A stretch of 47,794 bases of DNA from Deltaproteobacteria bacterium (lineage in GTDB: Bacteria > Desulfobacterota > Syntrophia > Syntrophales > UBA2210). The notes beneath the pieces were generated by a model. It saw only the letters and a program-made list of their open reading frames with translations, was not told the origin of the DNA and searched no databases. The stretch covers positions 1-47,794 of the forward strand of contig JAFGBH010000037.1 of the NCBI GenBank assembly GCA_016933215.1. Reading direction: 5' to 3'. Position 1 is the first letter of the stretch. Every line of letters starts with the position of its first letter. The position numbers were made by a program, and so were the translations under genes. This document shows positions 1 through 47,794 of this stretch, piece by piece.

Positions 1-1
1 G

Positions 2-130
2 ATAAGTAGCCTATCTCTCATTGGGATAGCATCTATAATATTGGCCTTGACTGTTGGTTACTATTTCATGAAGCAAACAGAGGATGGCCGCGGCAAATCG
101 AATGAACATTCAGGGAACAAGCAGACATAG
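2..130 (+). CDS. C-terminal end of an unidentified small membrane protein (partial)
   Basis: An open frame runs from the window edge to a TAG stop, giving 42 residues. It has a hydrophobic stretch of about 20 residues (rich in I, L, A, G, ending VGYYFMKQ) followed by a short polar tail rich in K, E, N and G. This looks like the last transmembrane helix and cytoplasmic tail of a membrane protein. No start or family can be seen because the gene begins outside the window. The stop is followed after one base by a palindrome-rich segment. A chance open frame remains possible. Confidence 0.35.
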   Translation: MSSLSLIGIASIILALTVGYYFMKQTEDGRGKSNEHSGNKQT

Positions 131-504
131 AGCATAACCCACGGCATGCATGCCAAAGCGGCAGAGCCGCACGGTTGATGCCCACGTAGGGCCACGCTGC
201 GCGCGACCGTACGGCGAGTTGTGCTTTCGCACTCGCCGTTAAATCTACGAACATTTCTATTTGTAATCCTTGATTATCACCTTTATATGGTCCTATCGAT
301 TAGCAGGCGAAGGGTAGAAAAAACAGCCAACATTGGGCTCTATTCTTTAAAAACTGCCAAGAATTCTTGATAATCATCGATTATTGACTGAAAGCGTTTG
401 ACATGGCTTTTCCAGATTTGGCGATACTTTCTTTTGTTAACTAATTACTCTCTTGACTTTTTAAAATATTAGGAGCACATGAAAAAGCCTAAAGTAGGAT
501 AATC
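131..504. other. Intergenic, palindrome-rich segment followed by AT-rich sequence
   Basis: No convincing gene is seen here. The first 115 bases are GC-rich with several inverted repeats: a 12-base palindrome at 143-154, a 5-bp hairpin with AGA loop at 158-170, and a 9-bp inverted repeat with arms 211-219 and 231-239. The segment is bounded by GCATAAC (132-138) and GTTAAAT (238-244), which recalls the R-box ends of an integron attC site, but the inner arms do not pair as attC arms should. The rest (245-504) is AT-rich and holds nothing recognisable apart from the leader of the next small gene. Confidence 0.4.
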
Positions 505-801
505 ATGCTACGAAAAATAATCATTGCCGTAATTATTTTCTCTTTAATGATTCCCTATGTATCTCAGAAGGTCGCCTATGCCGGGGGAGCTGGCGGTGAG
601 CCTTTGATTAGTGATGCGGTAGGTTGGGGTATCGTTGGAGCATTGGTAATCATCGGTATTTATTTCGTTTACACGACGAAGCAGGAACCTTCTCCAGAAA
701 AGGAAACCCCTCAAGGTCAGTCAGAAAGTTTGGCCCCTGTGAAGGCTGAAACATCAATTATTGATACTTCTCAGGGACAATTGATCATTGCAAAATGGTG
801 A
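505..801 (+). CDS. Small hypothetical protein with signal peptide and one membrane helix
   Basis: This 98-residue protein is not recognised. Residues 1-26 look like a signal peptide (MLRK, a hydrophobic core, then VAYA before a Gly-rich run at a likely cleavage site). A second hydrophobic helix lies near residues 39-57 (GWGIVGALVIIGIYFVY). The rest is a polar tail rich in E, P, Q and S. That arrangement resembles a small envelope protein with one anchor and an exposed tail. A weak AGGA lies six bases before the ATG. Neighbours are equally anonymous, so context gives no function. The region is more AT-rich than the housekeeping genes to the right, which suggests accessory DNA. Confidence 0.5.
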   Translation: MLRKIIIAVIIFSLMIPYVSQKVAYAGGAGGEPLISDAVGWGIVGALVIIGIYFVYTTKQEPSPEKETPQGQSESLAPVKAETSIIDTSQGQLIIAKW

Positions 802-1002
802 GGCAGTTAAAGCTTTTGAAACATCATGCTTGTAAAAGTCTGCTCAGAAAGCCATTTTTGTCAGATCCTTCTTCCTCCTACCATGAGGCGCGGCCTTTAG
901 GACGTCGCCTCGATGGCTTTAATGAATACTCTCGGCCAGAAGCTGACATCATTGGTGGCTTAGCAAGTAGCTGATTATATGTCCCTTCAAAGATAACTGT
1001 GA

Positions 1003-1638
1003 TCATTTTTGACTCTGATTTCGATATCGGTGCCATACGTAAAGGTAGCTTACAAAGGCAGCGAGCAATACAACAATGGGTGCTTTAACAGAAGCCAGAT
1101 TGTAGGTAACTTTGACTCGGGTGCGGGCCTGATTTTTAGACATATCTATAAAAATGTGTCGGCCCATTTTTGTGAACCAAGCTCCGTCTTCTCGAATACT
1201 TACCTCCATCCAGCTATTCCGTTTAAGCTCGTTCCAATAAAATGACACGACATCTACTCCGCTATTCCCAGTATCCATAATTTTCGTTATTGATGGACCA
1301 GCCATAGAGCTGCCAAGTGGTCCAGTATGAGTCTCAAGCAATAAGGCGTTTGGCAGTACGGGGATATCATGACCCTGCCAGCGCAATTCCACCACAGATA
1401 GAGCGTAAGGGGTTAAAGTGGCTAACGTCATGGAAAAAATGCCAGTCAAAACAAGCACTGACCATGGCCATTGAGGGACCATACCAGCGTTGGCCAATCT
1501 AAGTCCGAAAACAATTCCAACTATAGGAGGAATGAGAAGAATCGGAAAAATGAATATAATTAAGGGGTAAGCGAGCACAACCAAACATGAATCGACCAAT
1601 AATCCGGCGGATAGGCCGACCACTATGCCAAAGGTCAT
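1003..1638 (-). CDS. Hypothetical multi-pass membrane protein
   Basis: This 211-residue protein is of unknown function. I chose the ATG at 1638 rather than the GTG at 1650 because GGGTGAAG lies seven bases before the ATG and nothing suitable precedes the GTG. Predicted helices lie at the N-terminus (two closely packed hydrophobic stretches, the second rich in I, P and F), around residue 70, and at the C-terminus just before a basic RYRNQSQK tail. Between the third and last helix is a soluble loop of about 95 residues. No family motif is recognised. It is a lone gene in an AT-rich accessory region, transcribed away from the small signal-peptide gene. Confidence 0.55.
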   Translation of the reverse strand: MTFGIVVGLSAGLLVDSCLVVLAYPLIIFIFPILLIPPIVGIVFGLRLANAGMVPQWPWSVLVLTGIFSMTLATLTPYALSVVELRWQGHDIPVLPNALLLETHTGPLGSSMAGPSITKIMDTGNSGVDVVSFYWNELKRNSWMEVSIREDGAWFTKMGRHIFIDMSKNQARTRVKVTYNLASVKAPIVVLLAAFVSYLYVWHRYRNQSQK

Positions 1639-2294
1639 TTTTCGCTTCACCCTTTTCGTCCCCCGTTGTTTATATATATTAGTTTAGAGGCATTCTATAG
1701 GAACAGAGACGGAGTAATTCCCGATGTTATCCCCCCTTTTTACTATATGTCGCAAACGTCCTGTTTGGTTCAAAACCGGAAATTTAGCAACCTTTAATAA
1801 AGGCTCGTTCTGAGTTTCCACATTGTCGTAGATTCAGGTCCGACAAATCAATACTTCGATTATTAATTCTGAATGGTACTGAGAAAAGTAATATCATTAA
1901 GATATACTGTCAAGGATTATATGGGATTATGTAATATTATCTTTACTGGGCCTTGGTTTTTTCATTGTTTGGTATCGAAGATTTGAAGTGTAAATATTGA
2001 TTTTTTTCTCCTCAACGACACCAAAGATTTGCCGGCGTTGTTAATAGCTTTCTTCATCGCGGAAGATCGTTGCAAGGCTTTAAGAGATATATCTTATCAT
2101 GATGGGTTCCCGCATTCGCGGGATTGACAGGTATTTCGAGCTTACCACGTCCCGATTTTATCGGAACTCGCAATGACCCATGAAGCACTCTGCCGACAAG
2201 AGAGGAGACGCTCAAGGATATCCGAGAGGGGCATGCCCATTGCCGATAACTTTCGTGACTATCGCTACACAGGTAATCCCGTCGAAGAATGCAT
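1639..2294. other. Long AT-rich gap with a REP-like element
   Basis: No gene is supported in this 650-base gap. It is AT-rich up to about 2090 and then contains a GC-rich palindromic element (2102-2181, listed separately). The right edge meets the terminator of the minus-strand lipoprotein gene. The short frames present on either strand lack ribosome sites and family features. Confidence 0.5.
2102..2181. repeat. REP-like palindromic element
   Basis: Three nested or adjacent hairpins are packed into 80 bases. The outer arms ATGGGT (2102-2107) and ACCCAT (2176-2181) pair perfectly. Inside are CCCGC-ATTC-GCGGG (2109-2122) and CCGAT-TTT-ATCGG (2152-2164). This is the look of an extragenic palindromic repeat of the kind scattered through many proteobacterial genomes. 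Only one copy was noticed in the window, so its repeat status rests on form alone. Confidence 0.45.
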
Positions 2295-2295
2295 A

Positions 2296-2321
2296 AAAAA
2301 GGGGCTCCCGAAGGAGCCCCT
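2296..2321 (-). terminator. Rho-independent terminator of the beta-propeller lipoprotein gene
   Basis: On the minus strand an 8-bp stem (AGGGGCTCC type, arms 2313-2320 and 2301-2308) closes a TTCG loop and is followed at once by six T. It lies 32 bases past the stop of the lipoprotein gene at 2353. The stem is GC-rich and perfect, and the tail is clear, so this is a strong intrinsic terminator. It acts only for the minus strand. Confidence 0.9.
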
Positions 2322-2352
2322 GTGAAGGATGATGCTTCTTATATCATCCGGA

Positions 2353-4752
2353 TTAGTAAATACGTGCCGCGGCAGCGCACTTGCCCCGCCAGTCCCAATA
2401 GCTGCTCGAACCGCCGGTCCGCCAGACGATGAGGCCGTCGGCCACCTCGGGCTTGCTGTCCCAGAGACCTTCACCTTCGGGATCATTGGTCAACTGAACC
2501 AGCTCGAGCGTATCGGCGGTGACGTCACAGTAGAAGATCTCCTTGTCGCCATCGTCGTTCTCAACGCCGTACTCGACCGCCCCGAAGACGACCACGCCGT
2601 CGGAAATTCTCGGGTAACAGACGCTCCACTGATGGCTGCTGGTCCAGTCGTAGGAATAGTCAAAATCTTCGGCCGGGATATCGAAGGTGGTTCCTCCCAT
2701 CGTGTCATGGACAACAATGACAAGGGCAGCAATATTCGCTGTACCAGCATCACCGTCATGATCCCAACTGCTGCGATATTCCCTCCAGGTAAGATAGGTG
2801 CCGTCGGTCCGCACCGGACCACTAATACTGTAGCTGTATGTCGGTGCCGTCTCGTAGACATTGACCACCTCGGGCGTTGCCGCATTGAGGTCGTAGTAGT
2901 AGGGATCGCTGTCGTATTCCCAGGTGATGAGGCCCTTGGCGATATTGGGACAGTCATCAACGCCCGTGGCACCCTCCACCTCGACGGCGACAGCACTCTC
3001 CCAGTCGTTGAGATCGCAGTAGTAGAGGTCACCAGAATCCTCCCAGACGGCGATTCCGACGTCACTGTCAACCTTTCCACTAGCCGGTCCTAAAATCTTT
3101 GATTCACCGGTGGCGATCTTGTAGGCCCAGGCATACCCTTCATCATCGCGCCAGGTGACGAAGGCGCCATCGGTCATCGGACGATAGTCTCGGGTCCCGT
3201 TGTTGGTGATCTGTTTGATCTTCCGCGCCCCGTCGAGATCGATGTAGTAGATCTCGACCAGGTCTTGGCCGTCAAAGTCTTCCGCCAGGCCGGGGTTGTC
3301 GATGTAGCGGCTCCGGTCGAGGGCATGGAAGGCCAGGACGCCGTCGGTGACATCGAATCGACCGTCCACCATCATGTCGGGAGGTGTAATCGTGACCGGT
3401 TTGGCCGTTGATGTCGCTTTTTTAGCAAAGAGGCGGAAGGAGTGGTCGCGATGGAGGAAGACGGCCTTCCCGCCGGCTGCCACGTAAGCCGGTGTCTGCT
3501 GGAAATCGCGGTCGCCCGTGAGCTCAAGAAGCTCGCCCGTGGCAACATCGTACATGACGAGGACCTTCGAGGGATTGCACACATCCTGGTAATTGAAGAC
3601 GTCATAGATTTTGGTCCCGTCAACGTAAAGACCGGGAGCATCACTCTCTTCCTCGGCCCCCTCACCGTTTTCGGTGACCTGGACGCCTTCGGTCGCATCC
3701 AGGTTGGAAAGGTCGTAGACGAAGATCTGTGAATTGCCATCGTCATCGTCAGCGACATAGGCGAAGAAACCGTCGCCGGTTTCTATGTCATCTCCGTCAT
3801 GATACTCGCCGACCTCTTCTGGGGTGTCTCCCCCTTTAGCCATGTACCAGAGCGATCCATCCTCGTTCCAGAGGAAATAGTCGGGTCCGGCCACAGGATA
3901 TGACTGCGCCTCTGCGGAAACGTAAATTTCAGCGGAATCGGTGCTCACGCCGGGCTCGTAATAGTAGACATTGCTGCCCTCAACCCAGGTGAAGATGCCG
4001 TTGGCTGACCTGAATTGGCCAGGATTGGTAGAACCGTTGTTATCGCCGAGAAGCGTATCATATACCGTCCCGTCGTTAAGGTCGATTATGTCCACGGCAC
4101 CGGCGTTTGAAACCGCCGCATAGTCACCGCTGGGCAGACCTAAGGAAGTTCCGGTGAAGGTGTAATCGTTTAACACAGGAATATCCGCTGAAAGGTCGGC
4201 AGAGTAGAAGTGACCGGGGAAATCCTCATTATACAGCGCCGCCAGATCCCCGTTGACGTAGACGGCGTAGTCGTCCTGGAGATCCTTGTCGCCGTCAAAG
4301 GGCAGGTCGATCGCACCACCCGTGCCGTCCTCGGGCACATAATAGTAGAATTCGGGCAGATCGGCCGAGGCCACATCGTTGGCCACCGCGACGATGGTTG
4401 TGCCGTCAAAGCCGATGGGCGAATCATCGCAGTAACTGAAGGCCCAGGGTGTTACCGAGGCGTCAAGTCCGGTGTCGAGATCGGCGACCTTGTTACCGTC
4501 ATAGTAGCCCAGGTTGATCGAACGTCCCTTCCAGACGATCCACGTGCCGTCGGTTTCCACCTCGTGGGTGTCGGCGGTTCCCGCCTGGAGCGTCTTGGTC
4601 CCGTCGGCAGGGACGGCCGCAAGTTTCTCCACAACACCCGTCGAGTAATCCTTGAATTTAGAACCCTTGTCATCATCGCTGCTAAACCAATCGCAGCCCC
4701 AGAATACAAAAGACACAGCGACTAATACCGCTATCCACACAAATTTCTTCAT
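2353..4752 (-). CDS. Large acidic beta-propeller (TolB-like) lipoprotein
   Basis: The 799-residue protein starts with a lipoprotein signal: MKK, a hydrophobic core, then FWGC with the lipidated cysteine at residue 20. A short linker rich in S and D (DWFSSDDDKG) follows. The rest is built of repeats of about 40-60 residues in which a strand such as GLITWEY, AVWEDSGDLYYCDL or FVTWRDDEGYAWAY alternates with acidic turns, the pattern of TolB/YncE-like propeller blades. The protein is very rich in D, Y and W. It is probably exported and anchored in the outer membrane or held periplasmically. It stands alone, with a leader of over 200 bases upstream and its own terminator downstream. Its ligand or partner is unknown. 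A GGGGAA ribosome site precedes the ATG. Confidence 0.85.
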   Translation of the reverse strand: MKKFVWIAVLVAVSFVFWGCDWFSSDDDKGSKFKDYSTGVVEKLAAVPADGTKTLQAGTADTHEVETDGTWIVWKGRSINLGYYDGNKVADLDTGLDASVTPWAFSYCDDSPIGFDGTTIVAVANDVASADLPEFYYYVPEDGTGGAIDLPFDGDKDLQDDYAVYVNGDLAALYNEDFPGHFYSADLSADIPVLNDYTFTGTSLGLPSGDYAAVSNAGAVDIIDLNDGTVYDTLLGDNNGSTNPGQFRSANGIFTWVEGSNVYYYEPGVSTDSAEIYVSAEAQSYPVAGPDYFLWNEDGSLWYMAKGGDTPEEVGEYHDGDDIETGDGFFAYVADDDDGNSQIFVYDLSNLDATEGVQVTENGEGAEEESDAPGLYVDGTKIYDVFNYQDVCNPSKVLVMYDVATGELLELTGDRDFQQTPAYVAAGGKAVFLHRDHSFRLFAKKATSTAKPVTITPPDMMVDGRFDVTDGVLAFHALDRSRYIDNPGLAEDFDGQDLVEIYYIDLDGARKIKQITNNGTRDYRPMTDGAFVTWRDDEGYAWAYKIATGESKILGPASGKVDSDVGIAVWEDSGDLYYCDLNDWESAVAVEVEGATGVDDCPNIAKGLITWEYDSDPYYYDLNAATPEVVNVYETAPTYSYSISGPVRTDGTYLTWREYRSSWDHDGDAGTANIAALVIVVHDTMGGTTFDIPAEDFDYSYDWTSSHQWSVCYPRISDGVVVFGAVEYGVENDDGDKEIFYCDVTADTLELVQLTNDPEGEGLWDSKPEVADGLIVWRTGGSSSYWDWRGKCAAAARIY

Positions 4753-5155
4753 TGTTTTCCCCTTTTTAATAGTCTTCTGTTGTTCATTAGTAATCGTGAT
4801 TCATAAGATACGGCACCTCAGTTAGCACCTCCACTTATGATCCTTCACCCGAAATGCCTTGCAGGTCTTTTCCGACGATTTGCTTCGCGACACCTCCCTT
4901 CTATGTTCCCCTGCACTGCGCAGTGGAAAATTCACCCAGTTTTTCTACTCTAGATTTTCTACCATTCGAGGAGAAAGTGTGTCAAGAATTTAGACTCTAA
5001 AAGTGACGAAAAAATGCTGCGAACGGTTCAATCACACCAGAATCCAACAAAAAAAACACCCCGGCATATGCCTGCCCCCTGTTGTAACGACCGTCTTTCC
5101 TGTGCAGGAGAAGATTTCTTTTCAGTTTTCCGAAGGGATGAAAAGGTCCCGGATA
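4753..5155. other. Intergenic region with promoter and leader of the lipoprotein gene
   Basis: No gene is supported. The right part lies downstream of the TatD gene and includes a run of eight A (5049-5056), read as eight T on the minus strand. It comes after GGCATATGCC, but the stem is too short for a firm terminator call. The left part is the leader of the lipoprotein gene and includes the palindrome CACTGCGCAGTG (4914-4925) and a repeated GGTGC/GGTGCC pair near 4810-4830. I looked for a cyclic-di-GMP riboswitch core in the minus-strand leader and did not find a convincing one. Confidence 0.4.
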
Positions 5156-5905
5156 TTACAGGGGCAGTTTATAGAAATCCACGCTGTTTCGAAATGTCGC
5201 CTCGGCAACCTCGGCGACGGGCATTCCCTTTATCCTGGCAAGCTCCTCTACCGTGACGACGACATCGGAGGGACGCGATTCCTTGCCCCCGAAACTGACG
5301 GGGCAGTCTGTCTCGACGAGGATTCGTCCGATTGGAGCCTCTTTCATCGCCTCCTGATGAGGCGGGCTGTAACGGAGTGCCGGCGTGGCCGACACATAAT
5401 AGCCCGAAGAGACGATCTCCTGAAGCAGCTCGAGAGAAGCGTTGTACCAGTGAAAGACCGCCCTTCTGATGCCACCTTCAAGAATCATGGAAAAAACGCG
5501 CTGGTGAGAGTAGCGACAGTGAAGAATCAACGGTTTATCATATCTGTTTGCAATCTTTACTATTTCACCGAAGACCCTTCGCTGAATCGGCTTTTTCATC
5601 TTCGCCTTGTAATCCACGCCCACCTCGCCGAGGGCGACACAGCCAGCGATATTCTCTTCTATGAAGGCAAGGGTTCGCTCGATCTCCTCTTCTCGTATCT
5701 CCCATGGATGGTAGCCGATCGCGGGAACAACAAACCCCGGATATTCTCTGGCAATCTCCATAATACGCCGGTTGGACTCGACCTCCATCCCCACGCCGAT
5801 GATGGCTTTCACGCCCGCGCGTTTTGCCCTGTCGAACTCTTCGGCAAGATTTTTAAGTTCGTTGATGTGGGCGTGTCCGTCGATGATGGAGAGCTTCGTG
5901 CTCAT
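5156..5905 (-). CDS. TatD-family metal-dependent hydrolase (probable DNase)
   Basis: The 249-residue protein is a full-length TatD-type amidohydrolase-fold enzyme. Metal ligands are in the expected order: the HAH pair at 11 and 13, H66, E94 in LGEVGVD, H129, H152 and D200 in ETDCP. Family members are magnesium- or cobalt-dependent 3'-5' exonucleases or uncharacterised hydrolases, acting in the cytoplasm. The ATG overlaps the stop of the upstream zinc-ribbon gene by four bases (ATGA), so the two are translationally coupled. It is the last gene of the long minus-strand group. The family is certain; the substrate is inferred. Confidence 0.88.
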   Translation of the reverse strand: MSTKLSIIDGHAHINELKNLAEEFDRAKRAGVKAIIGVGMEVESNRRIMEIAREYPGFVVPAIGYHPWEIREEEIERTLAFIEENIAGCVALGEVGVDYKAKMKKPIQRRVFGEIVKIANRYDKPLILHCRYSHQRVFSMILEGGIRRAVFHWYNASLELLQEIVSSGYYVSATPALRYSPPHQEAMKEAPIGRILVETDCPVSFGGKESRPSDVVVTVEELARIKGMPVAEVAEATFRNSVDFYKLPL

Positions 5906-6189
5906 TTCTTGAAAAGATCCTCCAGTTGTGCCGCAGGGTTCTTTTCTGTCTTATGTTCCCCTTCGGCCGACGCCGAGTCCCTGAATTCAAAATAGTCGCA
6001 GAAATTACTCCTCGCTTTATCCACCACCCGCTCCGCCTGTGGCTCCCGGCAGTCGTTGTAGGACCCGGGATCATAAAAGCGGCAGTTCAAACAGACGTGG
6101 AGATCGCTTCCGCAAAAGGGACAGTCCTCTCTTCTTCCCACTTTACGTCCCACATCGAGTGTTTTTCTGCAGCTGTGGCATGTCTTCAT
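5902..6189 (-). CDS. Small multi-cysteine zinc-ribbon protein
   Basis: This 95-residue protein carries eight cysteines, at 4, 7, 23, 26, 33, 36, 47 and 64. The first six form three CxxC pairs (CHSC, CPFC, CLNC), consistent with two zinc sites. The segment CLNCRFYDPGSYNDC resembles a conserved small zinc-ribbon family found next to TatD genes. The C-terminus is acidic and ends AAQLEDLFKK. The stop overlaps the TatD start by four bases, so the pair is coupled and may work together, possibly on nucleic acid. It lies 17 bases after the selenoprotein gene. The function is not known. Confidence 0.7.
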   Translation of the reverse strand: MKTCHSCRKTLDVGRKVGRREDCPFCGSDLHVCLNCRFYDPGSYNDCREPQAERVVDKARSNFCDYFEFRDSASAEGEHKTEKNPAAQLEDLFKK

Positions 6190-6206
6190 CGATCGAAACC
6201 CCTTTT

Positions 6207-7544
6207 CTACATCTTTCTTTTCAATGCCTGGGCGGCGATCTGGATCGTATCCCAGGCACCGCCGAAGGGGGGCGAATAGGCAAGGTCGAGATAGCCTACC
6301 TCATCCAGATCCATCCCCGCCCAGAGACAGGCCGAAAGGGTATTGATTCTCCCCACGGCACCGCTCTCACCTATCGCCTGGGCACCGAGAAGCTTTCCCG
6401 TTTTACGGTCGGCGATGAGCTTGAGGCCGAGCCGATCTTTTTTCAGGTTCATCGACCTGGCAACGGGGGTGCCCCAGATAATCATACTCGCGGTGTCAAA
6501 GCCGACTTTTTGGGCAGCCTTTTCATCAAGTCCCGTTGCGGCAAGCTCAAGGCCGAATACCTTGAACGATTGTGCTCCCACAACCCCCTTAAATTCCATG
6601 GGATTACCCCCAATATTGCTCCCCGCGACACGCCCCTGTTTATTGGCGATATCACCCAGCGGTATATAGACCCATTCGCTGCTCACTCTATGATATACCT
6701 CTGCGCAGTCACCGACGGAGTAAATCCTTTCCCCCGATGTCCTCTGAGAAACATCGACCCTGACGGCACCGGTTGTGCCGATCGCGATGCCGGCATTACG
6801 GGCAAGCTCCGTATTCGGCCTTACACCCAAGGCCATAAGTATCAAATCGCCTTCATAATTACCGTTATCGGTAATAAGCCGGAGAGAAGACTTGTTCCCA
6901 CCTTCAATCGAAAGTGGTGACGTTTTGGTAATGAACGATACGTTGTTTTTTCCAAGCTCATCGAGAACGAGTTTTGAAAATTCCGGATCCCAGCGGGAGA
7001 CGGGAAGGTCACCCCGGTATATGACCTCTGTTTCGATACCGAGATTTCGGAGCCCCTCGCTCATCTCCATGGAGATAAAGCCCGCCCCGATAATGATGGC
7101 CCTGCGACATGATTTTTCATTGATATAGTTCTTGATAGTGATGCCGTCACGAAGGGTTTTGAGGACAAAAACCCCTTCCTTATCAGCGCCCGGAATATCG
7201 AGCTTCGTTGCCGTTGCACCCGTGGCCACAACAAGTTCGTCATAGGGAAGCGACTCCCCCTTATCAAGGAGCACTTCACCTTTTCCAGTATCAATTTCCC
7301 GGACGAGCGAATTCAATCGCACCGTCACGCCGGTCTCTTCAAATTTTTCCGGTGTTCTCGCGATAAGCCGCTTCCAGTCTCCGATTACATCACCGATGTA
7401 ATAGGGTATCGGTCAGGCTGCATAGGAGATAAATTCACCCGCCTCCAGCATGGTAACGTCAAGCGACGGGTCCCTTCTCTTTGCCTCTGCGGCGGCCGAG
7501 GGGCCACCCGCGCCTCCACCTACAATAACGAGATTCCTTTTCAT
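6207..7544 (-). CDS. Selenocysteine-containing CoA-disulfide-reductase-like flavoprotein
   Basis: Read with the TGA at 7413-7415 as selenocysteine, this is a full 445-residue FAD/NAD(P)H oxidoreductase of the CoA-disulfide reductase / NADH oxidase / polysulfide reductase group. The FAD motif GGGAGG is at residues 9-14, the NAD(P) motif GAGFIS near 153, the second FAD motif YSVGD near 275-279, and AYSPPFGG near 422. Residue 44 (the UGA) lies in ISYAA-U-PIPYYIGD and aligns with the single catalytic cysteine of the family (SFANCALPYVIG in Staphylococcus CoADR). The ATG at 7544 has AAGAGGTGA before it, overlapping the stop of the RDD gene. A SECIS-like hairpin follows the UGA. The likely role is reduction of a CoA disulfide, polysulfide or a similar low-potential substrate. 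The frame downstream is intact, which argues against a pseudogene. A conventional caller would start at 7328 and lose the active site. Confidence 0.85.
7384..7402 (-). promoter_or_regulatory. Candidate bacterial SECIS element
   Basis: On the minus strand ATTACATC-GGT-GATGTAAT forms a perfect 8-bp stem with a GGU loop. The stem begins 11 bases after the UGA and the loop guanines are 19-20 bases after it. Bacterial SECIS elements recruit SelB from just downstream of the UGA and need a guanine at the start of a small apical loop, so distance, stem and loop all fit. The hairpin lies wholly inside the coding frame and encodes YYIGDVI, which is also the conserved family sequence, so part of the symmetry could be coincidental. 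Confidence 0.8.
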
Positions 7545-7547
7545 GTA

Positions 7548-7994
7548 TCACCTCTTATTTTTCCTTACTACTACCGTACCTGCCAGTTTGTCATGCCACG
7601 ACTGCTTCCTCCTGTCAAAGGCAACCCACAGAAAACCGATACAGAAAGGAATAGTTGATACGAAATAGGCGAAATATCGTCCTATGAACTGCCCCGTCGA
7701 GGGCTTTCCGCCCGTTTTCGCATCGACAATCTCGAGGGAGCAAATCATCTTCCCCGGTGTTGCCGACCGGTATGACCAGAACACAATGATAGCAACTGCG
7801 GGCAAGACCCAGGAAATCAGAAAATCGGCCGGTCCTTTGATAATTGTGCCGGTTGCGAAATAGTCCTTGCCGTAGAGCATCAGAAGGAGAGGGTAGGAGA
7901 TAAGGATAAGGAGGATCGAATCGATGAGCGTGGCGACAAACCGTATCCAGAAGCCCCCGTACTGTATTCCTTCATCTCTTTCATCCCTATCCAT
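7548..7994 (-). CDS. RDD-family membrane protein
   Basis: A 148-residue protein of the RDD family. The diagnostic arginine and aspartates are in GGFWIRFVATLIDSI near residues 13-27. Three hydrophobic segments follow: 20-40, 57-76 and about 105-125. The C-terminal SWHDKLAGTVVV is also typical of the family. RDD proteins are small inner-membrane proteins, some linked to ion transport or stress, with no single established function. The start overlaps the stop of lgt by eight bases and the stop overlaps the ribosome site of the flavoprotein gene, so it is central in a tight operon. Confidence 0.85.
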   Translation of the reverse strand: MDRDERDEGIQYGGFWIRFVATLIDSILLILISYPLLLMLYGKDYFATGTIIKGPADFLISWVLPAVAIIVFWSYRSATPGKMICSLEIVDAKTGGKPSTGQFIGRYFAYFVSTIPFCIGFLWVAFDRRKQSWHDKLAGTVVVRKNKR

Positions 7995-8835
7995 TCGGTC
8001 GCCCCCCTGTTTTTCTCCTGATCAATATCAGGATTATACCTAAAGCAACCATGAAAAGGCAGAGCACCTGCCCCATGGTGACACTGCCCGCCACGAAACC
8101 CATCTGAAAATCGGGCTCGCGCGCGAATTCAATAAAAAAGCGCGCGATCCCGTATCCTATAAGATAGAAAGAGAAGATACAACCGTCAAAGCAGTTCTTT
8201 TTCCGTATGCTCCAGAGGATAACAAAGAGGACGATTCCCTCGAAGAAGGCCTCGTAAAGCTGGGATGGGTGCCGGAGCTGAAAGAGGGGATCGAGGGGGA
8301 AATACATGCCCCAGGCGTACCCGGTCACGCGGCCGTAAAGCTCGCCGTTTATGAAATTGCCAATTCTTCCGAAGGTATATCCGAGGGGAATGGCGGAGCA
8401 GAGAAGGTCGGCAAAGGGGAAAAACCCTATGCCGCGTTTCCAACAGAACACCACAGTGGCAACTGCGGCTCCGATAAGGCCGCCGTGGTACGACATACCG
8501 CTGATGCCGACGTACCTGAACCCGTCAGAGATGTCGAAGGGGAATATGATGGCCAGGGGATGGGAGAGATAAAACTCGAGGTTGTAAAAGAGGACATATC
8601 CGAGGCGCGCCCCGAGAAGAAGCCCGATGATCGCCCATATAAAGTAGTCCTGAACGGCTTCTTTTGAATAATCCAGTTTTTCCGATTGTATCCTGTATAC
8701 AACCAAAAGGTAGGTGATAAAAAAGGCGACGATATACATGAGGCTGTAGTAGCGAATCTGGAGGGAGCCTATCTCGATGAGATTGGGGTTTATATGCTCA
8801 GGAATGTGCTGCCAGAAGAAGAGAAATCGATCCAT
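7987..8835 (-). CDS. lgt: Prolipoprotein diacylglyceryl transferase
   Basis: Lgt moves diacylglyceryl from phosphatidylglycerol to the lipobox cysteine of prolipoproteins in the inner membrane. The 282-residue product has the family's multiple helices and signature segments: RIGNFINGELYGR in the centre, HPSQLYEAFFEG near residue 200, and the N-terminal IRYYSLMYI. The ATG at 8835 (MDRFLFF) is preferred over the frame start at 8874, because that start would place a terminator hairpin inside the gene. It begins the lgt-RDD-flavoprotein-zinc ribbon-TatD group. Lipoproteins that need it, such as those at 2353 and 39787, occur in this window. Confidence 0.93.
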   Translation of the reverse strand: MDRFLFFWQHIPEHINPNLIEIGSLQIRYYSLMYIVAFFITYLLVVYRIQSEKLDYSKEAVQDYFIWAIIGLLLGARLGYVLFYNLEFYLSHPLAIIFPFDISDGFRYVGISGMSYHGGLIGAAVATVVFCWKRGIGFFPFADLLCSAIPLGYTFGRIGNFINGELYGRVTGYAWGMYFPLDPLFQLRHPSQLYEAFFEGIVLFVILWSIRKKNCFDGCIFSFYLIGYGIARFFIEFAREPDFQMGFVAGSVTMGQVLCLFMVALGIILILIRRKTGGRPNG

Positions 8836-8847
8836 CGTCACGCCTAT

Positions 8848-8876
8848 TGTAAAATGGGCACGCTGCGTGCCCATTT
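8848..8876 (-). terminator. Intrinsic terminator between the FmdB gene and lgt
   Basis: A perfect 11-bp inverted repeat (arms 8852-8862 and 8866-8876, loop CTG) ends on the minus strand in CATTTTACAAT, giving a stem with a short T run. It lies about 55 bases after the FmdB stop and just before the lgt start. It probably ends the gyrA-rtcB-trxB-fmdB transcript or attenuates entry into lgt. A second smaller hairpin, CCGGCA-CAC-TGCCGG, is at 8903-8917. Confidence 0.7.
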
Positions 8877-8929
8877 CCGATAATATGATTCTGATCCTTA
8901 TACCGGCACACTGCCGGCACCTCTTACCC

Positions 8930-9124
8930 TCAAGTAAAATGTGACGATGGCGAACAGGAACCTGAAGAGCATCCCCCGCAGGGAGAACTTACGGCGGACA
9001 TGACTTTTTTTACCTTATTTTTCCCACACTTGGGACATTTTATATCCTTGTCATCGTCACTCATCGATCGAATCATCTCAAATTCGTTCGCACAGTTTTC
9101 GCATCGGTATTCGTAGATCGGCAT
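8930..9124 (-). CDS. FmdB-type zinc-ribbon protein
   Basis: A 64-residue protein with the hallmark start MPIYEYRC and zinc cysteines at 8, 11, 30 and 33 (CENC and CPKC). A C-terminal tail carries three more cysteines (49, 52, 57) in a Gly/Ser/Cys-rich stretch. This is the FmdB putative regulatory family, named from the formamidase cluster of Methylophilus; most members have no known role. It follows trxB by 27 bases on the same strand. The tail CGGCSSGSC could bind metal or be redox active, but that is inference. Confidence 0.85.
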   Translation of the reverse strand: MPIYEYRCENCANEFEMIRSMSDDDKDIKCPKCGKNKVKKVMSAVSSPCGGCSSGSCSPSSHFT

Positions 9125-9151
9125 CTTAGTTTTTCTTCCTCCGTCTTCTCG

Positions 9152-10123
9152 TTAATATGCCTGACCCTTGAGTTCATCAACATAAAGTTCGGCATTATGC
9201 GCCGCCGTCGCCCCGTCACCGCAGGCCGTGACAACCTGACGGAGCGTCTTTTCTATGCAGTCACCGCAGGCAAATATACCCTCTGTCGATGTTCTCATAT
9301 CGCTGTCAACGATAATATAACCACCCTTTCCGCACTTGACAAGGTCTTTCACGAGATCCGTTATCGGGTCCAGCCCGATGAAGATGAAGGCTCCGTCCGC
9401 TTTGATCTCGCTCAGTTTTTCCGGTGATTTTACGTTTTTTATCCTGACGCCCGTGACGCCACTCTGATCGCCTGTTATCTCATCGATGACGGAATCCCAG
9501 GCGAATTCTATTTTCTCATTGGCAAGGGCCCGTTCCTGGAGGATGCCCGTGGCGCGAAGTCGGTCTCTCCGGTGTATAATCGTGACCTTGCTGGCAAATT
9601 TTGTCAGAAAGATCGCCTCCTGAACGGCCGTATCTCCGCCACCCACAACGACAACGTCCCTTTGTCTGTAAAAGGGGGCGTCACAGGTCGCACAATAGGA
9701 GATTCCCCTTCCGATAAACTCCTTTTCTCCCGGAACACCGAGCGGCCTCCAGGCGGCACCGGTGGCAACGATGACGGAAAGGGTCTGATATTCAGCATTA
9801 TCCGTCACAATCTTCCAGCCCTTCACATCTCCCGCTTTTTCTCTTGCTATGGAATGTACCTGCTCGGATTTTATCTCGAGGCCGAACCTTACCGCCTGCT
9901 CCTTGAACTTATTGACCAGTTCCTGCCCGGTCACATCGGGAAGACCGGGATAATTCTCTATGATATCCGTCACCGTGATCTGGCTGACCGTCGCATTCCC
10001 TTCGAGAAGCAAAACCTTGAGGCTTGCCCGTGAGGCATAGAGTCCCGCCGTCAGGCCGCCGGGACCTCCACCTACTATCACCACATCATAGGTATTTTCA
10101 GGAATAGTAATCTCACCCATCAT
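9152..10123 (-). CDS. trxB: Thioredoxin reductase
   Basis: A 323-residue low-molecular-weight thioredoxin reductase that passes electrons from NADPH through FAD to thioredoxin in the cytoplasm. It has the FAD motif GGGPGGLTAG at 18-27, the redox CATC at 144-147 in ISYCATCDAPFYR, the NADPH motif GGGDTA near 168 and the second FAD motif ACGDC near 291. Length and order match the bacterial enzyme, so it is a standard cysteine (not selenocysteine) type. It lies 18 bases after rtcB and 27 before the FmdB gene. Confidence 0.94.
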   Translation of the reverse strand: MMGEITIPENTYDVVIVGGGPGGLTAGLYASRASLKVLLLEGNATVSQITVTDIIENYPGLPDVTGQELVNKFKEQAVRFGLEIKSEQVHSIAREKAGDVKGWKIVTDNAEYQTLSVIVATGAAWRPLGVPGEKEFIGRGISYCATCDAPFYRQRDVVVVGGGDTAVQEAIFLTKFASKVTIIHRRDRLRATGILQERALANEKIEFAWDSVIDEITGDQSGVTGVRIKNVKSPEKLSEIKADGAFIFIGLDPITDLVKDLVKCGKGGYIIVDSDMRTSTEGIFACGDCIEKTLRQVVTACGDGATAAHNAELYVDELKGQAY

Positions 10124-10141
10124 TGCCCTCCGTACGTATCG

Positions 10142-11584
10142 CTACCCCTTGATACAGCCGACGGCTCGAAGCCTGGCAACTTTTCTTGACAGCCCCGCAT
10201 TATGAACCACATCGACAACTTTGTCTATGTCTTTATAGGCCTCGGGCACCTCTTCGCTGAGGGTGCGTTTCCCCGTGGCCATCACCACAACGCCGCGCTC
10301 GGCCATTTCCCGGCCGATCGAGCGGCCCCTGGTTGTTTTGGCCGCCTTCGAACGGCTCATCACTCTGCCCGCCCCGTGGCAGGTACTTCCGAAGGTTTCC
10401 CTATAGGCCTTTTCCGTTCCCACAAGGACATAGGAGCCCGTTCCCATATCGCCCGGTATCAGGACGGGCTGACCCACTGTGCGATACTGCTCCGGCAGCG
10501 CTCTATGGCCGGGAGGAAAAGCACGGGTTGCCCCCTTGCGGTGAACACAGACCTTTTTCTCTCTTCCCTCTATGGGAAAGCTCTCCATCTTTGCGATGTT
10601 GTGACACACATCGTAGAGGAGCCTTGCCCCCATCTCGCGGGGAGATTTTTTGAGCGTTCTTCCGAGGGTTTCTCTCGTCCAGTGCATCAGCATCTGCCGG
10701 TTTGTCCAGGCATAATTTGCCGCGCAGGCCATGGCCGAAAGATACTCCTTTCCTTCATTCGAGCGGAGATAGGCACAGGCAAGCTGCCGATCGGGAAGAG
10801 AAAAGTCGAGTTTCCCAACGGTTTTCATCATTCGCGCGAGGTAGTCGTCACAGACCTGATACCCGAAACCGCGCGAACCTGAATGGATAGCGACGGCAAC
10901 CTGGCCCACTTCAAGATGGAAGGCACGTGCCACCGCTTCGTCAAAGATCTCCTCTACCACTTCTATCTCAAGGAAATGATTCCCCGAACCGAGGGTGCCG
11001 AGCTGCTGCTTGCCTCTTTCAAGGGCCTTATCACTCACACAGTCAGGATCGGCTCCCCCCATTTTCCCCTCGTCCTCGGTGGACAAAAGATCGTCGGTTG
11101 AACCGTATCCGTGATCAACGGCCCACGTCGCCCCCTCGAGAAGAACTTTTTTCTCTTCCTTGGCCGAGAGATTGAGCGGTCCCTTCGATCCCACACCGGT
11201 CGGTATGTCCCTGAAAAGGGCCGTTACGAGATCCGGTATCCGGTTTTTTATCTCTTCAACGTGGAGTTTGGTCGTCATGAGACGGACGCCGCAGTTGATG
11301 TCGTAGCCGACACCTCCGGGAGAAATAATGCCATCTGCGGCATCAAAGGCCGCCACACCCCCTATGGGGAAACCATACCCCCAGTGCATGTCGGGCATTG
11401 CCATAGAATACTTAATGATACCGGGAAGGTGGGCCACATTGGCGACCTGTTTCGGGCTCTCGTCGGCCCCGATACTGCCGATCATATCCCTGCTGGAATA
11501 GATCATGCCGGGAACACGCATCCCCCCCACACGGGGGATAATCCACAGGAAATCGTCGATCTTTTCTATTCTGATATCAGACAT
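10142..11584 (-). CDS. rtcB: RNA-splicing ligase RtcB
   Basis: RtcB joins RNA 2',3'-cyclic phosphate or 3'-phosphate ends to 5'-OH ends using GTP and manganese. The 480-residue product starts at ATG 11584 (MSDIRIEKIDDF); the longer frame to 11635 would overlap archease by 59 bases and has no conserved sequence. Visible motifs are the metal-binding cysteine near 98 in GGVGYDINCGVR, the GSGNHFLEI segment, and GSTCHGAGRVMSR, which holds the guanylated histidine. The ATG overlaps the archease stop by eight bases. Archease is the known activator of RtcB, so the pair is functional and coupled. In bacteria the system serves RNA repair. Confidence 0.95.
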   Translation of the reverse strand: MSDIRIEKIDDFLWIIPRVGGMRVPGMIYSSRDMIGSIGADESPKQVANVAHLPGIIKYSMAMPDMHWGYGFPIGGVAAFDAADGIISPGGVGYDINCGVRLMTTKLHVEEIKNRIPDLVTALFRDIPTGVGSKGPLNLSAKEEKKVLLEGATWAVDHGYGSTDDLLSTEDEGKMGGADPDCVSDKALERGKQQLGTLGSGNHFLEIEVVEEIFDEAVARAFHLEVGQVAVAIHSGSRGFGYQVCDDYLARMMKTVGKLDFSLPDRQLACAYLRSNEGKEYLSAMACAANYAWTNRQMLMHWTRETLGRTLKKSPREMGARLLYDVCHNIAKMESFPIEGREKKVCVHRKGATRAFPPGHRALPEQYRTVGQPVLIPGDMGTGSYVLVGTEKAYRETFGSTCHGAGRVMSRSKAAKTTRGRSIGREMAERGVVVMATGKRTLSEEVPEAYKDIDKVVDVVHNAGLSRKVARLRAVGCIKG

Positions 11585-11993
11585 CACAGATGACCCGCCC
11601 CATGAACCCATCGGACGTGGGAGTGATTCGTACATGATGATAGGTGACGGCCTTTATCTCTGTATTTATACCGTGCTTTTTCGGATCGAAGATCTCTCCT
11701 TCCGCCTCTCCCGAGAGTGAATGGTCGTCCAGTTCGTAAACGGCGAAGCGGCGTAGTAAGAATCCTTCGATATGGAAGAGAGAGAGTAGTTCCCTCATGA
11801 AATTGACCAGCAGATCTTCACGGTCCGAACCCTCAACTGAAACCGTTCTTTTTTCTCTCATCGCGATGCCGCCTATATCCGTTATCGTGTCAAAGAGGGC
11901 AAAAGCGGCATTGGAAAAGAGTTCCCTTTCGTCCCGTCCGTATATTTCCAGACCGAGATCGGCGGTATGATCAAATGTCCTGTATCGTTCCAT
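11577..11993 (-). CDS. Archease, RtcB activator
   Basis: A 138-residue archease. It shows the conserved N-terminal HTADLGLEIYG with the metal-binding aspartate, a central LLVNFMRELLSLFH and the C-terminal KAVTYHHVRI. Archease speeds RtcB turnover and its guanylation and widens nucleotide use. The ATG at 11993 shares its A with the TGA of gyrA (TGATG), so translation is coupled to gyrase; the GTG three bases earlier is less likely. Its stop overlaps rtcB by eight bases. Confidence 0.92.
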   Translation of the reverse strand: MERYRTFDHTADLGLEIYGRDERELFSNAAFALFDTITDIGGIAMREKRTVSVEGSDREDLLVNFMRELLSLFHIEGFLLRRFAVYELDDHSLSGEAEGEIFDPKKHGINTEIKAVTYHHVRITPTSDGFMGRVICDV

Positions 11994-14497
11994 CACACGA
12001 CTTCTTCAGGCTGCTCTTCCTCCGGAACCGGACCATTTTCGTCTGAGGTTTCCTCAAAGGGCCCGCTCTCCTCCTCCCTCTCGGCCCTGGCAAGTCCAAC
12101 GAATCGTTCATCCTCATCGAGCCCTATCAGTTTTACACCCTGGGTACTTCTATGCAGGAGGGAAATTTCGTCCACCCTCATTCGAATTATCTTCCCCGAA
12201 TCACTGATCAGGATCACATCTTCGTCTCCCACAACCTGCTTGATTCCCGAGACATATCCGATCTTCGGTACCGTCTTCAGGTTGATGATACCCTTTCCTC
12301 CCCTTGACTGGACCCTGTATTCCTTGATCTCTGTCCTTTTGCCGTAGCCGTTCTCCGACACGGTCAAGATGGAATTCGTCTCCCCCAGTATCTCCATGCC
12401 TATGACGGAATCATCCTTCACCATCCTGATTCCCGTGACGCCCCGGGAGGTTCTTCCTATGGGTCTGGCATCGGTTTCCTTGAACCGGATCGCCTTTCCC
12501 ATCCTGGTGCCGAGAAAGATATCCTGATTCCCGTCGGTGAGCCTTACATCGATCAGTTCATCGCCTTCATCCATCGTGATGGCAATGATTCCCCCCGCAC
12601 GGGGATGGGAATACGCCATAAGCTTGGTCTTCTTGATAATCCCCCGTTTCGTGGCCATAACCACATATTTGTCCTCGACAAATTCCGTGACGGGAAGGAC
12701 GGCGCTTATCTTCTCACCGCTCGATATTCCGATGAGGTTGACGATAGCCTTTCCCTTCGCTGCACGTCCGGCCTGTGGAATCTGGTATATCTTGAGCCAG
12801 TGCACCCGTCCCGTATTCGTGAAGAAAAGAATATGGCTGTGCGTCGAGGCCACAAAGAGCTTCTCCACAAAATCGTCTTCCTTCGTTCCCATCCCTACCT
12901 TGCCACGGCCGCCGCGATGCTGGCTGCGATAGAGACTGACGGGGTTTCTCTTGATATAGGCCTGATGGGTAATGGTGACCACCATATTTTCCTCGACGAT
13001 CATATCCTCGATATCGATTTCCTCGCTGTCGAGAACGATCTCTGTCCTCCTCACATCGCCGTAGCGTTTTTGAATATCTTCCAGCTCTTCTACGATAATG
13101 TTCAGTATCTTCCGGGGATCTGCCAGAATACCCTCCAGCTTCCTGACAAGGGCCGTGATTTCAGTGTGTTCCTCCCGTATCTTGTCCCTCTCCAGGCCCG
13201 TCAGTCTCTGAAGTCGCATCTCCAGTATGGCCCGTGCCTGGATCTCGCTCAATCCGAACCGGGAACAGAGGGCCGTTTCAGCTTCTTTCGCGTTCGCCGA
13301 CCCCTTGATAACGGCGATGACCTCGTCAATATTATCGAGGGCAATGATCAGGCCTTCCAGTATATGGAGTCTCTCCCGCGCTCTCGCGAGATCGAACATG
13401 GTCCTTCTCGTGACAACCTGTTTCCTGAAATTAATAAAACTTTGAAGGAGCTGCTTCAGGTTGAAGATCTTTGGCTGACCGTTTTCTATGGCAAGCATGA
13501 TAATGCCGAAACTTGACTGCATCTGTGTGTGTTTGTAGAGTTGGTTGAGGATAACCCCGGAGATCTCATCGCGCTTCAGGTCAATGACGATGCGCATCCC
13601 TTCCCTGTCCGATTCGTCTCTCAAGTCAGCAATTCCGGTTATCCTCTTCTCCTTCACCAGATCGGAGATCTTTTCGATAAGGGATGCCTTGTTCACCATA
13701 TAGGGAATTTCCGTGATGACGATGCTCTCCCTATCGTTCCGCGCGTTTCTCTCTATGATGGCCCGTGCACGGACCCTGATTATACCCCTTCCCGTCCTAT
13801 AGGCCTGTATGATGCCCTGTTTTCCATTGATGAAACCGGCCGTTGGAAAATCGGGACCCTTGATAAAGAGCATGAGGTCGTCAATCGAAAGCTCGGGATT
13901 CTGTATGAGTTCGATGATGCCGTCAACGACCTCGGTCAGATTATGGGGAGGTATGTTGGTAGTCACACCCACGGCTATTCCGGACGAGCCGTTTAAGAGA
14001 AGGGCCGGTATCTTGGCGGGAAGTATGACCGGTTCCTTGAGAGATTCGTCATAATTTGGAATAAAATCAACGGTTTCCTTTTCCAGATCAGCCAGAAGTT
14101 CCTCGGTGATCCGCGCCATCCGTATCTCCGTATATCTCATGGCCGCCGGGGGATCACCGTCCACAGACCCGAAATTGCCCTGGCCATCGACAAGGGGATA
14201 GCGCATGGAGAAATCCTGGGCCATTCTCACGATAGTATCATAGGCGGCCTGATCGCCATGGGGATGATATTTACCGATGATATCGCCCACAATTCTTGCC
14301 GATTTCTTATAGGGTCTGTTCCAGCGGTTACCGAGGTCCGACATGGCAAAGAGGGCCCTTCTGTGAACCGGTTTCAGGCCGTCCCTGACGTCGGGGATAG
14401 CACGACCGACGATCACGCTCATGGCATAATCCATATAGGATTTTTTCATCTCTGCTTCTATTGTAACCGGCATATTACGCTGGTACAGCTGATTCAT
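11993..14497 (-). CDS. gyrA: DNA gyrase subunit A
   Basis: An 834-residue GyrA, the DNA-cleaving and wrapping subunit of gyrase. The catalytic tyrosine is Y122 in [10 protein letters not shown]. The C-terminal domain contains the GyrA-box-like QSRGGKG and further beta-pinwheel blades, and an acidic tail follows. Numbering through the quinolone region matches E. coli: [10 protein letters not shown] covers 78-87, with Gln at 83 where Ser, Thr or Ala is usual, and Asp at 87. The gene lies 117 bases after gyrB on the same strand and its stop overlaps the archease start. Confidence 0.97.
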
Positions 14498-14614
14498 TCT
14501 ATCCTCCTAACAATAAAAAGCACTGCACTATCAGTGTCAAGCTGCTTTGCGAATTTAATCGACCAGGGATAAACAGACAGGCAAGGCATGAATGCGCTAT
14601 TGCTCTCACTCTTC

Positions 14615-17026
<2,412 letters not shown>

Positions 17027-17030
17027 CTAA

Positions 17031-18155
17031 CTACTCCTCCCTTAATTTTATCGGCATCACGATACACATGTAATTTTTATTCTCTATCGGCTGAATGACG
17101 CCGGGACCTTCTTTTCCCCTCATCATTAAAGAAATGGTATCTTCGTGAATAACATCAATGGCATCGATAAGATACCTCACATTATATCCCACCGTCATAT
17201 TTTCACCCTGATAGGATATATCAATCTCATCCTTTGCCTCTCCCACATCGGGATTGATAGAACTGAGGTGGACCTTGCCTCCGGAAACCTCTATTTTCAC
17301 ACCGCTGAATCTTTCACTTGACATAACGCTCATCCTTTTCAACGAGCGCAGCATCTTGTCCCGGTCAATATGTATGTCCGTCCCATCATCCTTGGGCATC
17401 ACCTTCTTATAATCGGGATAATCGGCATCGATAAGCATGACCCTTAGTATGGTGCTGTCTTTTTTAAAGACACAGGCCCTGCGATCCCTGATCGCCATCT
17501 CGATATACTCGTTTCCGTCTTCGACAAGCTTCCGTATCTCGCTGACCCCTTTTCTCGGAATAATAATCCCCTCCATATCTCCATGAATAGAATCCTCATC
17601 CCCTATATCCATCGTGACAATCGACAACCGGTGACCATCGGTAGCCACCATCCCGACCTTACCCCCCTTGCATTCAAAATAAACGCCGTTGAGACCGGGT
17701 CTCATTTCATCGGTAGAGATGGCAAACATGGTTTTACCGATCATCTCCTTGAACATATCACTCTTCATCCTGAAGAAACCTTCATCCGCCTCTTCAACAA
17801 CCTCGGGATAATCATCTGCCGGAATGCCGGGAATTCTATAGGCAACCTTGTCACAGGTAATATTAACCCAGTTGTTATCGAGTTTTTTGAAATCGATAAC
17901 GTCTCCTTCTATCTCCCGCAGCATCTCCGATAATTTCCGCGCCGCCACCGTAATTTCACCCGGTACCTTCACCGCTGCTTCATAATCGGCGACCAGTCCT
18001 ATTTCCCTGTCTGTTGCCACCATCCTGACTTTATTCTCCCCGGCACTGAGAAGTATATTATTCAGTATCGGTATGGTTGTTTTTCTCTCTACAATACCAA
18101 GTGTTCTTTGAACCCCTGCCAGGAAAAGATTTCTATCCATAGAAAATTCCATCAT
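17031..18155 (-). CDS. dnaN: DNA polymerase III sliding clamp (beta subunit)
   Basis: The 374-residue clamp encircles DNA and tethers polymerase III. It has the expected three-domain length, with TTIPILNNILLSA in domain I, the conserved GLNGVYFE in domain II, and the C-terminal ending VMPIKL, which forms part of the peptide-binding cleft. It lies 129 bases after dnaA and directly before gyrB. recF, often placed between dnaN and gyrB, is absent. Confidence 0.96.
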   Translation of the reverse strand: MMEFSMDRNLFLAGVQRTLGIVERKTTIPILNNILLSAGENKVRMVATDREIGLVADYEAAVKVPGEITVAARKLSEMLREIEGDVIDFKKLDNNWVNITCDKVAYRIPGIPADDYPEVVEEADEGFFRMKSDMFKEMIGKTMFAISTDEMRPGLNGVYFECKGGKVGMVATDGHRLSIVTMDIGDEDSIHGDMEGIIIPRKGVSEIRKLVEDGNEYIEMAIRDRRACVFKKDSTILRVMLIDADYPDYKKVMPKDDGTDIHIDRDKMLRSLKRMSVMSSERFSGVKIEVSGGKVHLSSINPDVGEAKDEIDISYQGENMTVGYNVRYLIDAIDVIHEDTISLMMRGKEGPGVIQPIENKNYMCIVMPIKLREE

Positions 18156-18284
18156 GACACCTACCTTTATTATTTAGTAAAAAAGATATTTAGTAGTAAC
18201 AATAGAGACTGTTGATATGTTAACAGCCAACTCTACCTTCCTGTTTTACTCATTTTTTTTACCAATATTTCTGTTATCTACCTG
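18156..18284. other. AT-rich dnaA-dnaN intergenic segment
   Basis: This 129-base gap is very AT-rich with T and A tracts and the partly symmetric TGTTGATATGTTAACAG. Only poor DnaA-box matches (such as TTATCTACC) were found. It may act as an unwinding element or simply hold the dnaN promoter. No terminator was seen after dnaA. Confidence 0.35.
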
Positions 18285-19625
18285 TTAGGATTTTGTTTGC
18301 AACGTATCCTCTATTTCTTCCACAATCCTTTTTACTTCAATATCCGTATTTACTATTTTTTTGACCTTATTGGTTGAATATATCACCGTTGAATGATCTC
18401 TTCCCCCTACCTTACTTCCTATGTCAGGAAAAGAGAGATCGGTCAGTTGTCTCGATATGTACATAACTATCTGCCGTGGTAAGATGAGGTTTTTATTTTT
18501 CTTTTGAGATTTTATATCCGAGACCTTCATGTTGAATTTTAACGCGACGACCTTTATGATTTCATCAACCGTTATCTTTTTACCCTGTCTCTGTTTGAGG
18601 AGGTTTTTGAAAACCTCTTTTACCACATCGATATCCGTTTCCCTTCCCGTAAGCGATGAGTAAGCAGCTACTCTGGTAAGCATACCTTCCAGTTCCCTTA
18701 TATTGGAGTCAGCCACCGAAGCTATATAGTGGGTGACATCACTCGAGATGTTCATATTGTTTTCGTAAGCCTTTTTTTCGACGATTGCGACTCTGGTTTC
18801 GAGCTCCGGTGGTTGAATGTCTGCTATGAGACCCCATTCAAATCGTGATCGCAGTCTCCCCTCGAGATTTGGTATATCTTTGGGAAACTTATCGCTTGTC
18901 ACTACGATCTGTTTACCCGAATCGTGAAGGGTGTTGAAGGTGTGGAAAAACTCCTCCTGTGTCCTGTCCTTACCGGCGATGAACTGAATATCGTCAATCA
19001 GGAGAAAATCTATCTTTCTGAACTTTTCCCTGAAATTGGGCATCTTATCATAACGGATGGAATTGATGAGTTCATTCATGAACTGCTCGGCCGATACATA
19101 GAGAACGCTTTTGTCGGTATGAATGGTGTATGTGTGAAGACCGATGGCGTTTATCAGATGGGTTTTGCCAAGACCGACCCCCCCGTATATGAAAAGCGGA
19201 TTGTAGTTTGATGCCGGTTGTTCAGCTACAGAGATGGCGGCAGCATGGGCAAACTGATTTGACCCACCGACAATAAACCGTTCAAAACTGTAATTCGGGT
19301 TGAGCGAGGGGTGTAACTTCTGAGCTGCCGGGCTTTTCTTTACCTTTTTTTTCTTTTCCTCTATCGGGATCGGTGCAACCGAATCGTCTTTCTTCACGAG
19401 AAAATTTATATTGACGATGGTGCCAATAACACCGGTGAGGGCACCGTTTATTATAGAAAGATAATTTTCTATAAGCCACTCCTTGAAGAATTTATTTGGT
19501 ACCGAAAGGTATATATTATTCTCCTCTATGGAGTAGATTCTAATAGGCCTTATCCAGGTATCAAAGTTCTGCTGGCTTATCTTTTCTTTAATAATGTTGG
19601 TTCCTTCAGCCCATATAGATTCCAA
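18285..19625 (-). CDS. dnaA: Chromosomal replication initiator DnaA
   Basis: DnaA binds DnaA boxes at oriC and melts the origin with ATP. The 446-residue product has the N-terminal helicase-loading domain, the AAA+ core with Walker A GGVGLGKTHL near 147-156 and Walker B FLLIDDIQF, and the DNA-binding domain with the signature GGRDHSTVIYS near 408-418. The ATG encodes MESIWAEG. A perfect DnaA box lies 25 bases upstream, as in autoregulated dnaA promoters. It sits between parB and dnaN, all on one strand. Confidence 0.97.
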   Translation of the reverse strand: MESIWAEGTNIIKEKISQQNFDTWIRPIRIYSIEENNIYLSVPNKFFKEWLIENYLSIINGALTGVIGTIVNINFLVKKDDSVAPIPIEEKKKKVKKSPAAQKLHPSLNPNYSFERFIVGGSNQFAHAAAISVAEQPASNYNPLFIYGGVGLGKTHLINAIGLHTYTIHTDKSVLYVSAEQFMNELINSIRYDKMPNFREKFRKIDFLLIDDIQFIAGKDRTQEEFFHTFNTLHDSGKQIVVTSDKFPKDIPNLEGRLRSRFEWGLIADIQPPELETRVAIVEKKAYENNMNISSDVTHYIASVADSNIRELEGMLTRVAAYSSLTGRETDIDVVKEVFKNLLKQRQGKKITVDEIIKVVALKFNMKVSDIKSQKKNKNLILPRQIVMYISRQLTDLSFPDIGSKVGGRDHSTVIYSTNKVKKIVNTDIEVKRIVEEIEDTLQTKS

Positions 19626-19649
19626 TTTATCAAACCCCTATAAACAGCC

Positions 19650-19669
19650 TTATCCACAACTGTTGATAA
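19650..19669. promoter_or_regulatory. DnaA box pair upstream of dnaA
   Basis: TTATCCACA at 19650-19658 matches the consensus DnaA box exactly. Two bases on, TGTTGATAA (19661-19669) is TTATCAACA on the other strand, one mismatch from consensus, so the two face each other. They lie between dnaA and parB and could serve dnaA autoregulation or form part of oriC. Only two boxes are present, so calling the whole origin here is not secure. Confidence 0.65.
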
Positions 19670-19694
19670 CGCTTTTCTAATACATTTGTCACTG

Positions 19695-19722
19695 AATAAC
19701 AACCGCGGAAGCGGTTGTTATT
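19695..19722 (-). terminator. Hairpin at the end of parB
   Basis: A perfect 12-bp inverted repeat (arms 19695-19706 and 19711-19722, loop GGAA on the plus strand, TTCC on the minus) overlaps the parB stop codon. On the minus strand no T run follows, so it may be a transcript-stabilising or weak terminating stem rather than a classical terminator. It separates parAB from the dnaA promoter. Confidence 0.5.
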
Positions 19723-20566
19723 CTTTTATTATGATATTGAGCAGCCTGTCCAGATCTTCATTGGACAGAAATCGTATCTCCAGAGTTCCGCCTCGTTTTG
19801 ATTGTCGTATATTCACCTTCGTCATGAATTTTCTGGCAAGCCTTTCCTCAATATCCAGGAGGCTGCTGCTCTTTTGCTGTTTTTTCTTTTTTCCTTCCGG
19901 GGTCGAGAGTCTCTTGACAAGCCGTTCAGTCTCCCTGACACTCAGTTTCTTTCTAAGAATTTCTTTGAGCGTCGTTATCTGCTTATCTTTCGAGTCGAGC
20001 GAAAGGAGGGACCTCCCGTGACCGGTGGAGATAGTCTTTCTTGCAAGGGCCTCTTTTGCCTCGGGAGGAAGTCGGAGGAGTCTCATAAAGTTTGCAATCG
20101 TCGTTCGATCTTTCCCGACTCGTGACGAAATTTCCTCCTGAGAAAGCTTGAATTTACCGACAAGTGTCTGATATGCCTCGGCCTCTTCGACGGGATTCAG
20201 CTCCTCGCGTTGGATGTTTTCTATGAGTGATATTTCCGCAATATCGATATCCTCGGCCTCTCTGATGATGATCGGCACATCTTTCATTCCCGCAGCCTGG
20301 GCCGCTCTCCAGCGCCTCTCACCCGCTATGATTTCGTAGCCGGAATTCGATTTTCTGACGATTATTGGCTGAATGATGCCGTTTTTCTTTATAGAGGCGA
20401 CGAGGCTCTTCTCTTCGTCCCCGTCAAATACCTTGCGTGGCTGAAACCTGTTCGGCGAGAGCTCCTCGATGCCGCACACTGAGAACATGGGTTTACCCGA
20501 GGCATCATCAACGAGATCTGTAAAGATGGCACCAAGACCCTTTCCTAACGCGTTCTTTTTGGCCAT
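19718..20566 (-). CDS. parB: Chromosome partitioning protein ParB (Spo0J)
   Basis: A 282-residue ParB that binds parS, spreads as a CTP-dependent clamp and loads condensin. The N-terminal tail KKNALGKGLGAIF is the usual ParA-stimulating segment. GERRWRAAQAAGM near 80 is the CTP-binding motif, and ENIQREELNPVEEA near 115 is highly conserved. An HTH region follows and the C-terminal dimerisation domain ends in a lysine-rich stretch. It starts one base after parA stops. A perfect parS is found at 30545. Confidence 0.95.
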   Translation of the reverse strand: MAKKNALGKGLGAIFTDLVDDASGKPMFSVCGIEELSPNRFQPRKVFDGDEEKSLVASIKKNGIIQPIIVRKSNSGYEIIAGERRWRAAQAAGMKDVPIIIREAEDIDIAEISLIENIQREELNPVEEAEAYQTLVGKFKLSQEEISSRVGKDRTTIANFMRLLRLPPEAKEALARKTISTGHGRSLLSLDSKDKQITTLKEILRKKLSVRETERLVKRLSTPEGKKKKQQKSSSLLDIEERLARKFMTKVNIRQSKRGGTLEIRFLSNEDLDRLLNIIIKE

Positions 20567-21349
20567 TTATATCCTTCCATTTTCTAATATTTCCCTGGCA
20601 AGGTTCATATACGAAAGTGCACCGCGGGAATTGATATCGTAAAGGATAATCGGAAGTCCGTGGCTTGGACTTTCAGAGAGCCTTACATTTCTGGGTATAA
20701 TCGTCTTAAAAACCTGGGACCCGAAGTATTTATTGACCTCTTCCGCCACCCTGTGAGAAAGCCGGTTTCTCGTATCGAACATGGTGAGCAGTATGCCCGC
20801 GAGCGCAAGTGTCGGGTTCAGACGCGCCTGAACAAGCTTCATCGTTTTTAAAAGTTGGCCAAGTCCCTCCAGCGCAAAGTACTCACATTGCAGAGGAATG
20901 ATGAGATGATCTGATGCAACCAGGGAATTGACGGTCAAAAATCCGAGAGAGGGCGGACAATCGATGATAATATACTCGTAAGCAGGGTCAATGCCTTTAA
21001 GGATCTTTTTGAGTCTCGTTTCCCGTTCCTGAAGCGATACAAATTCCACCTCGACACCGATAAGGTTCTGGTTCGACGGCACAACGTCGAGCGTCGGTAT
21101 ATCGGTAGAAAAAACAGTCTCTTCTATCGGAACCTTGTCGATTAATGCGTGATAAAGATTCTTCTCCTTGACAGCTTCCTTATCGATCCCAACACCGTTG
21201 GTGGCATTTCCCTGGGGGTCGCAATCTATGAGGAGGGTTCTCTTCTCCGCTGCGGCCAGGGATGCCGAGAGGTTTATGGCCGTTGTCGTTTTGCCAACGC
21301 CACCTTTCTGATTGGCTATACATATGATTTTTTTCACTATTTGTTGCAA
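20567..21349 (-). CDS. parA: Chromosome partitioning ATPase ParA (Soj)
   Basis: A 260-residue ParA/Soj ATPase that binds DNA non-specifically and moves ParB-parS complexes. The deviant Walker A NQKGGVGKTTTAINL begins near residue 13, followed by DPQGNATNG and the Walker B IIDCPPSLG. It lacks the long N-terminal DNA-binding domain of plasmid ParAs, so it is the chromosomal type. It is 75 bases from rsmG and directly joined to parB. Confidence 0.95.
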   Translation of the reverse strand: MQQIVKKIICIANQKGGVGKTTTAINLSASLAAAEKRTLLIDCDPQGNATNGVGIDKEAVKEKNLYHALIDKVPIEETVFSTDIPTLDVVPSNQNLIGVEVEFVSLQERETRLKKILKGIDPAYEYIIIDCPPSLGFLTVNSLVASDHLIIPLQCEYFALEGLGQLLKTMKLVQARLNPTLALAGILLTMFDTRNRLSHRVAEEVNKYFGSQVFKTIIPRNVRLSESPSHGLPIILYDINSRGALSYMNLAREILENGRI

Positions 21350-21424
21350 TTCTTTGTCGGGATTTAAAAGGAAGACACCTTAGGAGACGCTACCATAGAA
21401 AGGGATTTTTGAGAAGGGATATTT

Positions 21425-22093
21425 TCAATTTTGGGGGAGTTTTTTAAATAACAGGAGGTTTCTTTTATGTCCTGTAATGGGGAGTTCGATATCGTGGCAT
21501 TCATGGAGGGCGAGACCCTTTTTCAGGGCCAGGCCCGACGACTCCCTGAGCTCGATATCTGTATTTTTACCCTTCATTGCTATCAGCGTTCCCCCGGAGG
21601 ACAGGAAGGGTTCCCCCTTGTCGATCAGCTCGGGGAGCTTGAAGGTGGCCCTCGATATCACGATATCATAGGACCCCCGATGATCCTTTTCCCCCATGAT
21701 AGATTCGACCCTCTCGTTGATAATGGTGATGTCGTCGAGATCGAGTTTCCGCGCCACATTTTTCAGGAATGAGGCCTTTTTTCTCGATGATTCCACGAGG
21801 GTGAGCTTCAGCGGTTTCACTACTATCTTGAGAGGAATGCCGGGAAAGCCCGCACCCGAGCCGAGATCGAGCAGCCTTGAAGACTTTCTTTGTATGAAAT
21901 GAAGGACGGTCAGTGAATCGATGAAGTGTTTTATGGGAATATCGAGGGGAGACTTGACGGAAACGAGAGAGATACTTTTGTTCCAGAAGATCAATTCCTC
22001 GTAGTATTTCGTAAAGAGGGTTCTTTCTCCGTCGCCGAGCGGAACATTTATTTTCCCTGATGCCTCAACGAGTATGTCCTCGAACCTGCCCAT
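21425..22093 (-). CDS. rsmG: 16S rRNA (guanine527-N7)-methyltransferase
   Basis: RsmG (GidB) methylates G527 in 16S rRNA using S-adenosylmethionine. The 222-residue protein has the SAM motif LLDLGSGAGFPGIPLKI near 95-111, preceded by the family segment HFIDSLTVL, and VISRATFKLPELI later. The linkage rsmG-parA-parB is a classic origin cluster; mnmG, the usual upstream partner, is missing and a divergent gene begins 60 bases away. Confidence 0.95.
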   Translation of the reverse strand: MGRFEDILVEASGKINVPLGDGERTLFTKYYEELIFWNKSISLVSVKSPLDIPIKHFIDSLTVLHFIQRKSSRLLDLGSGAGFPGIPLKIVVKPLKLTLVESSRKKASFLKNVARKLDLDDITIINERVESIMGEKDHRGSYDIVISRATFKLPELIDKGEPFLSSGGTLIAMKGKNTDIELRESSGLALKKGLALHECHDIELPITGHKRNLLLFKKLPQN

Positions 22094-22153
22094 TGTCTCC
22101 GACTTCTCCCTAATATTTGATTAGCGCTGAATTTTAAGATAAGAAGGATCGAA

Positions 22154-22948
22154 GTGCAACAGCAAAAGGAGGTTGACATATATCAAATGCAGGCATGGGC
22201 GAGGCTTGAAAATGTCACCATAGTTCTCAAGGGGCCCAAGTATCCCGGTAATATCGGTTCCGTCGCGAGGTGTGCAAAGAACATGGGGATTGAAAAGATA
22301 GTGGTCGTCGGCGGGTCCGAATACGACAGGGAAGAGATAAATCGCATGTCGACACACCTCGCAGCTGACGTGGTTGAGAACATTGAATACCATGAAGACC
22401 TGCGGGAGGCGCTCGCTCCTTTTCGATATATCGTCGGGACGACGGCGCGGCGCGGAAACACTAACCTGAAAAGGTCGATAACGGATCCCCGGGAAATGGC
22501 ACAGGCAATTGCCCCGATAGTCAAAAAAAATGAGGTCGGGTTATTGTTCGGACCCGAAGACAGGGGGCTAACGAACAGCGAATTGAAATACTGCGACATA
22601 CTGGTCAGTATCCCCACATCGGAACGGATGCGTTCGATAAACCTCTCCCATTCCGTCATGATAATTGCCTACGAGGTCTTTACGGCGTCTTTTGGATCGA
22701 ATTCGAGCTTTACCCCCAAACTCGCAACATCTGCCGAAAAAGAGGGGATGTATGACCATATGCAGGAGATCCTCATGAAGATGAATTACATATATCCAGA
22801 AAGTCCCCACTATGCGATGACCAGTATACGGAATTTATTTTCAAGGCTCAATCTCACCGCGAGGGATGTGAAAATTATCAGGGGTGTCTGCCGGCAGATC
22901 AACCTCTACGGCAGGGGAAAAACAAAAAACTTGACTTTACCCATGTAG
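22154..22948 (+). CDS. trmJ: TrmJ-type SPOUT RNA methyltransferase
   Basis: A 264-residue SPOUT methyltransferase of the TrmH family, group 1. The start motif VLKGPKYPGNIGSVARCAKNMG, the FGPEDRGLTNSEL knot motif near 136 and LNLSHSVMIIAYE match TrmJ, which forms 2'-O-methyl at tRNA position 32. The C-terminal RNLFSRLNLTARDVKIIRGVCRQI is the usual dimer helix region. The start is uncertain: GTG 22154 has AAGGA five bases before it, while ATG 22187 has AGGAGG 15 bases before it. Assignment as TrmJ is by similarity; it could modify another RNA. Confidence 0.85.
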   Translation: MQQQKEVDIYQMQAWARLENVTIVLKGPKYPGNIGSVARCAKNMGIEKIVVVGGSEYDREEINRMSTHLAADVVENIEYHEDLREALAPFRYIVGTTARRGNTNLKRSITDPREMAQAIAPIVKKNEVGLLFGPEDRGLTNSELKYCDILVSIPTSERMRSINLSHSVMIIAYEVFTASFGSNSSFTPKLATSAEKEGMYDHMQEILMKMNYIYPESPHYAMTSIRNLFSRLNLTARDVKIIRGVCRQINLYGRGKTKNLTLPM

Positions 22949-23070
22949 AAACTTAATAGTTTTCGATACTAAAGTGATGAAACAAAACGAACGGGAGGCA
23001 CGTGATCCGTCTGCAACGTGAGAGACCATGACGGGTTGTTTCCCGAATCTATTTGGATGGGGAAAATACA

Positions 23071-24228
23071 ATGGAAAAGACATTTTCTTTTACGGGAGCA
23101 AAAAAGATCGTCTTCGGATGCGGTTCTTTTGAAAAGCTCGGTGAGTATATCGACGAACTGGGGGGGAAGCGCCCCATGGTAGTGATCGATAAAAATCTTG
23201 CCGATGCCGGCTATCGGGAAAAGATAGCAGCGTTTTTTGAAGGCATCGGTATGACCTATGAGCTCTATGACCGGGTTGAAGCAGAGCCCCCGCTGGAGTT
23301 AGCCGACGAGGGTGCGAAGGTAGCACTGAAGAAAAAATCTGATATTGTGATAGGAATAGGGGGAGGGAGCGCGATGGATACGGCAAAGGCCATATCCGTA
23401 ATCGCCGCAAACAAAGGAAAAGCCAAGGATTATTTAGGCTTGAATAATATTCCAGGACCCGGTCTTCCGAAGATAATGATACCGACCACGGCCGGTACCG
23501 GGAGCGAAGTCACCTTTACCTCGGTCTTTATAAGGGGTGATTTAAAGAAGAAAGAGGGGATGAACAGCCCCTATCTCTACCCAGAGATAGCGCTTCTCGA
23601 TCCGGTCTTAACCCTGAGCGTGCCTTCAGCAGTGACGGCATCAACCGGAGTGGATGCCTTCTGTCATGCCCTGGAATCATATACATCGAAAAATTCGAGC
23701 CCCATGAGTGAGATGTTTTCCCTCGAGGCGATGGACCTCATTGCATCGAGCCTCCGAACCTGTGTGCATAATGGTGATGATATCGCTGCCCGTGAGGCAA
23801 TGTTGCTGGGCAGTTTATATGCAGGACTGGGGCTTGCAAATGCGGGAGTTACCGCCGTGCATTCGCTTTCCTATCCCCTCGGCGGAAAGTACGGAATCCC
23901 TCACGGAATGGCGAATACGGTACTCCTCCCCGCGGTTATGCAGTTCAACCTTCCCGGTGCAATCGAGAAACTCGCCGTGGTTGCCGAGATTATGGGGGAG
24001 GTTGTGGAGGATCTCTCCCCCCGCGAGGCGGCGGACATGGCCGTTGGTGCCGTCGAGGCACTGATCCATGATTGTGACATCAATGACACCCTCGAGACCT
24101 TGGGCGTGGAAAGGAAAGATTTTCCGGAACTTGCGGAGATGGCCATGACCGTTGCCCGGCCGCTGGCGAACAATCCGCGCACGGTAACGGTAGAGGATGC
24201 CATAGAGATATATGAGGATGCCTTTTAA
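23071..24228 (+). CDS. kdnB: Kdo C8 alcohol dehydrogenase-like enzyme (KdnB type)
   Basis: A 385-residue group III (iron/zinc) alcohol dehydrogenase. The nucleotide motif GIGGGSAMD is at about 95-103, and metal ligands are D195, H199, H264 and H278. ATG 23071 has GGGGAA six bases before it; the TTG at 23053 is less likely. Alone it would be an ordinary metal-dependent dehydrogenase. It is followed by a PLP aminotransferase, hldD and kdsB. In Shewanella oneidensis, KdnB of this family oxidises Kdo at C8 and KdnA aminates the product to give 8-amino-Kdo. The assignment rests mainly on this context. Confidence 0.75.
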   Translation: MEKTFSFTGAKKIVFGCGSFEKLGEYIDELGGKRPMVVIDKNLADAGYREKIAAFFEGIGMTYELYDRVEAEPPLELADEGAKVALKKKSDIVIGIGGGSAMDTAKAISVIAANKGKAKDYLGLNNIPGPGLPKIMIPTTAGTGSEVTFTSVFIRGDLKKKEGMNSPYLYPEIALLDPVLTLSVPSAVTASTGVDAFCHALESYTSKNSSPMSEMFSLEAMDLIASSLRTCVHNGDDIAAREAMLLGSLYAGLGLANAGVTAVHSLSYPLGGKYGIPHGMANTVLLPAVMQFNLPGAIEKLAVVAEIMGEVVEDLSPREAADMAVGAVEALIHDCDINDTLETLGVERKDFPELAEMAMTVARPLANNPRTVTVEDAIEIYEDAF

Positions 24229-24259
24229 AAGAGCAATTGACTGAACGTGGAGGAGAAAA

Positions 24260-25462
24260 ATGGCAGGATCTGAGCTTATTGGAAGAGAAGAGATGAAGGA
24301 AGTCATGGATGTCCTGGAAACGGGAGTGTTCGCGAGATACGAGTTTGATAACGAGAGAAAGGGCATCTACAAGGTGAAGGAGTTTGAAGAGGCCTTTGCA
24401 AAATACCTCGGCTGTAACCACAGCCTCGGTGTGACCTCCGGTTCGGCCGCACTCAAGGTGGCGATGACGGCACTTGATATCGGCCCCGGAGATGAAGTAA
24501 TCGTGCCGGCCTTTGATTTTATTGCCACCTACGAAGCGGTGCTTGAAGTGGGGGCCATCCCCATCATGACCGATATAGACGATTCACTGAATTTAGATCC
24601 TGTGGCTTTAGAAGAGAGGATAACTCCCTATACGAAGGCGGTTATCCCCGTCCATATGTGCGGGGCACCGGCGAATATTGAAGAGATCATCAACGTCGCA
24701 AAACGCCACAAGCTTCTGGTCCTCGAGGACAATGCGCAGGCCTGCGGAGGGAGTTATAAAGGCAGGAAACTCGGCACGTTCGGCGATATGGGGATTTTGA
24801 GTTTTGATTATTATAAAACCATGACCACCGGCGAGGGGGGGATGGTGATCACGAACGACAAGGGACTGTACGATCGGTCCGACTGGTATCACGATCACGG
24901 CCATGATCACAACCCGAACGTGGGAAGGGGTCTCGAAGGGAGAACCATTCTCGGGTTCAATTTTCGGATGAATGAATTCCAGGGCGCCGTCGGTCTGGCA
25001 CAGCTGAGAAAACTCGACTATATCATCGGCGAGCAGAGGAAAAACAAGGCGGCCATAAAGGAGGCACTCGCCGACGTACCGGGAGCAGGGTTCAGAAAAC
25101 TGTTCGATCCCGATGGTGATACCGCGACCTTTCTGGGATTTAATCTTCCCGATGAGCCGACGACACGGAAATTCCAGAGCGTTCTGAAAGAGGAGGGTGT
25201 CGATACGATTTACTACAAGGATAATGCATGGCATTACGCGCCGAGATGGGAACATCTTATTGCCTGGTCAACGGCGAATTCGAAACAATACCCCTTCACC
25301 TCGCCCGATTATAAGGGAAAAGTGGAATATACCACCGATCATATCCCCCATGCCGAGGAGATACTCGGAAGAACACTCTTTATGATCATACCGGTCAAGA
25401 TGGCGGACGAGAGGCTGGAAGCAATACGGGGAGGGATTCAAAGGGCGGCAAAGGCGCTTTAG
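24260..25462 (+). CDS. kdnA: PLP aminotransferase for 8-amino-Kdo (KdnA type)
   Basis: A 400-residue DegT/DnrJ/EryC1-family sugar aminotransferase. The PLP-binding lysine is K186 in SFDYYKTMTTGEGG. Other family motifs are GVTSGSAALKVAM near 57, the PAFDFIATYEAVL loop, DNAQACGG near 157 and the GFNFRMNEFQGAVG segment. It would transfer an amino group, probably from glutamate, to the C8 aldehyde made by the preceding dehydrogenase. The start has GGAGG before the ATG. It lies 31 bases after kdnB and 23 before hldD. Confidence 0.8.
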   Translation: MAGSELIGREEMKEVMDVLETGVFARYEFDNERKGIYKVKEFEEAFAKYLGCNHSLGVTSGSAALKVAMTALDIGPGDEVIVPAFDFIATYEAVLEVGAIPIMTDIDDSLNLDPVALEERITPYTKAVIPVHMCGAPANIEEIINVAKRHKLLVLEDNAQACGGSYKGRKLGTFGDMGILSFDYYKTMTTGEGGMVITNDKGLYDRSDWYHDHGHDHNPNVGRGLEGRTILGFNFRMNEFQGAVGLAQLRKLDYIIGEQRKNKAAIKEALADVPGAGFRKLFDPDGDTATFLGFNLPDEPTTRKFQSVLKEEGVDTIYYKDNAWHYAPRWEHLIAWSTANSKQYPFTSPDYKGKVEYTTDHIPHAEEILGRTLFMIIPVKMADERLEAIRGGIQRAAKAL

Positions 25463-25485
25463 CATATTCCAAGGAGCTGAAATCA

Positions 25486-26460
25486 ATGATAATCGTAACA
25501 GGAGGCGCGGGATTTATCGGGAGCGCCATTGTATGGAAATTAAACAACGAGGGGATCGATGACATTATCGTGGTCGACGACCTGGGCACATCTGAAAAGT
25601 GGAAAAATCTCGTTAACTTACGTTATAATGATTATATTCACATGGATGATTTCCTCGATATGGTCTTAGAAGATGACGTCCCCTTTTCGGTGAGCGGCAT
25701 AATTCATATGGGGGCCTGTTCATCAACCACCGAACGTGACGCCGATTACCTGATGGAAAACAATTACCGCTACAGCGTCAACCTTGCCGACTGGGCCGTA
25801 AAGAGAGCAGTTCGGTTTATCTATGCGAGCAGTGCGGCGACCTACGGTAACGGATCATTAGGGTTTTCCGATGACGCTGATGTAATGGCGGCACTCAAGC
25901 CGATCAATATGTACGGTTATTCCAAACAGCTCTTCGACCTCTGGGTTATGAGAAACAAGCTGGAGACGAAGATGGCGGGGATCAAGTTCTTTAACGTCTT
26001 CGGGCCAAACGAATACCACAAAGGTGACATGAGGAGCGTCATTCATAAGTCTTTTGGTCAGATCGCCGAGACCGGAAAGGTGCGGCTTTTTAAATCGCAC
26101 AGGCCCGAATACGGGGACGGGGAACAGAAGAGGGATTTTGTCTATGTAAAGGATTGCGTTGACGTCCTCTGGTGGTTTCTTCAGAATCGGGAAGTGAACG
26201 GTATCTTTAACCTCGGAACGGGCAAAGCGAGGACATGGAATGACCTGGTAAAGGCGGTCTTCTCCGCCACCGGAAGGGACCCTGAGATCGAATATGTCGA
26301 TATGCCGGAATCGATACGGGACCAATATCAGTACTTTACCGAAGCGAGGATGGACAAGCTCCGTCTTACGAGGTGCCCCCTTTCCTTTCATTCTCTCGAG
26401 GACGCCGTTGCCGATTATGTCAAAAAGTATCTCGCCGGGGGTGAAAAATGCCTCGGGTAA
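25486..26460 (+). CDS. hldD: ADP-L-glycero-D-manno-heptose 6-epimerase
   Basis: A 324-residue short-chain-dehydrogenase-type epimerase that makes the heptose donor of the lipopolysaccharide inner core. The NADP motif is GGAGFIG at 6-12, catalytic serine 116 is in YASSAATYG, and the YxxxK pair is Y143 and K147 in MYGYSKQ. The NVFGPNEYHKGDMRSV and FKSHRPEYGDGEQKRDFVYV segments are typical of HldD. The end overlaps kdsB by 13 bases, so the two are coupled. Confidence 0.93.
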   Translation: MIIVTGGAGFIGSAIVWKLNNEGIDDIIVVDDLGTSEKWKNLVNLRYNDYIHMDDFLDMVLEDDVPFSVSGIIHMGACSSTTERDADYLMENNYRYSVNLADWAVKRAVRFIYASSAATYGNGSLGFSDDADVMAALKPINMYGYSKQLFDLWVMRNKLETKMAGIKFFNVFGPNEYHKGDMRSVIHKSFGQIAETGKVRLFKSHRPEYGDGEQKRDFVYVKDCVDVLWWFLQNREVNGIFNLGTGKARTWNDLVKAVFSATGRDPEIEYVDMPESIRDQYQYFTEARMDKLRLTRCPLSFHSLEDAVADYVKKYLAGGEKCLG

Positions 26461-27200
26461 TCTGTATCATACCTGCCCGCTACAGTTCTTCACGGTTTGA
26501 GGGGAAACCCCTTGCTGATATTGCGGGGAAACCGATGATACAGCATGTCTATGAGCGGGTGTTACGGTCGAAATCGGTGTCCCATGTGGCGGTGGCATCG
26601 GATGATGAAAGGATACTCTCGACCGTCGAGAAGTTCGGGGGAAATGCAATATCAACCTCTGACAGGCACCGTTCGGGAACGGACAGGATTGCCGAGGCCG
26701 TTCAGTCTCTTAATCTCAAGGATTCCGATATTGTCGTCAATATACAGGGGGATCAGCCACTCTTTGTCCCTTCACAGATCGACGAGGTCGTCGCCCCTCT
26801 TCTGGACGATTCCCTGTTGGATTTCTGCACCCTTGTCTATCGGATACGGAGGGAAGAGGAAATACACCACCCGAACGCCGTGAAGGTCGTTTTCGATGAA
26901 GATCACTTTGCCCTCTACTTCTCGCGTGCTGCGATCCCCTATGTAAGGGATAAAAATAACGAGGTATCCTATTACAAACATCACGGCATATATTCATACC
27001 GAAAAGACTTTCTGGTAACCTTTACGGGGCTCCCGGAGGGATACCTTGAAAAACTGGAGGCCCTGGAGCAATTGAGGGCCCTCGAGAATGGATACAAAAT
27101 AAAGGTCGTAGAGACAGAGCACGATTCGGTGGAGGTGGATACACCTGAGGAACTTGAACGGGTACGAAAAATTCTGGCCGAAGAAGCCGTTGATAGCTGA
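26448..27200 (+). CDS. kdsB: 3-deoxy-manno-octulosonate cytidylyltransferase (Kdo or 8-amino-Kdo)
   Basis: The 250-residue enzyme activates Kdo-type sugars as CMP derivatives. It shows the N-terminal IIPARYSSSRFEGKPL, the NIQGDQPLFVP acceptor loop near 97-107 and the KHHGIYSYRKDFL segment. As the last gene after kdnB-kdnA-hldD it may prefer 8-amino-Kdo, as the Shewanella enzyme does. The sequence does not by itself settle the substrate. Its start lies inside the end of hldD. Confidence 0.93.
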   Translation: MPRVICIIPARYSSSRFEGKPLADIAGKPMIQHVYERVLRSKSVSHVAVASDDERILSTVEKFGGNAISTSDRHRSGTDRIAEAVQSLNLKDSDIVVNIQGDQPLFVPSQIDEVVAPLLDDSLLDFCTLVYRIRREEEIHHPNAVKVVFDEDHFALYFSRAAIPYVRDKNNEVSYYKHHGIYSYRKDFLVTFTGLPEGYLEKLEALEQLRALENGYKIKVVETEHDSVEVDTPEELERVRKILAEEAVDS

Positions 27201-27271
27201 GGGTATTTACAATTTCTTTCATTTATCGTGTTGTCAGCAGGTTTTGCAAAACAGGAAGGCCCGCCTTGGAT

Positions 27272-27299
27272 TTGCCTATTGAAATTTCGTTATTATAGT
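27272..27299 (+). promoter_or_regulatory. Possible sigma-70 promoter for the FAH-family gene
   Basis: TTGCCT (27272-27277) and TATAGT (27294-27299) are separated by 16 bases and lie 45 bases before the ATG at 27345. The surroundings are AT-rich. The match is moderate and was judged by eye only. Confidence 0.35.
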
Positions 27300-27344
27300 A
27301 TTATAAAAAACCGTTATTTAGGGAATATACGAGCGAGACCGCCA

Positions 27345-28160
27345 ATGAAAATCATACGGTTCCTTTCAGAAGACGACAGGGTGTTGACCGGAGTCTTTGA
27401 CACGAAAACCCCGGATGTTTCAAGAGTAATAGAAGGGGACATTTTCACCGATATAGCAGTGACTGAAAAATGGGAGAAAATCAAGACTATTCTCCCCCCC
27501 CTCGCTCCCGTTAATATTCTCTGCCTCGGATTAAACTACAAAGAGCATGCCGCTGAGACAAAGGTGACCTCACCAGAAAGCCCGGTCCTTTTTCTTAAGG
27601 GCACAAACAGTGTCGTGGGTCCGGGTTCGCCCATCGTTCTTCCGCGCGTTGCCCCCGATGAGGTTGATTATGAGGCTGAACTTGCCGTTATTATTGGGAA
27701 TAAAGTGAGAAATATATCGGCGGATGACGCAAGAAACTCCATATTTGGATACACCTGTGCTAATGATGTGAGTGCGCGAGACTGGCAGATATTTAAGCAG
27801 AAGGGTCAGTGGGCTCGAGGGAAGAGTTTCGATACATTCTGTCCGCTCGGTCCTTATGTGGTGACGGCGGATGAGATCGAAGACCCCGATAGTCTGCCGA
27901 TACGTGCAATTCTGAACGATAGGGTAATGCAGGATTCCAATACGTCGAATATGATCTTCGATGTTTCCGCAATCGTAAGCGATCTCAGTCAGTCCATGAC
28001 GCTTTATCCCGGGACGCTTATCTTGACGGGGACTCCGGAAGGTGTTGGATTTACAAGGGAACCGCCCGTTTTTCTGAAAGATGGTGATATAATTACAATC
28101 GAGATAGAAGGTATTGGTAGATTGGTAAACCCCGTAAGGCAGGAGGGTAACAAAAGGTAA
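27345..28160 (+). CDS. Fumarylacetoacetate-hydrolase-family protein
   Basis: A 271-residue member of the FAH superfamily, whose enzymes hydrolyse or decarboxylate acylpyruvate-like beta-diketo acids, or act on oxaloacetate. It has the short N-terminal domain, then the motif CLGLNYKEHAAE, then YEAELAVIIG with the metal-binding glutamates, the NDVSARDWQ segment and GTPEGVGF near the end. ATG 27345 (MKIIRFL) is preferred over the upstream frame start at 27228, which would encode an unrelated stretch and swallow the promoter. It is monocistronic, followed 38 bases later by the protease gene. The substrate cannot be told. Confidence 0.88.
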   Translation: MKIIRFLSEDDRVLTGVFDTKTPDVSRVIEGDIFTDIAVTEKWEKIKTILPPLAPVNILCLGLNYKEHAAETKVTSPESPVLFLKGTNSVVGPGSPIVLPRVAPDEVDYEAELAVIIGNKVRNISADDARNSIFGYTCANDVSARDWQIFKQKGQWARGKSFDTFCPLGPYVVTADEIEDPDSLPIRAILNDRVMQDSNTSNMIFDVSAIVSDLSQSMTLYPGTLILTGTPEGVGFTREPPVFLKDGDIITIEIEGIGRLVNPVRQEGNKR

Positions 28161-28198
28161 TAAAAGGAGAATTACAATATTTATCACAGGGAGGATGT

Positions 28199-29686
28199 AT
28201 GAATTCCGAAAAGAAAAAAAACAGGAAGCTCTTTTTGTCGTTTTTGATGGCAGTATTAGTCGTGGCCTTTGTAATCTCCTTTATGGGTGCCCTTCGGTTT
28301 GTAAGGGCACCGCTGGAACTATCATCACAAGATGCCATAGCCGCCCAGAAGGGGACAATCGCCATGGCCCCACTCTCTTTCGCCGATTTGGCGGAAGAAC
28401 TGAAACCCGCGGTAGTCAATATCAGTACAACGCAGACCATTAAAACGGGAGGCGTATACCAGTTCGGGACTCCCTTTAAGGGATCGCCCTTTGAAAAATT
28501 CTTCGGCGAGGATGAATTCTTCAAGAGATTCTTTGGAGATATGCCGGAGCGGGAATTCAAAAAGAAGAGTCTCGGTTCGGGGTTTATTATCAGCAAGGAC
28601 GGGTACCTTTTTACCAATTATCATGTCATTGACAAAGCTGACGAGATACTGGTGAGGCTCTCAGATGAAAAAGAGTATGAGGCAGAGGTTATCGGGAAGG
28701 ACAAAAATACCGACATCGCCCTTCTGAAGATAAAGCCGGAAAACAGCCTTCCCGTGGCGACCCTTGGGGTGTCCGAAGACCTTCGTGTCGGTGACTGGGT
28801 CGTTGCAATAGGGAATCCCTTCGGCCTTACCCAGACGGTTACGGCGGGAATCGTCAGTGCAAAGGGACGGGTCATCGGTGCGGGGCCCTATGATGATTTT
28901 ATCCAGACGGATGCCTCCATTAACCCAGGCAACAGCGGAGGACCCCTCTTTAATCTCGACGGAGAGGTGGTGGGGATCAATACGGCGATTATCGCCCAGG
29001 GGCAGGGAATCGGATTTGCAATTCCGATCGATATGGCGAAGCAGATTCTGGAGCAACTGAAGACAGAAGGGAAAGTGGTGCGCGGTTGGCTCGGCGTTTC
29101 GGTACAGGATATCACGGAGGAGATTGCCAATAACCTCAACCTCGAAACGAGAGAGGGAGCCCTCGTGTCGGATGTCTTCGAGGGTGATCCCGCGGAGAAG
29201 GCGGGAATAAAAACGGGCGACGTGATCGTGGAGATAGACGGCAAAGAAATAAAAGACACGCATGAATTGCTGCGGGCCGTTGCAGGCATTCCCGTGGGTA
29301 AGAAAATTACGGTACGGGTCCTCCGAAACGGCGACAAGAAAAACTTTGTTGTAGCGGTAACGGAACGAACGGAAGAAAAGACCCTTGCCAAGGCGACAAA
29401 AGGTGAGGAGTATTTTGGAATGACCGTTCAGGAAATAACTCCGGAGATAGCCGAACATCTTGGCCTGCCGGGAACGACGGGTGTTATCGTAACGGAAGTA
29501 AAAGCGGATGGACCGGCGAAGCAGGCAGGGATACAGGAAAACGATATTGTTCTGCAGGTCAATAAGGCAAGAATCTCCGATCTGACAAGCTATACCGATG
29601 TGATGTCAAAGGTAAGCTCCAGTAAAAGCGTCCTCGTCCTGATCAAACGGGGCAGGTCGCAGTTCTACGTTGTGATTCGACAGTAA
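28199..29686 (+). CDS. degP: Do/HtrA-family periplasmic serine protease
   Basis: A 495-residue HtrA-type protease for envelope protein quality control. An N-terminal hydrophobic segment (residues 11-32) is a signal or anchor. The catalytic triad is H142 in NYHVI, D172 in NTDIALLK and S246 in NPGNSGGPL. Two PDZ domains follow, at about 285-375 and 400-490. A Q-linker-like loop with EKFFGEDEFFKRFFGDMP precedes the protease core, as in Do family members. A GGGAGG ribosome site precedes the ATG. DegP and DegQ cannot be told apart from sequence. Confidence 0.93.
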   Translation: MNSEKKKNRKLFLSFLMAVLVVAFVISFMGALRFVRAPLELSSQDAIAAQKGTIAMAPLSFADLAEELKPAVVNISTTQTIKTGGVYQFGTPFKGSPFEKFFGEDEFFKRFFGDMPEREFKKKSLGSGFIISKDGYLFTNYHVIDKADEILVRLSDEKEYEAEVIGKDKNTDIALLKIKPENSLPVATLGVSEDLRVGDWVVAIGNPFGLTQTVTAGIVSAKGRVIGAGPYDDFIQTDASINPGNSGGPLFNLDGEVVGINTAIIAQGQGIGFAIPIDMAKQILEQLKTEGKVVRGWLGVSVQDITEEIANNLNLETREGALVSDVFEGDPAEKAGIKTGDVIVEIDGKEIKDTHELLRAVAGIPVGKKITVRVLRNGDKKNFVVAVTERTEEKTLAKATKGEEYFGMTVQEITPEIAEHLGLPGTTGVIVTEVKADGPAKQAGIQENDIVLQVNKARISDLTSYTDVMSKVSSSKSVLVLIKRGRSQFYVVIRQ

Positions 29687-29692
29687 CGTACC

Positions 29693-29719
29693 GGGGGGAG
29701 GAGGAAAACGCCCCCCCCC
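29693..29719 (+). terminator. GC-only stem after the protease gene
   Basis: Six G (29693-29698) can pair with a run of nine C (29711-29719) around a purine-rich loop. It lies seven bases after the degP stop. There is no T run, so it may be a weak terminator or just a sequence quirk. Confidence 0.35.
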
Positions 29720-29726
29720 TCTGATT

Positions 29727-29784
29727 CTATGCACTCGCTATCCCCGCCGCAAGCAGCGGGGATAGCGCTCACTTACCAGTTCAA
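29727..29784. repeat. Dispersed palindromic repeat, copy 1
   Basis: The core ATCCCCGC-CGCAAGCA-GCGGGGAT (near 29739-29763) is a hairpin followed by AGCGCTCAC and a CAGTTC end. A second copy at 40861-40917 shares the hairpin core AGCAGCGGGGA and the flanks GCGCTC and CAGTTC. It lies between degP and the glycosylase gene, so the repeat is extragenic. The in-frame upstream extension of the glycosylase runs through it, which is why I reject that start. Confidence 0.5.
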
Positions 29785-29791
29785 ATCAGAA

Positions 29792-30445
29792 ATGAAGAAA
29801 TCCAGAAAAATCGCCAACCGGTTGCTGTCAATGTATGAAATCCTGAACGACTATTTCGGGGATCTCAACTGGTGGCCCGGTGAATCACCCTTTGAAATTG
29901 CCGTTGGGGCGATCCTGACACAGAATACGAACTGGATAAACGTAGAGAAGGCTATCACAAACCTGAAATCGGCGAATCTCCTCTCTCCCGGAAGGCTCCT
30001 GAAGGAAAAGGATGATACCGTGAGCAGGCTCATACGGCCTTCAGGGTATTACAATGTAAAGACGAGGAGACTCAAGGCCTTTCTTGGGTTCCTGACAAGC
30101 GAGTATGGAGGAATCATTGCAAGGATGTTCGAAGAGGAGCTACCGGCACTCAGGGAAAAATTGCTGAGAGTAAAGGGTATCGGTGAGGAAACGGCGGACA
30201 GCATACTCCTCTACGGAGGGGGCAAACCCGTTTTTGTCGTCGATGCCTATACGAGAAGGATCCTTGCACGACACGGAATAATTGACGACGATTATAGCTA
30301 TGGCGAGATACAGGATCTTTTCATGACGCATCTTGCTCCCGATATTACGCTCTATAATCAATATCATGCCCTTCTTGTAAACACGGGAAAACAGTTCTGC
30401 AGGCCGGAGCCCCGGTGCAAAGAATGTCCACTGAAAGAAATATAA
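29792..30445 (+). CDS. HhH-GPD DNA glycosylase, MagIII/endonuclease III type
   Basis: A 217-residue helix-hairpin-helix base-excision glycosylase. The fold is shown by GAILTQNTNW near 39, the HhH LLRVKGIGEETADSIL at 125-139 and the catalytic aspartate D151 in VVDAYTRR. Endonuclease III has a lysine where this has E133, so it is probably monofunctional like Helicobacter MagIII, which removes alkylated bases. The iron-sulfur cysteines are C203, C209 and C212; the TAA stop falls where the fourth cysteine of the C-X5-C spacing would be, so a complete cluster site is not present. Start chosen at MKKSRK. Confidence 0.85.
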   Translation: MKKSRKIANRLLSMYEILNDYFGDLNWWPGESPFEIAVGAILTQNTNWINVEKAITNLKSANLLSPGRLLKEKDDTVSRLIRPSGYYNVKTRRLKAFLGFLTSEYGGIIARMFEEELPALREKLLRVKGIGEETADSILLYGGGKPVFVVDAYTRRILARHGIIDDDYSYGEIQDLFMTHLAPDITLYNQYHALLVNTGKQFCRPEPRCKECPLKEI

Positions 30446-30544
30446 CCGTCGTAAAACTGCAAGATTCGCCGGCAGCAAAGAGGTCCAGGGCTCCCTCCCC
30501 AATAATAACCGAGCACGATGCAGGGTAATGCAGATGCGGAAAAA

Positions 30545-30560
30545 TGTTTCACGTGAAACA
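30545..30560. promoter_or_regulatory. parS centromere site
   Basis: TGTTTCACGTGAAACA is a perfect 16-base match to the conserved bacterial parS palindrome. It lies between the convergent glycosylase and yjbQ genes, about 11 kb from dnaA and 9 kb from parA. parS sites are bound by ParB and cluster around the origin in most bacteria, so this fits the parAB genes seen here. Confidence 0.95.
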
Positions 30561-30583
30561 TCTCCGCCGACGGGGCATGTTAC

Positions 30584-30982
30584 TCAAATAAGTGTGACGA
30601 CCACTTTTCGTGAGGAACGGGGACCGTCAAACTCGCAGAAGAAGACATTCTGCCAGGTGCTGAGGAGAAGTTTCCCTTCCTGGACGGGAATGACTTCCGA
30701 GGGGCCAATAATCCCCGCCTTTATGTGTGCATCGCCGTTTCCGTCAATTCTGTCATGAATCCATTGCCCCTTCGGAACAATGATTCTCAGGCAGTCAAGG
30801 ACGTCTTTCTTTATGTTGGGGTCCCAGTTTTCCTGAATCATAATGGCCGCCGTGGCGCCCAGGGCATAGAGCGCGCAAAGATCGCAGCCCACTCCATATT
30901 CGGAGACAATGGCCCTCACCTCCTCGGTGATATCGACAAGATCTTCTCTCTCCCTGGTCTCGAATGTTAGTATTCTTTTCAT
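30584..30982 (-). CDS. yjbQ: YjbQ (UPF0047) family protein
   Basis: A 132-residue member of the YjbQ family, a small beta-rich trimeric fold. It has GATAAIMIQEN near 48-58, a region of acidic and histidine residues (DGNGDAHIKAGIIGPS) that forms the metal site in relatives, and the C-terminal TWQNVFFCEFDGPRSSRKVVV. Some members show secondary thiamin-phosphate synthase activity; the true role is unclear. I chose ATG 30982 (MKRIL), because the frame start at 31108 lies too far upstream and encodes no conserved residues. It converges on the parS region. Confidence 0.85.
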   Translation of the reverse strand: MKRILTFETREREDLVDITEEVRAIVSEYGVGCDLCALYALGATAAIMIQENWDPNIKKDVLDCLRIIVPKGQWIHDRIDGNGDAHIKAGIIGPSEVIPVQEGKLLLSTWQNVFFCEFDGPRSSRKVVVTLI

Positions 30983-31187
30983 CGATACGCCTTTCTTTGC
31001 ACGTCGGGGTCTCCCGAGGGGTTCTTTATAGTGAATAAAGGGGAGAGAGTCAAGACGTACGGAAATCTGTGGACATTTGAGAAAAAGCATTGTAAGCAAT
31101 ACGCCCATTATGGATAACGATGAAGAGGTCCTCCAGGATTAAGCGGGGAAAGGCCTCTTCTCCCACTACATGCTGTGGAGTTCTGAT

Positions 31188-31541
31188 ATGCATGAACTGC
31201 CGATAACGCAGAGCATACTTGATATTGTGGTCAAACATGCTGTTACCAACAATGTAAAAAGAGTCCTCTCCATTACTCTGAGAATCGGAGAATTGAGCGA
31301 CCTTGAAGATGAATGGATCCAGCGATATTTCGATTATCTGAGCAAGGATACCATTGCCGATAAGGCAATACTGAAGATAGAAAGGGCGCCTGTTATCATG
31401 AGATGTAACGGCTGCTCTCATTCCTTTGAGGCAAAGATAAAGGAGAAAAAGGAGATAGCCTGTCCCGAATGCGGAAGCACCAAAAACTTCACACTCATAT
31501 CGGGAAGGGAGTATTACGTGAAAGATATGGAGGTTCAGTAA
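31188..31541 (+). CDS. hypA: Hydrogenase nickel insertion protein HypA
   Basis: A 117-residue HypA that hands nickel to [NiFe]-hydrogenase precursors. Start ATG 31188 gives MHELPI, whose His2 is the nickel ligand of the family, and GGAG lies seven bases before it. The zinc site is formed by CNGC and CPEC near 72 and 92. The stop overlaps the hypB start as TAATG. No other hyp gene or hydrogenase subunit occurs in the window. It could also serve another nickel enzyme. Confidence 0.93.
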   Translation: MHELPITQSILDIVVKHAVTNNVKRVLSITLRIGELSDLEDEWIQRYFDYLSKDTIADKAILKIERAPVIMRCNGCSHSFEAKIKEKKEIACPECGSTKNFTLISGREYYVKDMEVQ

Positions 31542-32215
31542 TGGATAAGGTACGGCTCATAGAAGTCAAGGAGGATATTCTTTCCGACAACGAAAACATG
31601 GCGTCAGAGGTACGGGAAAGGATGAGGAAAAAAAAGGCCTATCTTCTGAATCTCATGTCATCGCCGGGGGCAGGTAAGACAAGCCTGATTCTCAGGACGC
31701 TGGAAAAAATAAAGCATGATATACGGGTTGGTGTCATTGAGGCCGATATCGATTCGACGGTGGACGCGGAGAAAGTTATGGAAGAGAGCGGCACCACCGC
31801 CATACAGCTGAGAACGGGAGGGTTCTGTCATCTCGATGCCGCCATGGTGACGCAGGGCCTCGATGCACTGGATTTAGACTCACTGGACCTTGTTATCATA
31901 GAAAACGTAGGCAATCTTGTCTGCCCCGCCGAGTTTGACACAGGTGCCACCAAAAACGCAATGATATTGAGTGTTCCCGAAGGGGATGACAAGCCCCTCA
32001 AGTACCCCCTCATGTTTTCCATCTGTCACGTCTTGCTCGTGAATAAGATAGATTATCTCGCAAGTGAGGATTTTGATCTCGGGGCATTGAAGCAGAGGGT
32101 GAGGGCCCTGAATCCCGATATACGGATTATTGAGGTTTCCTGCAAGACGGGCGAGGGAATCAATACATGGGTGGACTGGCTGAGGAACGAGGTCGAAACA
32201 TCCTTCTCAGGGTAG
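31541..32215 (+). CDS. hypB: Hydrogenase nickel insertion GTPase HypB
   Basis: A 224-residue SIMIBI-class GTPase that, with HypA, loads nickel into hydrogenase large subunits. Walker A is SSPGAGKTSL near 40, Walker B-type motifs include IEADIDST near 66, and the guanine motif NKID is near 167. The metal-site residues in TGGFCHLDAAMV are present. The N-terminal CxxCGC and histidine-rich stretch of some HypBs are absent. It is coupled to hypA. The end lies five bases from the convergent ABC-F gene, so no terminator separates them. Confidence 0.93.
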   Translation: MDKVRLIEVKEDILSDNENMASEVRERMRKKKAYLLNLMSSPGAGKTSLILRTLEKIKHDIRVGVIEADIDSTVDAEKVMEESGTTAIQLRTGGFCHLDAAMVTQGLDALDLDSLDLVIIENVGNLVCPAEFDTGATKNAMILSVPEGDDKPLKYPLMFSICHVLLVNKIDYLASEDFDLGALKQRVRALNPDIRIIEVSCKTGEGINTWVDWLRNEVETSFSG

Positions 32216-32220
32216 GGGTA

Positions 32221-34194
32221 TTAGCATGAGTCTGTATCCCCGTAGCGTTTCATGATTTCTTCAATTTTTTCTTCTGTTTTAGACCACTTATCGTAGAGGA
32301 TCTCCAGGTGCTCTTTTGTTTTTCTGTATGTGGTGCTGAGCGACTGGATGAGAGTATCATCACTGTAAGTTTCCTGACGGGCAAAGGATTCTTCCATTTC
32401 GTGTTTTTTCTTCTCGGCGGCTTCAATTTCCGACTCTATCATTAAGAGGGTGTCACGAAGGGGCTTCAGTTTTCTGTATCGTTCCTGTCGTAATTGCGCC
32501 TCCTCTCTCCGCCTGTCTCTTTCTCGAGAGGTGGGAGATATATCACGTTCCTTCCCCTTTAACGCTTTCATTTCTTGTTCTCTGTGATGTTTTTCCAGGT
32601 AGTCATCAACATTTCCGTGATAGAGATCGAGACCACCCTCCCCCAGGACCACGACTTTGTTTATGAGGGGGGCAAGAAAGTCCCTGTCGTGAGAGACAAT
32701 GACATAGGTGCCGGTATAGGCCTCCAGGCTCTCCTGCAGGATGACCTTCGATCTGATATCGAGGTGGTTTGTCGGCTCATCCATGATGAGCAGGTTTGCC
32801 GGTTTCAGGAGCATTTTTGCGAGGGCAAGTCGGCTCTTTTCACCGCCTGAAAGGACGGCAACGGGCTTGAAGACATCTTCATCGGTGAAAAGAAAGGATC
32901 CGAGCAGCGTCCTCAGTTCACCGGGGGATTTCAGGGTTGCGGTATCATCCAGTGTCCGAATAACGGTCTTCGCTTCGTCGAGTTCTTCCGCCATGTTCTG
33001 GGCATAGTAGGATATCTCGGCATTGTGACCGGGTTTTCTCTCGCCCTTCTGGAACAATTCCGTTCCGGCGATGATGCGGGCAAGGGTGGATTTTCCCGAT
33101 CCGTTTACTCCGAGAAGGGCAATCCTGTCACCCCTCTCTATCTGTAGAGATATATTATCAAATACGGTGTTCGATCCGTAGGCTTTCCGAATGGTTTCAA
33201 GCTCCATCACGATGCGTCCGGCCCGGGGCGGTTCGGGGAATTTGAAGGATATATCCTTTTCGTTGTTTCCTATTGAGAGGCGATCCATCTTTTCGAGCAT
33301 CTTGACACGGCTCTGCACCTGCTTTGCCTTCGTGTTTTTATAGCGGAAACGCTCGATAAAACGCGATGTCTTTTCAATCATCTTCTTTTGATTCTGATAG
33401 GTTGCATGCAGGATTTCGAGGCGCTGTTCCTTCTGCTCGAGATAGGAGGAATACGTGCCCGTGTATTCGGTAGCCTTTCCCATCGATATCTCCACGACCT
33501 TTTCAACGAGGTTGTCGAGAAATCTGCTGTCGTGAGATACGAGGATGATCGATCCGCCGTAGGAGAGGAGATACTGTTCAATCCACTCCAGGGATTCGAT
33601 GTCGAGGTGGTTCGTAGGTTCATCGAGGAGAAGGACCGAGGGTTCCTGCAGGAGAAGCTTTGCGAGTTCTATCCTCATCTGCCATCCGCCGCTGAACTCT
33701 TCCGTCATTCGATCCATGTCCTTTTCCTGGAAGCCTAAACCGAAAAGGACCTTTTTGATTTTCGATTCCGTATTGTATCCATCACGATGATCAAGGGCCT
33801 CCTGAATTTCCGCAAGCTCGGCGACACGTCTCCTGAGATCTGACGCCCCGGCACCGTCCTCAGACGAAATATCGCTGATTATAGTGCTTATTTCTTCATG
33901 CCGTCTGTGGAGGCGATTCAGTTCTTCAAAGGCCTGTGCCGTCTCTTTATAGAGAGTAAGGCCGCTATGGTAGACATTATCCTGGGGAAGGTATCCAGAG
34001 CTATCAAATCGGGATCTCTGAATCTGTCCGGAATCTGCGTCAATGAGGCCCGTGATAATCTTCATCAATGTGGACTTTCCCGCACCGTTCGGTCCCACGA
34101 TGGCCATCCGCGTTTTGTCGCCAATATGAAGGGAAAGATTCCTGAAAAGGTATCTCCCCCCGAACTGTTTCGAAATGTTTTGTAATGATATCAT
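32221..34194 (-). CDS. ABC-F family ATPase (Uup/YheS type)
   Basis: A 657-residue soluble protein with two ABC ATPase domains and no membrane segment. Domain 1 has Walker A GPNGAGKST near 36 and signature EFSGGWQMRIELAKLL. Domain 2 has GVNGSGKST near 345 and signature LSGGEKSRLALAK. Between them is a charged linker with FIERFRYKNTKAKQVQSR, the P-site tRNA interaction motif region of the family. A C-terminal helical region rich in E, K and R follows. ABC-F proteins act on ribosomes, in rescue, translation control or drug resistance. ATG 34194 (MISLQNIS) is the likely start. The exact subclass is not certain. Confidence 0.9.
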   Translation of the reverse strand: MISLQNISKQFGGRYLFRNLSLHIGDKTRMAIVGPNGAGKSTLMKIITGLIDADSGQIQRSRFDSSGYLPQDNVYHSGLTLYKETAQAFEELNRLHRRHEEISTIISDISSEDGAGASDLRRRVAELAEIQEALDHRDGYNTESKIKKVLFGLGFQEKDMDRMTEEFSGGWQMRIELAKLLLQEPSVLLLDEPTNHLDIESLEWIEQYLLSYGGSIILVSHDSRFLDNLVEKVVEISMGKATEYTGTYSSYLEQKEQRLEILHATYQNQKKMIEKTSRFIERFRYKNTKAKQVQSRVKMLEKMDRLSIGNNEKDISFKFPEPPRAGRIVMELETIRKAYGSNTVFDNISLQIERGDRIALLGVNGSGKSTLARIIAGTELFQKGERKPGHNAEISYYAQNMAEELDEAKTVIRTLDDTATLKSPGELRTLLGSFLFTDEDVFKPVAVLSGGEKSRLALAKMLLKPANLLIMDEPTNHLDIRSKVILQESLEAYTGTYVIVSHDRDFLAPLINKVVVLGEGGLDLYHGNVDDYLEKHHREQEMKALKGKERDISPTSRERDRRREEAQLRQERYRKLKPLRDTLLMIESEIEAAEKKKHEMEESFARQETYSDDTLIQSLSTTYRKTKEHLEILYDKWSKTEEKIEEIMKRYGDTDSC

Positions 34195-34384
34195 ATTGTT
34201 ATGCCTTTTGCCTCGTGGTGCAGGGAAAATCACACCAACGGCCGATGGATTATCATTAAGTAGCGTAATCAGTCAACAGTTCTATGAACTCCCTTTCGTA
34301 TGTTGTTTGAAATAAAAGGGGTTTGCGGTTATAGTAGGCCATCAAAGAGCTGTATTGCAGAGAACATCTAAAGGGGTAGAGGGT

Positions 34385-34978
34385 ATGACGGATGAAAGGT
34401 TGGAACGGCAGATAGCGTTTGTCGTGGAAATAGATAAACTGAAAAGCGTTCACAGGCAGACCATTCTGATCGACAGAACCAGAAAAGAAAATTCGGCGGA
34501 ACACTCCTGGCATATTGCGGTACTTGCAATTCTTCTCTCCGAATACGCACGAAAAAGCGATGTCGATATCCTGAGGGTCATAAAAATGGCCTTAATTCAT
34601 GATCTGGTTGAGATCGATGCGGGCGATACATACTGTTATGACGAGAAAGGGACCCTGGATCAGCGGGAGCGCGAGGAGAGAGCTGCCGGCCGTATCTTCG
34701 GCTTGTTGCCTGCCGATCAGGAAGAAGAACTCCTTGGCTTGTGGAGGGAATTTGAGAGGGGCGAGACGCCGGAGGCACAGTTTGCGGCCGCACTGGACAG
34801 GGTTCAGCCAATTATCAATAATTACAATACAGGGGGAGAAATGTGGAAGTTAAACGGGATACAAAGCAATCAGGTGAGGGATAGAAACAGGGCAGTTCAG
34901 AAAGGTGCCCCTCTTCTGTGGGACTATACATCTCATCTTATTAACGATGCGGTGAAACGGGGCATGCTTCAGGAATAG
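34385..34978 (+). CDS. HD-domain hydrolase (YfbR/HDDC2-like)
   Basis: A 197-residue HD-superfamily phosphohydrolase. The metal motifs are ENSAEHSWHIAVLA with H40, and LIHDLVEIDAGDT with the HD pair at about 78-79; a later aspartate lies in ALDRVQPI. These match YfbR and human HDDC2, which hydrolyse deoxynucleoside 5'-monophosphates. The start ATG 34385 has AGAGGGT just before it. It is alone on the plus strand between two minus-strand operons. A small inverted repeat after its stop may serve both converging genes. Confidence 0.85.
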   Translation: MTDERLERQIAFVVEIDKLKSVHRQTILIDRTRKENSAEHSWHIAVLAILLSEYARKSDVDILRVIKMALIHDLVEIDAGDTYCYDEKGTLDQREREERAAGRIFGLLPADQEEELLGLWREFERGETPEAQFAAALDRVQPIINNYNTGGEMWKLNGIQSNQVRDRNRAVQKGAPLLWDYTSHLINDAVKRGMLQE

Positions 34979-34984
34979 GAAATA

Positions 34985-35006
34985 CGGCGTTAACATAGAT
35001 ACGCCG
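34985..35006. terminator. Possible bidirectional terminator hairpin
   Basis: CGGCGT (34985-34990) and ACGCCG (35001-35006) form a 6-bp stem with a 10-base loop in the short gap between the converging HD hydrolase and acyltransferase genes. No T run follows on either strand. Confidence 0.35.
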
Positions 35007-35017
35007 GTGACGGTTCG

Positions 35018-35782
35018 CTACCTCGCATTCCCTCCTCTCTCAGGATAATCGGGATTAAAGTGGGACGTAATGACGCTCCGTGTTCTGTCAATAAGCTCGT
35101 CTATTTTCTCTGGAGTGTATCCATTCGTATTTATTGGTTTATTCACTATCACCTCGATTGGTCCGGGATGAAACTCCACGCTTTTTTTGGGCAGGATTTT
35201 TCTGCTTCCGTTCACGGTAACGGGGAGAATTGGAAATCCCGTTTCCAGTGCCGTCATGAAACCGCCCTTTTTGAAGGGATGGATTTTTCCGTCGGGTGAT
35301 CTCGTTCCCTCTGCAAAGAACATGATGCTCGCACCTTCGGGAAGCCTTGAAACTCCATTGTGGATACTCTCCACGGCCTTTTCCCTGTTTGATCTGTCAA
35401 TGTATATGTTTCTTGATTTGTAGAGTGCGTATCCGAAAAGAGGTATCTTACGAAGCTCCTTTTTGATTATCCAGCGAAACTGCATGCCCAGTTTTGTCAC
35501 GAGGGCAAGAATGTCGAAATGGGACTGATGATTTGAGATGATGATATACGACTGATTTTTCCGGATATATTCCTTTCCCTTTATTTCGGGATGAACCCAG
35601 GTTACCTTGAGCATTATCCAGGCCCACGCCTTTGATATGGTGAAGGGGAGATTCCCCGTGCTGCTCAGAAATGCTGATATCGTGATGGGGAGGAAAAGCA
35701 GGATCGAGGCGAAACTCATCCAGAAGCAAACCCAGACAATCTTTGCACCGCGAAGAAGAGCATTCATAACGACCTCGCTCAT
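35018..35782 (-). CDS. plsC: 1-acyl-sn-glycerol-3-phosphate acyltransferase
   Basis: A 254-residue PlsC-type acyltransferase that makes phosphatidic acid in the inner membrane. The catalytic HX4D motif is H85-D90 in NHQSHFD; the second motif FAEGTRSPDG lies near 155 and IPIL/VTVNGS near 190. The N-terminal 40 residues are hydrophobic and act as anchor. ATG 35782 is plausible, and 35767 is an alternative. It stands alone on the minus strand, 40 bases from the next gene upstream. Confidence 0.9.
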   Translation of the reverse strand: MSEVVMNALLRGAKIVWVCFWMSFASILLFLPITISAFLSSTGNLPFTISKAWAWIMLKVTWVHPEIKGKEYIRKNQSYIIISNHQSHFDILALVTKLGMQFRWIIKKELRKIPLFGYALYKSRNIYIDRSNREKAVESIHNGVSRLPEGASIMFFAEGTRSPDGKIHPFKKGGFMTALETGFPILPVTVNGSRKILPKKSVEFHPGPIEVIVNKPINTNGYTPEKIDELIDRTRSVITSHFNPDYPERGGNAR

Positions 35783-35822
35783 GAGGGGAATAGATTATAT
35801 GGATAAAATAGCCGAAATCGAC

Positions 35823-36194
35823 TTATTCGTCAATCACCAAGAGGGTGTTTTCATGGGAATAGGGGGGCACGCAGCAGCAGAGTAGCCTCAGTATGGTATT
35901 CCCCATATTTTTGATCCTGTGAGGCGTCTCGGGCGGTATATAGACGGAATCGCCCGCCGTGACGGTAAATACCTCTCCTCCTACGGTCATTAACCCTCTC
36001 CCCTCCTCGATATGATAGATCTCTTCCGTTTTCATATGCTTATGAAGAAGGGTTTCTGCTCCGGCGGGTACAAGGGCCTCTGCCAGACTCTGCCCCGAAT
36101 TTCCGTTCTTCTCCGGGTGCATGAGCTCCCGTATAGAGGATCCGTCTTTCGTAATATATGGTTTTATATTATCTTTTTCCGTTTTCGTTACCAT
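35823..36194 (-). CDS. Cupin-domain protein
   Basis: A single-domain cupin of 123 residues. Motif 1 is the HKHMKTEEIYHIEEGRG segment, with histidines and a glutamate as metal ligands, and motif 2 is the PPETPHRIKNMG segment. Such small cupins include mannose-6-phosphate isomerase-like sugar-binding proteins and regulators with unknown ligand. The start overlaps the end of the transglutaminase-like gene by seven bases, so the two are coupled. No substrate can be inferred. Confidence 0.8.
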   Translation of the reverse strand: MVTKTEKDNIKPYITKDGSSIRELMHPEKNGNSGQSLAEALVPAGAETLLHKHMKTEEIYHIEEGRGLMTVGGEVFTVTAGDSVYIPPETPHRIKNMGNTILRLLCCCVPPYSHENTLLVIDE

Positions 36195-36841
36195 TTTACC
36201 GGGGCAGACTCATCGAAAAAGTGAGGATAGTATTTCTTGAATGCCGTAATAATCTGTTCCAGAGGAAGATCGGCAAAGCTCCCGAGATCATCCACATATT
36301 CAATGTACAGGCTTCCCCTCCTGTCGTATTTGTTAAAAATGGCGTCCGTCCTGCCGTCAAATTCAATGGGATCAATATCGATCTCTCTGCACATTTTTAT
36401 ATCAAAGGCGGGTGTTGCCTTTATCCATCTTCCATCGAGATAAAACTCGGTAAAGCCGTGAAAAACAAAGAGATCGGTTTTCATTGCCTCTTTCAGGGAT
36501 TCTGAGACGAGGTGATTTCGGATATTTGCACAACCGAGCCTGCTCGGGATTTTCAGGGCCCGTGCTGCCGCGGCGAGGAGGATGGCCTTCTCCACGCACC
36601 ATCCCTCTTTTTTTTTCAGGACCCTGCTTGCCCTGAACTCCTCCGGTGAGATCGTTACCTGATAGGGATTGTATTTGATGCCGTCGCGAACGGCGTAAAA
36701 GAGTTTTACCGCCTTTTCCCTGTCATTTTGTGTCCCCTCGGCAGATGCTCTCGCAAATTCGATCACATCGGGCGTATCGCAGTCTATAGCATCTGTCGGC
36801 GTCAAAAAGATGTGAAGGTCGTTTTCCTTTCCGTTTGTCAT
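36188..36841 (-). CDS. Transglutaminase-like (papain-fold) protein
   Basis: A 217-residue protein with the transglutaminase-like core. The catalytic triad is C82 in KKEGWCVEKA, H128 in FVFHGFTEFYL and D147 in KATPAFD. The family includes peptidases, deamidases and cross-linking enzymes; bacterial members of this short form are usually thought to be hydrolases. There is no signal peptide, so it is probably cytoplasmic. It lies 25 bases after the DUF748 gene and overlaps the cupin gene. Confidence 0.8.
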   Translation of the reverse strand: MTNGKENDLHIFLTPTDAIDCDTPDVIEFARASAEGTQNDREKAVKLFYAVRDGIKYNPYQVTISPEEFRASRVLKKKEGWCVEKAILLAAAARALKIPSRLGCANIRNHLVSESLKEAMKTDLFVFHGFTEFYLDGRWIKATPAFDIKMCREIDIDPIEFDGRTDAIFNKYDRRGSLYIEYVDDLGSFADLPLEQIITAFKKYYPHFFDESAPVKW

Positions 36842-36866
36842 TTCTATACTCCAATTCCGAGAATTT

Positions 36867-39782
36867 TCATTTCAGTTGGAAATCGACACGACTGTCCTTA
36901 ATATTTTCCCGATTCTCCGGCATCAGCGATTTCGGCTCCAAAAGGAATATCCTTTCCTTCTCAACCTTTCCGGAGGCGATAATATAATCCCGTATCACTG
37001 AGGCGCGCTGGTATGCGAGCTGTCTAAGATCGTCATCGGTAACCGTTATTGTGTCTGACAACCCTTTTTCCATTTCTTCGACTTTTTTATCCCCTTCCGG
37101 TTCGGGGAGTCCCTCTTCTTTATAGGCCATGGCGAGATAGGTTTCATATTCTTCGGGCACTATGACGATTTCTTCCAGAGAAATGGAGGGCAAGCCCTTG
37201 CGTGCGTCATCCCTGAGTTTGGCTGACTTTATTTTGTTGTCGAGGAGGGCCTTCTTGAGTATAGTCCCATCGCCCAGCGTATCGGCGTGTCCTTCTATTT
37301 CAAGCTTGAGAAGGGGCCTGCTGTAGAGTGCCTCATCGAGCTTATCCAGTTTTTCCGCTACTTCGTCGGTGATTGTCGCACTTCCGTAGTCAAATTCCGC
37401 GTAACCGAGCTCTTCGCCGCCCCCTGCAAGACCGCCGATGAGGGCAAAAGGCGACGTTACCGCTTTTTCAATGATGTTGCCGATGATTTTAACGATAAAA
37501 TAACCAACACTGAACTCCGGATCGTCGAGACTTCCCGAAACGGGGACATCGAGGTCTATTTCTCCCTTTCTGTTCTGGAGAAGGGAAATCGCGAGCTTGA
37601 CGGGGAGATTGATAGCATCGGGGCTTTCAACGGGCTCACCGAGGGTAAACTGGTCGATGAAGATCTTGTTTTCGGAGGAAATCGACCGTTTATCAATTAT
37701 ATATTCGAGATTGAGAAACAGCTTCCCCTTGTCGATGGGATAGCCAAGGTGTTTCTGTGAGTAAGGAGTCAGGGGACCGAGTTCTATATTTTTAAATTCT
37801 ATTGTCAGGTCTGCAAAGAAATCCTCCTTCAGCGGGTTAGTGGTTCCTTTTATTGTTAAGGGGATCGTTTTGTCGAGTTTGCCCGTGAGATCGACATCGG
37901 CACGGGCCGCTTCTTCAGAGGTAAGCCCTGATATGCTCCCTTCTATCTCGTAGAGATCCGCTGTGTAATTGGGTTTAATTAAACGGTCGGTGAAATTTAT
38001 GCGTCCCTTTTTGAGACGAACCGTTCCCAGGTCCATCCTTTCAAAGAAGGGGTCGTCCTTTCCCCCTGCCTCTTGTACTGCAGGGGGCTCGCTTTCGTCC
38101 TTCTCGCCCCTGAATATCTCGCCTACGTTGAGCGTCTCGTCGGGATTTATTATTATTTTGGCATAAAAATCCGAAAGGGATATCTCACCCATTGCAAGGC
38201 TATTGGGATTGTAGCGGAGGTTCAGATTGTCGACGCTCAGCGAGGCAAAGTTGAAAAAATCCTCCCCCTTCGCTGAATCTGCCGATGAAAAATCGGAGAG
38301 TGCGACATCGGTCTTGAGGGTAAGGGAGAAGGCGTCTTCTCCCTCTTCGACGGTCAGGGTTCCTTCCGTCGAGACGCTTCCTTTCTGTATAATCAGATCT
38401 GCCGCCTCAGATACATAGGGCTGAAAGGGGGTGATGTGAAAATCCGATAGTTTTAACGAGAGATCGACATAGAGCGGGTTCACGCCTATCGTTCCCTCAG
38501 TCGAGAAGCCACCCCCCATCTCTTCCTGAAGGTCGAGCCGCAGAGAGCCCCGGCTCTCTTCTGCAGTCGAAATATTTTCGCCTTCAATCGATATATTCTC
38601 AAACTTCACCAGTGCAGGCTGGCTCGTTGATCGATCTTCAAATGTCACGGTATATCCATCAGTTGAAAGGGTTTTTACCGTGACGATCCAGGGGGACTCG
38701 CTGTCTCCTTCCTTCTCAACGTTCTCCTCACCATCGGCAGGCGGGACGAGGGTGCTCACGTTCAGCGTTCCGTCGCTATCACGGACCAGGCTGAGCGTTC
38801 CCTCTGACGTTGATATCATCCCGATATCGATCGTTTTTTCATTGAAGTTGATGCCCGTCTCTTCAATGGTAAAGGTATCAACCGTGAGAAAATCCATACT
38901 TTCCTTTCGAAGGAGCATGTCTCTCAGGGAGAGACTGAGATTGTCAAGGCTCACTGCTGCTTGATCATTACTTCCATCATAGTCATAGTCTGTACTGACG
39001 GTGAGAGTCCCCTTCTCGATATCGAAGGCGATGGCATCTCGATAATAGGGTGCGTATTTTTTGGCGGATAGCCCTTTTATTGCCGCATTTCCTCTGGAAA
39101 TAAAGGGATTGAGGGAGAGTTTCCCCTTTACGGCTATTTCTTCCTCGATTTCACTTTTCAGGGACAGGCTGAAGTCAGCCACACCATCTCCTGTGGTGTT
39201 TAGATTTATTAAAGACAGTGATATGGGACGAATCTCTGTCTGAAAGGGCTCCGGTCTTGAATTGTCGAAAAAGAGCATTCCCCCCCCAACCATTTCTACC
39301 AAATCCATCCTTACGGCCAGTCCCTTTTCGTTACGCCCCTCTTCTTGAACATTGGGTTTCGAGTTGTTGTCCCTGTGCGAATTCTCCCCTTCGGTCTTTG
39401 GAAAAAGGGACAAAACGTTTAGATCTCCGTTGGAGTCTCTTTCGATTCGCAGGAATGGTTCCCTCAAGTAAAGTTCCTTTATTACGAGGGCGCGATTAAC
39501 GAGTGATGATAGGCTCTGGAGATTTACATAGAACTCCGACCACGAGGCGAGAATCTCCGATTTTTCCTCTGTTTTGACCTCGAGGTCTCTGATGGTGAGA
39601 GAAAGACTGTAGGGGTTTATCCGTACCGTTTCAATGGCCACTTCTCGCTGGAGGAACTGGGAGAGCTTATCCGTCAGAATTGGTTTGACGATAAGGGGAA
39701 GGAGAAGAAACCCGACTAGTGTATAGACGATAAGACAGATAAAAACCCCAACGACAATTTGTGTTGAACGCCGCTTTTCCAT
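36867..39782 (-). CDS. DUF748/AsmA-like envelope protein with OmpA-like C-terminal part
   Basis: A 971-residue protein with one N-terminal membrane helix (residues about 8-32) and a very long, beta-rich periplasmic region made of repeated units such as ENISIEGENIS and SVDNLNLRYN, typical of DUF748. AsmA-type proteins of this fold are thought to bridge the periplasm and carry lipids. The final 190 residues resemble an OmpA C-terminal domain (KLEIEGHADTLGDG and AYQRASVIRDYI, then RIFLLEPKS), but with a long insertion between the halves. It follows the TPR lipoprotein by four bases. A role in the outer membrane or cell envelope is inferred. Confidence 0.85.
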   Translation of the reverse strand: MEKRRSTQIVVGVFICLIVYTLVGFLLLPLIVKPILTDKLSQFLQREVAIETVRINPYSLSLTIRDLEVKTEEKSEILASWSEFYVNLQSLSSLVNRALVIKELYLREPFLRIERDSNGDLNVLSLFPKTEGENSHRDNNSKPNVQEEGRNEKGLAVRMDLVEMVGGGMLFFDNSRPEPFQTEIRPISLSLINLNTTGDGVADFSLSLKSEIEEEIAVKGKLSLNPFISRGNAAIKGLSAKKYAPYYRDAIAFDIEKGTLTVSTDYDYDGSNDQAAVSLDNLSLSLRDMLLRKESMDFLTVDTFTIEETGINFNEKTIDIGMISTSEGTLSLVRDSDGTLNVSTLVPPADGEENVEKEGDSESPWIVTVKTLSTDGYTVTFEDRSTSQPALVKFENISIEGENISTAEESRGSLRLDLQEEMGGGFSTEGTIGVNPLYVDLSLKLSDFHITPFQPYVSEAADLIIQKGSVSTEGTLTVEEGEDAFSLTLKTDVALSDFSSADSAKGEDFFNFASLSVDNLNLRYNPNSLAMGEISLSDFYAKIIINPDETLNVGEIFRGEKDESEPPAVQEAGGKDDPFFERMDLGTVRLKKGRINFTDRLIKPNYTADLYEIEGSISGLTSEEAARADVDLTGKLDKTIPLTIKGTTNPLKEDFFADLTIEFKNIELGPLTPYSQKHLGYPIDKGKLFLNLEYIIDKRSISSENKIFIDQFTLGEPVESPDAINLPVKLAISLLQNRKGEIDLDVPVSGSLDDPEFSVGYFIVKIIGNIIEKAVTSPFALIGGLAGGGEELGYAEFDYGSATITDEVAEKLDKLDEALYSRPLLKLEIEGHADTLGDGTILKKALLDNKIKSAKLRDDARKGLPSISLEEIVIVPEEYETYLAMAYKEEGLPEPEGDKKVEEMEKGLSDTITVTDDDLRQLAYQRASVIRDYIIASGKVEKERIFLLEPKSLMPENRENIKDSRVDFQLK

Positions 39783-39786
39783 TTGC

Positions 39787-40611
39787 CTATTCCCTCACTT
39801 TCAGTTGAGTTTGAAGCTCAGTCTTTTTTTGGGTGAGCAACTCCAGCATTGTACAGCCCGTATCGTCACCCATATCGCAGGCCTTTTTAAAGTCCGAGAG
39901 GGCCTTTTCTATCTTTCCCGATCTCAAATACGCCTGGCCGCGACCCGTTATAGCTTCGGCGTAGGCGGGATCGATGGAGAGTGCCACGCCGAAATATTTT
40001 TGTGCCTCTCGGTAATCCTTCTTCTTATAATGGGTTATACCCAAAAAGCAGTAAGCCTTCTTGTCTTCAGGGTTGAGTGTTATGGCCTTTTTAAAGTCAT
40101 CAATTGCCCTGTCGTAATATTCTTCTGTCTCCTGGTAGGCAAGCCCCCGGCTGTAATAGAGATAGGCCTTTTCAGGGCTCAGTTCGATGGCTCGTGAGTA
40201 ATCGTCGATTGCCTTTTCGTGAAAGTTTATCAGGGCCAGGGCATTCCCTCGGTTGTAATAGGCGCGGCCGTCATTCGGGTTCATCTGAATAACACGGGTG
40301 AAATCCCCGATTGCACTTTTGTAACTGCCCCTTTTGAGATAGGCAAGACCCCTGTTATAGTGTGCATTAATCAGGTTAGAATCCCCGTGGCCTTGAAGGA
40401 GCTTTATTGCGGTTCCATAATAAAGAGCGGCAGCTTCATACTGTGCCTTTTCAAAACTATGATTTCCGAGAGTTATGAGGTGCTTGACCGTTGCCTCATT
40501 CCGAGGGCTAAAAGAAGATTTCGATGCCCTTTCATCCGATGGCACACTGCATGACAGAAGGAGAAACATGATAAGCAGCAGCGATACAACTGCGAATAAT
40601 TTTCTGGCCAT
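39787..40611 (-). CDS. TPR-repeat lipoprotein
   Basis: A 274-residue lipoprotein. The signal peptide ends LLLSC, with lipid-bearing C21. The mature part holds about six tetratricopeptide repeats, for example NAHYNRGLAYLKRGSYKSAI, GRAYYNRGNALALINFHEKAI and KAYLYYSRGLAYQETEEYYD. TPR repeats bind partner proteins. It is four bases upstream of the large DUF748 gene in the same operon, which suggests a complex in the envelope. The C-terminus is KELQTQLKVRE-like and charged. Confidence 0.88.
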   Translation of the reverse strand: MARKLFAVVSLLLIMFLLLSCSVPSDERASKSSFSPRNEATVKHLITLGNHSFEKAQYEAAALYYGTAIKLLQGHGDSNLINAHYNRGLAYLKRGSYKSAIGDFTRVIQMNPNDGRAYYNRGNALALINFHEKAIDDYSRAIELSPEKAYLYYSRGLAYQETEEYYDRAIDDFKKAITLNPEDKKAYCFLGITHYKKKDYREAQKYFGVALSIDPAYAEAITGRGQAYLRSGKIEKALSDFKKACDMGDDTGCTMLELLTQKKTELQTQLKVRE

Positions 40612-41010
40612 CTGGTTCCCCTAAAAAAATACTTTCCAAGGGCATTTATCTATCAGATGGGCCCTTTCTTTTCAAACATTAACATATTTTCGTAAAATAT
40701 ATTGAAATTATGTACATCCCGGTTTAACATTATTTCACTGTTCTTTGGTTCTTCTGTCCCGGTACTATTGAAACTCCCCGCAATCCCGTATAAGCGATAT
40801 CTCTGCTTTTGCTCCGACAGGTTGCGGGGAAGCTCCGACTGTTCAGGAAAAATATTTTCTTTCTTCGCTTGCTAATCCCGCAGAAAGCAGCGGGGAATGC
40901 GCTCGCTGCTCAGTTCGATGTTATTTCATTACGTTAAAGAAATGGTGACGGTGCAGTTTTTGCCTGCGGCTTAATCCTGAAGGTATCACCATAAGTGAGG
41001 AGGAGTGAAA
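40612..41010. other. Intergenic repeat-rich region
   Basis: No gene is supported. The first part is AT-rich, with AAGGGC (40639-40644) and GGCCCTT about 17 bases later. The 9-bp inverted repeat TCCCCGCAA (40775-40783) and TTGCGGGGA (40822-40830) follows, along with a direct repeat GCTCCGAC at 40811-40818 and 40832-40839. Then comes copy 2 of the dispersed palindromic element. The last bases hold the ribosome site of the nitroreductase gene. Confidence 0.45.
40861..40917. repeat. Dispersed palindromic repeat, copy 2
   Basis: TAATCCCGCAGAAAGCAGCG with GGGAATGCGCTCGC and the end CAGTTCG is close to the element at 29727-29784: the hairpin core AGCAGCGGGGA, then GCGCTC and CAGTTC are shared in the same order and orientation. 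It lies in an intergenic gap next to another, unrelated palindrome. The number of copies elsewhere in the genome is unknown. Confidence 0.5.
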
Positions 41011-41580
41011 ATGCTGAAGGAATTGGTGAAAAAAAACAGGAGTTGTCGTCGATTTTTTCAGGATTATGTGATCGGAATCGATATACTGAAAGACCTGGTT
41101 GATTGTGCCCGGTTGAGCGGATCTGCCGGTAATGTGCAATCGCTCAGGTACATTGTTTCTAATGACCCTGAAAAGAACGATAAGATATTTCAAACACTTG
41201 CCTGGGCGGCCTATTTTGAAGACTGGCCCGGTCCGCCCGAAGGGGAACGGCCCGCTGCATATATCGTGATCCTCGATGACAAGGAAACAACCATGTCATT
41301 GGGATGTGACTGCGGTATCGCTGCCCAGAGCATGATGCTCGGTGCAGCCGAAAAGGGCCTGCGGGGATGCATGATCGCTTCGATAAAACGGGAGATGCTT
41401 CGTGATGCGCTTGGAATTCCCGAAGGGTACGATATCCTTCTTGTTCTTGCCCTTGGGAAACCGAGAGAGAAGGCGGTAATTGAAACCATTGGTCCTGCCG
41501 ACAGCATACAATACTGGAGGGACAGCAATAAAGTGCATCACGTCCCGAAAAGGGACCTCGACGATATTATAATTGGTTAA
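41011..41580 (+). CDS. Nitroreductase-family flavoprotein
   Basis: A 189-residue FMN-dependent nitroreductase-fold protein. The N-terminal RSCRRFFQD is the FMN-binding start of the family, and the central GCDCGIAAQSMMLGAAEKGLRGCMI and LVLALGKPRE segments are also typical. ATG 41011 is chosen because GAGGAGG lies eight bases before it, too close for the GTG at 41005. The substrate cannot be assigned; relatives reduce nitro groups, flavins or chlorinated compounds. It is upstream of the dynamin gene, separated by 125 bases. Confidence 0.85.
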   Translation: MLKELVKKNRSCRRFFQDYVIGIDILKDLVDCARLSGSAGNVQSLRYIVSNDPEKNDKIFQTLAWAAYFEDWPGPPEGERPAAYIVILDDKETTMSLGCDCGIAAQSMMLGAAEKGLRGCMIASIKREMLRDALGIPEGYDILLVLALGKPREKAVIETIGPADSIQYWRDSNKVHHVPKRDLDDIIIG

Positions 41581-41704
41581 ACGGGAGCGGCCCTCGTGAC
41601 AGAGGCATTCCCCTGTCCCCTGCCTGTCAAATTATTTATGAATATGAGAGAAGAATCAATCGTATTTCTGAAATCTGTCTCTCGTGAAGCCGGAGTAGCA
41701 TGCA

Positions 41705-43954
41705 ATGAACACGGATATACATGATTTTGATGTGATAAAGGGCGATCTTCTTCAGGTAAACACGGAAATTCTGGCCCTCTTTGAGAAGGCCAGGACGATC
41801 CCGGGTATGTCCAAATTTCCCTTCGACGGATGGGAAAAGGTGGGGCACAGCATTGAGGAACAGATCCATGACGATATACTGAGGGTCGCCGTCGTCGGTG
41901 CCATAAAATCCGGAAAGAGTACCTTTGTCAACTCCCTCTTGGGGGGAGACTACCTGAAACGGGGAGCCGGCGTTGTTACCTCCATCGTGACGCGAATCCG
42001 AAAAAGCTCCCAACTGACGGCGTCTCTCGACTTTAAAACCTGGGATGACGTCAATACAGACATGCAGCAGGCAATGATTCTCTTTCCGTCTCTGAACTGG
42101 CGTCCCGATGGCGGCGGATTTGACATACGTCGTGAGGAGGATCGCCGCGAGTTGGGAAAGGCCCTCGATTCAGTAAGTGTTGAAAAGCTCATTTCGAAGG
42201 AAACACTCGATGTAAACGGTGTATTGCTGACGTCGTATCTAAAGGGGTATGGACGTGTAAGAGAAATGATCGGCCGGAGCAGTGAATTACAGAAATTTGA
42301 AAAATCGAATTTTTCCCGGCACAAGGATTTCGTCGGTGATGATTCACTCGCCGTCTATCTGAAAGACCTGGAACTGGGGATCCCGGGCGGGGAGATTCTC
42401 GGAGAAAACATTGAAATTGCCGATTGCCAGGGAATTGATTCCCTCAACCCTCTCCACCTTGCGATGATTCAGGATTACCTCCTTCGGGCCCACCTGATCA
42501 TTTATATTTTGAGCAGCAGGACGGGAATACGTCAGGCCGATATGCGATTCCTCTCCATAATCAGGAAAATGGGTCTTATGGAAAATATCTTCTTTGTGGT
42601 GAATTGCGATTTTAACGAACATGAAGACATCGACGGCCTCAAGGCGGTTGTTGCAAGGATAAGAGAAGAAATATCAGTGGTAAAACCGGGGCCGAAACTC
42701 TTTACCTTTTCCACCCTCTTTCATCTCCTCGACGGGCTCGACGATACCATAACCCGGCGAGACCGTGTACGGATGGAGCAATGGCAAAACGAAAAGGAAT
42801 TCTCCGATTTTTCCCATAGCGAAAGGGCACGATTCCTGTCTACATTTTTTGAGAAGCTCACCCGCGACCGATTTACTCTCCTTTTGAAAAATCATGTGGA
42901 GCGTGTGGGGATCATCGCGGCCGGTCTCCATGACTGGACAGAGATCAACAATGATATCCTGAGGAAAAACACGGAGGGTGCAAAGGAGGTTTTAACGAGG
43001 ATAGAGACGGCGAGGGAAAAATTGAATCAGCAGAAATCGCTGATAAAAAACACGCTCGACGGGACCTCACAAAAGGCGAAGCGTGAACTCGGCAGGGATG
43101 TGGACAGATTTCTTGACGTCCGTTATGGCGATCTGGCCAAGGATATCAACGGATTTGTAAAGAAATATACGGTTGATTATAGCAAAAATGAGAGTGATAT
43201 TGAGGAGATGGGATTCTCAACGACACTGTATATGATATTTCAGGATTTCAAGCGGGCACTCGATCGTTATATGGCGGAGACGATAAATCCTCGATTGATA
43301 GAGTTTATAAAAAAGGAGGAGGGGAAGTTCAGGGACCTACTCGATACAACGGTCAATTCATATGACGCCCTGGTGAGGGACGTTCTGCAAAAGCATGAAG
43401 AAACCCTGAAAGGCCTCGGCATCTCATCGAGGAGTTACAGGGCGGCTGAAATGCATTCCGTTGACATGGAGGGTCTAAAGAGGCGCAATGCCCTCAGTGC
43501 TCCCCCTCTTGTTTCCACCTTTCGCTACACGGCCAAGATCCGAACGGAAGCTATCATGCGCCGCGGATTTTATAATGTTGTTAAGGTCCTGAAAAAGCTG
43601 ATGAAGAAACCGATTCAAAACGAACAGGAGGGGGAGATTTTTGCGCTGAAAGACGGGGTGAAGAGGATAAAGCAGGAAACGGAAAATTCTATCGCCTTCC
43701 ATTTGAAAGACTACAAAGAAAACCTGAAGTTTCAGTATTTGTACAAGCTTGTCGATAGTGTCTCGGAAAATCTTCTGGAAACCCTGCTCGATCGCTTCAA
43801 TGTGTTTACCACCGATATGTCGGAGATGGCGGGATTGGTGGATGCAGAGCAATCAGCCAAGGAAAAGGCCGTCGAAATATTGAAATCAATGGAAGCGGGA
43901 TCCCGGGAAGTCCTGGAGGACATATCCCGGCTGAGAGGGGAATTCGAGAGTTGA
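41705..43954 (+). CDS. Bacterial dynamin-like GTPase
   Basis: A 749-residue member of the dynamin superfamily, which remodels membranes. The P-loop is GAIKSGKST at 65-73, the conserved threonine of the G2 motif is T92 in GVVTSIVTRI, and G3 is DCQGID near 237. G4 is likely NCDF near 298. Beyond the GTPase domain (up to about 340) are long helical segments with heptad-like spacing, the expected stalk. A short basic and hydrophobic segment near 620 may touch membrane. Function could be membrane fission, repair or antiphage protection. It is a single-gene unit. Confidence 0.85.
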   Translation: MNTDIHDFDVIKGDLLQVNTEILALFEKARTIPGMSKFPFDGWEKVGHSIEEQIHDDILRVAVVGAIKSGKSTFVNSLLGGDYLKRGAGVVTSIVTRIRKSSQLTASLDFKTWDDVNTDMQQAMILFPSLNWRPDGGGFDIRREEDRRELGKALDSVSVEKLISKETLDVNGVLLTSYLKGYGRVREMIGRSSELQKFEKSNFSRHKDFVGDDSLAVYLKDLELGIPGGEILGENIEIADCQGIDSLNPLHLAMIQDYLLRAHLIIYILSSRTGIRQADMRFLSIIRKMGLMENIFFVVNCDFNEHEDIDGLKAVVARIREEISVVKPGPKLFTFSTLFHLLDGLDDTITRRDRVRMEQWQNEKEFSDFSHSERARFLSTFFEKLTRDRFTLLLKNHVERVGIIAAGLHDWTEINNDILRKNTEGAKEVLTRIETAREKLNQQKSLIKNTLDGTSQKAKRELGRDVDRFLDVRYGDLAKDINGFVKKYTVDYSKNESDIEEMGFSTTLYMIFQDFKRALDRYMAETINPRLIEFIKKEEGKFRDLLDTTVNSYDALVRDVLQKHEETLKGLGISSRSYRAAEMHSVDMEGLKRRNALSAPPLVSTFRYTAKIRTEAIMRRGFYNVVKVLKKLMKKPIQNEQEGEIFALKDGVKRIKQETENSIAFHLKDYKENLKFQYLYKLVDSVSENLLETLLDRFNVFTTDMSEMAGLVDAEQSAKEKAVEILKSMEAGSREVLEDISRLRGEFES

Positions 43955-43995
43955 TATACTGAAAACAGATAGTTGACCGGGGGTGCACCCGCAAG

Positions 43996-44014
43996 CCTCG
44001 CCCTGTGGGCGGGG
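43996..44014. terminator. Hairpin between converging genes
   Basis: CCTCGCCC pairs with GGGCGGGG (one GU pair, 8 bp) around a TGT loop, with the palindrome GGGTGCACCC just before it at 43981-43990. The two lie between the ends of the dynamin and acyl-CoA dehydrogenase genes. There is no T run, so terminator activity is uncertain. Confidence 0.4.
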
Positions 44015-44060
44015 AGATTCACACACACTCCGAAACCCTTGTATGAAGCGTCGTGTACTC

Positions 44061-45197
44061 TTATACTCCCATAACGTCGCGTGCGATGACAACCCTCTGG
44101 ATTTCGGACGTTCCCTCGTATATGGCGGTGACCCTTGCATCCCTGTAAAGGCGTTCAATCTTGAAATCCGTCATATAACCATAGCCGCCGTGAACCTGGA
44201 GAGACTTGTAGGCCGCTCTGTTTGCGAGCTCCGAGGCAAAAAGCTTTGCCATGGAGGCTTCCTTTGTAAAGGGAATTCCCTTATCCTTTCGATGGGCGGC
44301 AGAGAGAGCAAGAAGACTCGCCGCCTCGATCTCGGTGGCCATATCGGCAACCATCCATTGAATTGCCTGGAATGAGCCGATATTTCTCCCGAACTGTTTC
44401 CGTGTATTTGCGTAGCTGACGGCCTCATCCAAACAGGCACGGGCGATGCCCAGTGACTGGGAAGCAATCCCGATGCGGCCGCTGTCGAGCGCCGTCATGG
44501 CAACCTTGAACCCCTGTCCTTCTCTCCCCAGGAGATTCTCCTTGGGAATTCTGCAGTCATCGAAGATAAGCTCGACCGTATTCGACGCCTTCAACCCCAT
44601 CTTTTTCTCTTTCTTCCCTACAATGAAACCGGGGAGTCCCTCCTCGACGATGAAGGCGGACAACCCCCGGTTTCCCTTTTTGCTGTCCGTCCGTGCGATG
44701 AGATTGATCAGGCCGGCATATCCGCCGTTGGTGATAAAGTTCTTTGACCCGTTAATGAGGTAATAGTCGCCCCTGTCTTCCGCTTTTGTTGTCATGCTTC
44801 CCGGATCCGAACCCGCCCCCGGTTCCGTCACTGCAAAGGCCCCGAGTATCTCTCCGCTCGCCAGGAGTGGTAAATATTTGGTTTTCTGCTCTTCGCTTCC
44901 GTATTTTAAGAGGGGTTCGGCAGAGAGATTTGCCACCGACATAGTTACCGCCGAGGATGCGCACGCATAGGCGATTTCCTGCAAGGCCAGGCAGTAGCTG
45001 ACGGCGCCGGCACCGGTACCTCCGTATTCCGGAGGGATCATCATTCCCATGAGGCCGAGCTGGCCCATCTTTTTTATCACCTCTTCGGGGAAGATCTCTT
45101 TTTCATCTCTCTCGCCCGCATAGGGTTCGAGTTCCCTTTTCGCGAAATCCCTGGCCATCAATCTGACCATTTCCTGCTCACTGGTGATGTGGAACAA
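44061..45197 (-). CDS. Acyl-CoA dehydrogenase
   Basis: A 378-residue FAD-dependent acyl-CoA dehydrogenase that introduces the double bond in beta-oxidation. It shows [11 protein letters not shown] near 115-125, [11 protein letters not shown] near 145-155, the [13 protein letters not shown] segment near 265-275, and the catalytic glutamate E361 in [19 protein letters not shown]. Length is that of a short-chain enzyme. It is last in the operon thiolase, XRE-cupin regulator, acyl-CoA dehydrogenase, 14 bases after the regulator. Confidence 0.93.
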
Positions 45198-45211
45198 TGT
45201 TATGTCCTCCC

Positions 45212-45766
45212 CTATGGTGTGTAGACAACGACGAGGAGTTCAGTGGTTTCCCCCGTCGGGTTGCTGAGTTTATGGTGAAGGGCGGAATTGAAATGGATGC
45301 TTTCCCCCGGTTTCAGTTTTGTCAGGTTTTCCCCCACCTGTATGGTGAGACCACCCTTCAATACGTATATAAATTCCTCTCCCTCGTGGTGGTATTCGAC
45401 ACCTTTATGCTTTGTCTTTGGATCTATGGTCACGAGATAGGACCTTAAATGCTTGTCCAGGCCATGCCGGGTCAATGAGGTGTATGCATAGGAATCCACT
45501 CTCTTTTTATGACTTTTGACCCGTTGCTTTGATGCCTTTTTTTCCTCTTCCGATTCGATCTGGGAAATGTCTACCTTGAAAGTCCGGCTGAGTTGGAGGA
45601 CAAGCGATACGGGGGGTACCGTCTTGTCTTCTTCGACTTTCTTAAGGATTTCAAAGGAATATCCCGTTTCGTGGGCGAGGTCTTCCAGGCTGAGACCTTT
45701 TTCTTCCCGTATGGACCGTATTCTCTGACCGAAGGATTTCCATTTTTTAACCGGTTTTTTTGCCAT
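45212..45766 (-). CDS. XRE-type regulator with C-terminal cupin domain
   Basis: A 184-residue protein. Residues 10-65 form a helix-turn-helix of the XRE class (RIRSIREEKGLSLEDLAHET and following). A lysine-rich linker leads to a cupin barrel with HHEGEEFIYVLKGGLT and HFNSALHHKLSNPTG, the metal or ligand site. Regulators of this architecture often sense small metabolites such as CoA-related or amino-acid compounds. The start is one base from the thiolase stop and its stop is 14 bases before the dehydrogenase, so it is embedded in the fatty-acid operon and may control it. Confidence 0.9.
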   Translation of the reverse strand: MAKKPVKKWKSFGQRIRSIREEKGLSLEDLAHETGYSFEILKKVEEDKTVPPVSLVLQLSRTFKVDISQIESEEEKKASKQRVKSHKKRVDSYAYTSLTRHGLDKHLRSYLVTIDPKTKHKGVEYHHEGEEFIYVLKGGLTIQVGENLTKLKPGESIHFNSALHHKLSNPTGETTELLVVVYTP

Positions 45767-46957
45767 CTATCCCTCCCTCTCTATGATCATGGTTACGGAT
45801 TCTCCGCCCCCCAGGCAGAGTGATGCCTGTCCGATCTCCGCCTTACGCCTTTCCATTTCATACATGAGTGTTGTCAGGACGCGGGCTCCCGATGCACCGA
45901 TGGGATGACCGAGAGCTATGGAACCGCCGTTGACGTTGAGCTTTTCCTCGTCGATGCCGAGTTCCCTTCTTACGGCGAAGGTAGACCCTGCAAAGGCCTC
46001 ATTAACCTCGTGCAGCTGAATATCGGAAATATCCATGCCCGCTCTTTTCAGGGCCTTCGGGATCGAATATATCGGTGCCATGAGGACGTATTTGAGATCG
46101 ATTCCTGCAGAGGCGGACGCTACGATTTTTGCGAGGACGGGAAGCCCCATTCCCCGGGCCTTTTTCCTCGATGTTACTGCGAGGGCCGAAGCCCCATCGC
46201 TTATAATTGATGAATTCCCGGCAGTTGCGTAACCGTTTTTTTGAAAGGCCGGTTTCATGGCTGAGAGTGCCGCCATACTTGTCGGCCGTGGTCCTTCGTC
46301 GGTATCTATTGTTACGGTGCCCCTTTTCCTGTCGGGTATATCAACGGGTATAATCTCTTCCACAAACCGACCCTCTTGTATCGAGGTTACCGCCCTCTCA
46401 TATGACATACAGGCAAAGGCGTCCTGTTCTTCCCTGCTTACGCCCCATTTCTCCGAGATAAGGTCGTTGCTAATTCCCATATGGAAATCATTGATCACAT
46501 CCCAGAGGCCATCGTGTACCATATGATCCAGAAGTTCTCCCGTTCCCATCCGTATGCCGAGTCTTGAATTCGGGAGATAATGTGGAGCGGCACTCATATT
46601 TTCCATGCCCCCGGCGACAGCAATATCTGCGAAACCCGTTGTCACATACTGAGCCGCGATAACAAGGGAGATAAGTCCGGAGCCGCATACCTTGTTTACC
46701 GTGAGGGCTCCTTTCTCTACAGGGATATTGCTCTTTATGGAGGCCTGCCTTGCAGGATTCTGCCCGTATCCGCAGGGAAGTACCATTCCCATTATGACAT
46801 CATCCACATCTTCCGGCCGAAGGCCTGCCCGTTTAATAGCTTCTTTGATTACGATTGCGCCGAGATCGGTTGCGGGGAGTTTGCTGACACCCCCCTGAAA
46901 TACGCCTAAGGGTGTTCTGCAGGCGCTGAGCAATACTACGTCATTCTCGTTTTTCAT
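45767..46957 (-). CDS. Acetyl-CoA acetyltransferase (thiolase)
   Basis: A 396-residue thiolase II. The nucleophile is C91 in VNKVCGSGL, the general-base histidine lies in GHPIGASGARV and the last cysteine in SLCLGGGES. The N-terminal AFAxSxxRTPxG-like segment is LLSACRTPLGVF. ATG 46957 is preferred, with AAAGGAGG eight bases before it. It would catalyse thiolysis of 3-ketoacyl-CoA or acetoacetyl-CoA condensation. It is first in the operon with a promoter upstream (see 46995). Confidence 0.95.
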   Translation of the reverse strand: MKNENDVVLLSACRTPLGVFQGGVSKLPATDLGAIVIKEAIKRAGLRPEDVDDVIMGMVLPCGYGQNPARQASIKSNIPVEKGALTVNKVCGSGLISLVIAAQYVTTGFADIAVAGGMENMSAAPHYLPNSRLGIRMGTGELLDHMVHDGLWDVINDFHMGISNDLISEKWGVSREEQDAFACMSYERAVTSIQEGRFVEEIIPVDIPDRKRGTVTIDTDEGPRPTSMAALSAMKPAFQKNGYATAGNSSIISDGASALAVTSRKKARGMGLPVLAKIVASASAGIDLKYVLMAPIYSIPKALKRAGMDISDIQLHEVNEAFAGSTFAVRRELGIDEEKLNVNGGSIALGHPIGASGARVLTTLMYEMERRKAEIGQASLCLGGGESVTMIIEREG

Positions 46958-46994
46958 CAAACCCCTCCTTTTTTGCAGAAAAACTTCACATGAA

Positions 46995-47023
46995 TGGATA
47001 TTTGACAATGATTAATGAGTCAA
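46995..47023 (-). promoter_or_regulatory. Promoter and possible operator of the thiolase operon
   Basis: On the minus strand TTGACT (47018-47023) and TATCCA (46995-47000) are 17 bases apart, a good sigma-70-type layout, ending 38 bases before the thiolase start. The perfect inverted repeat TTGAC-N12-GTCAA (47002-47006 and 47019-47023) overlaps the promoter. A further hairpin CAAGCG (47021-47026) and CGCTTG (47052-47057), with inner CCGT and ACGG, lies just upstream. The inverted repeat is a candidate site for the XRE-cupin regulator, which is inference. Confidence 0.5.
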
Positions 47024-47256
47024 GCGTTTTTTATCCCGTTAAAGACGGAAGCGCTTGTGTTTTGTTAAAAAGGGTGTAGAAAATCTTATCTTGCCACAAT
47101 GTGAAAAAGTTGTTAACTAAAGTCGGTTTTGGTTGAAGGATTGGATGGTTTTAAGGTAAATCTGTCCGGTTGATCGGGGGGGAATACTGAATGATATCAA
47201 AAAGAAACCTTATAGCAAGAAGATTTTGATAGAGTCGGCAGAAAGGAGGGGACGGG
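47024..47256. other. Divergent promoter region between thiolase and mutase genes
   Basis: No gene is supported. The region is AT-rich. Apart from the hairpin at 47021-47057, possible promoter elements for the mutase are weak by eye. An AGGAGG ribosome site (about 47243-47248) precedes the mutase GTG. Confidence 0.4.
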
Positions 47257-47766
47257 GTGTATTTCGACAAGGATCTGCTCACACAATCAAGCGAGTTGAG
47301 GAAAAAATGGGAGGATGAAGTAAAAAAGACCGTCGCCACATCGTCGGACCAGAAAGAGCGATGGTCGACGGTGTCGGACCTTGAAATCAACCGAATCTAT
47401 GGACCCGAAGACATAAAAGACATGGATTTCGCACGGGACATCGGATATCCCGGTCAATTTCCCTACCTTCGGGGAAATCAGGTCACCGGCTACCGCGGCA
47501 GATACTGGACCTTCCGAATGTTTGCCGGGATGGGGAGTGCAAAAGACACCAACGAGCGCTGGCATATGCTTCTGAAACATGGGCAAACCGGACTCAGTAC
47601 CGCCTTTGATTTCCCCACTCTCATGGGATATGACACGGGTGATCCGAAGGCCCGCGGGGAATGCGGGAAGTGCGGCGTTGCAATCGACACGCTTGAGGAT
47701 TTCATGCAGCTTGTCGAGGGAATTCCCCTGGATAACCAATTCAATCAAGGGGGAGGGCGTGAATAA
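47257..47766 (+). pseudogene. Methylmalonyl-CoA mutase large subunit, broken 5' part
   Basis: The first 158 residues match the start of the acyl-CoA mutase large subunit (isomerisation of methylmalonyl-CoA to succinyl-CoA with cobalamin). The GTG start has AGGAGG eight bases before it. Motifs are IYGPEDIKDMDFARDIGYPG, YRGRYWTFRMFAGMG, GQTGLSTAFDFPTLMGYD and the VEGIPLD end. Relatives continue past that with a segment like ITTSMTIN, but here the frame runs NQFNQGGGRE and stops at 47766. A shifted frame reads ITNS, then departs too. It could be a frameshift, an insertion or poor sequence at the window edge. Confidence 0.75.
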
Positions 47767-47794
47767 CAAGGATAGCTTATGAATCACCAGGATA

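Follow-up and report, generated by a model that had tools for sequence, protein, structure and literature searches.

A row of four genes on the forward strand of a Syntrophales contig (positions 23071-27200) raises the question of whether this deltaproteobacterium makes an amino-modified lipopolysaccharide (LPS) core sugar, and with which enzymes. Nearly all LPS is anchored through the sugar Kdo. Shewanella oneidensis reportedly uses a KdnA-KdnB pathway that yields 8-amino-3,8-dideoxy-manno-octulosonate (Kdo8N), with KdnB, which binds NAD tightly, as the Kdo 8-oxidase and KdnA as the transaminase.

The S. oneidensis pathway (Gattis 2013) is cited in PMC5125639, with structures 5k8b (KdnA) and 5k8c (KdnB), and the same source gives KdnB, for Shewanella, as the only characterised member of the FeADH3 group (cd08184) of alcohol dehydrogenases (ADHs). 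Kdo8N has been called a hallmark of Shewanella (PMC6357163), and LPS that contains it has been described as unlike all other known LPS (PMC3210612). The literature on Kdo8N, taken mostly from outside subscription papers, names no producer genus besides Shewanella; earlier reports may exist in the remainder.

The window analysed here is the whole of contig 24 (47,794 nucleotides) of a 2.69-Mb genome that is 98% complete. Its four genes are listed in the table together with a conserved upstream neighbour. The first-pass annotation placed a dehydrogenase and a sugar aminotransferase directly before hldD and kdsB, and this layout is borne out: gaps of 31 bp and 23 bp separate the first three genes, and hldD overlaps kdsB by 13 bp. 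Both HldD and KdsB score above the curated cut-offs of their families. The dehydrogenase, an iron-type enzyme, is called FeADH2 below.

Table. Features of the FeADH2-kdnA-hldD-kdsB row and its upstream neighbour, in window coordinates
Feature	Coordinates	Strand	Proposed role	Evidence and remarks
TrmJ-family RNA methyltransferase	22154..22948	+	Outside the pathway	Upstream neighbour conserved in Syntrophales; synteny marker
FeADH2, Fe-type (type III) alcohol dehydrogenase	23071..24228	+	Proposed Kdo 8-dehydrogenase replacing KdnB	ATG start; Pfam ADH_Fe_C 189 bits, Fe-ADH 161 bits; metal ligands D195, H199, H264, H278
KdnA, PLP-dependent aminotransferase	24260..25462	+	8-oxo-Kdo aminotransferase (function by family)	DegT 298 bits; PLP lysine K186 retained (DYYKTMTTGEGG)
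HldD	25486..26460	+	ADP-glyceromanno-heptose 6-epimerase	TIGR02197 417 bits (cut-off 275)
KdsB	26448..27200	+	Kdo (probably 8-amino-Kdo) cytidylyltransferase	TIGR00466 244 bits (cut-off 155)

The row lies near the replication origin, downstream of dnaA, dnaN, gyrB, gyrA, parA, parB and rsmG (window 11993-21349), and in many Syntrophales genomes trmJ-FeADH2-kdnA adjoins parAB-rsmG. In 49 of the 53 related loci whose upstream sequence reaches far enough, FeADH2 lies immediately 5' of kdnA on the same strand, at a median gap of ~42 bp; the arrangement is thus not a product of chance. The same linkage is seen on Omnitrophota, TA06 and Vermiphilus contigs, and a KdsB gene follows within 3.3 kb downstream in 24 of 31 related loci. 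Promoter and terminator scans of the locus gave signals near background. Elsewhere in the window, positions 41705-43954 encode a dynamin-family GTPase of 749 aa, in a bacterial genome.

In a search of solved structures, S. oneidensis KdnA is the top match to the window aminotransferase at 360 bits, versus 186 bits for perosamine synthase, the next; the two KdnAs are 47% identical over 381 residues. (PDB alignments supplied the reference sequences of S. oneidensis KdnA and KdnB.) In a 98-protein tree, all KdnA-like enzymes group as one clade apart from generic DegT aminotransferases with support of 100, and the window protein falls inside this clade. It carries the KdnA signatures RY26-27, R33, DHGHDH (212-217) and W324. 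Residues R26, Y27, R33, H215, H217 and W324 are each kept in 82-85 of 85 KdnAs and are largely absent from generic DegT enzymes. On these sequence comparisons, the aminotransferase is a KdnA, as first proposed, and by family it would transaminate 8-oxo-Kdo.

The dehydrogenase had been taken for KdnB, and this identification is ruled out by score and by tree. FeADH2 matches a methanol dehydrogenase (8zrl) at 249 bits and KdnB at only 91 bits, with 29% identity to the latter, whereas true KdnBs of other Desulfobacterota reach ~500 bits to 5k8c and 3rf7. The solved structures closest to FeADH2 are those of methanol, 1,3-propanediol and lactaldehyde dehydrogenases (8zrl, 3bfj, 1rrm; 232-249 bits). 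In a tree of 103 dehydrogenases, the KdnBs form a separate clade with support of 100. Of the 64 dehydrogenases that come from KdnA loci or KdnA-bearing genomes, 62 fall in the FeADH2 clade (support 88), as do 2 of the 15 paralogues added for comparison. By scores and tree, the window dehydrogenase and KdnB are assigned to separate subfamilies of type III ADHs. The first-pass annotation had named a grouping of the two enzymes with unrelated sugar pathways as grounds to reject its reading; KdnA does not group in this way, and the dehydrogenase does so by half.

FeADH2 and KdnB nevertheless share the type III ADH family, the D/H/H/H metal ligands and a partnership with KdnA. They differ in clade, in length (FeADH2 is ~30 residues longer) and in gene order, and they never co-occur in the sampled genomes. 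The supposed agreement with the gene order of Shewanella fails on this point: where true kdnB adjoins a Shewanella-type kdnA in the relatives read, it lies downstream, directly so in most of the Desulfobacterota loci L207-L224, whereas the window dehydrogenase lies upstream. Compared with the S. oneidensis system, the locus has a KdnA of the same clade with the same signatures, a type III ADH partner and a linked kdsB, and it differs in the dehydrogenase subfamily, in the interposed hldD and in its Syntrophales host. Relative to the methanol, propanediol and lactaldehyde enzymes, FeADH2 is set apart by its association with KdnA and KdsB instead of fermentation or diol-use genes, and by a tyrosine at the position of FucO His267. 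This tyrosine, which KdnB also has, was considered as a signature of Kdo oxidases and rejected; it is not specific, because unlinked paralogues have it too. A residue comparison of FeADH2 with KdnB and paralogues found no KdnB-specific residue in FeADH2.

We sampled 395 Desulfobacterota genomes, 91 of which have KdnA. Among these 91, FeADH2 alone is present in 59 and KdnB alone in 27; none has both, and five have neither. The Fisher value for this exclusion, 2e-18, ignores relatedness and is descriptive only. All 27 genomes with a strong KdnB have KdnA. Three of the five genomes with neither oxidase have the locus at a contig edge, one is near threshold, and the fifth is G203, described below. 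The E-value threshold by which FeADH2 was called lets paralogues through as well: an Fe-ADH that reaches this threshold occurs in 21 genomes with no KdnA, and of the 15 such enzymes put into the tree, 13 lie off the main FeADH2 clade. Because many of the genomes are metagenome assemblies, apparent gene absences may be gaps; in G003, G008 and G055, the contig breaks off at FeADH2, just where kdnA would come next.

The two dehydrogenases replace each other within lineages. KdnA is found in 53 of 60 Syntrophales genomes; 50 of the 53 have FeADH2, and one more has an FeADH2 that is truncated at a contig end. The remaining two (G036 and G052, of one genus) do not have FeADH2, and they are the only two with KdnB, which is 63% identical to that of S. 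oneidensis. In G052, a one-contig genome, this kdnB is the sole Fe-ADH gene. A second replacement is seen in family f35 (six genomes), whose KdnAs are nested in KdnA clade 2 beside those of FeADH2 users, yet whose dehydrogenase is KdnB, encoded elsewhere in the genome, away from kdnA. It is this genome-wide pattern of replacement that rescues a functional claim for the window dehydrogenase: by its distribution, FeADH2 behaves as a functional substitute for KdnB and a partner of KdnA, and would oxidise Kdo.

KdsB of the window also bears on the product. It has the GDxP, HxGIY, EQLR and VDTPE motifs of a standard KdsB, and it carries Q103, D226, S227 and E229, here termed the QDSE haplotype, where the E. 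coli enzyme has E101, P230, G231 and G233. This haplotype is found in 70 of 72 KdsBs from KdnA-bearing genomes versus 2 of 41 from KdnA-less genomes. The association is strong, yet it is support and not proof, because a tree-aware test has only two supported independent pairs and is underpowered, and because the KdsBs of L220 and L223 stand beside bona fide kdnA-kdnB yet do not have the haplotype. The four positions adjoin two motifs, GD.P and VDTP; in E. coli KdsB, the aspartates of these motifs bind magnesium. As a guess, the added glutamate could pair with the 8-amino group. QDSE is a candidate marker of amino-Kdo LPS, and KdsBs that bear it may prefer Kdo8N.

The Q103..E229 half of the haplotype also occurs in 14 of the 41 KdnA-less genomes, always together (for example, L315, L316, L321, L323 and L327), and the two positions seem to be coupled. 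A search of KdnA-less genomes with such Q..E KdsBs for a divergent KdnA returned generic DegT matches only.

An amino-Kdo cluster in a deltaproteobacterium, as first suggested, is the most likely reading of this Syntrophales locus, given the identity of KdnA and the FeADH2/KdnB replacement pattern. Very probably the cluster makes Kdo8N for the LPS inner core by way of FeADH2, KdnA and KdsB. FeADH2 would oxidise the C8 hydroxyl of Kdo to an aldehyde, in place of KdnB. KdnA would then use PLP and glutamate to transaminate this 8-oxo product, as its family does. KdsB would turn the resulting Kdo8N into CMP-Kdo8N, from which WaaA, whose family has one copy elsewhere in the source genome, would transfer the sugar to lipid A. 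HldD would supply heptose for the next core residue. A core with amino-Kdo would plausibly reduce surface charge, as the first-pass annotation had expected.

That FeADH2 instead oxidises another primary alcohol, such as that at a heptose end or of another ulosonic acid, and the KdnA-like enzyme aminates this other sugar, so that the product is not Kdo8N, is unlikely. In its favor, FeADH2 is not KdnB, hldD is interposed in many loci, and KdnAs of clade 2 are just 42-50% identical to that of S. oneidensis. However, many other loci read FeADH2-kdnA-kdsB with no hldD, and FeADH2 can adjoin kdsB with neither hldD nor kdnA between them, as in L174 and L390, where kdnA has been relocated. The signature residues of KdnA, moreover, are common to both KdnA clades. 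In G036, G052 and family f35, clade-2 KdnA is paired with a KdnB that is 57-64% identical to that of S. oneidensis; therefore, the substrate of these KdnAs should be the product of KdnB.

We consider it very improbable that FeADH2 serves ordinary fermentation, as an alcohol or aldehyde dehydrogenase co-located by chance, with another enzyme feeding KdnA. Its nearest solved structures are of such enzymes, and the source genome has six further Fe-ADH genes. Nevertheless, the linkage to kdnA is order-wide and crosses phyla, FeADH2 and KdnB exclude each other and have replaced each other twice independently, and the FeADH2 clade is largely confined to genomes with KdnA. It is harder still to credit that the four genes are relics, decayed or no longer expressed, and that the core bears ordinary Kdo, since all reading frames are intact, catalytic residues are retained, and the proteins keep 58-82% identity across Syntrophales.

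Compared with what has been described, the aminotransferase and the predicted product are known, and the different dehydrogenase and a much wider host range would be new. It is likely that dehydrogenation of Kdo at C8 has been solved twice, in the KdnB and FeADH2 lineages, and that amino-Kdo is common in Desulfobacterota rather than a hallmark of Shewanella. If so, amino-Kdo LPS would be present in ~23% of the sampled Desulfobacterota genomes, including nearly all Syntrophales, and in some Omnitrophota, TA06 and Dependentiae-like lineages; it would be widespread among sulfate reducers and syntrophs. With two dehydrogenase subfamilies for the first step, searches that use KdnB only would then miss most producers. 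Cultured relatives that carry KdnA with KdnB, and those with FeADH2, would then both be expected to have LPS that is ~1 Da lighter per Kdo.

Several loci depart from the common arrangements. In families f35 and f119 (L228, L230, L232, L246, L258 and L259), kdnA stands apart from the dehydrogenase gene and adjoins panC, in several cases also panD, in a conserved neighbourhood. In family f20 (L158 from G053 and L163 from G037), FeADH2 and HldD/KdsB occur with a KdnA-like enzyme at roughly 40% identity; the G053 copy, which keeps nearly all of the KdnA signature residues, may be a very divergent KdnA. In G203 (L377:931-2037), a clade-1 KdnA adjoins KdsB and there is no clear KdnB, and a dehydrogenase that is 35% identical to KdnB adjoins a WaaA-family gene. 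Finally, L387:3744-6107 (G133, which belongs to family f60 with eight other genomes) has a divergent pair, KdnB-like (41%) and KdnA-like (33%), head to tail and next to an apparent cytidylyltransferase gene. This pair is perhaps a third version of the system that acts on another ulosonic acid.
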